Translations under genes and position numbers: made by a program
The notes under the pieces: generated by a model
What the model was told of the DNA's origin: nothing
The model's database searches: none
Seen by the model: only the letters and a program-made list of their open reading frames with translations
Shown: in pieces, positions 1 to 64,000 of the stretch
Numbering within the stretch: position 1 is the first letter of the stretch
Layout: every line of letters begins with the position of its first letter
Assembly (NCBI GenBank): GCA_018820855.1
Contig: JAHJNL010000036.1
Span: 1 to 64,000, forward strand
DNA length: 64,000 nt
Reading direction: 5' to 3'
DNA from: Pseudomonadota bacterium
GTDB lineage: Bacteria; Desulfobacterota; Desulfobulbia; Desulfobulbales; Desulfocapsaceae

Positions 1-9
1 AACATTGGT

Positions 10-139
10 AATAAGTGGAAATTTTCCAGCATATTGATTGTAATAGATTCCGCTTTTTTCCACTTATTCTTATATTAAGAGCTCTAAGGTGGAAAAAACT
101 TTCCACTTATTACTTTTGCCGTTGATTATTCCACTTATT
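10..139. repeat. Iterated 11-bp repeat upstream of intI
   Basis: The 11-mer TTCCACTTATT occurs at 58-68, 101-111 and 129-139, and in inverse orientation at 10-20, all within the 150 bp before the integrase start. Copies 1 and 3 share a longer match that continues with an ATATTAA tail. In integrons the attI recombination site and integrase-binding direct repeats lie immediately upstream of intI. These copies could therefore be integrase-binding sites, a regulator operator, or both. No GTTRRRY crossover core could be placed with confidence. Confidence 0.7.
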
Positions 140-159
140 GTGATATTAAAATAGGTAAC

Positions 160-1155
160 ATGGAAAATATACCTAAATTTTATCCGAATCCACAACTTAA
201 ATTAATGGAGCAGGTACGTGAGGTCCTGCGTTACCACCATTATGCCTTTCGAACAGAACAGACCTATTGCCAGTGGATATTAAGATTTATCCGTTTCTTT
301 GGCGGCAAAACCCACCCCAGACAGCTTGGTGTTAAAGATGTGGAGCGTTTTCTTTCCGATCTGGCAGTGCAAGGGCAAGTGTCAGCTTCAACCCAGCGAC
401 AGGCTTTGAATGCCATTGTCTTTCTTTACCGAGAAGTCCTGGACAAATCTTTGGATGGCAAATTTGCACATATCAGGGCCAAGAAAAAAACTAAAACCGT
501 AACGGTGCTCAGCAAAGAAGAGGCCACCCGTTTTTTCCGCTATATGGATGGTACTCATGCTCTTATGGCCAAACTCCTCTATGGCTCGGGGTTACGGCTC
601 ATGGAATGTGTCAGATTGCGAATCAAAGACATCGACTTTGACCGAAAACGAATTAAAGTGCTCGGCAAAGGTGACAAGTGGCGGAGCACCATCCTTGCCC
701 CGCCTGTTATTCCTGTACTTCAGGCACACATACAACGTGTCAAGGCCTTGCATCATGCCGATCTGGAAGAAGGGTTTGGCGAGGTCTATATTCCTCCGGC
801 CTTGTCCCGCAAATACACTCATGCTGCTAGGGAATCAATGTGGCAATATGTTTTTCCTGCCAAAAATAGATCAATAGACCCCCGATCGGGTAAAGAACGA
901 CGTCATCATGTCATGGAATCCGGACTGCAAAAGGCTGTAAAGCTGGCTGCCAAACGGGCCGATATCGACAAACGGGTTACTTGCCACACCCTGCGTCACA
1001 GCTTTGCGACCACGATGCTGGAGAACGGTATCAACATCCGTGTTCTGCAGGACCTCTTGGGGCATGCTGATGTTAAAACAACAGAAATGTATACCCACGT
1101 GATGGATAAAGATATTTCCCGGCTCACCAGCCCACTTGAGGATCTGGACTTGTAA
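160..1155 (+). CDS. intI: Integron integrase (IntI-type tyrosine recombinase)
   Basis: Site-specific tyrosine recombinase that would join attC cassettes to attI. The 331-residue protein has an N-terminal SAM-like DNA-binding domain (about 12-95) and a catalytic domain with R146, H276, R279, H302 and the nucleophile Y311 (motifs HTLRHSF, LGHADVKTT, YTHV). Between about residues 203 and 240 it carries the insertion that separates IntI from phage and XerC/D recombinases (GEVYIPPAL, WQYVFPAKNRSIDPRSG). No attC array lies downstream; by integron geometry the cassettes would sit left of position 1. The upstream region has iterated repeats and no obvious LexA box. The ATG at 160 has a weak AGG-type ribosome site; an ATG at 205 is an alternative. 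Confidence 0.93.
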   Translation: MENIPKFYPNPQLKLMEQVREVLRYHHYAFRTEQTYCQWILRFIRFFGGKTHPRQLGVKDVERFLSDLAVQGQVSASTQRQALNAIVFLYREVLDKSLDGKFAHIRAKKKTKTVTVLSKEEATRFFRYMDGTHALMAKLLYGSGLRLMECVRLRIKDIDFDRKRIKVLGKGDKWRSTILAPPVIPVLQAHIQRVKALHHADLEEGFGEVYIPPALSRKYTHAARESMWQYVFPAKNRSIDPRSGKERRHHVMESGLQKAVKLAAKRADIDKRVTCHTLRHSFATTMLENGINIRVLQDLLGHADVKTTEMYTHVMDKDISRLTSPLEDLDL

Positions 1156-1556
1156 GCGTTCTGTTTTTTGTGGCAGATTGAGAAATCATGTCCGAATCTG
1201 TTTGGATTCGGCAGAGGCAACATGATTTTACTCTCACCATTTCGTGTTTCGTGGAAAGTACCAGTGTTATCAATGGCTCCATCTAATTGATAGCCTTATC
1301 AAGCCAATACCTTTTAAAAACTAACATTTCAACTGGTTAACGGTTAACAGCTGGAGTTTGAAAAAGCAAGAATTCTTTGGCTTTTTTTTAAACCTTTTCA
1401 ACTACAAGAAAAACAATTTTCAACAAACAACCATTTGAATTGGGATGGTTCTCTTAGTTTGACCACGATCATAATCTTCTGCAATAATGGCTTCTAAAAG
1501 GTGATAACGCGTAGAAAGGGAAGAGGGGGAGCGGCATTTCTGTGAAGCGTGAATAA
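1156..1556. other. Non-coding gap between intI and the efflux operon
   Basis: No gene is supported. It holds a nested inverted repeat at 1183-1228 (outer arms AAATCATG/CATGATTT, inner arms CCGAATC/GATTCGG) and a terminator-like palindrome ending in eight T at 1360-1390. There is also a GGTTAAC tandem at 1334-1348. The convergent genes on either side suggest a shared, possibly bidirectional termination zone. Confidence 0.5.
1360..1390 (+). terminator. Possible rho-independent terminator after intI
   Basis: Arms AAAAAGC (1361-1367) and GCTTTTT (1380-1387) flank a self-complementary AAGAATTCTT core. A T-run follows on the + strand and an A-run precedes it, so it could also serve the opposite strand. 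The stem is AT-rich and therefore weak. Confidence 0.4.
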
Positions 1557-2789
1557 TCATTTCCCCGTCTTTGGCAAAAACAAACTTAACACCGCAGCTG
1601 TTCCTGTAAGCAGGCTTGCCAGTAGATAGGCCTGAGCAAAACTCCCGCTTCTTTCCGCCAGGATTCCTGCCAGGGCCGGGCCGGTGATCTGGCCGATACC
1701 GAAGAGCAGGGTTACCGCAGCGAAGCCGGAGGCAGCTTTGAGGGGGCCCAGGTAGTCGCTGATGGCCGCAGCCACGATGGAGGGGACGCTCCAGGCGCAG
1801 AGGGCAAAGAGGGCGATGGAGAGATAGACGCTCCCCGGCATTGGATTGAGGGCCAGGAGCAGGTGCGAGACACCTTGCAGGGTGTAGACCAGGGCAAGGG
1901 TGCGGCCTCTGCCCAGGCGGTCGGAGAGGGAGCCGAAGAGTGGACCGGAAAAAATACCCAGCAGGCCGAACCAGAACCAGAAACGTCCGGCCACTGCCTC
2001 GGTGAAGCTGTAGTCATTGATCAGGGTGGTGATGACAAAAGTGACGTAGATGACATAGGTGAAGCCAAAGAAGAAGTAGATGCTGCCCAGGTGCAGGAAA
2101 ACACGTTTGCCGGTGATTATCGGTTTTTTAGTAAGGAGATCTGCCTGCTTTTCTTCTCCTTTCTTTCGTGATGTCTCCAAAACCTGCAGTCCCCGGTCTT
2201 GTGGCCGGTTGCGAATGAGAAGGGCGCAGAGGACACCGATTGCCAGGACCAGGCTGCCCAGGATTACCCAGTTAATCCGCCAGCCTTGACTGTTGCCTGC
2301 CCAATTGTTGATGGCCGGAACCAGCAGGCCGGTAAGCATGATGCCAAGGCCGCTGCCAGATACCACCAGGCCGGTCGCCCGACCACGCATGGAGGAACCG
2401 AACCAGTGGGAGATGAGGATCATGACCGGGACATTAGCAAGGCCGCTGCCGATGCCGGTGAAAAAGAAGGCGGTCAGTATCAGCCAGAAACCGTTTGCCG
2501 AACCGACAATAATCATCGAGCTGCCGACGAGAAAAATTCCGCCGCTGATAACGGCACGGTAATTAAAATGTTTCACCATCCTGCTGCTGATGAGCACTGC
2601 CAGCAGGTAGCCGACGAAGTTGCCGGTGCCGATAAAACCCATGCGGCTGTAGCCAAGTTCCAGGTCACTGCCCATGGAGGGCAGGAGCATACCCAGGGAA
2701 AAACGGCCAAGGCCCAGGACAGCTACTATAGCAAGGACACCGGATAGAACGATGATCCAGCCATAATGCATGCTGCGCAAGGAGGGCAT
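1557..2789 (-). CDS. MFS transporter, YbfB/YjiJ-like
   Basis: Inner-membrane major facilitator of 410 residues with about 12 hydrophobic segments. The N-terminal half (MHYGWIIVLSG, GLGRFSLGMLLPSM, then GNFVGYLLAV) resembles the YbfB/YjiJ-type MFS family; substrate unknown. It is the last gene of the marR-mfp-rnd-tolC operon. Its ATG overlaps the tolC TGA in an ATGA arrangement (2787-2791), which implies translational coupling. An internal Met at residue 7 is an alternative start. A single-component exporter co-expressed with a tripartite pump could deliver substrate to the periplasm for the RND pump; that role is inference. Confidence 0.85.
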   Translation of the reverse strand: MPSLRSMHYGWIIVLSGVLAIVAVLGLGRFSLGMLLPSMGSDLELGYSRMGFIGTGNFVGYLLAVLISSRMVKHFNYRAVISGGIFLVGSSMIIVGSANGFWLILTAFFFTGIGSGLANVPVMILISHWFGSSMRGRATGLVVSGSGLGIMLTGLLVPAINNWAGNSQGWRINWVILGSLVLAIGVLCALLIRNRPQDRGLQVLETSRKKGEEKQADLLTKKPIITGKRVFLHLGSIYFFFGFTYVIYVTFVITTLINDYSFTEAVAGRFWFWFGLLGIFSGPLFGSLSDRLGRGRTLALVYTLQGVSHLLLALNPMPGSVYLSIALFALCAWSVPSIVAAAISDYLGPLKAASGFAAVTLLFGIGQITGPALAGILAERSGSFAQAYLLASLLTGTAAVLSLFLPKTGK

Positions 2790-4063
2790 CAGGAGGAAGT
2801 GCTCCGGTAGCGGAAGCCTTCAACCATCCTGGTGATGCGAAAGGCGTTTTCAAAGACAGTCCTGATTACGGCCACCTCGTTGTAGCGGGCCCGGGAGAGG
2901 TTGGTGACTGCATCGAGCAGATCCGATTCCCGCTGCAGGCCTTCTTTATACTTGAGCTGGGTGATACGCAGGTTTTCTTCGGCATGGCGGATATCTTCCC
3001 TGGCCACTTCAACGTTTGCCATGCTTACCCGGTAATCGATGAAGAGGTTGGCAAGGTCGGTGGTCAGGGTGCTTTTCAGCTCTGCCAGATCATACTGGAT
3101 CTCCCGGACAGTGAGCTTGGCCCGGGAGATGGTAGACTCCCTGGAAAAGCCGTCGAAAATATTCATGGAGAGCACCATCTGGGCGCGCAGCTCCTCCTCT
3201 GTGATCTCTCCCTCACCGTTGATGAAATCGTCATCGTAACGTGAATAGCTGCCGACCATATCCAGCCGGGGATAATAGGCGCCCTGTTCTGCCTTGACCT
3301 GTACGCTTGCGGATTCGGTCAGGCCTTCCAGGGCCAGGAGTTCAGAACGGCGAGTAAGCATTTTTTCCTGGCAGACCTCCTGCTCCTCGACTTGGGGCAG
3401 GAGTGAAAACTCATTAAAACTCAGTTCCTCCAGGCTGACTGCCTGGTTGATCTCCCGGCCCAGGAGCTGGACGCCCTTGTCCAGGTCGGCTTGGCCTTTC
3501 TGCTCAGTGATGTTGGCGTTGTCCAGATCGACCTTGAACTTCAGGAGTTCGTTTTTGCCGATCAGTCCCACCTGCAACCTTTTCTGCCCGTCCTGATAGA
3601 TGCGTTCCAGGGTTTTATAGGCGTCACTGGTCACTGTCAGATTTGCTTTGCGCTCATAGACGCTGAGATAGCGCAGGGCCACGTTGAGCTGGATGTCCTG
3701 TTCAACTCCCTGCAGCCGATATCCTTCCACTTTCTGCAGAATCTGTGCAGACTCGATGGAGTAGCGATCCCGGAAGCCGGCAAAGAGGTTCATGGTGACG
3801 GTGGAGTAGACGGAGCTGTTTTCCCGGTGTTCGTACAGGGTCGGTTCATCCAGGTTATTCACCTGATAGCCGATATCCAGAGAGGGGTAGTACCCGCTCC
3901 TGGCACGTTCCAGGTCCTTTCCGCTCTTTTCCAGGGTGACCTGATAGCGTTTGATGATCTCCCGGTTGCGGGTGGCACTCTCCTGCATCTCGGCAAGATC
4001 CAGGGCCATGGCAGATGTGGCCGCAAAGAGCAGGGGCAGGAGGATGAGACTAAACCGTTTCAT
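2789..4063 (-). CDS. TolC-family outer membrane efflux protein
   Basis: Outer-membrane channel of a tripartite RND efflux system, 424 residues. A clear signal peptide (MKRFSLILLPLLFAATSAMA, then LDL) is followed by two repeated OEP-type helical halves with heptad-rich coiled coils (about 25-230 and 235-420). The start is set at 4063, where AAGGAGT lies 8 bases upstream. The longer frame to 4243 would only read antisense-like sequence inside the rnd gene. The start overlaps the 3' end of rnd by 14 bp and the stop overlaps the MFS start, consistent with one mRNA. Confidence 0.92.
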   Translation of the reverse strand: MKRFSLILLPLLFAATSAMALDLAEMQESATRNREIIKRYQVTLEKSGKDLERARSGYYPSLDIGYQVNNLDEPTLYEHRENSSVYSTVTMNLFAGFRDRYSIESAQILQKVEGYRLQGVEQDIQLNVALRYLSVYERKANLTVTSDAYKTLERIYQDGQKRLQVGLIGKNELLKFKVDLDNANITEQKGQADLDKGVQLLGREINQAVSLEELSFNEFSLLPQVEEQEVCQEKMLTRRSELLALEGLTESASVQVKAEQGAYYPRLDMVGSYSRYDDDFINGEGEITEEELRAQMVLSMNIFDGFSRESTISRAKLTVREIQYDLAELKSTLTTDLANLFIDYRVSMANVEVAREDIRHAEENLRITQLKYKEGLQRESDLLDAVTNLSRARYNEVAVIRTVFENAFRITRMVEGFRYRSTSS

Positions 4064-7000
4064 TGGAACGACTCCTTTCAAATTTGATGACAAAGGACAG
4101 CAGCGCCGGGATGACAAAGAGGGTGAGGAGGGTGGAAAGTGCCAGTCCTCCCAGGAGGATGGAACCGAGGCCCCGGTAGAGCTCGGAGCCGGAGCCGGTG
4201 GAGAGCACCATGGGCAGCATGGCCAGCACGGAACTGGTGGCACTCATAAAGATGGGCCGGATCCTGGTTCGTACTGCCTCGGAGATGGCTTCGGTTCCCT
4301 GCAGTCCGTTGTAGCGCACATTGTTCAGGGACTGATGGACGATAAGGATGGCGTTGTTGACCACTGTTCCTATGAGGATGATGAAACCGAGCATGGCCAG
4401 GATGTCAAAGCCCTGGGGGGCGATAAAGCTATTGACCGCCTGCAGACCGATGAATCCTCCGGCTGCTGCCAGGGGGATGGAAAACATGATGATAAGGGGG
4501 TAGAGGAAGTTCTCAAAGAGTGCTGCCATCAGCAGGTAGGTGATGAGCAGGGCCAGGAGCAGGTTCCACTGCAGGGCCTGGCGGGCCTCGGTGAGCTTGT
4601 CTGCATTTCCGCCGATGGTGATCTCGACTCCCGGCAGCTGTCCGGCCGCTTTCAGCGGGGCCACTGCCTCATTGAGGATAATATCCATGGCAGCTTGCAG
4701 GGGCAGGTCCTTGGGCGGGGTCACCTGCAGAGTAATGGTCCGTTTGCGTTCCAGATGGTTGATCTGGGGCATGCCCTGGCTGTAGACCAGGTCGGCCACG
4801 TCTCCTACCCGGATGAGACTGCCCTGACCGTTGACGATGCTGGCCTTGAGGATATTTTCGGGTGAGGAAAAGATGGAATCCCTGCCGGTAAGTACCAGAT
4901 CCTTCTGTTTGCTCCCTTCCGGCCGGTATTCGTCGACCTTGCGTCCGTCCATGAGAACGTCGATGTAGGTGCCGAGATCTTTTCCCGTCATTCCGCTGGC
5001 TGCCAGTTTCTCTTTGTTGGGGACCACCTGGATCTCCGGATAACTGGTCTCAAGAGAGGGGACGGGTCGAACCTGGGAAGAGGGGATCTTGGCACTGATG
5101 GTGCCGAACAGTGTCCTGCCGGCTGCCACGATCTGCTCGATGTCTTCTCCGGCGATATTGACGTTCACGTTGCGTCCTTCACCGATCCCGCTTTCAAAGA
5201 TACCCGCCTGGATACTGACCCCGAAGACCCCCGGGATGGAGTTCATGATGCGGGTAAAGAGGGGCATCATCTCTGCTCCCCTGGTTTCGTGGGTGGAAAT
5301 CCCGCCAAAAAGGGTGAAGCGATCTGCTCCGACAAAGAACATGTCTTTGATCTGGGGGATTCCGTCTTTGCCGTCTTCCTGAAAATAAGGTTCTGACTCG
5401 TCGTAGATAAAGCTCCCCAGTTCCTTCATTTTGTCCAGAGAGTATCCCGGCGGCGGGATGAGGATGTTGAGGATCAGGTTTCGGTTGCCCTGGGGCAGGT
5501 ATTCGGCACTGGGCAGCAGGAAAAAGATGAGTCCGATGGAGAACGAGGTGAAGGAGATCACGGTGGCCAGCCGGGTGAAGACGTTTTTCAGGCAGATATT
5601 GGAAAAGCGCATGATGAGCCGGGCAATGAATGGGCCTGCCACACTCTTCTGCAGTCTGTTTTGTTTTCGTGCACCACGGCCCCTGAAGAGATGGTAGGTG
5701 AGGGTGGGAATGACGGAGACGGAGACAAAGAGACTGATGAGGATGGAAAAGGTGATGGCAATGGCTATGTCGCGAAAGAGCTGCCCTGCTTCCTCCTGCA
5801 TGAAGATAATCGGCAGGAAGACGGCGACCGTGGTGGCAGTGGAAGCAAAAACCGCGCCCCAGACCTCCCGGGTCCCGTCCCAGGCCGCATTGTAGGCGGA
5901 TTTGCCCAGCTTGCGGTGGCGGTCGATATTTTCCATGACGACGATGGAGTTGTCCACCAGCATGCCCACGGCAAAGGAGATGCCGGCCAGGGAGACCACA
6001 TTCAGGTTGCGGCCGGTGATCCAGAGAAAGATAAAGGCGCCGATGGCGGAAATGGGAATGGCCAATGCCGTGGTCAGGGTGGAACGGATGCTGCGCAGAA
6101 AGATGAGGAGGACACAGATGGCCAGCAGACCGCCAATGGCCACATTCTTTTTCACCAGGTCTATGGCGGTGTTGATATAGGGACGCTGGTCGTAGACCCA
6201 GTCGATATAGAGTTCTCGTTCGGCAAGTAAACCCTGGTTGAGACGCTCAACCTCTTTTTCCAGTCTCTCGGTCATGGCCAGGACATTGGTCCCCGGTTCC
6301 TTGCGCACCCCGATGACGATTACCGGTTCACCGCTGTGCATGACCGCGATGTTTTCCTTGGCATAGCCGTTGTTGACTTCGGCGATTTCCCGCAGATAGA
6401 CCCGCTTGATACCGTCATCAAAAACAACCACCTCCATGGCGTCTGCCGGGGATTGAAACTGGCCCATGGTGCGGATACGGTAGTTTTTGCGGCCGATGCC
6501 CAATACCCCTGCCGAGTTGGTCTGGTTGGCATTGCGGACTGCATTGATAACCTGGTTGATGGAGATATTGTGACTGGCCATGCGGCCCATGTCCAGGGTG
6601 ATATTGAGCTCGGACAGGGTGCCGCCGAAGATGAAAAGAGACCCGACTCCCTTGACCCGTTCCAGATGCTGACGCACATTGTCTTCAAAGTAGCTGCGGT
6701 AGTGATTGATGGGTTCGCTGTTTTCCGCCACCGGTTTGAGCATCATCCAGATGACTGGAGAGGAGTTGGCACCGGCCGATTCGATGATCGGACGGTTGAC
6801 GTTTTCCGGGTAGTCGGCGACCTCGTTGATCTTGTTGGAGACCCGGAGGAGGGCTTCATTGAGAGAGGTTTTCAGTTCAAAGGAGAGAGTGATCTCGCCA
6901 TAACCGTTGTAACTGGCACTCTCCATTTTGGTCAAACCCTGCAACCCTTTGAGCACCTCTTCCTGCTGCTCGATGATCTCTTTTTCTATCTCATAGGGGG

Positions 7001-7163
7001 TGGCTCCGGTCCAGTTGGTTTTTACCGTGATCTGGGGTGTTTCCACATCCGGAGTGAGCTGCACGGGCAGCTTGTTGAGACCGATAATGCCGAAGACCAG
7101 GAGCAGGATTACGCCCACGGTGACCGAGACAGGTTTTTCCAGGGAATATTTGATAAGATCCAT
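4050..7163 (-). CDS. RND efflux transporter permease (AcrB/MexB type)
   Basis: Proton-driven inner-membrane pump subunit of 1037 residues, the usual HAE1 length. It has an N-terminal TM anchor (VTVGVILLLVFGIIGL), two large periplasmic loops, and TM blocks around 335-480 and 850-1025. The TM4 motif GMLVDNSIVVMENIDR carries an Asp-Asn pair in place of the double Asp of AcrB, as in many HAE1 relatives. The start overlaps the stop of the mfp gene (TAATG at 7161-7165). Substrate cannot be deduced; the linked MarR regulator suggests aromatic or phenolic inducers, which is inference. Confidence 0.95.
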   Translation of the reverse strand: MDLIKYSLEKPVSVTVGVILLLVFGIIGLNKLPVQLTPDVETPQITVKTNWTGATPYEIEKEIIEQQEEVLKGLQGLTKMESASYNGYGEITLSFELKTSLNEALLRVSNKINEVADYPENVNRPIIESAGANSSPVIWMMLKPVAENSEPINHYRSYFEDNVRQHLERVKGVGSLFIFGGTLSELNITLDMGRMASHNISINQVINAVRNANQTNSAGVLGIGRKNYRIRTMGQFQSPADAMEVVVFDDGIKRVYLREIAEVNNGYAKENIAVMHSGEPVIVIGVRKEPGTNVLAMTERLEKEVERLNQGLLAERELYIDWVYDQRPYINTAIDLVKKNVAIGGLLAICVLLIFLRSIRSTLTTALAIPISAIGAFIFLWITGRNLNVVSLAGISFAVGMLVDNSIVVMENIDRHRKLGKSAYNAAWDGTREVWGAVFASTATTVAVFLPIIFMQEEAGQLFRDIAIAITFSILISLFVSVSVIPTLTYHLFRGRGARKQNRLQKSVAGPFIARLIMRFSNICLKNVFTRLATVISFTSFSIGLIFFLLPSAEYLPQGNRNLILNILIPPPGYSLDKMKELGSFIYDESEPYFQEDGKDGIPQIKDMFFVGADRFTLFGGISTHETRGAEMMPLFTRIMNSIPGVFGVSIQAGIFESGIGEGRNVNVNIAGEDIEQIVAAGRTLFGTISAKIPSSQVRPVPSLETSYPEIQVVPNKEKLAASGMTGKDLGTYIDVLMDGRKVDEYRPEGSKQKDLVLTGRDSIFSSPENILKASIVNGQGSLIRVGDVADLVYSQGMPQINHLERKRTITLQVTPPKDLPLQAAMDIILNEAVAPLKAAGQLPGVEITIGGNADKLTEARQALQWNLLLALLITYLLMAALFENFLYPLIIMFSIPLAAAGGFIGLQAVNSFIAPQGFDILAMLGFIILIGTVVNNAILIVHQSLNNVRYNGLQGTEAISEAVRTRIRPIFMSATSSVLAMLPMVLSTGSGSELYRGLGSILLGGLALSTLLTLFVIPALLSFVIKFERSRSNETV

Positions 7164-8212
7164 TACTTTTCTCCGGCCACCTGGACTGCCTGGTCAGGGC
7201 GCAGCCGTTCATTGCCTTCGATCACCACCGGCATGTCGGCGACAATATAAGGATTGTCCACTCCGATCCGATCACCCATGAATGCGACAATATTGACCGG
7301 AAGGATGGCGGCCTTGTCCTCTTTGACGGTGTAGATGAAGTCCTTGCCCTGAAATTTGATGAGGGCGGCGCGGGGGATGATACTGAGTTCCTTTTCCCGG
7401 CTTGAGGGGAGATGCACCGTTGCCGACATGTTGGCCGCTACGATCTTCTGCGCGGGAATCCTGATTTTGACAAAGATATTCTTGGTTTTGACATCGGCCA
7501 CCGGGTCTATGTCTTCGACCACACCTTCTATTTCTCCGTCAAAGGCATTGAGAATAACCGTCAGCACCTGACCCTTTTTGAGGTAGCGCAACAGGGATTC
7601 GCCAATGGGGGCACGGATAAAGAGATCGTCGCTGGAGCCCAGGGAAACCAGCATCTTTCCCTGCTGGACCCAGGCACCGGAATCCACCTCTTTGGTCAGG
7701 ATAACACCGTTGAAGGGGGCGCGGATTACGCTTCGTTCCTTTTTGATGAGCAGGTTGGCCAGTTCTTCCTGGCGGGCCTGTTTTTCCAGTTTTGCGTCCT
7801 GAAAGGTGTAGAGGGCATCGTCATAATCCTTTTCACTGACCCCTGATTCTTCATACAGGGCCTGCAGCCGCTTGAAATTCTTTTCGGTGTTCTGCTGCAG
7901 CAGATCATTCTGGGCGATGCGGGTCTTTTTGAGGGAGATGTCGCTGTCGAGCAGCTTTGTGTCCAGGCGCACAAGGACATCGCCCTTTTGCACATGGTCG
8001 CCTTCCTTGACGAGCACCTCCTGCACAAGCCCTGTGACATCGGTGGAGACTTCGCTGGTGCGGTCATAGGAGAGGATGCCGATCACTGACTGGGTCTCGG
8101 CAATTGTCTCCCGGACCACCTGTGTTGTAACAACTGAGGCCGGGGGTGGTTCCTGAGCCTGGAGGAGGACGGGAAGAGAAAAAAACGCAAAGAAAATGAA
8201 AAGAAATCGCAC
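7163..8212 (-). CDS. RND periplasmic adaptor (membrane fusion protein)
   Basis: HlyD/AcrA-type adaptor joining the RND pump to the TolC channel. It has a signal peptide (RFLFIFFAFFSLPVLLQA), then a biotinyl-lipoyl-like half (DVTGLVQEVLVKEGDHVQKG), an alpha-helical hairpin, the second lipoyl half (IRAPFNGVILTKEVDSGAWV) and a beta-barrel domain. The GTG at 8212 is chosen over the ATG at 8248 because AAGGAGATAT sits directly before it and because translation then begins at the signal peptide. The 12 extra residues of the longer form look non-native and would overlap marR. Length about 349 residues, typical for the family. Confidence 0.92.
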   Translation of the reverse strand: MRFLFIFFAFFSLPVLLQAQEPPPASVVTTQVVRETIAETQSVIGILSYDRTSEVSTDVTGLVQEVLVKEGDHVQKGDVLVRLDTKLLDSDISLKKTRIAQNDLLQQNTEKNFKRLQALYEESGVSEKDYDDALYTFQDAKLEKQARQEELANLLIKKERSVIRAPFNGVILTKEVDSGAWVQQGKMLVSLGSSDDLFIRAPIGESLLRYLKKGQVLTVILNAFDGEIEGVVEDIDPVADVKTKNIFVKIRIPAQKIVAANMSATVHLPSSREKELSIIPRAALIKFQGKDFIYTVKEDKAAILPVNIVAFMGDRIGVDNPYIVADMPVVIEGNERLRPDQAVQVAGEK

Positions 8213-8235
8213 GGGATATCTCCTTGAACAGGTTG

Positions 8236-8685
8236 TTATTGTGGCCATTTTTTTGTTGGTGTACTCAGATTGTCCTGTATTCTTTGCAGAATTATGGCAA
8301 GCAGGGCACGTTCCTGGTCGGAAATCCCTTTGGTCAGAAGCTCGGAAAAGTCTTGAAACAGACTGCTCACTTCGTCAACCAGTTCTTTGCCCTGGACAGT
8401 GAGGAAAATATGGATGGAACGACGGTCTGCGGGATTTTTTTCTCTTTTTACAAAATTCTTTTTTTCAAGACGATCGAGGATTCTGGTCACGTTGGCAGCA
8501 CTCTTCTGTACGATCTCACAGAGCTGACTCTGGGACAGGGCCTTGTTCTCTGATATGTTTTTCAGCAGGTGAAACTGCTCTGCCGTCAGATCATAGGGTT
8601 TGAGGAGCTTTTCCCCATGGAGGGTCATCGTCTGGGTTGTCCTGTAGATTAGCCGGCCAATTGATATTTCGTTGCATAGATTCAT
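8236..8685 (-). CDS. MarR-family transcriptional regulator
   Basis: Winged-helix repressor of 149 residues. The MarR fold is visible as LTAEQFHLLKNIS, then LSQSQLCEIVQKSAANVTRILDRLEKKNFVKREKNPADRRS, the wing ending in the conserved D-x-R segment. It is first in the efflux operon, 23 bp before the adaptor start. A long palindrome lies 2 bp upstream of its ATG and is probably its own operator, so the gene likely represses the whole operon until a ligand releases it (family knowledge plus inference). Confidence 0.92.
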   Translation of the reverse strand: MNLCNEISIGRLIYRTTQTMTLHGEKLLKPYDLTAEQFHLLKNISENKALSQSQLCEIVQKSAANVTRILDRLEKKNFVKREKNPADRRSIHIFLTVQGKELVDEVSSLFQDFSELLTKGISDQERALLAIILQRIQDNLSTPTKKWPQ

Positions 8686-8687
8686 TA

Positions 8688-8716
8688 GTTGCCTCGTTAA
8701 TAGTTAATGAGGCAAC
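8688..8716. promoter_or_regulatory. Palindromic MarR operator candidate
   Basis: A 29-bp near-perfect inverted repeat: arms GTTGCCTC (8688-8695) and GAGGCAAC (8709-8716), with the inner TTAA/TTAA also symmetric and one mismatch overall. It abuts the marR start codon at 8685 and contains the only plausible ribosome site (CGAGG). Occupancy could block both transcription and translation. Confidence 0.75.
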
Positions 8717-8785
8717 AGATTCCATGGGAGTGGGATAATGTCAATAATAAAAAAAGGTCAGCATCAATGTCCAGCTAAGAAAGAG

Positions 8786-9663
8786 TTCGATGCCGGTTGA
8801 ACAGAAAAGGGGCCCGCAGGCAGCCCTCATTCGCGGATAAATCCGCTCCCACAGGTAATGGTTAGCTTACTACAGAACTACGACAAACCAGGTGGGAGCG
8901 GTTTTAACCGCGAACATCCGCCGATGCCGGTTAAACAGAAAAGCAGCCCGCAGGCAGTCCTCATTCGCGGATAAATCCGCTCCCACAGGTAATTGGTCAG
9001 TATTTCACAGAACTACGACAAACCAAGTGGGAGCGGTTTTAACCGCGAACATCCGCCGATGCCGGTTGAACAGAAAATGGGCCCGCACGCAGCCCTCATT
9101 GGCGGATAAATCCGCTCCCACAGGTAATGGTCAGCATTTCACAGAACTACGACAAACCAAGTGGGAGCGGTTTCAACCGCGAACATCCCCCGATGCCGGT
9201 TGAACAGAAAAGGGGCCCGCAGGCAGCCCTCATTCGCGGATAAATCCGCTCCCACAGGTAATTGGTCAGTATTTCACAGAACAACGACAAGCCAAGTGGG
9301 AGCGGTTTCAACCGCGAACATCCCCCGATGCCGGTTGAACAGAAAAGCAGCCCGCAGTCAGCCCTCATTCGCGGATAAATCCGCTCCCACAGGTAATTGG
9401 TCAGTATTTCACAGAACTACAACAAGCCAAGTGGGAGCGGTTTTAACCGCGAACATCCCCCGATGCCGGTTGAACAGAAAAGGGGCCCGCAGCCAGCCCT
9501 CATTCGCGGATAAATCCGCTCCCACAGGTAATTGGTCAGTATTTCACAGAACTACAACAAGCCAAGTGGGAGCGGTTTTAACCGCGAACATCCCCCGATG
9601 CCGGTTAAACAGAAAAGCAGCCCGCAGGCAGCCCTCATTCGCGGATAAATCCTCTCCCACAGG
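8786..9663. repeat. REP/BIME-like tandem array, 135-bp period
   Basis: The motif GATGCCGGTT recurs at 8789, 8923, 9058, 9192, 9327, 9462 and 9597, with spacings of 134-135 bp. Each unit has two REP-like palindromes in opposite orientation. One reads GTGGGAGCGGTTTTAACCGC (forward copies at 8892, 9027, 9161, 9296, 9431 and 9566). The other is its near reverse complement, with a GGATTTATCC core. The array starts and ends with the reverse type, giving seven reverse and six forward elements. Both resemble, from memory, the GTGGGAGCGG-type REPs of Pseudomonas. The period is a multiple of three, so repeated open frames arise by chance. No REP-associated transposase is in the window. Confidence 0.93.
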
Positions 9664-9797
9664 AAAAGCATATCTTTGCTAACTCTTTTCTCTCAAGCCG
9701 CATGGTATCTCAGTTGGCATGCAAAAAGATATTATCATCTTAAATACTAAGGTGTTATCCGGTCACAAGAATAATAAAAAAACAGGATCGAGGGGCG

Positions 9798-10124
9798 TTA
9801 AGTGAGTATGATACCGGTGAGCCAGTAGAGTCCCATGCCGACCAGCACGGTTCCGCCGAGGCTTTTGGTTTTCAGGGCAAAGATGAGGGTCGGAATGGCC
9901 ACCAGCAGCTCCGGTTTTCCTATCTCCAGGCTGCGTGCAGACTGGTCGGTGAAGAGGATGGGGGCAAGGAGGGCAGTGAGGATAGCTACCGGGATCAGGC
10001 TCAGCCAGTCGATGAGCCACTGCGGCATTTTCCGATGGGCCAGGTAGAAGAGGGGGAGCCAGCGGGGGATGTAGGTGACAAGGCCCATACCGCCAAAGAG
10101 AAAGAGGTAATCGATAAAGGTCAT
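9798..10124 (-). CDS. azlD: AzlD-family branched-chain amino acid export subunit
   Basis: Small membrane protein of 108 residues with about four hydrophobic segments and the AzlD pattern (GMGLVTYIPRWLPLFYL, then VAILTALLAPILF near the middle). It pairs with AzlC, whose gene overlaps it by 4 bp. The pair is thought to export branched-chain amino acids or analogues. The gene is last in the two-gene operon and is followed by the REP-like array. Confidence 0.88.
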   Translation of the reverse strand: MTFIDYLFLFGGMGLVTYIPRWLPLFYLAHRKMPQWLIDWLSLIPVAILTALLAPILFTDQSARSLEIGKPELLVAIPTLIFALKTKSLGGTVLVGMGLYWLTGIILT

Positions 10125-10852
10125 CGTCGTTTATCCCGGTAGCGTTTGAGGAAATAGCCGATAGTGGCGGCAGTCACTGAGGCCCCGATGATATAGCTGT
10201 CGCCGGGGATGAACAGGTACCAGAGGACGGCAATGCAAAGCGATATAAGGCCGGTGAGGATAAAAATGATGTCGTGGAGCTGGAAGATCAGCAGGGCCAG
10301 GAACATGGCGGTAAGGGCGTAGTCCGTACCAAAGGCGCCAACCGGGATGAACTGACCGAGAAGTGCTCCGCAGGTCGTGGCCGTAATCCAGGCCAGGTTG
10401 GCCAGTTGGTTGACGGTAATGGCCTGCCAGCGTCCCCAGTTTCCTTCCCGGAAGCGGGTCATGTTGACGGCAAAACTTTCATCGGTGATGCCATAGGCAA
10501 AAAAACTGAGAAAGAGACGGCGTACTCCGCTTAAGTGAACAGCGAGTGACGAACTCATCAGGAAATGGCGTAGATTGACGGCAAGGGTGGTAAAAATAAT
10601 GGATCCGGCAGAGGCCCCTGCTGCCAGCATGGCCACGCAGATAAACTGGGCGGAACCGGCAAATACCAGGACGGACATCATGGTTACGGCCCAGGCTGGC
10701 AGTCCGGCCTGACTGGCCAGGACACCTAAGGCGAGGCCGATGGGGATATATCCGAAACAGATGGGCCAGGCGGTCATGGCGCCTTCCCGGAACCAGGTAA
10801 GAGCTGTGGGGGCGTCCCCTTTCCTGGCAGGGGCATTGTCTGCTGTTTTCAT
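10121..10852 (-). CDS. azlC: AzlC-family branched-chain amino acid permease
   Basis: Inner-membrane protein of 243 residues with the AzlC signature near the N-terminus (CFGYIPIGLALGVLASQAGL) and the family segment LRHFLMSSSLAVHL. About seven hydrophobic segments are visible. It forms the large subunit with AzlD; the 4-bp ATGA-type overlap indicates coupled translation. The physiological substrate is inferred from the family only. Confidence 0.9.
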   Translation of the reverse strand: MKTADNAPARKGDAPTALTWFREGAMTAWPICFGYIPIGLALGVLASQAGLPAWAVTMMSVLVFAGSAQFICVAMLAAGASAGSIIFTTLAVNLRHFLMSSSLAVHLSGVRRLFLSFFAYGITDESFAVNMTRFREGNWGRWQAITVNQLANLAWITATTCGALLGQFIPVGAFGTDYALTAMFLALLIFQLHDIIFILTGLISLCIAVLWYLFIPGDSYIIGASVTAATIGYFLKRYRDKRR

Positions 10853-10971
10853 TTACGCACGTGTGTCTGTTGATCTTGTAAAAGGATGATTTCGTGGTGC
10901 CTGATAGAACTACTTAACAGGGATCAGGCAGGTGAAAAACAAGTTTTTTCTTTTTCTGGCAAGGGCTCCGG

Positions 10972-11661
10972 TTATCCGGAAAATTTATAACCGACCCCAT
11001 AGATAGTGATAAAGTAGCGTGGTGTGTCTGGATTGTCTTCCAGTTTTTTGCGGAGTTTGAGAATATGGTTGTCTACTGTGCGGGTTGTTATTGAGTGCTC
11101 CATGCCCCAGACCTCTTCCAACAACGTCTCTCTTGAAACGGGTATGCCGCTGTTATGTATGAAATATTTGAGAAGCTCAAATTCTTTTGCTGTAAACTCT
11201 ATGAACTGCCCGTTCTTTTTTACCTCATGATGCAAAAAATCAATTTCTGCAGTTCCAATGCGGTACAGCTGCTCCGTATCCATGGGTTCGAGGCGGCGAA
11301 AGACAACTTTGATACGGGCCAGGAGTTCCTTGACGCTGAAGGGCTTGGTCATATAATCATCTGCCCCGGTTTCCAGGCCAAGAACCTTATCCACTTCACT
11401 GCCTCGCACAGAGAGCATGATGATCGGGATATGTCTGTTGAGTGTCCGCAGTTCTCTGCAGACATCGATACCATCCATGTTGGGAAGCATGACGTCGAGA
11501 ATAACAAGATCAGGATTGTCGCTTTTAAAAAGAGCTATGCCGGCTTCACCGCTTTCCGCACAGAGGACATGATACCCCTCAAACTCAAGGTTGTCCTGCA
11601 GGCCCATACGCATATGGAGATCGTCCTCAATCAACAGGATCTTTTTACCCTTCAATAGCAT
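10972..11661 (-). CDS. OmpR/PhoB-family response regulator
   Basis: DNA-binding response regulator of 229 residues. The receiver domain (about 1-120) has the acidic pair in LLIEDD, the phosphoacceptor D56 (LVILDVMLPN) and the conserved Lys in TKPFS. The C-terminal winged helix (about 130-228) ends in TRTVDNHILKLRKKLEDN and the family-typical YGVGYKF. The ATG at 11661 is preferred over 11667 because CGGAG then has a 7-8 base spacing. It overlaps the kinase gene by 17 bp. Targets are unknown. Confidence 0.93.
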   Translation of the reverse strand: MLLKGKKILLIEDDLHMRMGLQDNLEFEGYHVLCAESGEAGIALFKSDNPDLVILDVMLPNMDGIDVCRELRTLNRHIPIIMLSVRGSEVDKVLGLETGADDYMTKPFSVKELLARIKVVFRRLEPMDTEQLYRIGTAEIDFLHHEVKKNGQFIEFTAKEFELLKYFIHNSGIPVSRETLLEEVWGMEHSITTRTVDNHILKLRKKLEDNPDTPRYFITIYGVGYKFSG

Positions 11662-13192
11662 TGTCATTCTCCGGCAGTGGGAAGGTAATAACGAAGGTGC
11701 TTCCTGACCCCTCTTGGCTGCGCACACGGATGGAACCATGGTGGGCCAGAACGGCATGTCTGACCAGTGAGAGGGCGATCCCTGAACCGCGCACCTGATC
11801 TGACAGGCGATAGTAAGGTTCGAAAACGGCATCCAAGGCCTCGGGTTGAATGCCGATGCCATGGTCGCTGACCTCCAGGATGAGGTTGTTCTGCTTTCTC
11901 GTCAATGTTAAGGCAATTTCCTTTTTTTCGGGGCTGAATTTCATGGCATTATCAAGGAGGTTGCCGATGATCTGGTTCATGGCAATTTTGTCAAAAGAAA
12001 AGGGTGGAATTTCCGAGTCTATATCGGCATGGAAAATGAAACCGTGCTGTTTCAGGTAATAGCTGTATGAGGTAATCATATTCTGTACTGCCTCAGCAAT
12101 ATCCCCTTTACTGAAATTATACTCTTTCATTCCTTTTTTGATACTCGAAAAATCCAGTGTGTTGATGATCAGCAGATGCAGGCGATCACATTCGCTCAGG
12201 ATGATCTGATAGTAGTGCTGTATTTTTGCCGGTTGGCTGATGCGGCCAAGCATTAATGTTTCCGAATACATCCGTATGAGAGACAGGGGTGTTTTGAGTT
12301 CATGGGAGATATGGGAAATCATTTCCGATTTGACCTGGGAGAGTTTTCGCTCTTGCTGCATCTGTCCCCAGATGAAATAAATACTGAGGACAATAAGGAA
12401 GAAGACGATGAGAATGATGCCTGAGTACACAAAAAATTCCATCCTCGCCCGTTTATGCATGTCGGAGGTGTCAAGTCTGGCGACTGCTTTCCAAAAAGGA
12501 AGAATATCCTGGAAGGGTGCATCAACGAAGATCATGTCCTTGTCTGTCAGATCGTCTGTCTCAAGAAAATTTCTCTCTGTAATGGCAACATCGGAGAGTG
12601 AGCGGTCGCTGGTTTCAGGCAACAATGCACTGCGGATATAATCGAGGTCAAGGGTAAAGAGAAGAAACTCGGGAACGGCCTCGGGAGATGCCGGCGGCAG
12701 TGAGATGAAACCAGCCTGAATAACCGTGGTGTTGAAAGAGCCGGAGAAGTGGCGGAGGGTAAGGGGGGCAATAGGTGCACGCAGGTTTTCCGCCTCCAGG
12801 TTCTGGGCAAGCCAACCTTCTTCAGTATCAAAATCCTGCTCTCTCTTACTTCCTGTGAGATCTTGCCGCGGATAAAAAAAGAGCTTGTCGATGGCAGGGT
12901 GGTTTCTTTTAATTCCGGTGAGCGTTTCTCTGTCGAGCCTCTGTACCTGTTGAAAGGCCACATCAAGAATCATCTTGTTTTCCTGAGAAATGATATCCCG
13001 TTCCAGATTGTGAACAAGCATCCATACTGACATTTTCCCGCTTTTGATAAGGGCATCCTGCATGAGTGTGTTGCGGTAGGTGAGGTAGTAGTAGCCCATA
13101 CCTGAAAAGATGCATGTACAGAGGACGACAAAGACAAAGGAGAAAATGAGCATGTTTTTCCGGGTGATATCTGCCGAATCATGAGTTGTCAT
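11645..13192 (-). CDS. Membrane sensor histidine kinase
   Basis: Partner kinase of the OmpR-type regulator, about 515 residues. TM1 is at about 14-36, then comes a periplasmic sensor domain of about 215 residues, TM2 at about 252-274, a HisKA domain with phospho-His H297 (ISHISHELKTPLSL), and a HATPase domain (N box IIGNLLDNAMKFSP, G1 DHGIGI, late G box GSGIALSLV). The start at 13192 is a judgement: an in-frame ATG at 13327 exists, but the extra 45 residues look non-native and the local ribosome sites are weak. The binding-protein gene upstream could have supplied a ligand cue, but a terminator separates them. Confidence 0.88.
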   Translation of the reverse strand: MTTHDSADITRKNMLIFSFVFVVLCTCIFSGMGYYYLTYRNTLMQDALIKSGKMSVWMLVHNLERDIISQENKMILDVAFQQVQRLDRETLTGIKRNHPAIDKLFFYPRQDLTGSKREQDFDTEEGWLAQNLEAENLRAPIAPLTLRHFSGSFNTTVIQAGFISLPPASPEAVPEFLLFTLDLDYIRSALLPETSDRSLSDVAITERNFLETDDLTDKDMIFVDAPFQDILPFWKAVARLDTSDMHKRARMEFFVYSGIILIVFFLIVLSIYFIWGQMQQERKLSQVKSEMISHISHELKTPLSLIRMYSETLMLGRISQPAKIQHYYQIILSECDRLHLLIINTLDFSSIKKGMKEYNFSKGDIAEAVQNMITSYSYYLKQHGFIFHADIDSEIPPFSFDKIAMNQIIGNLLDNAMKFSPEKKEIALTLTRKQNNLILEVSDHGIGIQPEALDAVFEPYYRLSDQVRGSGIALSLVRHAVLAHHGSIRVRSQEGSGSTFVITFPLPENDNAIEG

Positions 13193-13469
13193 AGGTTTTC
13201 CGAATGAGGGTTGTTGCTTCGTCCGCCAACTGACTGCCTGAAAAATGATTGCCAGCCTGAAAATATGATAAGAGCCCGGTTGCCTGTTGTCCATGCAGAC
13301 GATGGTGGCAATTTTCTCCATGCCCATCTCTGGAAGAGCGCGTGCTCTTAAGTTGGAGTGGGTTGAAAATTAGGATAACATATAGATATTGCGTATGTTC
13401 TTTTGAAACTGGGATGGCGCCGGAGTTTGATGGGTGTCGCATTATCCATCTACAGGAACAGAGAAACGG

Positions 13470-13508
13470 AAAACCCCATGACGGGCCTGAGCGCTGTCCG
13501 TCATGGGG
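13470..13508 (-). terminator. Terminator downstream of the acfC-like gene
   Basis: An 11-bp perfect stem, CCCCATGACGG / CCGTCATGGGG (13474-13484 and 13498-13508), is followed on the - strand by TTTT. On the + strand it is followed by a six-T run, so it may work in both directions. Confidence 0.75.
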
Positions 13509-13514
13509 TGTTTT

Positions 13515-14472
13515 TTATTTAGTCCATCCTTCGGAGGCAAATATTTCCGCTCCCTTTTCGCTTTTTATAAAAGACACGAACTCATTGGTTTCCGGATCAG
13601 CAGCAGGCGAAATTACAATGTTTGTGACACGGTGAATACGTCTCTCCGGCTCTATTTCCACATATTCTGCTACCTGAGGGTTATCGATAGGCCAGTGGAT
13701 CCAAGTGATCCAGGCGTCGGCCCCGAGTTTCTTGAAGGCCTTGAAGCTTGCGCCGCTGCCTTTTTCAAAGGAAACAATATTGCTGCGGAGCTTCTTTACA
13801 TCGTCCAATGAGCCGAGCCGCCCGGCGACATCTTCCCAGACCCCGGTGCCGGAGGTATTGTATACGCCTTTACCCTCGGTGACGATTACGCTTGTTCCGG
13901 GGTTGAGGAGGTCGGCAAATCCATTGATCTTTTTGGGGTTGCCTTTCTGGGCAACGATTACCGTGCGACGGATGTAGAGCGGTTCTACATTCTTACTTTC
14001 GACGAACTTGTATGTTTCAAGGAAGGCAGTCATTGATTGCTCTGAGCTGCCAAAGATCAGGTCTGCACCCTTCTGCGCATCTTTAGTCCATTTGCATTCC
14101 GGGCCGAAAACCACTTCTACCTTCTTTCCGGTTTGAGCTTCAAAGGCCTTGCCTGCCTTGATAAAGGCAGTGTGCGGACCTCCCGGTCCAAATACCCTGA
14201 CAACGCCGTCCTTCGGTGCATGGACAATGGTTGCGTCAAACATCTCACTTGCCAATAGTCCTGTTGTTGAGAGTAATACTGCGGCTGCTGATAGGAATGG
14301 AATATACTTTTTAGGCCACCTTGCAAAATTGCCTTTTCGCCCAACCTCTTCGTTATTAAATAAATTTTATCCTCGGAATATCAGATATATGCCTGCGGTA
14401 AAATTTATCTTATGCCTCGATTTTGAACGAAAATTCTAATTTTTCAAGGTACCCTTTATTGATTGTCATGAT
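13515..14472 (-). pseudogene. AcfC-like periplasmic binding protein, interrupted in its signal peptide
   Basis: The main reading frame (246 residues from a TTG at 14255) is a ModA/AcfC-type extracellular solute-binding protein: VRVFGPGGPHTAFIKAG, VVFGPECKWTKDA, then DAWITWIHWP. Upstream in the same frame lies a signal-peptide core, KKYIPFLSAAAVLLSTTGLLA, with no start codon. A strong start, ATG at 14470-14472 with AAGGAG before it, encodes MTINK. Between the two sits a 143-bp repeat (14313-14455) with in-frame stops. Removing the repeat and one 2-bp duplication gives an in-frame MTINKKYIPFLS signal peptide. The gene is therefore probably inactivated, or makes a leaderless protein from the internal TTG. 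Confidence 0.85.
14313..14455 (-). mobile_element. MITE-like repeat, copy A (inside acfC)
   Basis: A 143-bp element whose ends are imperfect inverted repeats of the form AGGNNACCTTGNAAAATT. It shares nearly its full length with 17086-17228 and, more distantly, with 37015-37155. There is no coding capacity. It lies after codon 5 of the acfC-like gene; an AA duplication is the flank arrangement that restores the frame when the element is removed. Confidence 0.85.
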
Positions 14473-14982
14473 AAATCTCCTTCGTTTTGAGAACGTTACA
14501 GATGACCAATCATGTCCATCTGTTTTTTTTAAAAAACAAATTTTTTGTTTCTCATGTTTCTTGAATACCTTGATTCCTCCCTGCTCTGACAGCTTTTGGA
14601 AAATGTCTCTTTTCGTTTGCCCTTTACAAGAACTATAAGCTGCCCAAAAATTAAGTTGTCATGGCTGGGTAAAATTTATGTAAAGAAATGTAAAATGATA
14701 GAGATTGCTTCTGGTCAGCGCAGTCTCTTTGTCGGGTGTCCAGGAAAAGAGGTGAAAAAACAAGTTGTTGCATGCTTTTCCGTATGGAAAGATTTTTCTG
14801 GTCGTGTCGAGCAAAGAAATTTAGGGGCAAAATTTGGCGTACCGGTTCCATGTTTTTAACAGTTGCCAAAGAAGTATGTGTACGGGTATATTGTGAAGTT
14901 TTGAGATAATTAGACAACTTTTCTCTGAAAAGTAATGTGAAAAACAGTATTCCCGTAACATTGGGATTTCATGGAGAATGTT
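14473..14982. other. Long non-coding gap between acfC and efp
   Basis: AT-rich sequence holding the acfC ribosome site (AAGGAG, near 14480) and, further right, the efp promoter region, which I could not place. A small open frame at 14596-14859 has no ribosome site or family resemblance and is not called. No terminator or RNA gene is evident. Confidence 0.4.
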
Positions 14983-15546
14983 ATGTACAGTGCTTCTGAT
15001 CTGCGCAAAGGGCTCAAGGTTCTTATTGACGGTGCCCCTTATGTTGTTACCGAATTTGATTTTTCCAAGCCCGGGAAGGGACAGGCCCTTTATCGTTGTA
15101 AACTCCGGAACATGATCACCGGCAATCAGTTGGTTCAGACCTATCGTTCCAATGATAAGTTTGATAAGCCGGCCCTTGAAGAGCGGAAGATGCAGTTCCT
15201 CTATAATCAGGAGAACGAGTATCATTTCATGGATAACGAAAATTTTGATCAGATTGTTATTACCAGGGAACAGCTGGGTGATAATGCAAACTTTCTCCAG
15301 GACAATATGGAGTTACAGGTCCTGCTCTTTGAGGACAAGCCCATTGATGTGACCCTGCCTATCTTTGTCAATCTTCTGGTTACTGTCGCCGAACCCTGGG
15401 CCAAGGGTGATACTTCCGGTACTGACACCAAGCCTGTGACTGTCGAGACCGGCTATGTCCTCAATGTCCCGCCCTTTGTTGTGGAGGGTGACAAGATCCA
15501 GATCGATACCCGTACCGGGGCTTATGTAACCCGCGTCAAAGAATAA
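14983..15546 (+). CDS. efp: Translation elongation factor P
   Basis: EF-P relieves ribosomes stalled at polyproline. The 187-residue protein shows the three-barrel EF-P pattern: KOW-like N-domain, RSNDKFDKPALEERKMQFLY, then the C-terminal signature VTVETGYVLNVPPFV. The modified loop is KPGKGQA with Lys32, the residue that EpmA beta-lysylates in E. coli. The start at 14983 (MYSASDLRKG) is chosen because GGAG lies 6 bases upstream and matches family N-termini; the longer frame adds only MENV. epmA follows 8 bp downstream, so modifier and substrate are co-expressed. Confidence 0.97.
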   Translation: MYSASDLRKGLKVLIDGAPYVVTEFDFSKPGKGQALYRCKLRNMITGNQLVQTYRSNDKFDKPALEERKMQFLYNQENEYHFMDNENFDQIVITREQLGDNANFLQDNMELQVLLFEDKPIDVTLPIFVNLLVTVAEPWAKGDTSGTDTKPVTVETGYVLNVPPFVVEGDKIQIDTRTGAYVTRVKE

Positions 15547-15554
15547 TTCCCGTT

Positions 15555-16445
15555 ATGCTTGATCAGGAAGGGCTGCATTTGCGTGCAGCCTTTTTCCGGG
15601 CAATACGTCTTTTTTTTCAGGAGCAGGGTTTTCTTGAGGTGGATACTCCGATCCGCCAACCGTTACTTATTCCTGAACAGAACATCGTCCCCATCCCCTC
15701 CGGAACACATTTTCTCCAGTCTTCCCCCGAGTTGTATATGAAGCGGCTGCTGGCTGCCGGCTGTGAGCGGATTTTTCAGATCTGTCACTGTTTTCGCCAG
15801 GGTGAGCGTGGTCGCCTGCATCTGGAGGAGTTTGTCATGCTCGAGTGGTATCGCCTCGATGCTGACTATGCTGATCTGATGACAGACTGCGAGCAGCTGT
15901 TTGGTTTTCTGGCAGGAGAGCTACCTGGCTGCATTTTTCCTGCCCATCTGGATCTGGGCTGGGAGCGACTCACTGTTGCCGAGGCTTTTGCCAGATATTG
16001 TCCGATATCCGCTGCCGAGGCATTGGCAGTGGATATGTTTGACCAGCTGCTGGTGGAACAGGTGGAACCCCGGCTTGGACTGAACACCCCCACTTTTCTT
16101 TGTGACTACCCGCTGGAACTTGCTTCTCTGGCGCGCCAGAAACCAGGGCAGCCGGAAGTGGCCGAACGTTTTGAGCTCTATGTCTCCGGCATTGAGTTGG
16201 CCAACGGTTTTTCCGAGCTCACCGATCCGGATTTGCAGCGCAAGCGTTTTGAGGAAGAATATGCAACGATGGAGAATGAAAGGGGGAGACAAAAAAAAAT
16301 GCCTGAGCATTTTCTTGAGGATCTTGGAAAAATAGAGCAGGCTGCAGGAATTGCAATGGGTCTGGATCGGCTGTTTATGCTTCTCCTCGGGAGAAAAAAG
16401 ATCGATGATGCTGTGTCATTTGCGCCGGGAGAGCTCGATTCCTAA
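15555..16445 (+). CDS. epmA: EF-P--lysine ligase EpmA (PoxA/GenX)
   Basis: Truncated class-II lysyl-tRNA synthetase paralogue that attaches (beta-)lysine to EF-P. The 296 residues cover only the catalytic core; the anticodon-binding domain is absent, as expected. Motif 2 is seen as FRQGERGRLHLEEFVMLEW and motif 3 as GIAMGLDRLFMLLLG. It lies directly behind efp. EpmB, which makes beta-lysine, is not in this window; it may be elsewhere, or alpha-lysine may be used. Confidence 0.95.
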   Translation: MLDQEGLHLRAAFFRAIRLFFQEQGFLEVDTPIRQPLLIPEQNIVPIPSGTHFLQSSPELYMKRLLAAGCERIFQICHCFRQGERGRLHLEEFVMLEWYRLDADYADLMTDCEQLFGFLAGELPGCIFPAHLDLGWERLTVAEAFARYCPISAAEALAVDMFDQLLVEQVEPRLGLNTPTFLCDYPLELASLARQKPGQPEVAERFELYVSGIELANGFSELTDPDLQRKRFEEEYATMENERGRQKKMPEHFLEDLGKIEQAAGIAMGLDRLFMLLLGRKKIDDAVSFAPGELDS

Positions 16446-16468
16446 CTTGTTACTGTGTCAGAAAACTT

Positions 16469-16498
16469 TTGACACTATGTTGCGATGCGTGATAGAAT
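16469..16498 (+). promoter_or_regulatory. Sigma-70-type promoter for the selenopeptide gene
   Basis: TTGACA (16469-16474) and TAGAAT (16493-16498) are separated by 18 bp, about 90 bp before the selenopeptide ATG. The leader has a small hairpin (16540-16564, arms AGCCCTT/AAGGGCT). Together with the terminator downstream this makes the gene a self-contained transcription unit. Confidence 0.65.
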
Positions 16499-16588
16499 GT
16501 ATTGATGGATTTGACGGTCGTCATAGGCTGTGTATATCCAGCCCTTTTCGTGGGGAGAAGGGCTCATCCTCGTAAAGGAGAATCAACC

Positions 16589-16930
16589 ATGGACGCAAAG
16601 GAACTGAAAAAGATCCTTGCCGGAATCGGAGTTGTCGGCCTGCTGGCCGGCGGCGGTATATCCGTTCCCGGTAGTGCCGGTGCCAGCAGTGGCTGAGGCG
16701 GTGCAAAGCCCAGTGCAGTTAGCACTGAAACACCCCCGCCCGGCAGTGGCTGAGGCGGCAGCAAAGACGACGCAGTTAGCGTCGAAGAACATGCAGAAGA
16801 AGCCGTAGATGAAGCTGCTGATATGAAGAAGGAACCGGCAGGCAGCGGCTGAGGCGGAAGTAAAGAAGGCGCAGGTAGCGCCGACGACGAGCAGAAGAAA
16901 AAACCACAGAAGAGCGGCTGAAGCGGTTGA
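16589..16930 (+). CDS. SbtA-like selenocysteine RiPP precursor (four Sec)
   Basis: Reading UGA as selenocysteine gives a 113-residue peptide with Sec at 36, 55, 88 and 111 and a fifth UGA (16928-16930) as stop. The N-terminus (MDAKELKKILAG, a Gly/Ala-rich hydrophobic stretch, then SVPGSAGASSG) is a leader. The core repeats (S/G)SG-U-GG(A/S)K three times, separated by Lys/Glu/Asp-rich spacers, and ends KSG-U-SG. It resembles, from memory, the family NCBI calls SbtA, thio(seleno)oxazole RiPP precursors modified by the radical SAM enzyme SbtM; I cannot verify this here. Each UGA is followed 14-16 nt later by a hairpin with a different stem sequence, which strongly supports recoding. The ATG at 16589 has AAAGGAG 8 bases upstream. 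No obvious maturase is adjacent; a radical SAM/SPASM gene lies 22 kb away. ORF finders will truncate the gene at residue 35. Confidence 0.88.
16711..16727 (+). promoter_or_regulatory. SECIS-like hairpin 1
   Basis: Stem CAGTGC/GCACTG with loop AGTTA, beginning 15 nt after the last base of the UGA at 16694-16696. Position and size fit bacterial SECIS elements, which lie just downstream of the Sec codon within the reading frame. Confidence 0.8.
16768..16784 (+). promoter_or_regulatory. SECIS-like hairpin 2
   Basis: Stem CGACGC/GCGTCG with the same AGTTA loop as hairpin 1, starting 15 nt after the UGA at 16751-16753. The stem differs from hairpin 1 at compensating positions. Confidence 0.8.
16868..16882 (+). 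promoter_or_regulatory. SECIS-like hairpin 3
   Basis: Stem GGCGC/GCGCC with loop AGGTA, starting 16 nt after the UGA at 16850-16852. The GCAGGT apex is like the one remembered from the E. coli fdhF SECIS loop. Confidence 0.8.
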
Positions 16931-16934
16931 TGTC

Positions 16935-16950
16935 AAGTGCGGTCGCACTT
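16935..16950 (+). promoter_or_regulatory. SECIS-like hairpin 4 (beyond the stop)
   Basis: Stem AAGTGC/GCACTT with loop GGTC. It begins 14 nt after the UGA at 16919-16921 but only 5 nt after the UGA at 16928-16930. By the spacing of the other three, it serves the first of these and leaves the second as the stop. Confidence 0.75.
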
Positions 16951-16959
16951 ATCGATTAG

Positions 16960-17000
16960 AAAGGCCGGTTGTGACATGAGTCACAACCGGCCTTTTTTTT
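16960..17000 (+). terminator. Strong rho-independent terminator after the selenopeptide gene
   Basis: A perfect long stem (AAAGGCCGGTTGTGAC pairing with GTCACAACCGGCC plus the first T bases), a four-base loop ATGA and a run of nine or more T. It ends the transcription unit that starts at 16469. Confidence 0.93.
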
Positions 17001-17085
17001 TATTCCTTCTGGCTGCTACAGGTGCAGAAAGCAAGACAGATAGTTGGGGAGACCAGAGGCAGAACGATACTGGCTAACTGGCTGT

Positions 17086-17228
17086 AGGCCACCTTGTAAA
17101 ATTGCCTTTCAGCCCAAACTCTTCGTTATGAGGAAAATATTATCATCGCAATATCATATAGATGCCTGCGGTAAAATTTTTCTCATGCCTCAATTTTGAA
17201 CGGAAATTCTAATTTTTCAAGGTACCCT
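17086..17228 (-). mobile_element. MITE-like repeat, copy B
   Basis: A 143-bp copy of the element at 14313-14455, in the same orientation and closely similar along its full length, including both imperfect terminal inverted repeats. It sits in the gap between the selenopeptide terminator and the small protein gene at 17314. No target duplication is obvious. Confidence 0.85.
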
Positions 17229-17313
17229 GAAGAGAAAAGACTGTCGCCCGGATGAGTGATGAAGGGTTGGGGGAGGAGTCCGTCTTTCTCTGAGTCTGTT
17301 GCTCTATCGTTTT

Positions 17314-17667
17314 TCACAATCGACTTGCGGCCATTCCCATCGGTTTTTTGCTGGAGGGGGGGACGTCGTATTGCTCGTTATCTATGCCCTTCCTTGTTTT
17401 CAGAATATCACGAATCTCGTCTTTGCTGAGTATTGCTGTCTTTTGTTGGTAAAGATAGACAAGACAATCAAGGCAGACGGTGAAGGAACAGATATCATTT
17501 TCCTGGAGGGGGCGTTTCCAGCAGTCCTTGCCGGGGGTATTTCCGGTGCTGCAGACACTCTTTCGCCCGGAGTGGAGAGTATTCCAATCTTCCCAGTTTT
17601 CCTGAGCTTCACGTTCTTCCTGCTTGTCCCATTCTCCCCAGTCTTCCCAATCCGTTTGCAGCGCCAT
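17314..17667 (-). CDS. Small Trp- and Cys-rich protein, not recognised
   Basis: A 117-residue protein with a strong AAGGAG ribosome site 7 bases before the ATG, so probably real. The N-terminus is acidic and Trp-rich (MALQTDWEDWGEWDKQEE). A central part has two Cys clusters (CSTGNTPGKDCW, then ICSFTVCLDCLVYL) that could bind a metal or Fe-S centre. A helical tail follows (KTAILSKDEIRDILKTRKG). No signal peptide or TM segment. I do not recognise a family. It stands alone between a MITE-like copy and the hybrid kinase, 0.7 kb from the selenopeptide gene on the opposite strand. Confidence 0.65.
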   Translation of the reverse strand: MALQTDWEDWGEWDKQEEREAQENWEDWNTLHSGRKSVCSTGNTPGKDCWKRPLQENDICSFTVCLDCLVYLYQQKTAILSKDEIRDILKTRKGIDNEQYDVPPSSKKPMGMAASRL

Positions 17668-18252
17668 GTAGAGTCTCCTTTTCCTGCCAGAGTTATCCTG
17701 GTTCCAGAAAAGCGTCTGCCTTCAGACTGTTCAAGCCTGTGGCTGATATGGCGCTCTTCTGATGTTCCGATTGTGAACGTTGACTACCAATAATTACGTT
17801 TGTGTTAATCGATTACGTGGATTAAGTAAAGTTTATTGTAGCGATGGATAGTATCATTTTATTTGATAATAAGTGGCTTTGCTGTTCTCTTGGTACCAGG
17901 CGTAATGCTCTCAAAAGAAGATTCAATGTGTGTGTATTACAATATGGTACCTGCTGTGCTGTCGTTGTTGTAATATGGATCTGTCAAGATACCCAGGCAG
18001 CATTCAAAAATCTACCTTGGCCAATCCACAACGAGCCTTGTTCTTGGCGAAAAATGAAGTCGGCTGGGACGTCTTCATTTTCGACTGCAGTGACAGGAAC
18101 CTGATTATGAATGAGAGCAGGAGCTGTCAGTTACTGTTGAACGGAGGCAAGAAGGGTAACTCTTGAGAGGATCATGAAAGAAACAAAAGAAAGGATTGTC
18201 GACACCCTTAAGCAGCTGCTTGCCTGGTCCAGTCTTGACAATTGTTCCATTC
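17668..18252. other. 585-bp stretch without a supported gene
   Basis: Several short overlapping frames on the + strand (17844-18166) have no ribosome site and no recognisable product. A 27-codon frame at 18174-18257 (MKETKERIVDTLKQLLAWSSL) follows a GAGAGG site and has good amphipathic character, but stops at once; it may be a peptide or a gene remnant. I see no RNA or repeat here. Confidence 0.35.
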
Positions 18253-20502
18253 TTACGTGATCGATCTGTCTTCCCGGAGAGCTTTCTGGACGGCAATGCC
18301 CAGCTGTTCAAAGGTGTATGGTTTCTTGATGAAGGCACCGGCCCCAAGTTTTATGGTCTGCTTGACGTCCTCACTTTCGGAAAAGCCGCTGGCGATGACG
18401 GCCTTCTGCTTTGGATGAATTTTGATTATTTCCTCATAGGTTTGACGGCCGTTGAGTCCAGAGTCCATGAGCATATCCAAAAGAAGGAGGTCGACTTTTT
18501 GGTCACGGACATAAGCAATTGCCTCTTCACCCGAAGTTACTGTGTCTACCTGGTAGTCAAGCAGAGAGAGGAGTTGGACGGCAATGTTACGCTGATGCGG
18601 TTCATCATCGATAACGAGGATGAGCTCTTTTTTACCTCGGATATTTTCAATGGTAATATTTTCTTTGGGGCTGCTGAGAGACTGGTCAGAGCTGACGGGA
18701 AAGAGCAGGGTAAAAGTGGTCCCTTTTTCGTCGCTTTCAACCTTGACCTTACCGTCGTGATCCTGAATAGCATTCCAGACCACGGTAAGGCCTATGCCGG
18801 TACCGCTGCGGCCCATCTTTTTTTTCGTATAAAAAGGTTCAAAGATGTGCTCAATGTCATCGGCGGCAATGCCGGGGCCGTTATCTTTGACTGCCAGGGC
18901 GATATACTTTCCTCTTGGGAGTGCTTCTTTTTGCATCTCTTCGTCGTCGAGAGAGCAATTCCGGGTGCTGATCGTTATTTGTCCTGTGTTTCCCAGGGCT
19001 TCTGCTGCGTTGATGACCAGATTCATCAAACATTTTTTGATATGCACCGGAGAGCATTTGATGTTGTGGAGTTCAGGGGCCAGCTGGATGGTGATCTGGA
19101 CGTCGGGATACTGGCTGAGCAGTTTTTTTCCTTCCAGGGATTTAAGGTACTCTTTGATGAGTGTGTTGATGTTGACGATTTCCTGAATATTGGCAGCGCT
19201 GCGGGCTACGGTCAGCATGTCGGAGACCACTGCAGCCGCGCGCAGGCCTGACTCGTGGATGGCCTTGATGGGGGGATATAATTTGTTATCCTCAGAGAGC
19301 TGCATAAGAAGAATCTCGGGATAGCTTACCACACCGGACAGGATATTGTTGAGGTCATGTGCGACACCTCCGGCCATGAGGCCAATGGCTTCCATTTTTT
19401 CTGCCTTATGGAGTTTCTGTTCGGTAATTTTGCGTTCCTCGATCTCAAAGAGGAGTTCGGTGGTCCGTTCCTTCACTCGACTTTCCAGTTCTCTGTTATT
19501 TTTTTCCAGCGATTTGTTGAGATTGACAATCTTTTGTACCAGGTTGCCGTAGCTGAAATAGAGAATGAGAAAGGAGAGGCTGATGAGCAGAGCACTGAGG
19601 AGGAGAGCAGAGAAGAGCAGAGATCGTCTTTGCGTGACTTCTTTGCTGATATCCAAGGCAACAAAGAGAAGTCCCAGTTCTTGGTTTTGAAAATTTAAAA
19701 GATTGTAGACATTGTAGACCACATAGTCTTTGCCGGCAAAGGCAGTCCGGTATTGACTCTTGTTCCAGTCAAGATTGACAATGTTTTGGAAGAGGGGCGG
19801 GTTGGAAGAATAAATGGTATGGCTTCGGCCGGAAACACCTTTTTGGTATTTTTGGAGAATTTTCTTGTACTCACTGTTAAGAATGGCAACGCCGGCAGGG
19901 GCTTGGAGCTTTTTTTCAATGGCGTCTTGGAGAACTTGACCTTCGATGCCGATCTGTACTGCTCCCAGATACTTGTTCTGGTAAAAAACAGGTTCGACAA
20001 CCCGGTATTGGAGACCGATGTAGCCTGTAGTGAACCCGGAGCGCTGTTTGTGAAAAAGGTTGACTGCAGCCACATCAGGGCGCATTTTTGTGACATTCTG
20101 GCCAAAGTCTTCCGGGGAGTGGACTCGGAGAAAGGCCTGGTTGTCCGGAAGGATCCAGCCTAAGGTGGAAAAATGAGAATTTTCCTCTTGCAGGGTCTCA
20201 AATAAAGGTTTGCTGAGGCGCAGAAGTTCCTGGCGATCCCGGCGGGCAAAGGCCTGGATCATCATTTCCCGGCTTTTTGATGATTTGTAGTTGAGAAAAC
20301 TTTTGATACGAAGCTGATATTGAATGCTGGTCTGCTCAACGATGGCTTCGGCAACAATGGAAGCACTTTGGGCCTTGCTGTCGATGATCTGTTGCATACT
20401 GCGTTGATTCTCCTGATAGAGGAGGGTGAGAAAAACAGCGCAGATGGTTATGATGACTAACATAACAGCAGTGATAACCTTGGCTCTTGGGCTTTTTTTC
20501 AT
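18253..20502 (-). CDS. Hybrid sensor histidine kinase with C-terminal receiver
   Basis: Membrane sensor of 749 residues. TM1 lies at about 10-30, a large periplasmic double-Cache-like sensor at about 35-300 (FSTLGWILPDNQAFLRVHSPEDFG), TM2 at about 305-330, and a coiled coil after it. HisKA contains GGVAHDLNNILSGV (phospho-His in AHDLNN), HATPase has NLVINAAEAL, DNGPGI and GTGIGLTVV, and the receiver domain (about 625-745) has DLLLLDMLMDSGLNG and KKPYTFEQL. The NtrB-like H box places it with kinases that often signal to NtrC-type or separate output proteins. No cognate output gene is adjacent. It lies 88 bp behind ygiQ on the same strand. Confidence 0.92.
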   Translation of the reverse strand: MKKSPRAKVITAVMLVIITICAVFLTLLYQENQRSMQQIIDSKAQSASIVAEAIVEQTSIQYQLRIKSFLNYKSSKSREMMIQAFARRDRQELLRLSKPLFETLQEENSHFSTLGWILPDNQAFLRVHSPEDFGQNVTKMRPDVAAVNLFHKQRSGFTTGYIGLQYRVVEPVFYQNKYLGAVQIGIEGQVLQDAIEKKLQAPAGVAILNSEYKKILQKYQKGVSGRSHTIYSSNPPLFQNIVNLDWNKSQYRTAFAGKDYVVYNVYNLLNFQNQELGLLFVALDISKEVTQRRSLLFSALLLSALLISLSFLILYFSYGNLVQKIVNLNKSLEKNNRELESRVKERTTELLFEIEERKITEQKLHKAEKMEAIGLMAGGVAHDLNNILSGVVSYPEILLMQLSEDNKLYPPIKAIHESGLRAAAVVSDMLTVARSAANIQEIVNINTLIKEYLKSLEGKKLLSQYPDVQITIQLAPELHNIKCSPVHIKKCLMNLVINAAEALGNTGQITISTRNCSLDDEEMQKEALPRGKYIALAVKDNGPGIAADDIEHIFEPFYTKKKMGRSGTGIGLTVVWNAIQDHDGKVKVESDEKGTTFTLLFPVSSDQSLSSPKENITIENIRGKKELILVIDDEPHQRNIAVQLLSLLDYQVDTVTSGEEAIAYVRDQKVDLLLLDMLMDSGLNGRQTYEEIIKIHPKQKAVIASGFSESEDVKQTIKLGAGAFIKKPYTFEQLGIAVQKALREDRSIT

Positions 20503-20590
20503 AGTAACGGCAGATGAATTATTGTTTGCAGCGGCTTTATAGGTTTTTGCAGGGAATTGCTCAAGGTGCGGGAAGGAGCGAGGACAGGAG

Positions 20591-22408
20591 TCATGAGCGG
20601 CCCTTTTTTATGTTCTTTTTTCTTCCTTGATGAACGGACGGCAGAGAAGGTTTCTTTTTCCCTTCCCACTGTGGTTTTTTTCTGTGCAGCTCTTCTTCCA
20701 GGATATGTCGCTGCTTCATTCGTTCGGAGTGTTTACGGGCGACATAAATCGGTTCGCCTGTATCCCGGTGCAGGCCGGTGACATACATGGCCGTTGCCAG
20801 TGTGCCTGGGGTGGGTGTGAAGTCCTGGAACTGTGTGAGTTCGAGGTCAAGCTGCTGCAGGCGTTGAACCAGGGCTGCCGTATGGTGTTCTTTGCACCCG
20901 GGGTGGGCAGAGATGATATAGGGCGTGAAGTGGATTTTTTTATGTAATTCCTGCGCCAGCCTGCGGCCAAGATCCAAAAGTTTCGGCAGCTGTTCGTGGG
21001 ATTCCTTATGCATCAGTTCCAGGACCTCTTGTTCCGTGTGTTCCGGTGCAATCTTCAGGGCTCCGGGAGTATGGGCACGGATGATCTCCTTGAAAAGTTT
21101 CGGAGTTCTGGTCAGGAGTTCCATACGCAGGCCGGAAGAGATGAAGACATGGCGGACCCTGGGAAGGGCGGAGATCTCCTGCAGTAGAGAGAGGAGGGAT
21201 TCTTCGTTTATCTGCAGGTTCTTGCAGACCTTGGGGTAGAGGCAGTCATAACGTTTACAGGAACCGATGCGGCAGGAGACACCATAGAGGTTTGCTGTGG
21301 GACCGCCCAGGTCGCTGATGGTTCCGTTGAAATTCTCCATGGAGCAGACCGTTTCTGCCTCCCGCAGCAGGGATTCCCGGCTGCGACTGGTAATGGCCGG
21401 TCCCTGGTGCCGGGTGATGGCGCAGAAAGAACAGTTGCCGCAGCAACCGCGGACGGTGGTCAGGGAGTGTTGAATCATCCTGGCAGCAGGAACATCGGGA
21501 AAGGCAGGGTGTTCGCAGCGGGTGAAGGGCAGTTCGTAGAGGCTGTCCATCTCCTCGCTGCTGAGTATCGGGGGCTGCGGATGCTGGATAATCCATGCAC
21601 TCTGTTGCTTCTGGACCAGTATTTTATTGGCAAAGCTCCTGGCCTGACTGTCGATCTCTTTTTCCGCCTGCAGAAAGAGGGCCTGCTTTCGCTCAATATC
21701 CTGCCAGGACGGCAGCAAGGTGATCTCTTCTTCGTGTTTGCCTTTCCAGGCCTGAAATTCGTTTTCACTGAGCCGTTCACAGGTGCCGGCAATGCCTGTA
21801 AGAGAATGACCCGTGTCCAGACGCTCGGTAATCTGGAGGATAGCCTTCTCTCCCATGCCATAGACGAGGAGGTCGGCCTTGGCATCGCTGAGCAGTGAAC
21901 CGCGTAATTTTTCCTGTTTGTAATCGTAATGGACAAAACGGCGCAGCGAGGCCTCGACTCCGCCCAGAATAATCGGGACATCTTTATAGGCACTGCGTGC
22001 CAGGTTGGCATAGAAGAGAGAGGCCCGGTCCGGTCTCCGTCTCGCCTGTTTTTCTCTCTGGCTGCCATGCCAGGGATTACCGCCGGGCGAGTAGGCGTCT
22101 TTTTCCCGTACCTTGCCGTTGCCGGTATAGTTGGCAACGATGGAATCAAGATTTCCTCCGGAGACACCGAAGAAGAGACGAGGCCTGCCGAAGCGTTTGA
22201 AATCGTCATTGCAGTCGTATCGGGGTTGAGCAAGAATAGCCACTCGGTATCCTCTGCTTTCAAGCAGGCGGCCGATCAGGGCGATGCCAAAGGAGGGGTG
22301 ATCCACATAGGCGTCACCGGTGACCAGGATGATGTCAAGCTCCTGCCAGCCTCTGGCTCTGCACTCATCAAGAGTTGCCGGAAGGGGTGCGAGGTGAGGA
22401 GTTTTCAT
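20591..22408 (-). CDS. YgiQ-family radical SAM protein (UPF0313)
   Basis: Radical SAM protein of about 605 residues with unknown reaction. It has an N-terminal B12-binding-like segment (WQELDIILVTGDAYVDHP), the family segments LFFGVSGGNLDSIVANYT and IILGGVEASLRRFVHYDY, the CX3CX2C cluster in RGCCGNCSFCAITRHQGP, and a C-terminal basic tail. The start at 22408 (MKTPHLAPLPATLDECRARG) matches the family. The frame to 22492 would read through a GGCTGAAG-type intergenic repeat. The ribosome site is weak. Confidence 0.9.
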   Translation of the reverse strand: MKTPHLAPLPATLDECRARGWQELDIILVTGDAYVDHPSFGIALIGRLLESRGYRVAILAQPRYDCNDDFKRFGRPRLFFGVSGGNLDSIVANYTGNGKVREKDAYSPGGNPWHGSQREKQARRRPDRASLFYANLARSAYKDVPIILGGVEASLRRFVHYDYKQEKLRGSLLSDAKADLLVYGMGEKAILQITERLDTGHSLTGIAGTCERLSENEFQAWKGKHEEEITLLPSWQDIERKQALFLQAEKEIDSQARSFANKILVQKQQSAWIIQHPQPPILSSEEMDSLYELPFTRCEHPAFPDVPAARMIQHSLTTVRGCCGNCSFCAITRHQGPAITSRSRESLLREAETVCSMENFNGTISDLGGPTANLYGVSCRIGSCKRYDCLYPKVCKNLQINEESLLSLLQEISALPRVRHVFISSGLRMELLTRTPKLFKEIIRAHTPGALKIAPEHTEQEVLELMHKESHEQLPKLLDLGRRLAQELHKKIHFTPYIISAHPGCKEHHTAALVQRLQQLDLELTQFQDFTPTPGTLATAMYVTGLHRDTGEPIYVARKHSERMKQRHILEEELHRKKPQWEGKKKPSLPSVHQGRKKNIKKGRS

Positions 22409-22436
22409 GGTTGCGTATTGTGACTGTTTGAGAGGT

Positions 22437-22552
22437 TGGCTAAAAGGCTGAAGATTGGCGGCTGAGGGCCGAGTGTTGAAGAGAAAAGACACTGGCTTGA
22501 GCTTGTTCCAGTTGTGCTGTTTTTCTCCGGTCTTCAGCCTTCTGCTTATTCA
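22437..22552. repeat. Inverted GGCTGAAG-type intergenic repeat (1)
   Basis: Left arm with GGCTAAAAGGCTGAAG (22437 onward) and right arm CTTCAGCCTTCTGC (22532-22545) flank about 70 bp between the divergent ygiQ and nth-xthA genes. One of several such pairs in this window. Confidence 0.6.
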
Positions 22553-22669
22553 CCTGGCATATATCCTAACTTTCTGAGGGAAATTGTGCAATCTTGTTTC
22601 TTGACAGGGATCCGGGTAGAATGCGGAAAAACGAAGTGTAAGAAAGTTAACAGAGGAAAGGAAGGAAGA

Positions 22670-24112
22670 ATGTCCATTGATATAGTCAGGTTTCTGCAGG
22701 TTCTTATACAAGAGGTGAAGGAGTATCAGGTGCCGGTGGTGGATCTGATTGCCGTTCAGACCAGAGATCCGTTTAAGGTCCTGGTGGCGACTATTCTCTC
22801 GGCCAGAACCAAAGATGAGGTGACAGCCCAGGCAGCTGAGCGGCTTTTTGACCGAGCCCCAACAGTGCAGGCATTGGCGGAGCTGGATGAAAAAACGCTG
22901 CAGAAGCTGATCTATCCGGTTGGATTTTACAAAAATAAGGCCAGGTATCTGGCGGCCCTGCCCGGCAAACTGACTGGGGATTTTGATTCCCGTGTTCCTG
23001 CTGTTATGGAAGATTTGCTTTCCCTTCCCGGTGTGGGGAGAAAGACAGCCAACCTGGTTCTGGCCCAGGCCTTTGCTATCCCTGCTATCTGTGTAGACAC
23101 CCATGTCCATCGGATTATGAATATCTGGGGCTATGTGGAAACCGAGAACCCTTTGCAGACCGAGATGGCCCTGCGTGGAAAATTGCCGGAAGAATACTGG
23201 ATTCCGGTTAATTCACTCTTGGTGGCCTTTGGTCAAGGGACTTGCAGGCCAGTGGCTCCGCACTGTGACCGCTGTGTCCTGGCGGACAGCTGTCCGCAGA
23301 TAGGGGTGACTCCGAGAAAGCTCAAAAAGAAGAGTGCGGCAGGAGAGATCCTGCGTCTGGTCTCCTGGAATGTGAATGGCCTGCGGGCGGTCCTGAAAAA
23401 GGGCTTTCTGGAAAGTGTGAAAGAGATGGCTCCGGATGTTCTTGGGCTGCAGGAGATCAAAGCAATGCCTGAGCAACTCCCTGAATCGTTGCTTTCCCTG
23501 GATGGATATCACAGCTATTTTCATTCAGCGCAGCGTAAGGGCTATTCCGGAGTCGCAGTCTACAGCCGTAAAATTCCAGAACAGGTCATTGTCGGCATCG
23601 ACGATCCACGTTTTGATAGTGAGGGGCGGGTATTGACCTTGGAGTTTTCAACCTTTTATTTCGTCAACTGCTACTTTCCTAATTCCAAGAATGACCTGAG
23701 CAGGCTGGGCCTAAAACATGAGTTTAATGTCGCTCTGCAGAATTTTGCAGACCAGCTGGCCCGCAAGAAATCAGTGGTGATTTGCGGAGATTACAATGTG
23801 GCCCATAAGGAAATCGACCTGGCCAATCCCAAACAGAACCAAAAAAATGCCGGATTTACACCGGAAGAACGGGCCTGGATGGACAGTTTTATTGGTGCCG
23901 GCTGGATTGATTCCTTTCGTGAGAAGAACAGCGATGCGGATCAGTATTCGTGGTGGAGCTATCGCAGCCGGGCACGGGACAAAAATATCGGCTGGCGTAT
24001 TGATTACCATTGTGTTGATCCTGCGAGCAGGAAAAGGATCGTGGATGCGGACATCTATCAGCACATTTATGGGTCTGATCACTGTCCGGTTGTGCTTGAT
24101 TTTCTTACGTAG
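22670..24112 (+). CDS. Endonuclease III / exonuclease III fusion (base-excision repair)
   Basis: A 480-residue fusion of two successive base-excision repair enzymes. Residues 1-215 are endonuclease III: helix-hairpin-helix LSLPGVGRKTANLV with catalytic K125, D143 in VDTHVHR, and the [4Fe-4S] cluster C192-X6-C199-X2-C202-X5-C208. After a basic linker (RKLKKKSA), residues 226-480 are an ExoIII-type AP endonuclease: VSWNVNGLRA, LQEIKA (E262), GDYNVAHKEIDLANP (D374, N376), RIDYHCVD and the final GSDHCPV (D470, H471). All catalytic residues of both halves are present, so the protein could excise a damaged base and process the AP site itself. ATG at 22670 follows GAAAGGAAGGAAG. The longer frame is rejected because it runs through an intergenic repeat. 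Confidence 0.95.
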   Translation: MSIDIVRFLQVLIQEVKEYQVPVVDLIAVQTRDPFKVLVATILSARTKDEVTAQAAERLFDRAPTVQALAELDEKTLQKLIYPVGFYKNKARYLAALPGKLTGDFDSRVPAVMEDLLSLPGVGRKTANLVLAQAFAIPAICVDTHVHRIMNIWGYVETENPLQTEMALRGKLPEEYWIPVNSLLVAFGQGTCRPVAPHCDRCVLADSCPQIGVTPRKLKKKSAAGEILRLVSWNVNGLRAVLKKGFLESVKEMAPDVLGLQEIKAMPEQLPESLLSLDGYHSYFHSAQRKGYSGVAVYSRKIPEQVIVGIDDPRFDSEGRVLTLEFSTFYFVNCYFPNSKNDLSRLGLKHEFNVALQNFADQLARKKSVVICGDYNVAHKEIDLANPKQNQKNAGFTPEERAWMDSFIGAGWIDSFREKNSDADQYSWWSYRSRARDKNIGWRIDYHCVDPASRKRIVDADIYQHIYGSDHCPVVLDFLT

Positions 24113-24206
24113 TTCATGTAGGGTTTTGTTGTTAGGACAATGTGATAAGGATGATCGGAGGGGGCCTGCTCCTCGGGAGATACTCCTCCTCGGTAATAGG
24201 ACATGT

Positions 24207-24875
24207 ATGGAATCAGCACAGGATCAGTATCGTATACTTCTCGCAGATGACCATGTACTCATTCGTCATGGTATCCGCAATATCATCAGTAACAACCCTG
24301 CATTGAGAGTCATCGGGGAGGTGGGTGACGGTGAGGAACTGCTCGTCTTTCTTGAAAGGATGGTGCCGGACCTCCTGATTCTTGATATCTCCATGCCGAA
24401 GCTGACCGGTATAGAGGCAGTGGGTAAGGTCAAAAAAGCCTACCCCCATGTCAAGATTCTTATGCTGACCATGCACAAGAACAAGCAGTATTTTTATCAT
24501 GCCATGTCTGCCGGAGCAGACGGGTATCTGATGAAGGAAGATTCGGATGAAGAACTTCTGCTGGCCATCAAGCGTATACGGGACGGAAAATCCTATCTGT
24601 CTCCCTTCCTCTCTCAGGATTTTGCCGATGATGTGATCAGCGCTTATCGTAATAATCGCAGTTCTCCCTTTGAAACGCTGACTACCAGAGAAAAAGAGGT
24701 TCTTAACCTGGTGGTAGAAGGGCATACCAGCAGGGCAATGGCCGATATCCTCCATCTCAGTCCAAGGACCGTTGATCATCATCGGGCCAGCCTTCTTAGA
24801 AAATTCGGTATGAAAAACAGTGTGGATCTGGTGAATTTTGCTGTGCGTAATGGTTTTGTAGCTTCAGGGGACTGA
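24207..24875 (+). CDS. NarL/FixJ-family response regulator
   Basis: Two-domain regulator of 222 residues: receiver (ILLADDHVLIRHGIR, phosphoacceptor D60 in LLILDISMPK, Lys in MKEDS) and a LuxR-type helix-turn-helix near the C-terminus (LTTREKEVLNLVVEGHTSRA, LSPRTVDHHRASLLRKFG). The start at 24207 is in the family-expected place; upstream codons overlap the end of the repair gene. Its kinase is not adjacent; the hybrid kinase at 18-20 kb is the nearest orphan. Confidence 0.9.
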   Translation: MESAQDQYRILLADDHVLIRHGIRNIISNNPALRVIGEVGDGEELLVFLERMVPDLLILDISMPKLTGIEAVGKVKKAYPHVKILMLTMHKNKQYFYHAMSAGADGYLMKEDSDEELLLAIKRIRDGKSYLSPFLSQDFADDVISAYRNNRSSPFETLTTREKEVLNLVVEGHTSRAMADILHLSPRTVDHHRASLLRKFGMKNSVDLVNFAVRNGFVASGD

Positions 24876-25228
24876 TATCCTCTTGTGTCGTCACCATCTT
24901 TTTTGTCATCAGTATAAAAAATAATTATTTCCTGATTGGTTTTTTTGTGCAATGTATTGATCTTTCTGGAGTAATCATTCGTTCTAGGTAAATATACCTA
25001 GGGCAAAATCCGTATTTCCCTCAATTGTATTTTTCCTCTGGTTGTGGTCTTTAAAAAAAAGAAATGCTGAATGATGATTCAGCTGAGAGGGCCTGTCATT
25101 TTGCACCTTATAGGGGGCTGTTTTATTTTTTTTTGGCAAAAATAAAACAGCTGCTTGAGAACGGGTGTCTTTTGCCAGGAGAGTGGCTCTTGAATGAAAG
25201 ACAGACAAAGGGAGAGGGGAAAACGCGT

Positions 25229-25501
25229 ATGAACAAATCAGAACTGGTTGCATCAATCGCAGAATCGGCAAATACTACCAAGGCGGCGGCAGAACAGGCC
25301 TTGAACGTGGTTCTTCATAATATGGTCAAGGCCATGAAAGAAGGAGAGAAGGTCAGTCTTCTCGGTTTCGGAACATTCAGTGTTGTTGAGCGGGTTAAGA
25401 AAAAAGGGCGTAATCCCCAGACCGGTCAGGAAATTATTATTCCGGCTCATAACGTGGTGAAATTCAAACCAGGAAAATCCCTGTACGGACGAGTGCAGTA
25501 G
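25229..25501 (+). CDS. HU-family DNA-binding protein
   Basis: A 90-residue histone-like protein that bends DNA as a dimer. The pattern is complete: MNKSELVASIAESANTTKAA, GEKVSLLGFGTFSVVERVKK, the beta-arm signature GRNPQTGQEI, then FKPGKSL. The start is taken at 25229, the family N-terminus, although the frame is open further upstream. A terminator-like hairpin follows at 25643. Confidence 0.96.
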   Translation: MNKSELVASIAESANTTKAAAEQALNVVLHNMVKAMKEGEKVSLLGFGTFSVVERVKKKGRNPQTGQEIIIPAHNVVKFKPGKSLYGRVQ

Positions 25502-25642
25502 GGAGTCGTTTTTTTTGAGATGAAATCGTTGCCGGAAACAGTCGTCAGCGTTTTTTTCAGACTGGAGTCGGCAGGTTACACTCCGGGGGACAGGGGGGAG
25601 AAACCACTTCTTCCCTTTCTTCCCTCTGTCCTTTCTTACTGG

Positions 25643-25676
25643 AGAGCCGAACCGTTATGGATCGGCTCTTCTCTTT
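25643..25676 (+). terminator. Terminator-like hairpin after the HU gene
   Basis: Arms AGAGCCGA (25643-25650) and TCGGCTCT (25662-25669), an 11-base loop, then a pyrimidine/T-rich tail. It lies 140 bp after the HU stop and before the convergent lgt end. Confidence 0.6.
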
Positions 25677-25754
25677 TGATTTATTCGTATCCGTCGGGTA
25701 CCTGTTCAGTTATCTAGCCAAGACTTCCAAATATTTCGAAATGTAACTGTCGAA

Positions 25755-26549
25755 TTACGATCCTGTTTTTATTCGGATTCGCCAGAGAAGGCTGCCGGCC
25801 AGGATCATGAAGCCACTGAGAAGCTGGCCCATGGTCAGGAATCCCAAAACAAATCCAAGCTGTTGATCCGGTTCCCGGAAGAGCTCCACAATCATGCGAA
25901 AGCAGCCGTAACCGATGAGAAAAAGGCAGAGCATACTGCCATGGGGCCAGCCTTTTTTGTCTGTCCACGGCTTGTTTTTCTGGGACCAGAGGATGAGAAA
26001 CAGAAGAAGGCCTTCCAGCAGCATCTCGTAGAGCTGGGAAGGGTGCCTGGGCTGCGGACCTCCTTCGGGAAAGACCATGGCCCATGGCAGCGAGCTTGTC
26101 CTCCCGTACAGTTCACCATTGATAAAATTGCCCAGGCGTCCCAGTCCCAGGCCGATGGGGATGGTTACCACATAGAGATCTGCAACTCTCCAGAAATCCA
26201 GTCTTTTTTTTCTGACGTAGAGCCAACCGCCGAGAAGTACGCCTATGCAGGCACCGTGGAAGGACATCCCTCCTGTCCAGGTGGCCGGGATCTCCAGGGG
26301 GTGCTGCAGATAGTAAGAAAAATTGTAAAAGACGACATAGCCCAGGCGTCCGCCCAGCACCACAGAGAGGATCAGGATGAGGTTGAGATTTTCAAAATGC
26401 GCTTCGAGTTCCTTATAGGAAAAGGAACGTATCTGTTTCTGAACGAGCAGGTAACTGGCGGTAAAGCCCAGGACATACATGAGTCCGTACCAGCGGACCT
26501 GCAGGGGGCCCAGGGATAAAATGACTGGATCAATGGAAGGGAAAATCAT
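25755..26549 (-). CDS. lgt: Phosphatidylglycerol--prolipoprotein diacylglyceryl transferase
   Basis: First enzyme of lipoprotein maturation; it transfers diacylglyceryl to the lipobox Cys in the inner membrane. The 264-residue protein has about seven TM segments, the Lgt signature GLGRLGNFINGELYGR, the segment SFHGACIGVLLGG with its conserved His, and RHPSQLYE. It lies 72 bp behind mnmG in the same direction, with a GGCTGAAG-type repeat in the gap. Confidence 0.96.
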   Translation of the reverse strand: MIFPSIDPVILSLGPLQVRWYGLMYVLGFTASYLLVQKQIRSFSYKELEAHFENLNLILILSVVLGGRLGYVVFYNFSYYLQHPLEIPATWTGGMSFHGACIGVLLGGWLYVRKKRLDFWRVADLYVVTIPIGLGLGRLGNFINGELYGRTSSLPWAMVFPEGGPQPRHPSQLYEMLLEGLLLFLILWSQKNKPWTDKKGWPHGSMLCLFLIGYGCFRMIVELFREPDQQLGFVLGFLTMGQLLSGFMILAGSLLWRIRIKTGS

Positions 26550-26600
26550 AGAGAAAACCTGTGGGGACAGTGAGTGTTCAAAGTTTGATGTTCATTGTGC

Positions 26601-26621
26601 TACTTCAGCCTTCAGCCTTTT
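26601..26621. repeat. GGCTGAAG-type intergenic repeat (2)
   Basis: Tandem CTTCAGCCTTCAGCC followed by T-rich sequence in the 72-bp gap between mnmG and lgt. On the - strand it reads GGCTGAAGGCTGAAG. A single arm without a clear partner. Confidence 0.55.
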
Positions 26622-28508
26622 TTATACCTGTCTCTTCTTCAGATGCACCTGAAGGATGGAGATGGCTGCAGGTGTGATACCTGAAATACGGGATGCCTGT
26701 CCCAGAGAAAGGGGACGGACTTTGCTTAATTTTTCCACCACCTCATTGGAAAGACCTGACAGTGATTTGTAGTCAATGTCTTCGGGCAGACTGACCTCTT
26801 CCATCTTTTTAAAGCGGGCAACCTGTTCTTCCTGACGTTTGAGGTAGCCCTGGAATTTGATCTGGAGCTGGATTTCGTCGCAAACCGAAGATTCTGCCAG
26901 GGACTGGATGGCTTCCCTTTGTTCAGGAGGGTCAGTGGGGAGCAGGGCCAGTTGCGCAAGTTTCAGTTCCGGTCTGCGTAAGATGTCGGCCAGGCTGCAT
27001 TTTTGTTTCAGGGGTACTGAGCCTTGTTCTGCCAGGACCGCATTGGTTGCGGCATTCGGTTTGACATGGATGGATTGCAGGAGGGCCACACCCTGGTCCA
27101 GAGCGGCTTGTTTCTTTGTGAAGACCTGGAATGCCTCTTCTGTGAGTAAACCGATGTCGTAGCCTATCTCGCACAGTCTGGTGTCGGCATTGTCTTCACG
27201 AAGCAGGAGACGGTATTCGGCCCGTGAGGTAAAGAGTCGATACGGTTCTTTGGTGCCGCAGGTGACCAGATCATCTATCAGGACACCGATATAGGCCTGG
27301 GAGCGATCAAGGATAAGCGGGTTTATGCCACGGATCATCTGCACTGCATTGATTCCGGCCATCAGGCCCTGAGCTGCGGCCTCTTCATAGCCGGATGTGC
27401 CGTTGATCTGTCCTGCCAGGAACAGCCCGCCGACCCGCTTGGTCTCCAAACTCGGTTTCAGTTCCAGAGGATCGATATAGTCATATTCGATGGCATAACC
27501 CGGACGCACAATCCTGGCATTTTCCAGGCCCTTGATGGAATGGAGCATGGCCAGCTGGGTGGCAAGGGGCAGGCTGGTGGGGAGGCCGTTTGGATAGACC
27601 TCTGTTGTGTCCAGTCCCTCGGGTTCGAGAAAGACCTGGTGCCTGTCTTTTTCCGGGAAACGCATGACCTTGTCTTCGATGGAGGGGCAGTAGCGGGCCC
27701 CAACTCCCTCAATGATCCCGGCGTACATGGGTGACTGGTCGATACCTGCCCTGATCGCATCATGGGTCTTGGGGTTGGTGTAGGTGATATGGCAGGGGCG
27801 CTGGGGCAGGGTGTAAGCGCCGGAGTTTGCAAAGGAGAAGTGGGCCGGTGGCTGGTCGCTTTGCTGTTCTTCCAGCTCAGAGTAATCTATGGACCAGGCG
27901 TCGATCCTGGGCACGGTGCCGGTCTTCATCCTGCCCATGGTAAATCCCATCTCCTTAAACCAGGCCGAGAGGCTGGTGGAAGGGACGTCGCCCATGCGTC
28001 CGGCCGGGAAATTTTTGAGACCGATATGGATCAGGCCGTTGAGAAAGGTTCCGGTTGCCACCACTACAGCCTTCACTGCTATTTGTTCATCGAGCGAGGT
28101 GAGCAGTCCGCAAATACGGCCATCTTCCACAAGCAGGGAGTCGACCACGGTTTGTCTGATTTCCAGATTTTCCTGATTCTCCAGAACCGATTTCATGCGC
28201 AAACGGTAGAGCAGGCGGTCGGCCTGGGCGCGGGAAGAGCGCACAGCCGGCCCCTTACTGGTATTGAGCCTGCGAAACTGAATGGAAGTGGCGTCGATAT
28301 TTCTGGCCATTTCTCCGCCCAGGGCATCGATTTCCCGGACCAGATGGCCTTTGGCCAGACCGCCGATGGCAGGGTTGCAGGACATGGCACCGATGGTGTC
28401 CACATTGATGATAGCCACCAAGGTCTTGCAGCCCATTCGGGCTGCAGCAAGGGCTGCTTCGCAACCGGCATGACCGGCTCCGATGACTGCGATATCGTAT
28501 GAATTCAT
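26622..28508 (-). CDS. mnmG: tRNA uridine-5-carboxymethylaminomethyl enzyme MnmG (GidA)
   Basis: FAD protein that, with MnmE, modifies the wobble uridine of certain tRNAs. The 628 residues start with the FAD dinucleotide fold ([20 protein letters not shown]) and carry the family segments [31 protein letters not shown] and [13 protein letters not shown]. The C-terminal helical domain ([20 protein letters not shown]) that contacts MnmE and tRNA is complete. mnmE is 9 kb away in this window, not adjacent. Confidence 0.97.
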
Positions 28509-28540
28509 AATTGATAATTATTGTAAGTATTCAGGCATAG

Positions 28541-28671
28541 AGACTGAAGGTTGAAGGCTAAAGCTAAAAACAATGTCAGTATAGCCAGATAATTCTACTC
28601 AAGGACGAATGAACAAGTAAGCGTCTATCCTTGGCACTTGTCACTCTTCTCTCCAGTCTTCAGGCTTTTAC
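28541..28671. repeat. Inverted GGCTGAAG-type intergenic repeat (3)
   Basis: Left arm ACTGAAGGTTGAAGGCTAAA (28542-28561) and right arm AGTCTTCAGGCTTTT (from 28655) are about 90 bp apart, between the divergent mnmG and trkA. Confidence 0.55.
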
Positions 28672-28829
28672 CTAAATGCCTGAACAGTTGCAACTATTGT
28701 TGAAGGAATTTTTGTTATTCTACACTAGAATAGGGTGTGGGGAAAGGTCTTCGCCATGGGCATGGAAATTAATAGTTATTGGTCCTGAGGTATCTCCAGA
28801 AATCATGTAACGCATTGTTATAAAATAAT

Positions 28830-28990
28830 TGTTATGTTGCCAGGCCCTGGTTGGCACAGAGGGCTGTGACGAACTGCCCGGAGGGGCAATGGTTGCCTTG
28901 TAACAGCTTCTAAACTGTTGACGGGTATGACTAATGGTCGTAAATTCCCTCCCAACCCTCTCGGGTTAACTGTCACATACGAATTGTATC
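28830..28990 (+). promoter_or_regulatory. Possible structured leader of trkA
   Basis: Several short hairpins follow one another: GCCAGGCCCTGGTTGGC (28840 region), TGCCCGGAGGGGCA, AACAG/CTGTT around CTTCTAAA, and AACCCTCTCGGGTT, the last about 40 bp before the trkA start. The density of paired segments suggests a regulatory RNA leader. I do not recognise a known riboswitch class; in particular it does not match my memory of the c-di-AMP (ydaO) consensus. Confidence 0.3.
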
Positions 28991-29014
28991 TATTTTCCTC
29001 TTGAGGGAACGATT

Positions 29015-30415
29015 ATGTTTGGAAAGAAAAATAAAACAATGGAAAGTATTCTGATACTCGGCTTAGGCGGGATTGGACTCTACCTGGCCAAGCGCTTGGT
29101 TCATGAAGGGTATGCACTGACTATCATTGAGTCGGACCCTGAGCTTATCCGCCGGGCAGATGAATGTCTGGATGCCCGCCTGATTACAGGGTCTGCCATG
29201 TCCATTGAATGTTGGAAAGAGGCAAACGCCGGAGAGATTGATTTCATGATTGCCGTTACTGATAACGATGCGGTGAATATGCTCTCTGCTATGATTGCTG
29301 ATGCTTTTGGTATTGAATTGAAAATTGCCAGAGTCCGTTCTCTGGAATATGGCTATGAGAATTCTTTATTAACAGCAGAAGATTTAAAGGTTGATCTGTT
29401 TATCCATCCCGAAGAGTTGGCTGCCCAGGAAATTGTCCGTCTTATCAATCGAACGGCCGGGGATGAAATTATTGATATTGCCCTTGGCAAAATGCAGGCA
29501 ATGGCTGCCCGGATAGATGAGGCGTCGCCACTTGCCAATAAAACACTGATTGAAATTGCCGGAAAGTACAAAGAGTTTCCTTTTCGGGTTGTGGCCATGG
29601 CCAGGGGGATCACCACTATTATCCCCACCGGAAAGACCGAAATTCTGCCCCAGGATCAGGTGCTGATCGTGGCAGGTACCGAAGACTTGCCCAAGCTGAT
29701 GGAATTAACAGGTGTGAAAAAGCAGTATCGTCTGCGGGTTATGATCGTAGGCGGCGGATTGGTCGGCAGTCGTATTGCCCAGCTTCTTGGAAATACGGTG
29801 CGGGTCAAGTTGCTGGAAAAAGATGAAAAGCGGGCCGTGGAGTTGTCGGCCATGCTGCCTGACACGGAGGTCCTGCTGGGGGACGGCTCGGATAAGGATG
29901 TCCTGAGTGCTGCCGGAATTGCCAATATAGATACCTTTATTGCGGCAACTGGGGAGAATGAAACCAATATTATGACCTGTCTGCTGGTGAAACATCTTGT
30001 TGAGACACAGGGAGAAAATCAGCAACGGAGTAAAACGATTTCGCTTGTCAATAAAGAGGAATATGTGGTTCTGGCCTCCACCAGCGGTTCCGACATTGCC
30101 ATTAATAAGAAGATCCTGGCGGGAAATGAGATTTTTACCTTTATCCGGCGAAGCGAGTTGCTGTCGGTTTCCCATATGCACGGCTTTGATGCCGAGGTTG
30201 TTGATCTGATCGCCGCCCCGAATTCTCTCATCACGAAAAAACCACTGGCTAAGCTGGTGGGCGTATTGTCCAACCATATCATTGTCGGTTCTGTCTTTCG
30301 CGATGGCAAGTGGGAAACAGCGGTGGGTGAAACCCACGTTCATGCCGGAGACAGAGCGATTGTCATCTGTGACTCGTTGCACCTGAAAGATGTGCGGGAA
30401 TTGTTTTTGTCCTGA
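29015..30415 (+). CDS. trkA: Trk potassium uptake regulatory subunit TrkA
   Basis: Cytosolic gating subunit of the Trk K+ system, 466 residues, with two RCK units each of Rossmann (NAD-binding) plus RCK-C. The first begins ILGLGGIGLYLAKRLVHEGY and the second VGGGLVGSRIAQLLG. NAD(H) or ATP binding to these folds controls TrkH. The start at 29015 follows GAGGGA; an ATG at 29039 is an alternative. trkH lies next to it but convergent, so the two subunits are on separate transcripts. Confidence 0.94.
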   Translation: MFGKKNKTMESILILGLGGIGLYLAKRLVHEGYALTIIESDPELIRRADECLDARLITGSAMSIECWKEANAGEIDFMIAVTDNDAVNMLSAMIADAFGIELKIARVRSLEYGYENSLLTAEDLKVDLFIHPEELAAQEIVRLINRTAGDEIIDIALGKMQAMAARIDEASPLANKTLIEIAGKYKEFPFRVVAMARGITTIIPTGKTEILPQDQVLIVAGTEDLPKLMELTGVKKQYRLRVMIVGGGLVGSRIAQLLGNTVRVKLLEKDEKRAVELSAMLPDTEVLLGDGSDKDVLSAAGIANIDTFIAATGENETNIMTCLLVKHLVETQGENQQRSKTISLVNKEEYVVLASTSGSDIAINKKILAGNEIFTFIRRSELLSVSHMHGFDAEVVDLIAAPNSLITKKPLAKLVGVLSNHIIVGSVFRDGKWETAVGETHVHAGDRAIVICDSLHLKDVRELFLS

Positions 30416-30495
30416 TAGCGCCTGCTTGTATAACTCCTTTGAGCTGTGTGTATCCGATAAGATTCCTGCAGGAGATGTGCCGGTGAGCTCTTTTT

Positions 30496-31953
30496 CTATT
30501 TTTTCCAGAATGATGGATAGAATATTACCAGGGCAGAAAACATTTCCAGACGACCTACCAGCATATTCCAGGAAAGGAACCATTTGCCAATGTCTGAGAT
30601 AAAGGCAAAATTGTGACTAGGCCCCACTGCGCCGAACCCGGGTCCGATATTCATCAGTGAGGCGATAACTGCACTCATGGCTGAGCCAAAGTCCAGATTG
30701 TCGGTCAGTGTCATGACAAATCCGCCGATCAGTACCATGAAGATATTGATTATGAAGTAGCAGAGTGCAAGGTTTACAATGTCGTCATCGATTGTTCGTC
30801 CATTGAGCCGGATCGAAACGACTGCCATCGGCTGAAAGAACATCTTCCGGATGGTTGTGTACATATATTTGCAGATGATAACGTAGTGGACAACTTTTAT
30901 ACCACTGGTTGTTGAACCGGCACAGGCCCCGATAAAGCATACTATATAGAGCAGCATCTGGGCTGACTGCGGCCATTGCTCGTAGTCGGCCGTACCGAAG
31001 CCTGTGGTGGTGAGAAGAGACATAACCTGGAATGTTCCGTATCTGAGGGCATCCATGATGTTGGTATAGGTATCATTTGTCCAGAGAATCAGAGCGACCG
31101 CACCGCAGAAGAAGAGAAGAAATCCTATATACCAGCGGAGTTCGGTGTTTATTTTCAGGGCTTTGATGTCTCCCTTTACTACCTGGTAAATCAGGACAAA
31201 GCTTAATCCGCCAAAAAACATGAAGAGGGTGGTTATCCAGTCAATATATGCGCTGTTGTAGGCGCCGATGCTTGCATTTTTCGGAGAATAGCCAGAGGTC
31301 GAGACCGTGCCGAAGGCTGTACAGAGAGAGTCGAAAAGCGGCATCCCGCCCAGGCAGAGGAGTATGATCTGGAGCAGGTTGAGGCCGATGTAAATCCACC
31401 AGAGTCTGACCATGGTGTCCCGGTTACGGGGCTTGAATTTTTCCTTGGTGATGACCTGGCCTGGGCTTGATTCGGCCCGAAAGAGACGTAATCCTCCCAT
31501 GCCATGGGGGAGAAAGATAATGGCAAGCGTCAAGAATCCCATTCCGCCAAGGAGATGCGTCTGACTCCGCCAGAACAACAGGCCATGGGGGACTGCCTCG
31601 ATATCCGTGAGAATGGTGGCGCCGGTGGTTGTGTAACCGGAGATCATTTCGAAAAAGGCATCGGTAAAGGAAGGAATTGACCCGTGCAGCATAAAAGGCA
31701 GGGCGGAAAAAGCTGAGACAACAATCCAGCCGGTCACAGCAATAAAGAAGCCGTCCTTGATGTTCAATTCACTGTTTTTTCTGAAAAGCCATTGAACAGG
31801 GAGCCCGACACCAAGGGTGAAAAGGGCGGAATGGAGTAGAGGATAAAGATCGTTTTCCTGGTAATAGAAGGAGCAGGCAATGGGGAAGGCCATGGAGCTG
31901 CCGATAACGACAAGCAATATTCCCATGACATGCGCGATAGAGAAAAAATGCAT
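30496..31953 (-). CDS. trkH: Trk potassium transporter TrkH
   Basis: Inner-membrane K+ channel subunit of about 485 residues with many TM helices and the repeated selectivity-loop segments (SGYTTTGATIL; GTVSTSGYSPKN; TTTGFGTADYEQWP; IGACAGSTTSGIKV; NIGPGFGAVGPSHNF). The start at 31953 (MHFFSIAHVM) has GAGG 6 bases upstream. The longer frame would overlap the methyltransferase gene by 19 bp. It lies just behind the methyltransferase gene (8-bp gap), so they are co-transcribed, and it converges on trkA with an 80-bp gap. Confidence 0.94.
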   Translation of the reverse strand: MHFFSIAHVMGILLVVIGSSMAFPIACSFYYQENDLYPLLHSALFTLGVGLPVQWLFRKNSELNIKDGFFIAVTGWIVVSAFSALPFMLHGSIPSFTDAFFEMISGYTTTGATILTDIEAVPHGLLFWRSQTHLLGGMGFLTLAIIFLPHGMGGLRLFRAESSPGQVITKEKFKPRNRDTMVRLWWIYIGLNLLQIILLCLGGMPLFDSLCTAFGTVSTSGYSPKNASIGAYNSAYIDWITTLFMFFGGLSFVLIYQVVKGDIKALKINTELRWYIGFLLFFCGAVALILWTNDTYTNIMDALRYGTFQVMSLLTTTGFGTADYEQWPQSAQMLLYIVCFIGACAGSTTSGIKVVHYVIICKYMYTTIRKMFFQPMAVVSIRLNGRTIDDDIVNLALCYFIINIFMVLIGGFVMTLTDNLDFGSAMSAVIASLMNIGPGFGAVGPSHNFAFISDIGKWFLSWNMLVGRLEMFSALVIFYPSFWKK

Positions 31954-31961
31954 AACTGCCT

Positions 31962-32789
31962 CTACGCTTCTTTTTTCCACCAGATCAAGGCCCAGCGAGG
32001 TGGGTGTGTCCGGTTGAGAATGATATTCCCGTTATTGTCAGGCGCGCTGTTGCTGATGATGTAGTTCTGAAGTTTTTTTTCTTCTTTTGCGGTAAGTTCT
32101 TTAAACATCCAGGTGTAGGATTCGAGGGCTGTTTCTATGGAGTCAAAGGAGATCTTGGCTTCCAGGCTGATAATGTCGACACAGGCATGGATACCCATGC
32201 TGTAGAGGGTATTGATTGTATAGATATAATCGGGGCCGGAACGAAAAGGTCTGCCAATGGCACGAAAGGCATCAGGGTCAAAGGGAGTGGGTGAGATTCG
32301 ATCGGCAATGAAAACATAGCTGCGGGCGTAGGAGTTGAGTTTTCGCAGGGCAGCCCTCAGGTTGTCAACGCTGAGTGATCGGGAGGCAATGCAGATATCG
32401 TGTTGCTTGATGCCCAGTTTTTTCCAATCATCGTCCCATGAGGCAAGGACTGTGGTGATATTGTCAAGATCCTGCTCATGGGATAACTTTTCCAGAACAT
32501 CCAGCATGCCGCGGGAATAATCAAGAGCGGTAACCGACTGGACCTGCCGGGCCAGGGGGATAGACAAGGTTCCCGGTCCGGATCCGGCGTCCAGGACGGA
32601 CGTGGCTTTGTCGAGCGGCAGCCGTTGCAGGACGAGTTCGACATAGGGAGAGCTTGTGTTTCTGACTGCAAAGGACGCGGCTTTTTTGTCCCAGTCAGCA
32701 GGGCCTTTGGCCGTCCATGATTTTTGCTCACGTGCATTCTGCCAGAGACGATGCCAGTCGAGATCATTGTAAGTGATTTTTGGATTCAT
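31962..32789 (-). CDS. Class I SAM-dependent methyltransferase
   Basis: A 275-residue protein with the Rossmann methyltransferase motifs: SVLDAGSGPGTLSIPLA (motif I) and VTALDYSRGMLDVLEK (motif II). The N-terminal part (DLDWHRLWQNAREQKSW, WDKKAASFA) resembles a group of methyltransferases frequent in anaerobes, with unknown substrate. It is first in an operon with trkH. Confidence 0.82.
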   Translation of the reverse strand: MNPKITYNDLDWHRLWQNAREQKSWTAKGPADWDKKAASFAVRNTSSPYVELVLQRLPLDKATSVLDAGSGPGTLSIPLARQVQSVTALDYSRGMLDVLEKLSHEQDLDNITTVLASWDDDWKKLGIKQHDICIASRSLSVDNLRAALRKLNSYARSYVFIADRISPTPFDPDAFRAIGRPFRSGPDYIYTINTLYSMGIHACVDIISLEAKISFDSIETALESYTWMFKELTAKEEKKLQNYIISNSAPDNNGNIILNRTHPPRWALIWWKKEA

Positions 32790-33180
32790 GGGAGTCTCAC
32801 GTTTTTAGGCCGAAGATTAAAGAATACTGTATAGACCATATTGATTTGTGAGGGAGCAATGGACAAGGATATCATTAGCATTTGTTCATCAGTCTTCAGT
32901 CTGAATATTTTTCTAACTCAGCCAACAAAAAAGATTAGCACAGGGGTGGGGCTTGTGCAAGCTGCTATTGGAGAGGACCAACGAAATTGTTTGACACTGG
33001 CAGGCGAATATGGTTAATGTTACTCTTTTCTTGATTTTGTGCCTTGCGAATAGTTGAGATTCAGTGGAGAGATCGGGCAAGGCAAGGAAGACCGGGAGCA
33101 GCAGTGAATCTCTGTTATGGTATGACCCCGGTGAACTATTATGGTAATCTACCTCGTTTGTGTGGGGTAAGGAGTGAATA
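32790..33180. other. Gap upstream of rpmH
   Basis: It contains a degenerate GGCTGAAG-type pair (32805-32907, with arms AGGCCGAAGATTAAAG and CAGTCTTCAGTCTGA) and the rpmH promoter candidate. rpmH often neighbours dnaA and oriC, but no DnaA box cluster (TTATCCACA) or AT-rich unwinding array is visible. Confidence 0.5.
32991..33020 (+). promoter_or_regulatory. Promoter candidate for the rpmH operon
   Basis: TTGACA (32991-32996), an 18-bp spacer, then TAATGT (33015-33020), about 160 bp before rpmH. A long leader is normal for this operon. Confidence 0.5.
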
Positions 33181-33318
33181 ATGAGTAAACGTACTTTTCA
33201 ACCAAGTAATCTTAAACGTAAACGCAGTCACGGTTTTCGCCTCCGGATGAGTACTCGTGCCGGTCGTGCAATCCTTAATTCCCGTCGTGCAAAAGGGCGT
33301 AAGCGTCTTTCCGCCTGA
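33181..33318 (+). CDS. rpmH: 50S ribosomal protein L34
   Basis: A 45-residue ribosomal protein, basic throughout, with the complete family pattern ([18 protein letters not shown], then [20 protein letters not shown]). A GGGGTAAGGAG site lies just upstream of the ATG. It begins the conserved rpmH-rnpA-yidD-yidC-jag-mnmE block. Confidence 0.98.
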
Positions 33319-33323
33319 TAACG

Positions 33324-33656
33324 TTGCCGAGGTTTAAACTCCCGAAAACTGCTCTGTTACGAAAGGGTCGGGAGTTTGAAAAAGTCTATAGACAGGGGAA
33401 ACGGTATAGTGGAAAAGGGTTTTCCCTGATCTTTTGTTCCAATGAACTGGGACACAACAGGATTGGCATCAGTGTCCATAGAAAGCTTAAGGGGGCTGTC
33501 AAACGAAACCGAATAAAACGGATCGTTCGTGAGTCCTTCCGCTTGCATCGAGCTCTTTATCCTGGATGCGCTGATATTGTTTTTGCCGTCCGTCCTGATT
33601 TTCTCCTCAAGACACCTGCTGAGATTTCTTCCTCTGTGGCAAAATTTGAAACTTGA
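33324..33656 (+). CDS. rnpA: Ribonuclease P protein component
   Basis: Protein subunit of RNase P, which matures tRNA 5' ends; about 110 residues. The family core is present (GISVHRKLKGAVKRNRIKR, VRESFRLHR, then DIVFAVRPDF). Translation probably starts at the TTG at 33324, 5 bp after the rpmH stop. No ATG lies in a usable place and the site is weak, suggesting coupling to rpmH. Confidence 0.93.
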   Translation: MPRFKLPKTALLRKGREFEKVYRQGKRYSGKGFSLIFCSNELGHNRIGISVHRKLKGAVKRNRIKRIVRESFRLHRALYPGCADIVFAVRPDFLLKTPAEISSSVAKFET

Positions 33657-33785
33657 ATCCCCGACTCTTTGGCCGGGATGAATGAGTCGAAGCGTGAATG
33701 TGCGACAGGATCATTCCCAATTTAAGTGCGTGAGGACTGCTGTGACAAGACCGTGGTTCTGCCTGCTGTGAATAATTCTTTTCCA

Positions 33786-34094
33786 ATGAAGATTCGTCTG
33801 TTGATCCAGAGGGTCTGCCTAGGTCTGATCCGGGGCTATCGTTATTTCCTTTCTCCGCTTCTTCCCCCCAGCTGTCGTTTTACTCCTTCCTGCTCCTGCT
33901 ATGCCATTGAGGCCATCGAAATCCATGGTACCTGGCGCGGGCTTTTGCTGGCTCTTGGCCGTATTGTACGCTGCCAACCCTTTTGCCAGGGAGGCTATGA
34001 TCCTGTACCGCCCGTCTCCGGGAATGGATGTCAGGGGAGCTGTGGTCAAGGGAGAGAAAACAAGAAGTGTAATACTCAGACGCTGACATCGTAA
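33786..34094 (+). CDS. yidD: Membrane protein insertion efficiency factor YidD
   Basis: Small amphipathic protein (about 102 residues) that aids YidC-dependent insertion. The family signature is clear: [20 protein letters not shown] followed by [13 protein letters not shown] and [17 protein letters not shown]. The Cys-rich tail after the core ([17 protein letters not shown]) is longer than usual. The ATG at 33786 matches the family start; the upstream extension is out of character. Confidence 0.93.
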
Positions 34095-34122
34095 CAGCGT
34101 CATTTTTCAACATGGTAATGTC

Positions 34123-35778
34123 ATGGATATTTATAGAACATTTTTAGCAATTGTTGTCTCCTTTTTGATTCTTATCGGCTACCAGTACTTTTTTGTAGGT
34201 TTCGGTCCGACTGAGGTAACTCAGGAAAGTGCTGGAGTACAGACAGAGACTGTGACCAGTGCTGCGGATTCAGAGAAGAAGAATGAAGTGAGTGCAGTGG
34301 CCGCCCAGCCCTCCCAGGCTCTTGCAAACAATATGGCACGTCCTGATCGTGAGGCCAGGCTGGTGACCGTGGATACTGATGTGTATACAGCGCTTCTCAC
34401 TGAAGAGGGTGGCGCTGTGAAAAGCTTTATCCTCAAAGATTATAAAGAGACCGGGGCTGAGGACTCTCCCGGTATGCAACTGATCAAGGTGAATGGTGAT
34501 CAGGGCCTGCCGTTGGAATTTTCCTGGGGAAGTGTTGCTCCTGTCGCTACCTTTTATGAGGCAGCCGCCGCCGAAGTAGGATTTACCGGGAATACCGGTA
34601 AACTGGTGATGACGGGTAGTGGAAACGGTCTGAGTATAGAGCGGACCTATACCTTTAATAAGGACAGTTACGTTATGGAACTCGCTGTCCGGGTCAAAAA
34701 TATTTCATCCGGTGTACTGCAGGGCTCAGCCGAGCTCCATCAGTCCAATACACCATTCAGGGATTCCGGTCAGCCCGGCAGTCAATTTCTCTTTGTCGGT
34801 CCCGCCTACTATATGCATGACTCACTCACTGAGGTCAAAGCCGGTGATTACGAGGACGGTCCCAAGACCGTTGAGGGGCCCATGGATTGGGCCGCCTATG
34901 AGGGAACCTATTTCATGTGTGGAATTATCCCTGTGGGTGACAGTGTTATTTCCACAACCATGCAGAAATTTGGTGAAGAGGGAGTGCGCATGAAGGTGAA
35001 CAGCACTCTTGATACCCTGCAGGCCGGAGAAGAAAAGGTCTACAGCTACAAGCTCTATTTCGGTCCTAAAAAGCTCGATATTCTGAAATCTGTCGGTTCA
35101 AATCTTAATAAGGCCGTCAACTTTGGCTGGTTTGACGTTATTGCCCAACCCACCCTTTGGCTGCTCAACATCTTTCACGGAATTTTCAAGAATTACGGTA
35201 TTGCTATTATCCTGGTGACCATCATTTTCAAAGCAGTTTTCTGGCCCATCACCCAAAAGGGTTTGAAGTCCATGAAAAATATGCAGAAACTGCAGCCTAA
35301 GATGGTGAAGCTCAAGGAAAAATACAAAAATGATCCTACCAGGATGAACCAGGAAGTGATGAACCTGTACAAGACCTACAAGGTGAATCCTTTGGGTGGT
35401 TGTCTGCCGATGGTTCTGCAGATACCGGTCTTTTTTGCCCTGTATAAGGTGCTGCTCATGTGTATTGAGCTGCGTCATGCACCGTTCATGCTCTGGATTA
35501 CAGATCTTTCGGCCCCGGATCGCCTTCCCATCGGTATCGATATTCCTTATCTGGGAGGGATTCCAGTGCTGACCCTGTTGATGGGCGGATCCATGTTTCT
35601 CCAGCAGAAAATGACCCCGACCACTGCAGATCCTACTCAGGCCAAGATTATGCTCTTTTTACCCATCCTTTTCACCTTTATGTTTGTCAATTTTGCCTCC
35701 GGCCTGGTCCTGTACTGGTTTGTTAACAACCTGCTTGCCATCCTGCAGCAGCAGCTGCTTAATCGCCAGAAAATATAG
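34123..35778 (+). CDS. yidC: Membrane protein insertase YidC
   Basis: Inner-membrane insertase and foldase, 551 residues, of the Gram-negative type. It has an N-terminal TM anchor (FLAIVVSFLILIGYQYFFV), a large periplasmic beta domain (about 70-340) and the conserved five-TM core. The core begins near GIFKNYGIAIILVTIIFKAV, with KYKNDPTRMNQEVMNLYKTY in the cytosolic hairpin and LPMVLQIPVFFALYKVL following. Place in the rpmH operon is canonical. Confidence 0.97.
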   Translation: MDIYRTFLAIVVSFLILIGYQYFFVGFGPTEVTQESAGVQTETVTSAADSEKKNEVSAVAAQPSQALANNMARPDREARLVTVDTDVYTALLTEEGGAVKSFILKDYKETGAEDSPGMQLIKVNGDQGLPLEFSWGSVAPVATFYEAAAAEVGFTGNTGKLVMTGSGNGLSIERTYTFNKDSYVMELAVRVKNISSGVLQGSAELHQSNTPFRDSGQPGSQFLFVGPAYYMHDSLTEVKAGDYEDGPKTVEGPMDWAAYEGTYFMCGIIPVGDSVISTTMQKFGEEGVRMKVNSTLDTLQAGEEKVYSYKLYFGPKKLDILKSVGSNLNKAVNFGWFDVIAQPTLWLLNIFHGIFKNYGIAIILVTIIFKAVFWPITQKGLKSMKNMQKLQPKMVKLKEKYKNDPTRMNQEVMNLYKTYKVNPLGGCLPMVLQIPVFFALYKVLLMCIELRHAPFMLWITDLSAPDRLPIGIDIPYLGGIPVLTLLMGGSMFLQQKMTPTTADPTQAKIMLFLPILFTFMFVNFASGLVLYWFVNNLLAILQQQLLNRQKI

Positions 35779-35843
35779 TATTGTTAACTCGTACAGTTCT
35801 CGCTTTTGCCAAGGTTATTGTCCCTGGTCAACTATTATACTAT

Positions 35844-35880
35844 GTCAACATTGAAGAGCTACGTTCTCTTCAACGTTGAC
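35844..35880. promoter_or_regulatory. Long palindrome between yidC and jag
   Basis: Inverted repeat with arms GTCAACATTGAAGAG and CTCTTCAACGTTGAC (one mismatch pair) around a 7-base centre, ending 21 bp before jag. No T-run follows, so it is more likely an RNA processing or stabilising hairpin, or an operator, than a terminator. Confidence 0.6.
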
Positions 35881-35900
35881 AGTCTCCATGAGGAATAGCA

Positions 35901-36818
35901 ATGTCTTCAGGAAAGAAGAAAGATTTTTACGGTAAGGAAGTAACGGACGCCATCAAGGAGGCCTGCAATAGTCTGCGGGTGCCTCAGGAAGAACTTGAAA
36001 TTGAAGTTGTTGAAGTCGGATCCATGGGGGTTTTTGGGCTTATCCGTAAAAAGGCACATATCAGGGCTATGGTCAAGGTTGCTGCCGAGGAAATGGATAA
36101 TGAAGTGCCTGTTGTGGACACTCCCGTTGTTCCGGAGCCGGTAGCTGAAGTAGTTGTGGAAGAAGTCTCCCCTGAGCCGATTCCGGAAGGAGAGAAAGAA
36201 GTTGAGCAGGAAGAAACCTCCAAGGTCGAAGAGCCTAAAGGTAAACAGCGTGCAGCGCAGAATGCTCCCATTGCAATTCAAGCGGAAAGCGTTGAAATAG
36301 TGCGTCAAGAGCTTTCGGAGCTTCTTCGTCTGATGAGTTTTCCCTCTGAGGTAACAGCAGAACTCGATGGATCCACCGTTCGTTGTCATGTCAATGGCGA
36401 CTACGAAGAGGCACTCACCGGTCAGGATGGCAAGATTATTGATTCACTGCAGTATATCCTGCGAAAACTGATTACCAGAAAGATCGAAGAAAAAGTCCGT
36501 GTCTCTATCGATATCGGTGAATTCAGGGAAAAACGAAAGGAAGAGCTGATGGCCCGTGCCAAAGAGCTTGCCGGCCTGGTCAAGGAAGATGGAAAGACAC
36601 AGGCCATTCCCCCTCTGAATCCTTCAGAGAGGCGAATCGTGCACGTGGCGCTTCAGGATGATAAAGAGATACGTTCCCGCAGTGTGGGTGACGGTCTGTT
36701 TAAAAAAATTCTTATCTATAAACCCGGAAAAGGAAAGAAACCCGGAAATAGCAAACGTTCGGGCGGAAAAGGACAACGCGGGAGAGGCAACAAATCCGAG
36801 GAAGATGTGGAATCCTAA
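35901..36818 (+). CDS. jag: Jag/KhpB-type RNA-binding protein (KH-R3H)
   Basis: Protein of 305 residues with the Jag_N domain (YGKEVTDAIKEACNSLRVPQ to VFGLIRKKAHIRAMV), an acidic Pro/Glu/Val-rich linker (about 68-115), a KH domain (about 135-215, with LTGQDGKIIDSLQYILRKL) and an R3H domain (PSERRIVHVALQDDKEIRS). A basic Gly/Lys-rich tail closes it. Homologues bind RNA and influence cell division and elongation. Third member of the yidC neighbourhood, 122 bp after yidC. Confidence 0.93.
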   Translation: MSSGKKKDFYGKEVTDAIKEACNSLRVPQEELEIEVVEVGSMGVFGLIRKKAHIRAMVKVAAEEMDNEVPVVDTPVVPEPVAEVVVEEVSPEPIPEGEKEVEQEETSKVEEPKGKQRAAQNAPIAIQAESVEIVRQELSELLRLMSFPSEVTAELDGSTVRCHVNGDYEEALTGQDGKIIDSLQYILRKLITRKIEEKVRVSIDIGEFREKRKEELMARAKELAGLVKEDGKTQAIPPLNPSERRIVHVALQDDKEIRSRSVGDGLFKKILIYKPGKGKKPGNSKRSGGKGQRGRGNKSEEDVES

Positions 36819-37249
36819 GCTTCTGTTACCCTTTGTCGCATGGATAAAGGGTCTATTGCCCGTCTCAATTTTCTTGCCACAGGTATAGAGAATGCGGCAG
36901 CGTAGAGGGTAGCCCTGAAAGCATACTTTTCAGCATGCCCTTGAGCGGTTGTAACTGCCTTGATATAATAAGGCAGTGCAAAGAATTTTCTTAACAATCT
37001 GTTTTGTTATCATAAGGGTACGTTGAAAAGTTAGGATTTTTGTTCAAGCTCCAGGGGCAGACGAAAAAAAAGCGCAGCATATAGTTGCTATGTGAGCATT
37101 ATCTTTTTGGCTGTGACGAAGAGCTTGGGCAAAAAGGCAATTTTCGAGGTGACCATAAGACGCAATAGGGTCTGTTGTAACGTTTCAAAAAAAAATACGA
37201 ATTTTCAAATTCTGCTGTTCGTATCCAGAAAAATCTCTTAGGTTATCTG
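36819..37249. other. Gap between jag and mnmE holding a mobile repeat
   Basis: It begins with a weak hairpin (ACCCTTT/AAAGGGT, 36828-36853) after jag, then the third copy of the MITE-like repeat, then about 90 bp to mnmE. jag and mnmE are usually close, so the insertion probably lengthened this gap. Confidence 0.55.
37015..37155 (+). mobile_element. MITE-like repeat, copy C (divergent)
   Basis: About 141 bp matching copies A and B in reverse orientation. It opens AGGGTACGTTGAAAAGTTAG and closes with the shared CGAAGAGCTTGGGC, AAAAGGCAATTTT and GAGGTGACC blocks. The middle has diverged, so this is an older copy. Confidence 0.75.
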
Positions 37250-38635
37250 ATGATGGAAAGCGACACCATTGCAGCGATCTCGACTCCCCCTGGCTCAGGC
37301 GGGATTGGGGTTATCCGCATGAGCGGGCCTCGTTCTCTGCATCATCTGCAGACCATTTTTGATCCCCGTGACAAGGGCTGTTTATTTGACAGTCACCGTC
37401 TCTATTACGGGCATATCGTCGAGCCTCAGGGTGGAAAAATTCTTGACGAGGTGCTGGCTGTTTTTATGGCTGCGCCAAAGACCTACACCCGTGAGGATGT
37501 TGTTGAAATTCATTGTCACGGCAACTTCATTGTGCTGCACACGGTCCTGGAACTGCTGGTGTCCCTTGGCGTTCGCCTGGCTGATCCGGGAGAATTCACC
37601 AAGCTCGCCTTTCTTAACGGCAGAATTGATCTGACCAGAGCTGAGGCAGTCATCGATATCCTGTCTGCCAGAACCAGAAAGGGCATGGATCTGGCTCTGG
37701 ATCAGCTTGGCGGCAGTCTTTATGGCCGGGTCGATACCATTCGCGGTTCGCTGGTGCAGATGCGGGCTGTGGTTGAAGTGGCCATTGATTTTCCTGACGA
37801 GGATGTGGAGATTATTGATCATTCTGCTCTTGTTAGTGACGTGACAGAGAAAGTCATTGCTCCCTTGGAACGTCTTCTGCGACAGGCCGAAGAAGGCAAG
37901 ATTTTTCGCGATGGCATCTCCGTGGTTATTGTCGGTTTGCCAAATGTTGGCAAATCCAGCCTCCTCAATACTCTGCTTCAGGAAGAAAGGGCCCTGGTGA
38001 CCGCAATTCCTGGCACTACTCGTGATACCATCGAGGAGTACCTCGATATCCAAGGGGTGCCGGTACGGATAGTAGACACTGCAGGCATTCGCCAGGGTGC
38101 AGATGAAGTGGAAGAGTTGGGTATAGAGCGTGCCAGAAAACAGATTGACAAGGCCGATCTTGTTCTCTTTATGTTTGATGCGCAACGAGGAGTGGAGGAA
38201 GAGGATGTGCAGCTCTTCACTGCTGTGCGCCATAAACCGCTGCTTGTTATTGCCAACAAAATTGATCTTGCTGCCCAACAACCAGACATCGCCTCTCTCA
38301 TTACCTTGCAAGAAGCCCCTATCTTCGTTCAGATTTCCGCAAAGCATCAGCACGGTATTGAAGAGTTAAAAAATGCTATTTTTACCACAGTGACTGGGGA
38401 TAGGAATCAGTGGGAAGAAGAGGGCTGCGCCCCTAATATCAGGCACAAGGACGCCCTGCAACGGGCCCATGATGCTGCCGGCAGACTCTGGCAGGGACTG
38501 CAGGAAGGAATGACCAGCGACCTGCTGGCCATTGATCTGCAGGACTGCCTGGACCAACTCAACGCCATTGTCGGCATCACAACCACCGAAGATGTCCTGG
38601 ATGTAATCTTTGAACAGTTCTGCCTTGGCAAGTGA
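37250..38635 (+). CDS. mnmE: tRNA modification GTPase MnmE (TrmE)
   Basis: GTPase partner of MnmG in wobble-uridine modification, 461 residues. It has the N-terminal formyl-THF-binding domain (TIAAISTPPGSGGIGVIRMS, then DVVEIHCHGN) and a helical domain with inserted G domain: P-loop GLPNVGKSSLLN, PGTTRDTIEEYL, DTAGIR and NKID. The C-terminal CLGK carries the catalytic Cys. Complete; an ATG one codon later is equally possible as the start. Confidence 0.97.
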   Translation: MMESDTIAAISTPPGSGGIGVIRMSGPRSLHHLQTIFDPRDKGCLFDSHRLYYGHIVEPQGGKILDEVLAVFMAAPKTYTREDVVEIHCHGNFIVLHTVLELLVSLGVRLADPGEFTKLAFLNGRIDLTRAEAVIDILSARTRKGMDLALDQLGGSLYGRVDTIRGSLVQMRAVVEVAIDFPDEDVEIIDHSALVSDVTEKVIAPLERLLRQAEEGKIFRDGISVVIVGLPNVGKSSLLNTLLQEERALVTAIPGTTRDTIEEYLDIQGVPVRIVDTAGIRQGADEVEELGIERARKQIDKADLVLFMFDAQRGVEEEDVQLFTAVRHKPLLVIANKIDLAAQQPDIASLITLQEAPIFVQISAKHQHGIEELKNAIFTTVTGDRNQWEEEGCAPNIRHKDALQRAHDAAGRLWQGLQEGMTSDLLAIDLQDCLDQLNAIVGITTTEDVLDVIFEQFCLGK

Positions 38636-38726
38636 GGAGCTTTTCTCTGCAAAAAGGCTTGCACGGCCCATTGCTCAGGCGATGAGCCGGTAGCAAACAG
38701 ACGGGTGAACAGCTTGTCTTTGCAGC

Positions 38727-38885
38727 TCAAAACCGCGTCGGGTTGATGTGGTCCGCTAAAAAATGGATATTTTTCTTAACCTGTCTTTCCACTCGTTCTG
38801 GTCTGCCCAGTATGGGACTGTCGTTGTCACCGCTGAAGCTGGTTTTTTTTTCTGAACACCTCTTTTCGTTTCCCGTTGTTTTCAT
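38727..38885 (-). CDS. 52-codon ORF behind the radical SAM gene
   Basis: Begins 20 bp after the radical SAM/SPASM stop, with a weak AGG site 8 bases upstream. The product, MKTTGNEKRCSEKKPASAVT onward to ADHINPTRF, has one Cys and several Thr, Lys and aromatic residues. It could be a peptide substrate of the neighbouring enzyme, but no leader-like or repeat motif is evident. It may be chance. The TGA stop is not followed by a convincing SECIS hairpin. Confidence 0.3.
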   Translation of the reverse strand: MKTTGNEKRCSEKKTSFSGDNDSPILGRPERVERQVKKNIHFLADHINPTRF

Positions 38886-38905
38886 ACGAGCGACCTGTCT
38901 CTGTC

Positions 38906-39931
38906 TTAATGCGTATGGGCCATGCGATAAAAACAGTACGGATCATTGTGAAATATTCCTGTAGCCCCATACGACATGGATGAACATCCTCCTTGGCAGA
39001 GATCTGCTTTGTCACAATCCTGGCAATTCTCACCCAACATATTCATGGAGTAGTTGCGATTGTATTGAAATGACTCTGGATCGAACCATATCTCCCAGAG
39101 GTCTTTTTCTCGCAGGTCTCCTTCGCTTACGTTGTCAGGCATGGAAAGGCATCCTTTCACCTTGCCATCACTCGTTATACCGCACGAAAAGATACCGGCA
39201 GGACAACCTCTCCATGGAGGAGAGCGAGTGTCATAATCTGTGAAATAACCCAAACTGTCTCCAGAGAGTAGTTCCATGCCGTTTTCTGCAGCACGCTGAC
39301 TGTATTGCGACACGAATTCCCCGAAACTCATGTAGGTTGAATGAGTCAACTGCAGATGGGGCATTTCCCGAACCCTGCCTAAGGGGAATATGGGCTGAAT
39401 TTGCCAATGCCGGACTCCCAACGAAAGCAGGTAATCATACATGGCCGGCATTTCCGAGATATTGACGGTGTTTACTGTCGTAAGGACTGTTACCGGGAGG
39501 TTGGCTTTGATCAGGTTTTCTATTCCTGAGGTGACTTGGCGAAAGAGTCCGGGAGAATCACGTATGCGGTCATGATTTTTTTCAAGTCCGTCCATGCTTA
39601 CACCGATACTGGCCATACCGGCATTAACCAGACTGTTTATGGTGTCTGGTGTGAGTGTAAGGCCGTTAGTGATCATTTTTGTGGTGATGCCGATCTCTCG
39701 CAGGTGTACTGCAATATCAAACCAATCGGGTCTGAGGAGTGGTTCGCCTCCTGTGAAATTCACCTCCTGCACCAAGAGGGCCGGAAATTGATCGCAGAGG
39801 GAGATGGCTTCGGCAAGACTCAATTCATCGGGTCTTGCCAAACCTGCAGAGGAACCGCAGTGGCTGCAGCGAAGATTGCAGGCGAGGGTTAGTTCCCAGC
39901 CGACAATAAATGGAAATCCTTCATACCCCAT
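38906..39931 (-). CDS. Radical SAM/SPASM-domain protein
   Basis: About 341 residues. N-terminal radical SAM barrel with CX3CX2C (LACNLRCSHC) and the glycine-rich NFTGGEPLLRPDW. The C-terminal SPASM domain carries auxiliary Fe-S ligands, including CQDCDKADLCQGGC (CX2CX5CX3C) and a final YC. Such enzymes modify peptides (RiPPs) or activate other enzymes. The start at 39931 follows AGAGGA with 7-base spacing; the longer frame is non-native. Its context (mnmE on one side, an envelope protein on the other) gives no clear substrate. Candidates are the small ORF behind it and, more speculatively, the selenopeptide at 16.6 kb. Confidence 0.9.
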   Translation of the reverse strand: MGYEGFPFIVGWELTLACNLRCSHCGSSAGLARPDELSLAEAISLCDQFPALLVQEVNFTGGEPLLRPDWFDIAVHLREIGITTKMITNGLTLTPDTINSLVNAGMASIGVSMDGLEKNHDRIRDSPGLFRQVTSGIENLIKANLPVTVLTTVNTVNISEMPAMYDYLLSLGVRHWQIQPIFPLGRVREMPHLQLTHSTYMSFGEFVSQYSQRAAENGMELLSGDSLGYFTDYDTRSPPWRGCPAGIFSCGITSDGKVKGCLSMPDNVSEGDLREKDLWEIWFDPESFQYNRNYSMNMLGENCQDCDKADLCQGGCSSMSYGATGIFHNDPYCFYRMAHTH

Positions 39932-40114
39932 AATCTGTCCTCTTTTTGAATCCGCATAGATGCGATTTTCTGCATGCACTCTGCGTAGAGAACTTCTTTT
40001 ATTTGGTTCGCCGGATGTGAATTTGGATAGCAATGTAACCACCAGCGCTGAGGTTCATTTTTCTCTCACTTATTTCTTGGTGAGTTTTCACAGCTGCAAC
40101 AAGAGGCCGCGATG

Positions 40115-40987
40115 TCATTGTCGTAGGTAGAGGGTGCCGTTAAAATTGTATTCATTCCAATAAATCTGCCCATTTTCTATCAACACCTGGTACGGCATGC
40201 TGCCCTGTTCTCCTGCCCGCGTCTGATAAAAGAGAATTCCGGTTTGTTTTGTGCCGCTGGACTGCCAGTGCCCCTTTGATTCATCAGAGTTTGCATAACC
40301 CCATCCTACTCCTGAGGATGAATAATCGGAGTAGTAGGTGAAAGTTCCATCCTCTGCCAACGTAATGATTGTATGCCCACCTCCTCGTATGTCCTTCCAT
40401 TTGCCAACCAGTGGATTGGAGGAATTGTTGTCTGGGCGCGCCGGAACAAAACGCATACTTGTGGCAATAGTTGCAGCAGTATCAGCGAGGCTGTTGCTGA
40501 ACTCACCGGGTAAGCCAAGGGCCAGCACATACGTGCCTCCGCCATTGCCTGAGAGGATGCCAAAGCCTTTAGCCATGACCTCCTGGTCGCCAAGAGTGCC
40601 CTGATAATCTCCGGAGATAATGTTCTGCGTAACGTTTTGCAGGGTACCGGAAAGGGAAAGGGATATATCATTCTCCCTGATACCCTGGCTCAACTCAGTT
40701 CGCAAATGCAACAGGTCAGGCTGCATGTGTGAAGAAACGACAATCATACCGGGTATGCTGTTATGACCCAGTATGGTTCCTTCCGCTGTTTGCTTGTAAA
40801 CCCAGTCTTCCGGGATGGTACATGAATAGCCAAGAAAGGGGTGTGAGACCTCTTGGCTGGTTTTCGTTGATGACTGTGTGGGCGTCATGACGTCTTCGTT
40901 GTGGTTGTCTGCTTCGCTATTGCTGGTTGTCGTTGCCAAAGAAAAAATAAGGAATAGAACAAAAAATAAAAATCGTACGGAATGCAT
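40115..40987 (-). CDS. Secreted protein of unknown function
   Basis: About 290 residues with a signal peptide (MHSVRFLFFVLFLIFSLATT). A Ser/Thr-rich linker leads to a domain of PsbP/DcrB-like appearance (HPFLGYSCTIPEDWVYKQTA to ATIATSMRFVPA). The C-terminal domain looks lipocalin- or calycin-like (NPLVGKWKDIRGGGHTIITL, then GTFTYYSDY). The ATG at 40987 has AGG 8 bases upstream; the extra residues of the longer frame are rejected. It is divergent from the 41291 gene across an unusual symmetric site. Function unknown. Confidence 0.75.
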   Translation of the reverse strand: MHSVRFLFFVLFLIFSLATTTSNSEADNHNEDVMTPTQSSTKTSQEVSHPFLGYSCTIPEDWVYKQTAEGTILGHNSIPGMIVVSSHMQPDLLHLRTELSQGIRENDISLSLSGTLQNVTQNIISGDYQGTLGDQEVMAKGFGILSGNGGGTYVLALGLPGEFSNSLADTAATIATSMRFVPARPDNNSSNPLVGKWKDIRGGGHTIITLAEDGTFTYYSDYSSSGVGWGYANSDESKGHWQSSGTKQTGILFYQTRAGEQGSMPYQVLIENGQIYWNEYNFNGTLYLRQ

Positions 40988-41290
40988 GTTGTTCGCCTGG
41001 TTGTTTTTGTCGAGAATGCCAAATATCTTCTTCTCCAGGAAAGAATATAACTTTCCCGGTAACAATTCGGTAACAAGCGGAAAATTTCTTCCTCTGTTAC
41101 CTCATTGTTACCTTTTCTGAAGTACGGTGAGTCAAGCGGATGGATTTCATCAAGGCTGACAGCTGCTTGTTAATCAAGTTGGGTGGATTTGCCACGTTTC
41201 TGCTGCATGTCTGTGTCCGGACCACGTCTGAAGTAAACTATTCCACTGAAAGTGGAGGAAACGCGGAAGTATGCGAGGTGAGGAGGAGTT
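40988..41290. other. Divergent intergenic region with GGTAACAA sites
   Basis: Between two divergent genes of unknown role. It contains four phased half-sites (described separately). A frame at 41140-41391 overlaps the next gene and is not called. Confidence 0.5.
41058..41112. promoter_or_regulatory. Four phased GGTAACAA/TTGTTACC half-sites
   Basis: GGTAACAA at 41058-41065 and 41069-41076, and the inverse TGTTACC at 41095-41101 and TTGTTACC at 41105-41112. Spacing within each pair is about 11 bp, one helical turn. The pairs are inverted around a 19-bp centre, matching at 16 of 18 positions. It looks like a cooperative operator for divergent promoters, or a cruciform. Confidence 0.65.
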
Positions 41291-41899
41291 ATGGAAACAT
41301 TTGCGGTTATTCTTTTTCGGTCAATCGAAAGAATGGCATCCATCATTATTGGATGCTATCTCATCTACCTTGGATATCGTCTTTTTCTTGAGATTCCTGT
41401 CAAAGCAGACAGTGAGGGGAAGTTTACTCTGCCGGGAGGAACGGCAATCCATTTGACACGGGTGGGGCCGGGTATTTTCTTTTCCCTTTTTGGCACAGCA
41501 GTGCTTGTCTTCTCACTGGTTACACCGGTAGATTATAAAGAAGGTATCAAAACAGATACAGCAGGAAAGATTGAAAGATCGGTGTCTTATTTAGGTGCGG
41601 AACGTGCGGAAAACTCAGGTGATGTCGGCAGTGGACTCGGTATTGAGCGAAGCTCTTTGCAGATGGATCTCATTGTCTTGAATCATGTTGACGATCAACT
41701 GCGGGAAGATCTCTCTGAGGATGAACTGTTCGATATCAGCCAGGCCATTCCCCGTATTAAACTGGCCGTCATGAAATCTGTCTGGGATAGGCAATGGGGT
41801 GAGTACCGGGAATTTAAAAAATGGCTTGATCGTGGGGGGGATGTTGAAAATCCTCCTGAAAAATTCAGACCTGCTCTTGAGTATTTCAATCGTCAATAA
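41291..41899 (+). CDS. Membrane protein of unknown function
   Basis: A 202-residue protein with two TM segments near the N-terminus (ASIIIGCYLIYLGYRLFL; GIFFSLFGTAVLVFSLV) and a charged cytosolic or periplasmic tail with the helical stretch LREDLSEDELFDISQAIPRI. A ribosome site (GAGGTGAGGAGG) precedes the ATG. It is followed 19 bp later by the metalloprotease gene, so the two form an operon. I do not recognise it. Confidence 0.75.
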   Translation: METFAVILFRSIERMASIIIGCYLIYLGYRLFLEIPVKADSEGKFTLPGGTAIHLTRVGPGIFFSLFGTAVLVFSLVTPVDYKEGIKTDTAGKIERSVSYLGAERAENSGDVGSGLGIERSSLQMDLIVLNHVDDQLREDLSEDELFDISQAIPRIKLAVMKSVWDRQWGEYREFKKWLDRGGDVENPPEKFRPALEYFNRQ

Positions 41900-41918
41900 C
41901 GCGTTGGGGAGGAATAGG

Positions 41919-43259
41919 ATGCTAAACAGAATATGCTGGGATGTCTTTGTTTTTCTCTTCTTCTTCGCCCCATCACTCTGGGCGACAGACATGTCTGCTC
42001 TCTATGATGATGAAACGCTTGGCTACTGGCAGCCTGTTTACCAGGAGGATATACTGTGGAATTTTGAAAATGTTATTCTGCCCAGACTGAGCATGCAGGA
42101 AAAGCTGGTGTTGCGTGATGTTACTTTCGCCTTTCCGTTGAGAGGGTCTGACAGGAGCATTTTTGAATTTTATGCTGAGCCTGCAAGGTATAAAGTAACA
42201 TTACCCATCCTTTCCATCCGATTTTTTGCAGATATTTCATTGGCCCAGGCCTGGCTTGTGGAAAACGGCTACAGTATTTCAACTGCATATCAGTATGTCG
42301 GATTCCTGAAATATCATGCGCACAACATGCAGGGTCCCATTCCAAGACCTTTGGATGCCTTGAAAATTCCTGCCGACGCCAGGGACAATCCAGGGGTGGA
42401 TGACCTGTATACAAAATCGCTGACAACGGCGATTCTTTTCCTCCTCTGTCATGAATTGGGCCACGTTTATTATCAGCATCCCGCCTATGACCGTATCACT
42501 GCTGAAGCTGCCCGGCAAAATGAAGTGGAAGCTGATCGGTTTGCAGTCGATATCATGTGTCGCATCGGCACTATTCCCCTAGGAGGGGGATTCTGGTTTT
42601 CCACTCTTGTTCGCTGGCAATATAATCAATGGGACTGCGGTTCAAAGGAAGCGTGGCAGGATTACCTGAAGAGAGCCACCCATCCCCTGACAGCCTTCCG
42701 CATAAAAAGCCTTGCGGCACTGTTAGAGGAAAGGGCCGCAGCTTTTGCCAGGTCTCAGGCGAATCATCAGTTGGGGGTGGCCCTGGTCAGTTCCATGGCC
42801 CGTGACTTGCATGGTGTTGCTGTAATTCTGGAAGATCCGGGTATCCAGCGTCTCTTGCAGGCTGAAGGACAGAGCACGCAACTGAACATGCTTGTTCCGC
42901 GATATACGGATACCTATGTGGCACAATCAGAAGATTTTGCCGTGAGCCACGGCAATGGGATCCTGATGGGTCGGTATGCAGGGAAATTTGATGTCCTGTC
43001 AGGTTCATCCGGCGTTGATATCACAACCATACTGGAAAGAAATGACCGGGTCGTCACCGGGGTATATACCTATGCAACGTCTAAAGGGGAAATAAAAGGC
43101 CTGCTTACAGATAATGTTTTGACCTTCACATGGGCTGAGGGAGGGGCCAGCGGTAAGGGGAGGTTTGTCATGGATGATTCGCAGAAATCCTTTTCCGGTA
43201 CCTGGGGGTATATGAACTCCTCTGATAATGGCGGCACGTGGTACGGGAAGAAAGAGTAG
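41919..43259 (+). CDS. Secreted M48-like zinc metallopeptidase
   Basis: A 446-residue protein with a signal peptide (VFLFFFAPSLWA), an all-unknown N-terminal region, and the zinc site HELGH (H178, E179, H182) with the downstream acidic ligand in NEVEADRFA (E204), as in M48/gluzincin peptidases. The C-terminal 100 residues are Gly-rich repeats (GRYAGKFDVLSG, FSGTWGYMNSSDNGGTWYG), probably a beta sandwich. The ATG at 41919 is preceded by GGGGAGGAATAGG. A role in envelope protein turnover is inferred. Confidence 0.82.
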   Translation: MLNRICWDVFVFLFFFAPSLWATDMSALYDDETLGYWQPVYQEDILWNFENVILPRLSMQEKLVLRDVTFAFPLRGSDRSIFEFYAEPARYKVTLPILSIRFFADISLAQAWLVENGYSISTAYQYVGFLKYHAHNMQGPIPRPLDALKIPADARDNPGVDDLYTKSLTTAILFLLCHELGHVYYQHPAYDRITAEAARQNEVEADRFAVDIMCRIGTIPLGGGFWFSTLVRWQYNQWDCGSKEAWQDYLKRATHPLTAFRIKSLAALLEERAAAFARSQANHQLGVALVSSMARDLHGVAVILEDPGIQRLLQAEGQSTQLNMLVPRYTDTYVAQSEDFAVSHGNGILMGRYAGKFDVLSGSSGVDITTILERNDRVVTGVYTYATSKGEIKGLLTDNVLTFTWAEGGASGKGRFVMDDSQKSFSGTWGYMNSSDNGGTWYGKKE

Positions 43260-43298
43260 ACGGGGGGAATGCCGAAGGCATGCCACTCTCTTGTACTG

Positions 43299-43973
43299 TT
43301 ACCTGCCCGGGTTGTTGTCTTCAGCTAAGCTGAGCACTTCCTGAACCAGCCTGTCGGCCCCTGTCGCTATCTGATCCACCCGCGAATTCAGCATGTAACA
43401 GGGGGTGGTGACAACCTTGCGTTCTCTGTCCACGGCGATTTCCCCTTGCAGGGTGGTGGCATGACGTGCGCCCATGGCCTCGATGTTGGCGGCAGTAGTC
43501 GGGTCCTGGCCGATGGTTACCAGGACCTGGTCCAGGAGTCTGGCCAGGATGGCCGGGGCAATACAGAGGGCACCAATGGGCTTTTTCAGTTCAGCCATGG
43601 CCAGGATTGCCTTTTCTACGTCTTTGTTTATCTTGCAGTCGGCCCCTGCAAAGGCGTAAGTGGAAAGATTTTTTGCGGCACCCAGACCGCCGGGAATCAC
43701 CAGGGCATCATGGCGGGCAGCCTCGAACTGTGCCAGGTCGAGAATCTTTCCTCTGGCAATACGGGCCGACTCGATCAGTACGTTACGCTGTTCGTTCATC
43801 TCCTCGCCGGTGAGATGATTGAGCACGTGGTGCTGGAGAATGTTCGGGGCATAACACTGGTACTCCGCACCGTTTTTGTGGATTGCCCAAAGGGTAAGCG
43901 TTGCCTCATGGATCTCGGCTCCGTCCTGATTACCACAGCCGGAGAGGATGACTGCAATGGATTTTTTTGTCAT
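43299..43973 (-). CDS. elbB: ElbB-like glyoxalase/DJ-1 superfamily protein
   Basis: About 224 residues of the ElbB (sigma cross-reacting protein 27A) family of class-I glutamine-amidotransferase folds. Signature segments are SIAVILSGCGNQDGAEIHEA, ALVIPGGLGAAKNLSTYAF and KPIGALCIAPAIL with the nucleophile-elbow Cys. Glyoxalase activity is reported for E. coli ElbB. The start at 43973 matches the family; upstream codons overlap hpt. It follows hpt by 10 bp. Confidence 0.9.
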   Translation of the reverse strand: MTKKSIAVILSGCGNQDGAEIHEATLTLWAIHKNGAEYQCYAPNILQHHVLNHLTGEEMNEQRNVLIESARIARGKILDLAQFEAARHDALVIPGGLGAAKNLSTYAFAGADCKINKDVEKAILAMAELKKPIGALCIAPAILARLLDQVLVTIGQDPTTAANIEAMGARHATTLQGEIAVDRERKVVTTPCYMLNSRVDQIATGADRLVQEVLSLAEDNNPGR

Positions 43974-43983
43974 GGCGATTTGA

Positions 43984-44505
43984 TCAGGGGGTGAGGTGGT
44001 AGATTTCCGGCAGGTTCCGGTATTTTTCATCAAAATCCAGGCCGTAGCCAACGAGAAATCCATTGGGGATAGTAAATCCAAGATAATCAATGTTGATCTG
44101 GTGCTCGCGTCGTTCCGCCTTATCGATGAGTGAACAGATTCGGACCGAGGCAGCTCCCTGCTCAGAAAAATGCTCGACCAGCCACTGCATGGTGAGTCCG
44201 GTGTCAATGATGTCTTCCACCAGCAGGACATGGCACCCTTTTATAGGATGGCTGGGACTGGCGACCAGATTGATATTCCCTGAAGAAGAGCTGCCTGCAT
44301 ATGAAGAGACTTGGATAAAGTCGGTGGCAAGGGGGGTGGAGATGGCGCGGACCAGGTCGGCCATAAATATAAAGGCACCCTTGAGTACCCCGATAACCAG
44401 AAGCTCTTTGCCCTGGTAATCCCTGTCGATCTCCTGACCCATTTCCCGGGTGCGGTTTTGTATCGTTTGGCTATCCAGAACAAGCTCTTTATTCATTGAT
44501 TGCAT
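43984..44505 (-). CDS. hpt: Hypoxanthine phosphoribosyltransferase
   Basis: Purine salvage enzyme (hypoxanthine/guanine plus PRPP to nucleotide), 173 residues. The PRPP motif is VLLVEDIIDTGLTM, the flexible loop region SSYAGSSSSGNINL, and the purine-binding part YLGFTIPNGFLVGYGLD. The first Met or Met-4 could be the start. First gene of an operon with elbB. Confidence 0.95.
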   Translation of the reverse strand: MQSMNKELVLDSQTIQNRTREMGQEIDRDYQGKELLVIGVLKGAFIFMADLVRAISTPLATDFIQVSSYAGSSSSGNINLVASPSHPIKGCHVLLVEDIIDTGLTMQWLVEHFSEQGAASVRICSLIDKAERREHQINIDYLGFTIPNGFLVGYGLDFDEKYRNLPEIYHLTP

Positions 44506-44683
44506 GTCGCTAATATTTTGTAGAAGAAAAATAATTACCCGCCGTTATCTGCAGGGGACGATATAGACGGTATTCTGCCTTTGTTTATTGTGTAACTTCT
44601 CCGCAAAGTCAAGGGAAAAGAGGGGAGATACGGGCCTGACGCGGGAGAGGGCTGAAAGATGAATGGATTGTGTTTGCATTTTG

Positions 44684-44712
44684 TTGACAAAAAGGTCCTC
44701 TTCCGGTAGATT
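44684..44712 (+). promoter_or_regulatory. Promoter candidate for hdrC-mvhD-metV
   Basis: TTGACA (44684-44689), a 17-bp spacer, then TAGATT (44707-44712), about 90 bp before the hdrC-like start. The rest of the 44506-44800 gap shows nothing distinctive. Confidence 0.55.
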
Positions 44713-44800
44713 ATAAATTTCGCTTATGATAAGTATCAGTTAACGTGGTGACTGGAATACGGTCATCATTGGAACCTTAAAAAAGTCAAGAGTCAAGCCC

Positions 44801-45361
44801 ATGGGGAAGCCATCCACTACACTCGATCCAGCTTTTAACAGGGAAGTTACTTCGCTTCCTGGCGGAGAACACCTTAACAGTTGCTTTGCCTGCGGAGCCT
44901 GCAGCGGAATATGTCCGGTCAGTCAGGCCATTCCGGAATTTGATCCGCGAAAAATAATACACATGATCCGGATGGGTATGAAAGATAGACTCCTCGGTTC
45001 GGACCTGCTTTGGTACTGTTCCGGTTGTCAGTCCTGTGTCTTTGTCTGTCCTCAGGATGTACGCTTTGCCGAAATCATGGGTGCTGTCTCCAAGCTGGCC
45101 CTGAAAGAAGGATATGTAAGTAAAGAGGAGTTGATCGAAAAGGGCAAGGCTGCCAAGGTGGAGCGTGATCTCTGCGTTGCCTGTCTTACCTGTGTTCGCA
45201 CCTGCCCCTGGTCCATTCCCAAGATCGACAAACTGGGTGTGGCAACCATTGATGTAGAAGCATGCCGGGCCTGTGGCATCTGTGTCGAAGAGTGTCCGGC
45301 CAGGGCCATTACCCTTAATGTTTCTCAGGATGAACGGCTCATAGCCGCATGTGGTGTTTGA
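44801..45361 (+). CDS. HdrC-like iron-sulfur protein with extra ferredoxin domain
   Basis: A 186-residue electron carrier with four Cys clusters: CFACGACSGICPVS and CSGCQSCVFVCPQD (HdrC-like), then CVACLTCVRTCPWS and CRACGICVEECPAR (a 2x[4Fe-4S] ferredoxin). HdrC normally passes electrons between HdrA and HdrB. The extra ferredoxin half makes a longer wire than the standard subunit. It heads a three-gene row with mvhD and metV. Confidence 0.85.
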   Translation: MGKPSTTLDPAFNREVTSLPGGEHLNSCFACGACSGICPVSQAIPEFDPRKIIHMIRMGMKDRLLGSDLLWYCSGCQSCVFVCPQDVRFAEIMGAVSKLALKEGYVSKEELIEKGKAAKVERDLCVACLTCVRTCPWSIPKIDKLGVATIDVEACRACGICVEECPARAITLNVSQDERLIAACGV

Positions 45362-45498
45362 GATATAAGGCACTGGTAGATTCTTACAGGGCCAAGTTAT
45401 ACCAGGGAGTGAGTCCTTGGTGAATTATTACAATAAAAGAACTGCTTCGGCCTGGTTGCTCTAACCAGTCGAAATTTGATACGTATGAGAGGAACGAG

Positions 45499-45915
45499 AT
45501 GAGTTTTGATCCTGCTATAACCCTGTTCAGCTGCCATTATACCTCCCAGCAGAGCTGCGCCGAAGAGGGCAAGGAACTCGCGCAGTTGGGCTTTCCGTCC
45601 AGCATCAGTCTGGTCAGGGTTCCCTGCACCGGGAAGCTGCAGGTAACCACCCTGCTCAAGGCCTTTGAAGATGGGGCTGATGGTGTTTACGTTGTGGGGT
45701 GTCCTGTGGACGGTTGTCACAATGTGAAAGGCAGTGCCCGTGCTGCCAAGCGGGTCGCTGCTGTCAGAGCCGCTCTCGAAGAATTAGGTGTGGAGGGTGA
45801 GCGCATTGCCATGTATCACCTGCCCCGCGGTCTGCATCCCGAGTTTGTGGAAAAGGGAAAAGAGATGGACAGTCGGATTCGTGATCTTGGCCCAAGCCCC
45901 TTTGTATTAGCTTGA
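45499..45915 (+). CDS. mvhD: MvhD-like hydrogenase/Hdr iron-sulfur subunit
   Basis: A 138-residue [2Fe-2S] protein that hands electrons to HdrA. Family segments: ITLFSCHYTSQQSCAEEG, VRVPCTGKLQVTTLLKAFED, GVYVVGCPVDGCHNVKGS and the C-terminal YHLPRG. All expected positions are Cys, not Sec. GAGAGGAACGAG precedes the ATG. It lies 137 bp after hdrC and 161 bp before metV. Confidence 0.9.
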   Translation: MSFDPAITLFSCHYTSQQSCAEEGKELAQLGFPSSISLVRVPCTGKLQVTTLLKAFEDGADGVYVVGCPVDGCHNVKGSARAAKRVAAVRAALEELGVEGERIAMYHLPRGLHPEFVEKGKEMDSRIRDLGPSPFVLA

Positions 45916-46076
45916 AGGTGAAGGTGTTGTAAGTCTGAAAAAGTAATTTGCAGGCGCTGCCGGCGTCTTGTAGAGACATGGAACTTCAAGCTCCCTGTCA
46001 AATGTGATTAAATTGGAAAAACGTTAATTTCATATGGCTAAGTAGATACAACGCCAGATATGAGTGGAGTAGAGAA

Positions 46077-46745
46077 ATGATTGTTGCAGAACGAAAACCC
46101 ATGGCAGAAATTATTGAAATGGTGAAGGACTGCAAAAAAGTCCTGGTACTGGCCTGTCGTGGCTGTGTCACTGTCTGCTCGGCAGGAGGGGAAAGGGAGG
46201 CTGAGATCCTGGCCTCGCTTCTTCGTCTTGGCATGAGAAAGGAAGGCAAGACTGTCGAAGTCACCATCGGCAGCCTGGTTCGTCAGTGCGACCGTGAATA
46301 CATTGATGAGATTGACCAGTGGAAAGGACAGTATGATGCCGTGGTTTCCACTGCATGTGGAGTGGGAGTGAACTTTATCTCCAATCTGCGCAAGGACACC
46401 ATGGTTTATCCGGCACTCAACACCACCTTTTTCGGCGGTTCTGCCAAGCAGGGTGAATGGACGGAACAGTGTGCCGGTTGTGGAAACTGTATCCTCCATC
46501 TTACCGGCGGACTCTGTCCGGTGGCGCGTTGCGCTAAAAGTCTGATGAACGGCCCCTGTGGCGGTTCTGTGGATGGTAAATGCGAAATTGACAAGAATGT
46601 GGAGTGCGTCTGGCAGTCTATCCATGATCGCCTCGGGTCCTTTAACCGCTCCGCTCAGATGGAAGTTATTGCACCCATCCGTGACTGGTCCACGGCCGGA
46701 CATGGCGGCCCGCGCAAGACCGTACGTGACGATTTAACCGTGTAA
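46077..46745 (+). CDS. metV: MetV-like methylenetetrahydrofolate reductase C-terminal domain protein
   Basis: A 222-residue zinc/Fe-S protein of the MTHFR-C family that partners MetF in the acetogen-type 5,10-methylene-THF reductase. Seen are VLVLACRGCVTVCSAGGE, STACGVGVNFIS, and the C-terminal Cys-rich QCAGCGNCILHLTGGLCPVA with GPCGGSVDGKCEI. Together with the HdrC- and MvhD-like proteins it suggests a MetFV-Hdr-MvhD complex. metF and hdrA/B are not in this window, so the complex must recruit subunits encoded elsewhere, or this is a variant. GGAGTAGAGAA precedes the start. Confidence 0.88.
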   Translation: MIVAERKPMAEIIEMVKDCKKVLVLACRGCVTVCSAGGEREAEILASLLRLGMRKEGKTVEVTIGSLVRQCDREYIDEIDQWKGQYDAVVSTACGVGVNFISNLRKDTMVYPALNTTFFGGSAKQGEWTEQCAGCGNCILHLTGGLCPVARCAKSLMNGPCGGSVDGKCEIDKNVECVWQSIHDRLGSFNRSAQMEVIAPIRDWSTAGHGGPRKTVRDDLTV

Positions 46746-46793
46746 CTTGTGCTCATTGATTAGAAGTCCTTGTAATTTATCAGGGCTTGAGAT

Positions 46794-46837
46794 AAAAATC
46801 GCTTTTGTGCCTGTGGCATGGAAGCGATTTTTTTTTG
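46794..46837 (+). terminator. Terminator after metV
   Basis: Stem AAAAATCGCTT/AAGCGATTTTT with a 17-base loop and a T-run of about nine. It ends the hdrC-mvhD-metV transcript 20 bp before the MoeA-like gene. Confidence 0.85.
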
Positions 46838-46857
46838 TTTAAGGAAGGGAAAAGCAT

Positions 46858-48108
46858 ATGGGGGCAGACAGGGAGCAGGGAGTGGATTTGAAAACAGCCC
46901 AGCGCATGATTCTTGGCGAGTGCGCAGTCCTGCCCGAGGAGACAGTCCCCCTGGGTGAGTGTCTGGATCGTTTCTCGGCCCGTTCCCTGCCTGCCCTGGA
47001 ACCTCTGCCCGGTTTTGATCAGTCGTTACGCGATGGTTATGGCATTGCCAGGCCGGAGCAGGGTGCAGGTGGAAAAAGCAGCCGTTGTTTTCGTGTGGTG
47101 AGCGAGGTTGCTGCCGGGGATACCCGGAAGTTTCGTCTGCACACAGGTCAGGCTGTGCGCATTATGACCGGCGGCTTGCTTCCTCTTGGCTGCCTGGGAG
47201 TGGTCCCCCAGGAGTGCTGCCGGACGGAAAACGGTACAGTTGAAGTCCCTGACCGTTTTTTGCGACAGACTGGTTTTTTCGTCCATGCCCGAGGCAGTAA
47301 TATGGCTAAAGGGTCTGTTATCGTTTCCCGGGGAACCCCAGTCAGGCCGGAACATCAGATTGATCTTGCCGGGGTGGGTTATCATGCGCTTCCCGTGGTT
47401 GAGAAACCACGGGTAAGTTTTTTCTGTACCGGCAGTGAACTGGTCCCCCATGCCACTGGGAAAATTGATGGACAAAAGTTTTCTGCAAATCCCTATCTGC
47501 TGCAGAGCCTGATCAGACTTGCGGGAGCTATTCCCCAAAATCTGGGTATGGTGGCGGATGACCTGGATGCTGTCTGTCAGGTTTTTACCGGAATAGATCG
47601 TGCTGGGGCTGATGTTATTATCAGTACCGGGGGCATGGGGCCCGGTAAGTTTGATCTTATCGAGGAGGCCTTTTCCCGTGTTGGCGGCAAGGTTATCTAT
47701 CGGTCTCTCAAATTACGACCCGGAACATCGACGATTTTCGGATTGCTCGGCACCACTCTCTTCTTCGGAATGCCCGGCCCACCTCCGGCTGTACATCTTC
47801 TTTTTAATGAGCTGCTGCATCCGGCACTTCTCCGCTTGCAGGGTGCCGGCCCCTGTACTCCAAAGCAGATCCGGGCCCGTTTGACAGAGGAGCTGGTTTT
47901 AAAAAAAAGGGATTTCCCCCGCCTGAAAAACGGAAGACTGACCATTGAGAATGGGGCCTGTCTGGTTCGTCCGGCCCGCCGCAATGATCCGGCAAGCTGT
48001 TACATCTACTGTCCGGCGGGCAGGCGCGTACTCCGCAGTGGTGAAATGGTTCGAGTTCATCTCGTGGGGGGGCACTTTGCGTCTTCATCTCCTGTAAATT
48101 TCGGCTGA
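46858..48108 (+). CDS. MoeA-like molybdopterin molybdotransferase
   Basis: A 416-residue protein with the MoeA order: N-terminal domain with FDQSLRDGY (in place of FDNSxMDGY), RIMTGGLLPLG, the MoaB/Mog-like domain with ISTGGMGPGKFDLI, LFFGMPGPPPAVHLLF and a C-terminal beta domain. MoeA inserts molybdate into adenylated molybdopterin. Several signature residues deviate from E. coli MoeA, so it may be a paralogue. GGAAGGG precedes the ATG. Its 3' end overlaps convergent mutM by 52 bp. Confidence 0.85.
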   Translation: MGADREQGVDLKTAQRMILGECAVLPEETVPLGECLDRFSARSLPALEPLPGFDQSLRDGYGIARPEQGAGGKSSRCFRVVSEVAAGDTRKFRLHTGQAVRIMTGGLLPLGCLGVVPQECCRTENGTVEVPDRFLRQTGFFVHARGSNMAKGSVIVSRGTPVRPEHQIDLAGVGYHALPVVEKPRVSFFCTGSELVPHATGKIDGQKFSANPYLLQSLIRLAGAIPQNLGMVADDLDAVCQVFTGIDRAGADVIISTGGMGPGKFDLIEEAFSRVGGKVIYRSLKLRPGTSTIFGLLGTTLFFGMPGPPPAVHLLFNELLHPALLRLQGAGPCTPKQIRARLTEELVLKKRDFPRLKNGRLTIENGACLVRPARRNDPASCYIYCPAGRRVLRSGEMVRVHLVGGHFASSSPVNFG

Positions 48109-48929
48109 CAGCAGGGGCAGAAAAAACTTGCCCGTCCACCGAGCTGCATCTTTTTTATTGGGGTGTGGCAGCGGGAGCAGGGTTCTCCTGTCTTCCCGTA
48201 GATAAGAAAATTCATCTGAAAATAGCCTCCCTCGCCCGAGGCGTTGACAAAGTCGCTGATAGTGGATCCACCACAGTCAATTGCCTGTCTCAGCGTTTTC
48301 CGCAGGACAATCAGTAAGCGTTTCCACTCCTTGGCAGACAGAGACGATGCCGGCTGCTGCGGATGGATCTGAGCCCGGTACAGGGCCTCGTTGGCGTATA
48401 TGTTTCCGATGCCGGCCACTATGTGGCTGTCCATAAGGAAGGACTTTATCGGCTGGCTGCGGCCTGTTGCCCGCTGTATGAGGTAGGCTGCCGAACAGTT
48501 GCGGGAAAGGGGTTCAGGACCGATTGCGGAAAAGAAATCTTTTTCTTCTGCTCTGCCGTTTTTTAAAGAGAGCAGGCGAACGGAGCCAAATCTCCTGGTA
48601 TCATTATATCGAATTTCTGTGTTGTTATCTAACAGCCAGCATACATGATCATGGGTCTTTTCCGGAGAACCTGCCGGGAAGATACCAAGGTTCCCTGTCA
48701 TTCCCAGGTGAATGATGAGGCCGGATCCCTTGTCTGTTTTCAAAATCAGGTATTTGGCCCTTCTTGTGAGGCTCACAATCTTTTGGCCGCAGAGTTCATC
48801 GTTCATCTCCCGGCAGAGTACAGGAGTACGCAGCTGCTTGCCCGAACAGCGTATGGTGAGAATTGTCCTGTCAAAAATATGAGGTTGGAGGCCTCTGCAG
48901 ACGACTTCGACTTCAGGCAGTTCTGGCAT
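48057..48929 (-). CDS. mutM: Formamidopyrimidine-DNA glycosylase MutM (Fpg)
   Basis: Removes 8-oxoguanine and related lesions. About 290 residues starting at the catalytic MPELPEVEVV (Pro2 after Met removal, Glu3). It has the H2TH segment around GIGNIYANEALYRAQIHP with the conserved Lys in QPIKSFLMD, and the C-terminal zinc finger CSRCHTPIKK ... FFCPCC. The start at 48929 is fixed by the need for an N-terminal Pro. It overlaps the PPTase gene by 17 bp. Confidence 0.96.
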   Translation of the reverse strand: MPELPEVEVVCRGLQPHIFDRTILTIRCSGKQLRTPVLCREMNDELCGQKIVSLTRRAKYLILKTDKGSGLIIHLGMTGNLGIFPAGSPEKTHDHVCWLLDNNTEIRYNDTRRFGSVRLLSLKNGRAEEKDFFSAIGPEPLSRNCSAAYLIQRATGRSQPIKSFLMDSHIVAGIGNIYANEALYRAQIHPQQPASSLSAKEWKRLLIVLRKTLRQAIDCGGSTISDFVNASGEGGYFQMNFLIYGKTGEPCSRCHTPIKKMQLGGRASFFCPCCQPKFTGDEDAKCPPTR

Positions 48930-49710
48930 GGGGCCTCGGTGGGTTGGAGTTTCCCGTGTGCTGGTCGTTAAGACAACAGAGGGCCATTCCATAACCGTTG
49001 TTGAGGAGTCCTGTGATTACAGGGAGGCTGGTTTCCTGCACAGTTGCAGTGGAAAAGTGAAAGAGTGCCGCTCGATTAGCTGTATCGGAAATTTTGCAAA
49101 GCTGTATTTCTTGAAAGCCGGGAATTCCTTCGGCACTGAGCATCTTTTTGATGGCCTCTTTTCCTGTCCAGAGCAGGGCGAGTCCTGAGAGCTGTGAGAG
49201 GTGGGGAAGGGCTTCTTGTATCTGCTGGAGTTCTTCTTCGGTGCAAAATTTTTCTTTGACTCGCTGCAGCCCTTCGCTTGGAAACTGAATATCAATACCG
49301 CAGCGGGTCGTACTGACCAAGGCTGCTGCAAAAGACTTGGAATGGGTGATGGAGAGTTGAGGAAAAGGAAAGGCAATCCCCGGTAATTGATCAAAATAGG
49401 GCTGACCTGATTCTTCTGATGCAACTCTGCACTGGTTGTGCTCAGGAATAAGAGGGGTTTTTGGGGCGTGGCGGAGGAAGGCACGCAGGGCCTGTTTGGC
49501 GCAAATTCTGCCGCTCAGCCATTCCTTGCGCCGTTTCGGATAGACATAGCCCGCCAACTGCACCATCTCTTTAGTATGGAGCCACGATCTAAGAATTGCT
49601 TCGTCTTGTTCCAGGTCTGGCAAAGGCAGTATAGCCACGGTAGGGAAGGAACCGGGAAAAAGGGTATTGCACAGAGCTGTCAGGGGTGGGGGAAGGATGT
49701 CAAAAATCAC
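48913..49710 (-). CDS. 4'-phosphopantetheinyl transferase (Sfp type)
   Basis: A 265-residue PPTase that activates acyl- or peptidyl-carrier proteins. The motifs are RRKEWLSGRICAKQALRAFL, QLSITHSKSFAAALV, CGIDIQ (the Mg-binding Asp in GIDI) and LLWTGKEAIKKML. It is longer than AcpS, as expected for the Sfp group. No carrier-protein or PKS gene is in the window. Overlaps mutM in the same operon. Confidence 0.88.
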   Translation of the reverse strand: MIFDILPPPLTALCNTLFPGSFPTVAILPLPDLEQDEAILRSWLHTKEMVQLAGYVYPKRRKEWLSGRICAKQALRAFLRHAPKTPLIPEHNQCRVASEESGQPYFDQLPGIAFPFPQLSITHSKSFAAALVSTTRCGIDIQFPSEGLQRVKEKFCTEEELQQIQEALPHLSQLSGLALLWTGKEAIKKMLSAEGIPGFQEIQLCKISDTANRAALFHFSTATVQETSLPVITGLLNNGYGMALCCLNDQHTGNSNPPRPHARTA

Positions 49711-49827
49711 TCCTTGCTCCTATTTATAAATGAGGGTAACATTAACTTCTTGCATTTCCAACTGGTTCTGCTATCTAACGTTATAAGTAACTTTAAAATA
49801 CTACTTTATCTTCAATAAGGATTGCCA

Positions 49828-50442
49828 ATGAATAGTGCCTTTCAGTTGACAGGATATGATTTTGTCATCATTGCTCTGCTGCTCCTCTTCACCCTGCGCG
49901 GTTTTTGGGTGGGCTTTTTGCGGCAAATCACGGTACTGGTTGCCCTGCTCGTTGGTTACGTCATTGCCGGTCAGTATCATGACAAACTCTTTCCGTTTTT
50001 GCGAGGGGTAACGGATAATCCCCATGCAATTTTCTGGACGTCCTACGCGATTCTCTTCGCTTTCACCTATGTAGTCACCATGATAGCGGGCAAGGGGCTG
50101 GCCAGGGTAGTGGAGCTGACCGTTGCCGGCTGGTTCGACAAAATCCTGGGCGGTGCGCTTGGCGTAATCAAGGGCGGAATCCTGGTTATTCTCCTCAATA
50201 TGGTCCTGACCGGAGTTCTTGCCCCTGAAAATCCCATGATTCGCAGCTGCCGGCTCTGCCCCTATGTGAAGCAGGCGACTGAAGTCTTTCGCAGTCTGAT
50301 CAAGGATGATAAGATGCGCGAGTCCTTTCTGCAAAAAGAGCCCGCCATATCCTCTGAGAAGGCAACTGAATCCTTAGAGCCTACGGTGCGCCCTTTTGTT
50401 CCCACTGAATTTCCCGAAGATCAGCCCTCTACGGTAAAATGA
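49828..50442 (+). CDS. CvpA-family membrane protein
   Basis: A 204-residue protein with about four TM segments and the CvpA fold (YDFVIIALLLLFTLRGFWVG, then GFLRQITVLVALLVGYVIA), followed by a cytosolic tail rich in Pro and Glu. CvpA is linked to colicin V production and, in other bacteria, bile or envelope stress tolerance. The ATG at 49828 has AAGG 8 bases upstream. The 3' end overlaps the convergent glycosyltransferase gene by 69 bp. Confidence 0.85.
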   Translation: MNSAFQLTGYDFVIIALLLLFTLRGFWVGFLRQITVLVALLVGYVIAGQYHDKLFPFLRGVTDNPHAIFWTSYAILFAFTYVVTMIAGKGLARVVELTVAGWFDKILGGALGVIKGGILVILLNMVLTGVLAPENPMIRSCRLCPYVKQATEVFRSLIKDDKMRESFLQKEPAISSEKATESLEPTVRPFVPTEFPEDQPSTVK

Positions 50443-51114
50443 GGCCAGCGTCTTTGCCGGAACACCCAGGTGATATGCACAAATGATCAGTTGATTAATC
50501 AGGGTCGTTTGCACAGGGCCCAACCGCTGCCAGCGTCTGCCGGAGGTTGTGACTTCTTGCGGCAGGGTGACCACCTTTCCTCTTTTCTTTGCTTGTCTGA
50601 CAAAAACGTAGTCTTCCATTATCGGTAATTCCGGAAAACCGCCAAGCTTTATAAAGTTTTCTTTTAGAAGAAAAAAGGCTTGATCTCCGTAGGGCATTTG
50701 CAGAAGCTGTGAGCGAATATTTGCGCCTCGGATAATATTTTTCAAGAGCCAGCCGCCTCCTTCCACATGCAGACGAAAGGCACCCATGATTGTGTCAGGG
50801 CGTGTCAGACATGTTGTCACCATATGGTGAAAATCCGGAGGAAGCAGGGTGTCGGCATGGAGAAAGAGCAGGGTAGGGGCGGAAGCGCATTTCGCCCCGA
50901 AATTCAGCTGCGCTCCCCGTCCCCCTGGACATGCCTCCACCCGAAATCCCAGACTCTGGGCGATCCTGACCGTGTCATCCGTGCTTCCACCATCAATTAC
51001 AATCAGTTCTGCAGCTGTTTTCAGCAGAGGCTGAAGTGCAGAAAGGCTTTGCGCTTCATTGAGGGTGGGAATGATGATGGAAATATTTGAGATCGTCTGC
51101 TCTATCAATGTCAT
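50374..51114 (-). CDS. TIGR04283-type family 2 glycosyltransferase
   Basis: A GT-A glycosyltransferase of 246 residues: ISIIIPTLNEAQSLSALQPL, ELIVIDGGSTDDTV, LLFLHADTLLPPDFH (DxD-like HAD), and GDQAFFLLKENFIKLGGFPE. It resembles the family remembered as TIGR04283, which is often next to the DUF2064/TIGR04282 protein, as here. The start at 51114 (MTLIEQTISN) is a choice among poor ribosome sites and overlaps the neighbouring gene by 59 bp. The pair is annotated in databases as arsenosugar-related, but this role is uncertain. Confidence 0.85.
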   Translation of the reverse strand: MTLIEQTISNISIIIPTLNEAQSLSALQPLLKTAAELIVIDGGSTDDTVRIAQSLGFRVEACPGGRGAQLNFGAKCASAPTLLFLHADTLLPPDFHHMVTTCLTRPDTIMGAFRLHVEGGGWLLKNIIRGANIRSQLLQMPYGDQAFFLLKENFIKLGGFPELPIMEDYVFVRQAKKRGKVVTLPQEVTTSGRRWQRLGPVQTTLINQLIICAYHLGVPAKTLASFYRRGLIFGKFSGNKRAHRRL

Positions 51115-51748
51115 GAAGTGTCGGTAGGGTGTGGATGTGCAGTTTCTGTTTCTGAGCCCGTTCCAGAGTCTTGGACAGGACCTGCGGCGTTGACCAGGGA
51201 ATCTCGCTGAAGAGGTTACGGCAGGCATCAATGCTGACATTTCGGGCCAGTCCGATGAGATAGTAGCCGCCGTCATGGGCAGGACCTATCACCATGTCAT
51301 GATGATGGAGTGAATCCAGAGCATCTTGTAACAGGGAGGCACTGATATCGGGACAGTCTGAGCCGAGAAGGATAACATTCTGTCCCTGTCCCAGAGTCTG
51401 AATGAGTGCCTGGGCCATACGTTGGCCCAATTCCTCTCCTTCCTGCTGCACAAAAGAATAACCATTGCCCAGCCATGCCTCCATATCCTGTCGGGAGCAG
51501 CCATCATAGTAGATACAGAGTTCCGTGTTGTCTCGGCTGATACATGCATCGAGTTCCTTGAGAATGTGGCGTACCAGTTGTTGGTGAATCCTGACAGCAC
51601 CCTGATCGCCAAGTACAGGAATAAGCCGGGTTTTGCATTTGCCGGGGCTTGGATAACGTGTAAAAAGAATGACAAGATCTTGTGAAGATGGCATAAAGGT
51701 ATCTGGGATGGATTTTTTGTTGCGCTGAAAGCCAGGCGACGCCATCAA
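51056..51748 (-). CDS. TIGR04282-type (DUF2064) glycosyltransferase-like protein
   Basis: About 230 residues with a nucleotidyltransferase/GT-A-like fold: LVILFTRYPSPGKCKTRLIPV, ELCIYYDGCSRQDMEAWL, VILLGSDCPDISASLLQDAL and GPAHDGGYYLIGL. This is the DUF2064 family, usually paired with the preceding glycosyltransferase. The start is unclear: Met at 51748 or Met-19 at 51694. Both genes may share an operon. Confidence 0.85.
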   Translation of the reverse strand: MMASPGFQRNKKSIPDTFMPSSQDLVILFTRYPSPGKCKTRLIPVLGDQGAVRIHQQLVRHILKELDACISRDNTELCIYYDGCSRQDMEAWLGNGYSFVQQEGEELGQRMAQALIQTLGQGQNVILLGSDCPDISASLLQDALDSLHHHDMVIGPAHDGGYYLIGLARNVSIDACRNLFSEIPWSTPQVLSKTLERAQKQKLHIHTLPTLHDIDRADDLKYFHHHSHPQ

Positions 51749-51774
51749 GGATAGAAACGACCAATAGACTCGTC

Positions 51775-52563
51775 ATGAAGTCTCACAAACGAAAAAGAAA
51801 GCCGGAATCTTATTCCAAAAGGGACTATCGTCAACTGGTTTCTCAGGCCGGCCTGGTATCTACCCAGATCCGGATCGAAGAAACCGATCTTCATATTCTC
51901 GCAGAGCAAGGGGTTGCAGAACAGGCAACAGATCTTGTTCTTCAGTATCGGGCTCAACTGGAAGGGTATATTGTAAAGTATCCCCAGTTTTGTGCAACAC
52001 TTGATCCACTTCCTCAAGACAAAACTGCACCTCCGCTGGTGCGGGATATGCTGATTGCCGGAATTCAGGCCGGAGTCGGTCCCATGGCTGCTGTGGCAGG
52101 CGGGATTGCCGAATATGTGGGCAGGGGGCTTATGGCTCAGGGGTTCACGGAAATCATGGTTGAGAACGGTGGAGATATCTTTTTGCAGCGATCGTCTGCC
52201 TGTTCGGTTGCCATTTTTGCCGGCGAGTCTCCTCTGAGTTATAAGGTGGGAGTACGGGTGAGTCCAGCGCAGATGCCGCTGGGGATCTGTACTTCTTCCG
52301 GAACAGTTGGCCATTCCCTGAGTCTGGGTGAGGCCGATTCCGTAACTGTGCTGGCCAGGTCCACCCTCCTTGCCGATGCTGCTGCAACACGACTGGGAAA
52401 TGAGGTGGGGCAGGCCAAAGGGGGGAAGGCCGGAGTCGCAAGGGCACTTGACACAGCAAAGGAAATCCCCGGGATTATCGGGGTTGTGGTAATCTGTGGA
52501 GAGCTCATGGGTGCGACAGGAGATGTGGAGCTGGTCAAGATAGATCTGCAGAGTATTCAGTGA
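51775..52563 (+). CDS. UPF0280 family protein
   Basis: A 262-residue protein of the UPF0280 group, structurally akin to ApbE. Seen are PPLVRDMLIAGIQAGVGPMA, EYVGRGLMAQGFTEIMVENG, GGDIFLQ, GICTSSGTVGHSLSLGEADS and ARSTLLADAAATRLGN. The function is not established; the ApbE likeness suggests nucleotide or flavin binding. Operon-like with the PilZ gene (12-bp gap). Confidence 0.88.
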   Translation: MKSHKRKRKPESYSKRDYRQLVSQAGLVSTQIRIEETDLHILAEQGVAEQATDLVLQYRAQLEGYIVKYPQFCATLDPLPQDKTAPPLVRDMLIAGIQAGVGPMAAVAGGIAEYVGRGLMAQGFTEIMVENGGDIFLQRSSACSVAIFAGESPLSYKVGVRVSPAQMPLGICTSSGTVGHSLSLGEADSVTVLARSTLLADAAATRLGNEVGQAKGGKAGVARALDTAKEIPGIIGVVVICGELMGATGDVELVKIDLQSIQ

Positions 52564-52574
52564 GGAGGAAAAAC

Positions 52575-52940
52575 GTGGCTGAGAAAGAAAAGAAGGGGGC
52601 GGAGCAGCGACAGGTTACTCGAAGGCACCTGGTCTTTTACCTGCGGGTCTTTGATGGAATGAGTAGCCGGGTGGTCGGGCATCTGATCGATATCTCAGCA
52701 AAGGGACTTATGCTGCTTTGTGATCAGCCTGTTGCCTTGAATGAGGAATATCGCTTGCGCATGCGTCTGCCGCAGGAAATTGTAGACAGTGATGAGATTG
52801 TTTTCAAGGCAACCAGTCGTTGGTGCCGACCCGATGATAATCCGGATTTTTATATTACCGGTTTCCAGATTCAGGATCTGGACAGCGAGACCGAAAGAAC
52901 GGTCAGTTCCCTGATTGAGGAGTTTGGCTTTTCCGATTAG
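52575..52940 (+). CDS. PilZ-domain protein (1)
   Basis: A 121-residue single-domain PilZ-type protein, a likely c-di-GMP effector. N-terminal RRHLVFYLRVFDG (an R-x(n)-R region) leads to VVGHLIDISAKGLMLL, the D-x-S-x-x-G pattern of PilZ. The GTG at 52575 is used because GAGGAGG lies just before it; the GTG at 52560 would overlap that site. Confidence 0.8.
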   Translation: MAEKEKKGAEQRQVTRRHLVFYLRVFDGMSSRVVGHLIDISAKGLMLLCDQPVALNEEYRLRMRLPQEIVDSDEIVFKATSRWCRPDDNPDFYITGFQIQDLDSETERTVSSLIEEFGFSD

Positions 52941-52957
52941 GGCGAGTGAAGGTGAAA

Positions 52958-53035
52958 AAAGGCTGAATGTTAAAGGCTAAGGGCTAAGACAGACGGGAAG
53001 GGATGTTGCTTTTCCTTCAGCCTTTAGCCTCTTGC
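52958..53035. repeat. Inverted GGCTGAAG-type repeat (4), overlapping the rfbD stop
   Basis: Left arm AAGGCTGAATGTTAAAGGCT and right arm CCTTCAGCCTTTAGCCTC around a GTTGCTTTTC core that is also seen at 61150-61165. The right arm supplies the last codons and TGA stop of rfbD. Confidence 0.7.
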
Positions 53036-53895
53036 AGCAGCTCTTTCCGGTAGAGACGGACAAATGCATCTATATCCCCCTGCCAGGAGTTGAAGACCGA
53101 GAGTCCTGCCTGCTTCAGTCGCCTGTTTTCCAGGATGGAATTTGCCGGTCGATGGGCAGGGGTAGGATACTCTGAGGTGCTGCAGGGGACCAGATTGTGG
53201 GGAATCTCCATGGCATCAAGGAAATAGCAGGCACCCTGATACCAGGTCGATGATCCTTCGGCGGTGGCATGAACAATACCTTGCAGGTCCGAAGTCAGGA
53301 CAGTCTCGATCTGGCGGGCAAGGGTGGCGGTCCAGGTGAGAGAACCGTGCTGGTCATTGACAACCTTCAGCTCCCTGGATGGATCTGCCAGGGCCAGACG
53401 GAGCATGGTCTTGAGGAAGTTTTTCCCCCCCCATCCGTAGAGCCAGGCAGTGCGCAGGATGAGGTGATCCGAGGAAATTTCTGTCACTGCCTGTTCCCCG
53501 GCAAGTTTACTCCTGCCGTATTGTGAAAGGGGGGCGACTGCATCTTCTTCTGTGTAGCCCTCCGGTATCGGTTTGTTGCCGTCAAAGACATAGTCGGTGG
53601 AGATGTGAATAAGTCTGCCGTCTCTTGCCTCCATACCTCTTGCCAGATTTTCCGGACCCCGGGCGTTGACCTGCCAGGCCAGTTCTTTTTCCTTTTCACA
53701 GGTGTCTACAGCCGTATACGCTGCACAGTTGATCAGCACTTGCGGATGGTGGCGATTGATGACCCTGTCGACTGCTTCCTGGCTGCTGATGTCCAACTCT
53801 TTGGAGCCGCAGGAAATGACTTTGTGCTCGTGGCCCAGGAGCTTACTGACATCCTGGCCTAGCTGGCCCTGGCCGCCGGTGATGAGAATTTTCAT
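53017..53895 (-). CDS. rfbD: dTDP-4-dehydrorhamnose reductase
   Basis: Last step of dTDP-L-rhamnose synthesis, 292 residues, SDR fold. [20 protein letters not shown] (Rossmann), [20 protein letters not shown], the ISTDYVFDG active-site region with YGRSKLAGE (Tyr-x3-Lys) and [13 protein letters not shown] are typical. Four bp of overlap with rfbA. The C-terminal residues QEAKG and the stop come from an intergenic repeat, so the native end was probably altered. rfbB and rfbC are not in this window. Confidence 0.95.
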
Positions 53896-54782
53896 TGGAA
53901 CTTCTTGGGGGATTCTTTTTCGGCAACGATCTCCAAGAGGTATTGCCCATATTGATTTTTAAGCATGTCCGCGGCCAGTTGCTCCATCTGTCTGGCATCG
54001 ATATAGCCAAGGCTGTAGGCGATCTCTTCGATACAGGCGACCTTCAGTCCCTGTCTGTCCTGCACGGCCTGGACATAGCTTGAGGCTTGCTGCAGGGATT
54101 CATGGGTACCGGTGTCAAGCCAGCAAAAGCCACGGCTGAGCGGCTGTACCCGAAGCTTCCCCCGGCGCAGGTATTCCATGTTGAGGTCGGTGATTTCCAG
54201 TTCCCCTCGCGGAGAAGGTTTGACTGCTTTGGCAATGGCAATCACATCATTATCATAAAAATAGAGGCCGGGGACCGCAAATTTGGATTTCGGTTTCTTG
54301 GGTTTCTCTTCGATGCCAACCACGTTGTTTTTGTCATCGAATTCGACCACGCCATAGCGTTCAGGGTCTTTCACCGGATAGCCGAAGATCAGACCGCCCT
54401 CTGAAAGAGTGGCGCTTTCCCGCAGGACTCGAGAGAAGCCGGATCCGAAAAAGATGTTATCGCCCAGGATCAGGGCCACCTTATCATTGCCGATAAAGGA
54501 TTCCCCGATGAGAAAGGCCTGGGCCAGTCCTTCAGGGGCAGCCTGTACCGCATAGCTGATGGAAAGGCCCAAATGCGACCCATCATTAAAGAGCTCCTGG
54601 AAATCGGGAAGGTCGTGGGGGGTGGAAATGATCAGGATATCACGGATGCCTGCCAGCATGAGTACGGACAGAGGGTAATAGATCATGGGTTTATCATAGA
54701 CCGGGAGCATCTGTTTGGAGATGACTCGAGTCAGGGGGTAGAGCCTGGTTCCGGAACCACCGGCAAGGATAATACCTTTCAT
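53892..54782 (-). CDS. rfbA: Glucose-1-phosphate thymidylyltransferase
   Basis: First step of the dTDP-rhamnose pathway (dTTP + Glc-1-P), 296 residues. [20 protein letters not shown] is the nucleotide-binding loop; [30 protein letters not shown] and [19 protein letters not shown] follow. The start at 54782 matches the family; the longer frame adds [15 protein letters not shown] without a site. First gene of the pair with rfbD, divergent from the phosphomannomutase gene. Confidence 0.96.
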
Positions 54783-54905
54783 GGACGCTCTCAGTTGAAA
54801 AAATCTTTTTATTTTGATATGTTTCAATCTATTATTGGTGTGGGGAAAACACTGTAAGTATAGTGAACCTTTTCAGAAAAGCAAACAGAATACAGGAAAA
54901 AATGG

Positions 54906-56267
54906 ATGAGTGTGAAAATTCCGGCCTGTTTTAAGGCCTATGACATTCGGGGCAGAGTTCCGGACGAGCTCAATCCCGGATTGGCCAGGGACATCGGGCG
55001 AGCGTATGCGGCAGTGTTTCATCCCCGTAAAGTGGCTGTGGGCCACGATATCCGCCTCAGCAGCCTGGAATTGACGGAGGCTCTCGCCGGCGGGCTTGTG
55101 GAGTCGGGTGTGGATGTCCTGCACCTGGGGTTATGCGGGACAGAAGAGATCTATCACGCGGCCTTCAGCCTTGAGGATCAGGGTGTCGATGGCGGAATCG
55201 TAGTCACTGCCAGTCATAATCCTGCTGATTATAATGGCATGAAGTTTGTGTCCAAAGGGGCTCGCCCGGTCACCGGAGAATTCGGTCTGAAAGAGATGGC
55301 AGAGATGATTGTCAACAGCGCGCTTCCTCCTACAGCTGAGAGCAGGGGCAAAGAGAGCAGGGTTGCAGACAAGACTTCCTATATCCGGCACCTCCTTGGT
55401 TATATCGATAAAGAAGAGTTATCTCCTTTGAAACTGGTGGTCAACAGCGGCAATGGCTGTGCCGGGGCAGTGGTTGATCTTCTCGAGCAGGAACTTCCCT
55501 TTTCCTTTATCAAGGCCTATCATGAGCCGGACGGCAATTTTCCCAATGGTGTCCCCAATCCTCTTCTGCCGGAAAAGCGTGAGGAGACTGCCCGACTGGT
55601 GCGGGAACATGGCGCCGACCTCGGGATTGCCTGGGATGGTGATTTTGACCGCTGCTTTTTCTGGGATGAAAAGGGAACTTTTATTGAAGGGTACTATATT
55701 GTCGGTCTCCTGGCCTTAGAGCTTCTCAGTCAGGAACCGGGTGGAAAGATCCTCCACGACCCGCGTCTTATCTGGAACACCGAAGAACTGGTCCGTGCCT
55801 CCGGTGGGGTGCCGATCATGACCAGAACCGGACATGCCTTTATCAAGGAACGGATGCGTCAGGAGGATGCTGTTTACGGGGGAGAGATGTCCGCCCATCA
55901 TTATTTCAGAGAGTTCGGTTACTGTGACTCGGGAATGATTCCCTGGCTCCTTGTCTGTTCTCTGCTCAGCCGAAAAAAAGTCTCTCTTTCCTCACTGGTT
56001 GCCGAACGAATGGCTGCATATCCGGTATCCGGCGAGATCAACAGTATTGTTGATGATCCGGATGCGGTAATTGAAAGAATAGAGACTCTTTTTCAGGAAG
56101 GGGAAAAAGAGTATACTGACGGCCTTTCCGTGGCCTTTGCTGATTTCCGTTTCAATGTCAGGAAGTCCAACACTGAACCTCTGTTGCGGCTGAATGTGGA
56201 AAGTCGTGGTAATCCGGATCTGCTTCGAGAGAAGACCGAAGAGTTGCTGCAGATCATCAGGAATTAG
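54906..56267 (+). CDS. Phosphomannomutase/phosphoglucomutase
   Basis: A 453-residue alpha-D-phosphohexomutase supplying Man-1-P or Glc-1-P. It has FKAYDIRGRVPDELN, the phosphoserine loop GIVVTASHNPADYNGMKFV, the metal-binding WDGDFDRCFF (DGDxDR), the sugar loop GGEMSAHHYFREFGYCDSG and the phosphate site RKSNTEPLLRLNVE. With ManC and the rfb genes it forms a nucleotide-sugar supply set, probably for O-antigen or capsule. Confidence 0.93.
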   Translation: MSVKIPACFKAYDIRGRVPDELNPGLARDIGRAYAAVFHPRKVAVGHDIRLSSLELTEALAGGLVESGVDVLHLGLCGTEEIYHAAFSLEDQGVDGGIVVTASHNPADYNGMKFVSKGARPVTGEFGLKEMAEMIVNSALPPTAESRGKESRVADKTSYIRHLLGYIDKEELSPLKLVVNSGNGCAGAVVDLLEQELPFSFIKAYHEPDGNFPNGVPNPLLPEKREETARLVREHGADLGIAWDGDFDRCFFWDEKGTFIEGYYIVGLLALELLSQEPGGKILHDPRLIWNTEELVRASGGVPIMTRTGHAFIKERMRQEDAVYGGEMSAHHYFREFGYCDSGMIPWLLVCSLLSRKKVSLSSLVAERMAAYPVSGEINSIVDDPDAVIERIETLFQEGEKEYTDGLSVAFADFRFNVRKSNTEPLLRLNVESRGNPDLLREKTEELLQIIRN

Positions 56268-56480
56268 GATTGTAGGGGAAAGACAAAAGGCTGAAGGTGA
56301 GGTGAATGTTGTCCAATTGATATGTTGACTTGTTGAATATTTTTGAATAAGTCCATATAGCTATAGCTGTATTGTTTTTTTACTTCAGCCGGCAATCTAT
56401 ATACCTATATATCTATCTACCTAAAATCTCAGTCGCCAGGCTGTGTTAGAGGTTGGAAAAACTCATTGTAAGGAATTCAT
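56268..56480. repeat. Intergenic stretch with GGCTGAAG-type pair (5)
   Basis: GGCTGAAGG (56289-56297) and CTTCAGCCGG (56383-56392) are about 85 bp apart, and a short AT-rich ATATACC/ATATATC tandem follows (56396-56420). No gene. Confidence 0.5.
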
Positions 56481-57899
56481 ATGCGAAAGATTCAACCCGT
56501 GATTCTTGCCGGTGGAACCGGTTCCAGGCTGTGGCCCCTGTCGCGTGAGCTTTATCCCAAGCAGTTGCTGAAACTCATCGATGAGACTTCACTGCTGCAG
56601 ACTACTATACTTCGGGTCTCTCAGCTGGCAGAGGTCCTGCCTACGCTGCTGGTGGTGGGAGAGGAACATCGGTTTATCACCCGCAGCCAGGTTGATGCCC
56701 TTGGTGTGGGTCATGAGTGTCAGATTCTTCTGGAGCCGATTGGTCGGAATACCGCTCCGGCTGTCTGCGGTGCTGTGGAGTATTGCGCCATTGATGAAGA
56801 TGAAGAAACCATTCTGCTGGTGCTGCCTGCCGATCATTTGATATTGAGACAGAATGCCTTCCGTGATGTGGTGGCCAAGGCGGTTGCTCTGGCGGCGGAA
56901 GGGAAAATCGTGACATTCGGCATTGAACCCCAGCATCCTGAAACGGGATACGGCTACATTGAGCAGGGGGAAGAGAGTTCCGTTCGTTCATTTCGGGAAA
57001 AACCTGATCTGGAAACGGCAAAATCCTATTTGAGCAAGGGGAATTATTTTTGGAATAGCGGCATGTTCGCCTTTTCTATTAAAACCTTTCGGCAGGAGAT
57101 GGAGCGCCTGGCCCCGGAAATGCTCTCTTGCATGCGGGAGGCAGTTCTTCTGGGACGGCGTGATAGAAATTTTTTCAGACTGGACGAGGGCGCAATGTCC
57201 AGATGTCCCAGCGATTCTATTGATTACGCGCTTATGGAAAAGACGGATAGGGCTTCGGTAGTGGCTGCTGATCTGGACTGGAGCGATATCGGATCCTGGC
57301 ATGCCTTGTGGGAAGTCTCACGTAAGGACGAAAATGGCAATGTCAGCCAGGGTGATGTCATCATGGAGGACACGAAAAATTGTCTGGTACGTTCCGAAGA
57401 TACCTTGGTGGCCACAGTAGGGTTGGAAGATACCCTGATTGTGGAGACTGCGGATGCGGTGCTGGTTGCGCCTCTTTCCAGGGCCCAGGATGTGAAGAAA
57501 ATTGTCGCCAGGCTTAAGAAGTCGGGGCGTGGTGAATTCAAGATTCACCGCACCGTGCATCGTCCCTGGGGGAGTTACACGGTATTGGAGCTGCAGCCCA
57601 GATATCAGATTAAGCGGATCACCGTAAAGCCCGGGGCAAAGCTGTCACTGCAGATGCATCACCATCGTCATGAACACTGGGTGATGGTTTCCGGCACTGC
57701 CCGTATCACCAATGGGGAAGAGGTCTTCCTCCTCCATGAGAATCAGTCAACGTACATCCCGGCAGGCGTAAGACATCGCCTGGAAAACCCGGGAGTCATG
57801 GAAATGGAGCTGATAGAGGTCCAGAACGGCAGCTATCTTGGGGAAGATGATATCGTTCGTTTTGATGATGACTACGGACGGCAGGAGTCTGAAGGTTAG
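56481..57899 (+). CDS. manC: Mannose-1-phosphate guanylyltransferase / mannose-6-phosphate isomerase
   Basis: Bifunctional 472-residue enzyme for GDP-mannose. The N-terminal nucleotidyltransferase (about 1-340) has PVILAGGTGSRLWPLSRELY with PKQLLKL, and LLEPIGRNTAPA. The C-terminal type II phosphomannose isomerase cupin carries HRPWGSYTVLE, VKPGAKLSLQMHHHRHEHWV (metal ligands) and STYIPAGVRHRLENPG. The start at 56481 has GTAAGGAATTC before it. Confidence 0.95.
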   Translation: MRKIQPVILAGGTGSRLWPLSRELYPKQLLKLIDETSLLQTTILRVSQLAEVLPTLLVVGEEHRFITRSQVDALGVGHECQILLEPIGRNTAPAVCGAVEYCAIDEDEETILLVLPADHLILRQNAFRDVVAKAVALAAEGKIVTFGIEPQHPETGYGYIEQGEESSVRSFREKPDLETAKSYLSKGNYFWNSGMFAFSIKTFRQEMERLAPEMLSCMREAVLLGRRDRNFFRLDEGAMSRCPSDSIDYALMEKTDRASVVAADLDWSDIGSWHALWEVSRKDENGNVSQGDVIMEDTKNCLVRSEDTLVATVGLEDTLIVETADAVLVAPLSRAQDVKKIVARLKKSGRGEFKIHRTVHRPWGSYTVLELQPRYQIKRITVKPGAKLSLQMHHHRHEHWVMVSGTARITNGEEVFLLHENQSTYIPAGVRHRLENPGVMEMELIEVQNGSYLGEDDIVRFDDDYGRQESEG

Positions 57900-57921
57900 G
57901 ACGAAACACTCCCTTCTTCAT

Positions 57922-58269
57922 TCAGCCGAAATGCTTCTTAAAGGCCTCGGTGTATTTTTTAAATATTCGTTTCCCCTCATCGCTGATGTCGGAAAACTCA
58001 ATCCCGGTTGTATAACGGCCTGATGCTTCCTCACAGTGCTTTATGTTGCCTGTAAGATCAATCAGGTCGTCTTCCAGGCCGACCGTGATGAGCAGTGTGT
58101 CGCCTTTGGCGAGGGGCTGGGTGGTCTCCAGCTTCAGGCCGTTTTCGCTGACGTCGAGAGTTCTTCCCATGGAGTAGGTGGTTTGCCTCCCCTCTTCATC
58201 AATGACCAGGTAATCCAGCAGGTGTAACGAATCCAGTCGAATAAAGTGTCTTTTCTCACCATTAGCCAT
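57922..58269 (-). CDS. PilZ-domain protein (2)
   Basis: About 115 residues, PilZ type: RRHFIRLDSLHLLDYL-like N-terminus (seen as KRHFIRLDSLHLLDYL), then MGRTLDVSENGLKLET (D-x-S-x-x-G). The RxxxR-like first motif is shortened to KRHFIR, so c-di-GMP binding is less certain. The start at 58269 has AAGGAG 10 bases upstream and lies 8 bp after the mtnA stop. The longer frame to 58371 overlaps mtnA. Confidence 0.8.
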   Translation of the reverse strand: MANGEKRHFIRLDSLHLLDYLVIDEEGRQTTYSMGRTLDVSENGLKLETTQPLAKGDTLLITVGLEDDLIDLTGNIKHCEEASGRYTTGIEFSDISDEGKRIFKKYTEAFKKHFG

Positions 58270-58276
58270 TGCCTGT

Positions 58277-59398
58277 TTACTCCTTTTTGTCATGAGATGA
58301 TTTTTCCGGAAAAAGTCGATGGATTGCTTCTTTTTCTGCTGCCACAATGCCTCTTTCAGTGATAAGTCCACTTATCAGGCGGGCTGGTGTAACGTCAAAA
58401 CTGTAGTTAAGGGCATGGGTTTCCGGGGCCGTCAGCTGGATAGTCTCTATGCTGCCGTTCCCGGCCAAGCCGCTGATGGTCGTGATTTCATCCCCGGAAC
58501 GTTCTTCAATGGGGATGTCACTCCCTCGGTCCAGTTCCCAGTCAAAGGTTGATGAGGGCAGAGCTACATAAAAGGGGATGTTGTTGTCATGTGCGGCCAA
58601 GGCCTTAAGATAGGTGCCTATCTTGTTGGCCACGTCCCCTGTATGGGTCGTACGGTCTGTTCCGACGATAACCATGTCCACCATTTTCTGCTGCATGAGA
58701 TGACCGCCTGCGTTGTCGGTGATCAGGGTGCAGGGTATCCCTTCCTGCTGCAATTCCCAGGCGGTAAGTCTGGATCCTTGATTCCAGGGACGCGTCTCGT
58801 CAACCCAGACATGTACCTTGATCCCGGCATCCCGGGCTGCATAAATGGGGGCAGTGGCACTGCCGTGATCGACAAAGGCAAGCCAGCCTGCGTTGCAGTG
58901 GGTGAGGATGTTGACGGTTTCTCCTCCTTTGGCCCTGCTCAGGTTCTCAATGATTTTTACACCATGATCCCCTAATGCCTTGCAGAAAGCGGCATCCTCG
59001 TCTGCTATGGCGCAGGCTGTCAAAAAAACGATAGACTTTTTCTCATCATCGCTTTTCCCATTTTTTGCTGTTTCCAGAATTCTTTCTGCTGCCCATTTGA
59101 GATTTCTTGCCGTAGGCCGGCTTTTATCTAAAAGGCGTAATCCTTCCTCGAGGGCTTCCTGAACTTTGCCGGGTAAGGCGTGAACTGCGGCAAGGTGCAT
59201 GCCGAAACCGGCCGTGGCCCCTATCAACCCTGCTCCGCGCACGTGCATGTCACGAATGGCGACTACGGCATCGTTCAGGGTGGTTAAGGGCTCAATAATG
59301 AATTTGTGTGGGAGCTGTCGTTGATCAATAATCAGAATTCGGCTGTTATCGGCGGGGTCCGGCCAGATGGTTCGGTATGATTGCCCATTTATTTTCAT
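58277..59398 (-). CDS. mtnA: S-methyl-5-thioribose-1-phosphate isomerase
   Basis: Methionine salvage enzyme converting MTR-1-P to MTRu-1-P; 373 residues of the eIF2B-like family. Seen are VRGAGLIGATAGFGMHLAA, the catalytic Cys in LTHCNAGWLAFVDHG, and the Asp region VGTDRTTHTGDVANKIGTY. Other mtn genes are not in the window. Operon with the PilZ gene behind it. Confidence 0.94.
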   Translation of the reverse strand: MKINGQSYRTIWPDPADNSRILIIDQRQLPHKFIIEPLTTLNDAVVAIRDMHVRGAGLIGATAGFGMHLAAVHALPGKVQEALEEGLRLLDKSRPTARNLKWAAERILETAKNGKSDDEKKSIVFLTACAIADEDAAFCKALGDHGVKIIENLSRAKGGETVNILTHCNAGWLAFVDHGSATAPIYAARDAGIKVHVWVDETRPWNQGSRLTAWELQQEGIPCTLITDNAGGHLMQQKMVDMVIVGTDRTTHTGDVANKIGTYLKALAAHDNNIPFYVALPSSTFDWELDRGSDIPIEERSGDEITTISGLAGNGSIETIQLTAPETHALNYSFDVTPARLISGLITERGIVAAEKEAIHRLFPEKSSHDKKE

Positions 59399-59873
59399 GG
59401 AGTACTTATCGGTAAAGGTAGAGTTTATACGTTAAACGTCACTCTGTTAAGAATAGCCTGCGTTACAAAAAATGTAAAATAATTATCCGGAATATTCATT
59501 TTTGTGGCAGATCATTCTTTTTAAAGCCCATTTGCAGATGCCTGCTAGAGTGTATAAAAAATGACAAGAATGAAAAGTCTATTTCCAAATATTGCAAAAT
59601 TGTATTATTTTTAAGGGGGCTGTTTCGCTGAATTTTGCGGAGAAAGTTGATTTATCAGTATGTTATCAAGAAAATGACTTTCTGGCACAGCTGTTGTAAT
59701 GATTTTGTGACGCTTCTTCCCCTGCCATGTAAAGAGAAAACAGGAGGGGGCAGTGGGAAGGAAAGTGCAAAAATGTGACTACAGGTAAGGATTGGGAGAC
59801 CCGAGCCTGTTGTCGAGAGATGCTTTTCCGGGATGGGAGATCCCGAAAGTATAATTGTTTAAGGAGGAGGACA
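59399..59873. other. Long leader before the nitrogen block
   Basis: 475 bp without a gene, separating divergent mtnA and amt. It carries the sigma-54-like motif at 59683 and a GGATGGGAGATCCC inverted repeat (59830 region). No NtrC-like dyad (TGCACC/GGTGCA) was found. Confidence 0.5.
59683..59698 (+). promoter_or_regulatory. Sigma-54-like promoter for amt
   Basis: TGGCAC-N5-TTGTA, one base from the TGGCAC-N5-TTGCA consensus with correct 10-bp GG-to-GC spacing, 175 bp before the first amt start. Ammonium-transporter and glnK genes are commonly sigma-54 controlled. Confidence 0.55.
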
Positions 59874-61097
59874 ATGATTAACGGTGCGGATACCGCCTTT
59901 ATTCTGGCGGCGGCGGGCCTGGTGTTGCTGATGACACCGGGGCTTGCTCTTTTTTATGCGGGAATGGTTCGGGGCAAGAATGTCCTGGGAACCATCATGC
60001 AGAGCTTTTTCATGATTGCCCTGATCTCAATAGAGTGGGTTTATCTGGGATATTCAATGTCGTTTGGTCCGGATGTCGGCGGCATTATCGGTGATCTGTC
60101 GTGGTTTGCCTTAAATGGTGTGACCAACGCGCCAAGTTCGGAGTATGCCACCACTATCCCGCAGACACTCTTTATGATCTACCAGTGCATGTTTGCCATC
60201 ATTACTCCGGCCCTGATTACCGGCGCTTTTGCAGAACGTGTGCGCTTTGTTCCTTTTTTGATTTTTTCGCTGTTCTGGGCCATACTGGTGTATAATCCTG
60301 TCTGTCACTGGGTATGGGGGGCCGGTGGTTGGCTGGGAAAAATGGGTGTGTATGATTTTGCCGGTGGTCTGGTGGTTCATGTTACCTGCGGAGCGGCAGC
60401 GCTTGCCGCAGTTTTGGTCATAGGGCCGAGGCGCGGATATGGCAGGCAGAGTTTCATGCCCCATAATCTGCCGATGACCCTAATTGGCACAGGCCTCCTA
60501 TGGTTCGGCTGGTTTGGTTTTAACGGTGGTTCCGCCCTTGCTGCAAATGGGGTTGCGGTTACTGCCTTTGTGGCAACACACCTTGCCGGAATGGCTGGAA
60601 TGTTCATGTGGGTGGTTATGGAATGGATCACCCAGGGTAAGGCCACCACATTGGGTGCCGCCTCAGGGGCCATTGCAGGACTGGCGACAGTAACCCCTGC
60701 GGCAGGATTTGTCGGACCGAATTCAGCCATTATTATTGGCTGCCTTGCCGGAGTGATCTGTTACGGAGCAGTCAATCTCAAAAGCAGGTTGAAACTTGAT
60801 GATTCCCTGGATGTTGTCGGGATTCACGGGGTAGGTGGCATAATAGGGACTCTCTGTCTCGGAATCTTTGCGTCAACTGCAATAAATCCCGAGGGCGTGG
60901 ACGGACTGCTGGCAGGGAATGCTCTTCAGCTTGGCAAGCAGGCGTTCGGAGTCATTGTTGTTGGAGGCTATACCCTGGTTGTCAGTTGGATTTTGCTGAA
61001 AATTATTCATAGCACCATAGGACTCAGAGTACATGAGGATGCAGAGGTTGTGGGGCTCGATTCCACCGAGCATACAGAAACTGCATATAATAATTAG
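59874..61097 (+). CDS. Ammonium transporter Amt (1)
   Basis: A 407-residue Amt/MEP/Rh-family ammonium channel with 11 TM segments predicted. Typical motifs are LALFYAGMVRGKNVLGTI, ITPALITGAFAERV, the first pore His in VCHWVWGAGGWL and the second in DVVGIHGVGGIIGTLC. Start at 59874 with AAGGAGGAGG 4 bases upstream. First of two amt copies. Confidence 0.95.
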   Translation: MINGADTAFILAAAGLVLLMTPGLALFYAGMVRGKNVLGTIMQSFFMIALISIEWVYLGYSMSFGPDVGGIIGDLSWFALNGVTNAPSSEYATTIPQTLFMIYQCMFAIITPALITGAFAERVRFVPFLIFSLFWAILVYNPVCHWVWGAGGWLGKMGVYDFAGGLVVHVTCGAAALAAVLVIGPRRGYGRQSFMPHNLPMTLIGTGLLWFGWFGFNGGSALAANGVAVTAFVATHLAGMAGMFMWVVMEWITQGKATTLGAASGAIAGLATVTPAAGFVGPNSAIIIGCLAGVICYGAVNLKSRLKLDDSLDVVGIHGVGGIIGTLCLGIFASTAINPEGVDGLLAGNALQLGKQAFGVIVVGGYTLVVSWILLKIIHSTIGLRVHEDAEVVGLDSTEHTETAYNN

Positions 61098-61182
61098 GTT
61101 GAAGGCTGAAGAGAGAAGGAAAAAAGGATATTACGTTTTGGGCAGAAGGGTTGTTGCTTTTCTTTCAGCCTCTTCACCTGAA
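61098..61182. repeat. Inverted GGCTGAAG-type intergenic repeat (6)
   Basis: AGGTTGAAGGCTGAAG (61096-61111) and CTTTCAGCCTCTTCACC (61163-61179) around a GTTGTTGCTTTTC core, between the two amt genes. The core is also present in repeat 4. Confidence 0.65.
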
Positions 61183-61217
61183 AAAAACACCTGAAAACTT
61201 TTTCAAAGGAGTGAGTG

Positions 61218-62435
61218 ATGAATAGTGGAGATACCGCTTTTATGCTCATTGCTACGGCAATGGTAATGTTGATGACACCCGGTTTGGCCCTTTTTTACAG
61301 CGGCCTGGTTCGCAGTAAAAATGTCCTGTCCACTACTATGCAGAGTTTTGTCTGCCTGGGTGTGATTACAGTGATCTGGGTACTGTATGGGTATTCCCTG
61401 GCCTTTGGTCCGGATGTCGGTCATTTTATCGGTAACTTTGACTTTGTCGGTCTGAAGAACGTGGGCTTGGAACCAGGTCCTTATTCGGATACCATTCCTG
61501 ATATGCTATTTTGTGCTTTTCAGCTCATGTTTGCCATCATCACTCCTGCTCTCATCACCGGTGCCATTGCCGAGCGCATGAAATTCGGAGCCTACCTGGC
61601 CTTTATCGTTTGCTGGTCTACCTTTGTCTATTTTCCCATCTGTCACTGGGTATGGGGACAGGGTGGTTGGCTTGGCGAAATGGGGGCTCTCGATTTTGCC
61701 GGGGGTACGGTTATTCATATCAATTCCGGTGCGGCAGCGCTGGTGGCCGCTCTCATGCTGGGAAAACGAAAAGGGTATGGCCGTGACGCCATGCATCCTC
61801 ATAATCTGCCGATAACTGTCCTGGGTGCCGGGTTGCTCTGGTTTGGCTGGTTTGGCTTTAATGCAGGTTCAGCGCTTTCTGCCGGTCCTGTGGCTGTCTT
61901 AGCTCTTATGACCACCCAGGTGGCTACCGGAACCGGACTTTTGTTCTGGGTTATTGCAGAGTGGAAGGTGCAGGGAAGGCCAACAGTCTTGGGTGCTGCC
62001 TCCGGTGCTTTGGCTGGTTTGGTGGCTATTACTCCTGCTGCTGGATTTGTCAGCCCGATTTCAGCACTTGTCATCGGTGCTGCAGCTGGTGTAATCTGTT
62101 ATCTGGCTGTACTCGCAAAAGGAAAGCTGGGCTATGATGATTCACTGGACGTGGTTGGTATCCATGGTGCCGGAGGGTTGTGGGGAGCCCTGGCAACAGG
62201 ACTTTTTGCCTCTACTGCGGCGAATCCAGGCGGTGCAGACGGGCTCTTTTTCGGCAATCCAGGTCAGTTTGTTACGCAGGCCATCGGTGCAGGAGCTGCC
62301 ATTGCTTATTCCGTTGCGTTGACCTTTATTATTTTGAAAGTGATAGACGTAACCATTGGTCTTCGGGTAGATACCGATGATGAGACGCAGGGTCTGGATG
62401 TCACTGCCCATGGCGAGGTTGGTTATAGCCTGTAA
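61218..62435 (+). CDS. Ammonium transporter Amt (2)
   Basis: A 405-residue second Amt, similar to but clearly diverged from the first: LALFYSGLVRSKNVLST, ITPALITGAIAERMKFGAYL, ICHWVWGQGGWLGEMG and DVVGIHGAGGLWGALA. Both pore His residues are kept. The ATG at 61218 has AAAGGAG 6 bases upstream. It probably belongs with glnK, 101 bp downstream. Confidence 0.95.
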   Translation: MNSGDTAFMLIATAMVMLMTPGLALFYSGLVRSKNVLSTTMQSFVCLGVITVIWVLYGYSLAFGPDVGHFIGNFDFVGLKNVGLEPGPYSDTIPDMLFCAFQLMFAIITPALITGAIAERMKFGAYLAFIVCWSTFVYFPICHWVWGQGGWLGEMGALDFAGGTVIHINSGAAALVAALMLGKRKGYGRDAMHPHNLPITVLGAGLLWFGWFGFNAGSALSAGPVAVLALMTTQVATGTGLLFWVIAEWKVQGRPTVLGAASGALAGLVAITPAAGFVSPISALVIGAAAGVICYLAVLAKGKLGYDDSLDVVGIHGAGGLWGALATGLFASTAANPGGADGLFFGNPGQFVTQAIGAGAAIAYSVALTFIILKVIDVTIGLRVDTDDETQGLDVTAHGEVGYSL

Positions 62436-62497
62436 CGGCTTTGGTAGGTCGGCTGCAAGCCGTCGCAGCCAATTCTGTGATGAGTTGCAGCCGATGA

Positions 62498-62875
<378 letters not shown>

Positions 62876-63002
62876 CGCAGTTGCCAGCGGAGAGTTGAAA
62901 GTGGATAATTTTAAATTTGGCGGCGGTGTCGCAGAATGCACCGGAGAGAATCTGTTTTTTCACTCTCAGCTCTCAGCTCTCAACTATTAACTGTCTTCCC
63001 TT
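62876..63002. repeat. Short gap with GAGAGTTGAAAG / CTCTCAGCTCTCAACT inverted pair
   Basis: GGAGAGTTGAAAGTGG (62889-62904) pairs loosely with the tandem CTCTCAGCTCTCAACT near 62970-62985. It is similar in layout to the GGCTGAAG-type pairs but of different sequence. Confidence 0.4.
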
Positions 63003-64000
63003 ATGTCCTCAAAACTACGTGCACAGCGGGAGACTCTTGAAGAGTTGTGGAAGAAGGGGCTGAGCGGTCAGGCCCTTCTTTCCGAACAGAGCCGCCTGGC
63101 AGACGAATTCATTGTCGAGCATTTCAATGCTGCCGCAGGTGAAAATAGTGCCGGGTCGATTGCTCTGGTCGCTCTTGGCGGCTATGGACGTAGGGAGCTT
63201 TTTCCGTTTTCCGATATTGATCTCTTGATTCTCTATCAGCCAGAGGCAAAAGAGGAGATGGAAAAGGTGGCTAACGCTGTCCTTTATCCCCTCTGGGACA
63301 CAGGTCTTGATGTCGGTCATGGTGTGCGCACTGTGGAGGAGTGCATTGTCCATGCAAAGGAAGATTTTTTCTTCCAGGTCGCCATGCTTGACAGTCGTCT
63401 GCTTGTCGGTTCCCGTACTCTTTATGATGACCTGCTCAGCGTCTACCGCAAAGAGTTTATTGAGGGAGCCCGGGACGAATTTGTGCAGACAATGAAGACT
63501 TTTCGTCTGGAACGGCGAAAACGTTTTGGCAGCCACAGCTATTTGCTTGAGCCAAATATTAAAGAAAGTAAAGGCGGCATGCGTGATATCCAGGCCATGC
63601 TCTGGACCGCCATGGTTGTTTTTGGTCTGTCGGGAGTTGAGGCGATCGCTGGCGCAGGCGTTCTTCTTGAGGAGGAAAAAAACGATTTTCTGGAATCCTG
63701 GAATATGCTGTCCAGAGTTCGGAATCGTCTCCATTATATCAGTGGCAGAAAAAACGATCAGCTCTATTTCGAGCAGCAGGAGGAAGTTGCTGCAGCCTTT
63801 GGGTATCGTTCTGGAAAGGGGGTCCTCGGCGTTGAGAATTTTATGCGGGATCTTTACGGTCATCTGCAGACAGTGGCCGTGATTACAGATCTTTTTTTTG
63901 ATCATGTCGATGATGTGCTTAGCAAGGCACGGAGGCAGGAAAAGGGCGAGAAGAGTCAGGTCATTGAAAAAGGGATAGCGGCACGCAGCAATCGAATTCA
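63003..64000 (+). CDS. glnD: [Protein-PII] uridylyltransferase GlnD, 5' part only
   Basis: Window-truncated: about 332 residues read from ATG at 63003 to the right edge, with no stop. GlnD adds or removes UMP at P-II Tyr51 in response to glutamine. The nucleotidyltransferase site is complete (VALGGYGRRELFPFSDIDLL with G-G-x(n)-D-x-D). The NT-linked segment EPNIKESKGGMRDIQAMLW matches GlnD. The HD and ACT domains would lie beyond the window. Gene order glnK-glnD supports the assignment. Confidence 0.93.
   Translation, partial: MSSKLRAQRETLEELWKKGLSGQALLSEQSRLADEFIVEHFNAAAGENSAGSIALVALGGYGRRELFPFSDIDLLILYQPEAKEEMEKVANAVLYPLWDTGLDVGHGVRTVEECIVHAKEDFFFQVAMLDSRLLVGSRTLYDDLLSVYRKEFIEGARDEFVQTMKTFRLERRKRFGSHSYLLEPNIKESKGGMRDIQAMLWTAMVVFGLSGVEAIAGAGVLLEEEKNDFLESWNMLSRVRNRLHYISGRKNDQLYFEQQEEVAAAFGYRSGKGVLGVENFMRDLYGHLQTVAVITDLFFDHVDDVLSKARRQEKGEKSQVIEKGIAARSNRI

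Follow-up and report, generated by a model that had tools for sequence, protein, structure and literature searches.

The locus described here raises the question of what is made from a short reading frame in which UGA occurs four times in frame, every time with a small hairpin behind it. The window, that is, the whole stretch of 64,000 nucleotides analysed, comes from a genome of the Desulfocapsaceae. At 16589–16930 of its plus strand is a gene, sbtA, whose frame starts with the ATG at 16589 and, with UGA read as selenocysteine (Sec, U), translates as MDAKELKK...SGUGG...SGUGG...SGUGG...SGUSG. The predicted product has 113 residues with four predicted Sec residues, at codons 36, 55, 88, and 111, the UGAs being at 16694–16696, 16751–16753, 16850–16852, and 16919–16921 of the plus strand. 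The first three have the context SG-U-GG and the fourth SG-U-SG. Translation places both the codons and the contexts exactly where the original prediction, made from the DNA letters alone, had put them. A fifth UGA, codon 114 at 16928–16930, lies 6 bases past the fourth, an arrangement shared with relatives. Since the hairpin scan found no hairpin of comparable score at this codon, it is taken as the stop, and it is likely the true one, giving the product of 113 residues. On the sequence evidence set out below, we consider it very probable that 16589–16930 encodes an SbtA precursor in which the four hairpin-followed UGAs are predicted to specify Sec and would be converted by SbtM to (seleno)oxazole rings.

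The ribosome-binding site of sbtA, AAAGGAG, is rated good. A sigma-70 promoter candidate, TTGACA-18-TAGAAT with TG before the second hexamer, is found at 16469–16498 of the plus strand by consensus match only; it has 11 of the 12 consensus bases, and one such site was found for 0.5 expected from shuffles. An intrinsic terminator with an 18-pair stem and a T run extends from 16958 to 16997 on the same strand. Given the ribosome-binding site, the promoter-like site, and the terminator around it, sbtA looks like a free-standing transcription unit downstream of efp and epmA, two genes named by NCBIfam models.

The hairpins following the four UGAs, all on the plus strand, are as follows. Scanning and folding identify CAGTGC-AGTTA-GCACTG at 16711–16727, CGACGC-AGTTA-GCGTCG at 16768–16784, and GGCGC-AGGTA-GCGCC at 16868–16882; the fourth, AAGTGC-GGTC-GCACTT at 16935–16950, is beyond the stop codon, in the 3′ untranslated stretch. 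These are the stems and loops that had been claimed, and the 14, 14, 15, and 13 bases intervening between UGA and hairpin agree with the earlier spacing of 15, 15, 16, and 14 nt, which was counted to the first stem base. The published rules for a bacterial SECIS call for a loop of 3–9 bases, a stem of 4–16, a G in loop bases 1–2, a UGA-to-loop distance of 16–37 bases, and an energy of −7.5 or below (PMC13188914). All four window hairpins, which had been put forward for such a SECIS check, fall within these rules: loops are of 4–5 bases, stems of 5–6 pairs, G is among loop bases 1–2, the UGA-to-loop distances are 20, 20, 20, and 19, and the energies, taken over the 47 bases from each UGA, are −16.9, −12.9, −11.5, and −10.9 kcal/mol. 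In 2000 dinucleotide shuffles, an equally good narrow-geometry hairpin arose 11, 10, 31, and 20 times at sites 1 to 4, and all four together never did. Shuffles that fold as well as the 47-base stretches numbered 2, 3, 19, and 32 of 200, so that hairpins 3 and 4, judged singly by folding energy alone, are not remarkable.

The relatives of the gene provide a broader comparison. Sec-context UGAs were chosen by their flanking residues, independently of hairpins, and a control position was placed 33 bases downstream of each. At a score of at least 12, a hairpin of narrow geometry follows 260 of 281 Sec UGAs, as against 54 of 281 controls and 0 of 31 stop UGAs; 21 of the 281 Sec-context UGAs have no hairpin qualifying at this score. 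With the threshold at 10 or above, the counts are 269/281, 71/281, and 2/31. Loop base 1 or 2 is a G in 259 of the 260 Sec hairpins versus 23 of the 54 control hairpins, and the relatives' hairpins have 85 distinct 5′ stems.

Covariation was followed at those sites, 132 of the 281, where residues +7 to +9 read A-(V/G)-(S/G); selecting on this motif determines the loop and the inner two pairs and leaves the outer stem free. The three pairs between codons +6 and +10 are formed at 132, 131, and 132 of the 132 sites, and the next outward pair at 116. At 111 of the 132 sites, codons +6 and +10 are exact reverse complements of each other (mean 26.7 and maximum 45 in 2000 shuffles), a figure with no formal probability attached since the sequences are related and not independent; five other codon pairings give 0, 0, 8, 1, and 5 exact reverse complements. 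Only 15 distinct +6/+10 codon pairs occur, of which 6 are exact reverse complements and most others pair via G-T. The compensating stem changes that were first noticed among the four hairpins of a single gene are thereby borne out across relatives. The design of one SECIS per UGA is clear in SbtA. Four UGAs are predicted to be decoded and a fifth, six bases on, to be the stop, with the local hairpin apparently setting each choice, and in sbtA repeated bacterial Sec insertion could be studied in a small natural system. Animal selenoprotein P likewise has many UGAs per message; however, a passage of PMC5133445 on the human and mouse genes gives two 3′UTR SECIS elements for 10 UGAs, an arrangement that differs from the one local hairpin per UGA of sbtA.

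SbtA was first put forward through genome mining in about 2011, and the primary study of SbtM is that of Lewis et al. 2021 (Biochemistry 60:3347). The leader of the window gene, residues 1–27 (16589–16669, plus strand), matches the NCBIfam equivalog model SbtA TIGR04081, named "thio(seleno)oxazole RiPP natural product precursor", with 43.6 bits for a cut-off of 30.5; it is the one SbtA match in its genome (G000, 4.82 Mb in 106 contigs). One SbtM exceeds the cut-off in that genome, at C19:42900-44447 (TIGR04082, 685.5 bits, cut-off 350). The likeness to SbtA that the original prediction had drawn was therefore right, and sbtA is a further member of this known family, also called selenobacteriocin, sharing its leader, SG-Sec-G/S repeats, SECIS, and SbtM in the genome. 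A bacterial SECIS follows the UGA in all four of the gene's SG-(Sec/Cys)-(G/S) units. The prediction had named a lack of sel genes as evidence against itself; all four are present over cut-off, namely selC (tRNA-Sec, 73.4 bits), selB (367.7 bits), selA (609.5 bits), and selD (366.6 bits). The selD gene has one in-frame TGA and, 14 bases past it, the hairpin CCCAGG-GGA-CCTGGG, whose spacing and stem length of 6 pairs are as in sbtA. In the window, an Rfam search at gathering thresholds gave no match and a tRNA scan found no tRNA. A Pfam scan of the SbtA peptide returned nothing over cut-off, yet database relatives carry PF27804.

Profile searches of 257 genomes of the class found SbtA in 136, mostly in single copy, and SbtM in 127. 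Both are present in 122 genomes, SbtA alone in 14, SbtM alone in 5, and neither in 116 (Fisher p = 7.5e-50). SelB was tried as a discriminator of SbtA genomes and is a weak one, since 215 of the 257 genomes carry it (121 of the 136 with SbtA versus 94 of the 121 others, p = 0.011); 15 SbtA genomes have no SelB at the threshold used, two of them 98–99% complete. Among the best 80 of 251 SbtM relatives in named genomes, the flanking sequence retrieved contains an SbtA-like leader in 59. These 80 records come from Desulfobacterota lineages, Nitrospirae/Nitrospirota, one Acidobacteria, Candidatus Erginobacter, and others, and the closest SbtM among them, at 87% identity, is from a Desulfocapsa metagenome genome, so that the window's sulfur-cycling host probably belongs to Desulfocapsa or is closely related to it.

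The number of Sec residues was counted in 111 loci, comprising the window and 110, though not every one, of the SbtA places in the class genomes; the weak matches L093 and L108 are included here and were left out of a later set of 156 precursors. The 107 complete frames have no Sec in 3 cases, one in 5, two in 48, three in 30, four in 18, five in 2, and six in 1. The 16 complete precursors of the window's genus divide into nine with four Sec, the window's included, and seven with three. Four Sec is thus ordinary within the genus, and to call it striking, as had been done, was an overstatement. A 2026 review table lists the family with two Sec (PMC13188914), from which the window gene differs with its four. 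The frame with six, L097, has them in 124 residues, two being four residues apart (SGUSSGUGA). The first Sec of this close pair has no narrow-geometry hairpin of its own, and a single hairpin may therefore serve two UGAs. In 14 of the 107 complete precursors (L033, L037, and L038, for example), a Cys-ending tail, AIEGC, takes the place of the C-terminal SGUSG.

What the UGAs encode can be weighed against two other readings, both of which find some echo in the databases. When protein databases were searched with Cys in place of Sec, 10 proteins were returned; of eight database SbtA relatives examined, five (P0002-P0006) have Trp at the UGA sites and two (P0010, P0011) end just before the first UGA. 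The latter gene calls would suit UGAs that are ordinary stops, with a product of 35 residues and hairpins that are regulatory or idle, but this is very improbable given that the downstream frame, the repeat motifs, and the C-terminal SGUSG are conserved in relatives, that hairpins follow the Sec UGAs and none of the 31 stop UGAs, and that some relatives have Cys in the place of Sec. Scarcely credible is a different genetic code in which UGA is tryptophan. SelA, SelB, and tRNA-Sec are all encoded in the genome, as is a SelD that itself carries one in-frame UGA; intact relatives that swap Sec mostly use Cys; and 6 bases past UGA 4 the same codon probably serves as the stop. These points outweigh the Trp of P0002-P0006 and that of L093, a decayed copy which has Trp at a Sec site under the standard code. 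Databases mishandle SbtA genes, though 136 of the 257 class genomes contain the leader. Insertion of Sec remains the preferred reading, and in homologues the sites are mostly UGA and sometimes Cys, where a lack of conservation as either had been named as contrary evidence. The Sec site is lost in a few modules, to Gly in L118 and L212, Gln in L053, Glu in L243, and Trp in the decayed L093.

The relation of sbtA to sbtM in the genome varies. The two lie within 5 kb, and then invariably on one strand, in 83 of the 122 genomes with both, farther apart on the same contig in 5, and on different contigs in 34; contig ends might mask their closeness in some drafts. In the window's genome they are on separate contigs, each well inside its contig. 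In none of the 16 genomes of the genus do sbtA and sbtM share a contig at a distance of 5 kb or less; 15 are drafts in which the pair is split over contigs, and in G113, assembled in 2 contigs, they are 604 kb apart. The window gene thus differs from the known system in being unlinked to sbtM and in a tendency, within the genus, to follow epmA, which precedes sbtA in four of five same-genus genomes tested. The efp gene also precedes in three of these, the fourth locus being cut by a contig end, and L040 has neither gene there. A functional link to EF-P, suggested by the epmA neighbour and by a PPP in the window peptide, was rejected, as the 15 other complete peptides of the genus have no PPP.

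When neighbourhoods were compared, with the frames restricted to those that start with ATG and are 80 residues or longer, sbtM was found in all 18 linked ones and no other gene cluster in more than 3, so that no neighbour points to a function. A histidine-kinase-like cluster that includes the window's kinase (18256–20502) was set aside as a chance encounter with a large family. Two precursors from genomes with SbtA only, L093 (G143; a weak match) and L099 (G166), have no nearby start codon. They look decayed, as expected were SbtA useless without SbtM, although they are single cases from draft genomes.

As for what becomes of the peptide, a passage of PMC11002830 reports that Cys and Sec substrates treated with SbtM both lose four hydrogens, and that the Cys product, made in vitro by another SbtM, is a thiooxazole by NMR. 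The following mechanism is proposed. SelB would use each hairpin to deliver Sec-tRNA to its own UGA, and the UGA of codon 114, having no hairpin, would terminate the protein. Each SG-Sec-G/S unit would then lose four hydrogens to give a ring, through the SbtM encoded elsewhere in the genome, a step for which we rely on the in vitro work on the other SbtM. Less certainly, and by analogy, the leader may export the peptide to the periplasm or membrane, where soft metal ions would bind.

The original prediction had spoken of a modified secondary metabolite or a redox peptide; what is known of the family does not point to a redox peptide but to rings made by SbtM. A selenium store rich in Sec, or an unmodified redox peptide, would make sense of a small protein with as many as six Sec, but it is quite unlikely beside the tight co-occurrence with a dedicated radical-SAM maturase, SbtM, and a store would not tolerate Cys at single sites and throughout two precursors (L066 and L079). 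The name selenobacteriocin, which in the open literature searched occurs in PMC13188914 alone, in its review table, implies a secreted antimicrobial, and a small, secreted, modified peptide would fit. We regard this as unlikely. SbtA is present in 136 of 257 class genomes, mostly as one copy, and since sbtM is the one cluster shared by more than 3 of the 18 neighbourhoods, there is no shared transporter, immunity, or protease gene. Phage records searched with the sbtA gene and plasmid records searched with the first 33 SbtA residues gave no match, leaving a phage or plasmid origin unsupported.

The leader looks like an export signal. In the set of 156 precursors (109 of the 111 loci and 47 further named ones), a lipobox-like leader end is found in 43, 35 of them with Cys at residue 29, by a pattern, [LVIMFAT]-x-[GASD]-C, that is looser than the textbook one. 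An AxA-like end is found in 107, the window's included, this too being a loose pattern that is frequent by chance in Ala/Gly-rich sequence, and 6 leaders have neither. Such ends after the leader's hydrophobic stretch suggest, from the peptide sequences, that the leader also serves for export. Given the export-signal-like leader, the SbtA product could correspond, with selenium, to the copper-binding bufferins, which a passage of PMC12452194 describes as having an export signal and Cys-derived thiooxazoles and as holding copper in the periplasm. SbtA would resemble the bufferins Buf1/Buf2 in this leader and in the expected thiooxazole-type ring, and differs in using radical SAM and Sec rather than an MNIO enzyme and Cys; no sequence homology is claimed. 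No MNIO (PF05114) match was found in the window's genome by a search that was positive in 2 of 14 control genomes, so SbtA would be the same idea with another enzyme and selenium. It is tempting to propose, as a tentative analogy that we hold with more doubt than confidence, that Sbt is a selenium branch of the exported, ring-bearing metallophores, a periplasmic or lipid-anchored selenooxazole chain for soft metals with an x-x-A-V/G-S-x spacer written by the SECIS rather than by what the peptide requires. If so, each added DNA module would bring a Sec, its SECIS, and a metal site together, and, with export and metal binding, selenium-containing rings would join the exported metallophores.

The repeat motif itself may reflect the RNA. 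Across the 156 precursors, a hairpin comes after 355 of 396 Sec units versus 4 of 26 of those with Cys; for the A-(V/G)-(S/G) triplet the figures are 227 of the 275 Sec units with enough sequence versus 1 of 22 Cys units, several Cys units stemming from related or identical precursors. Since hairpin and triplet follow Sec units and seldom Cys units, the A-(V/G)-(S/G) repeat, the commonest motif of the peptide apart from the ring-forming core, and its flanks are probably set by the coding of the SECIS loop and inner stem. A strictly RNA-only origin is weakened by P0007, a database Cys form that retains a GAVS motif; its Cys may have replaced Sec recently, or the form may count against an RNA-dictated motif. 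Two precursors are all-Cys, L066 (G254) in a genome with SelB and L079 (G255) in one where SelB was not found at the threshold used. In L084 (G098), a second DAGSVE stretch has no preceding Sec, as if the SECIS segment had been copied minus the UGA. In the open literature searched, outside of which most subscription papers lie, we found nothing on a multi-Sec SbtA, on the leader as export signal, or on a SECIS-dictated peptide motif, and absence from print is not claimed.

Elsewhere in the window, a 532-residue frame at 22514–24112 (plus strand) fuses domains of endonuclease III (nth) and exodeoxyribonuclease III (xth), both base-excision repair enzymes. At 38906–40042 on the minus strand, adjoining a 316-residue protein with no Pfam match, is a radical SAM/SPASM protein nearest to the models of nif11-class and GDL-motif peptide maturases, with scores far below their cut-offs; it is possibly another peptide maturase.
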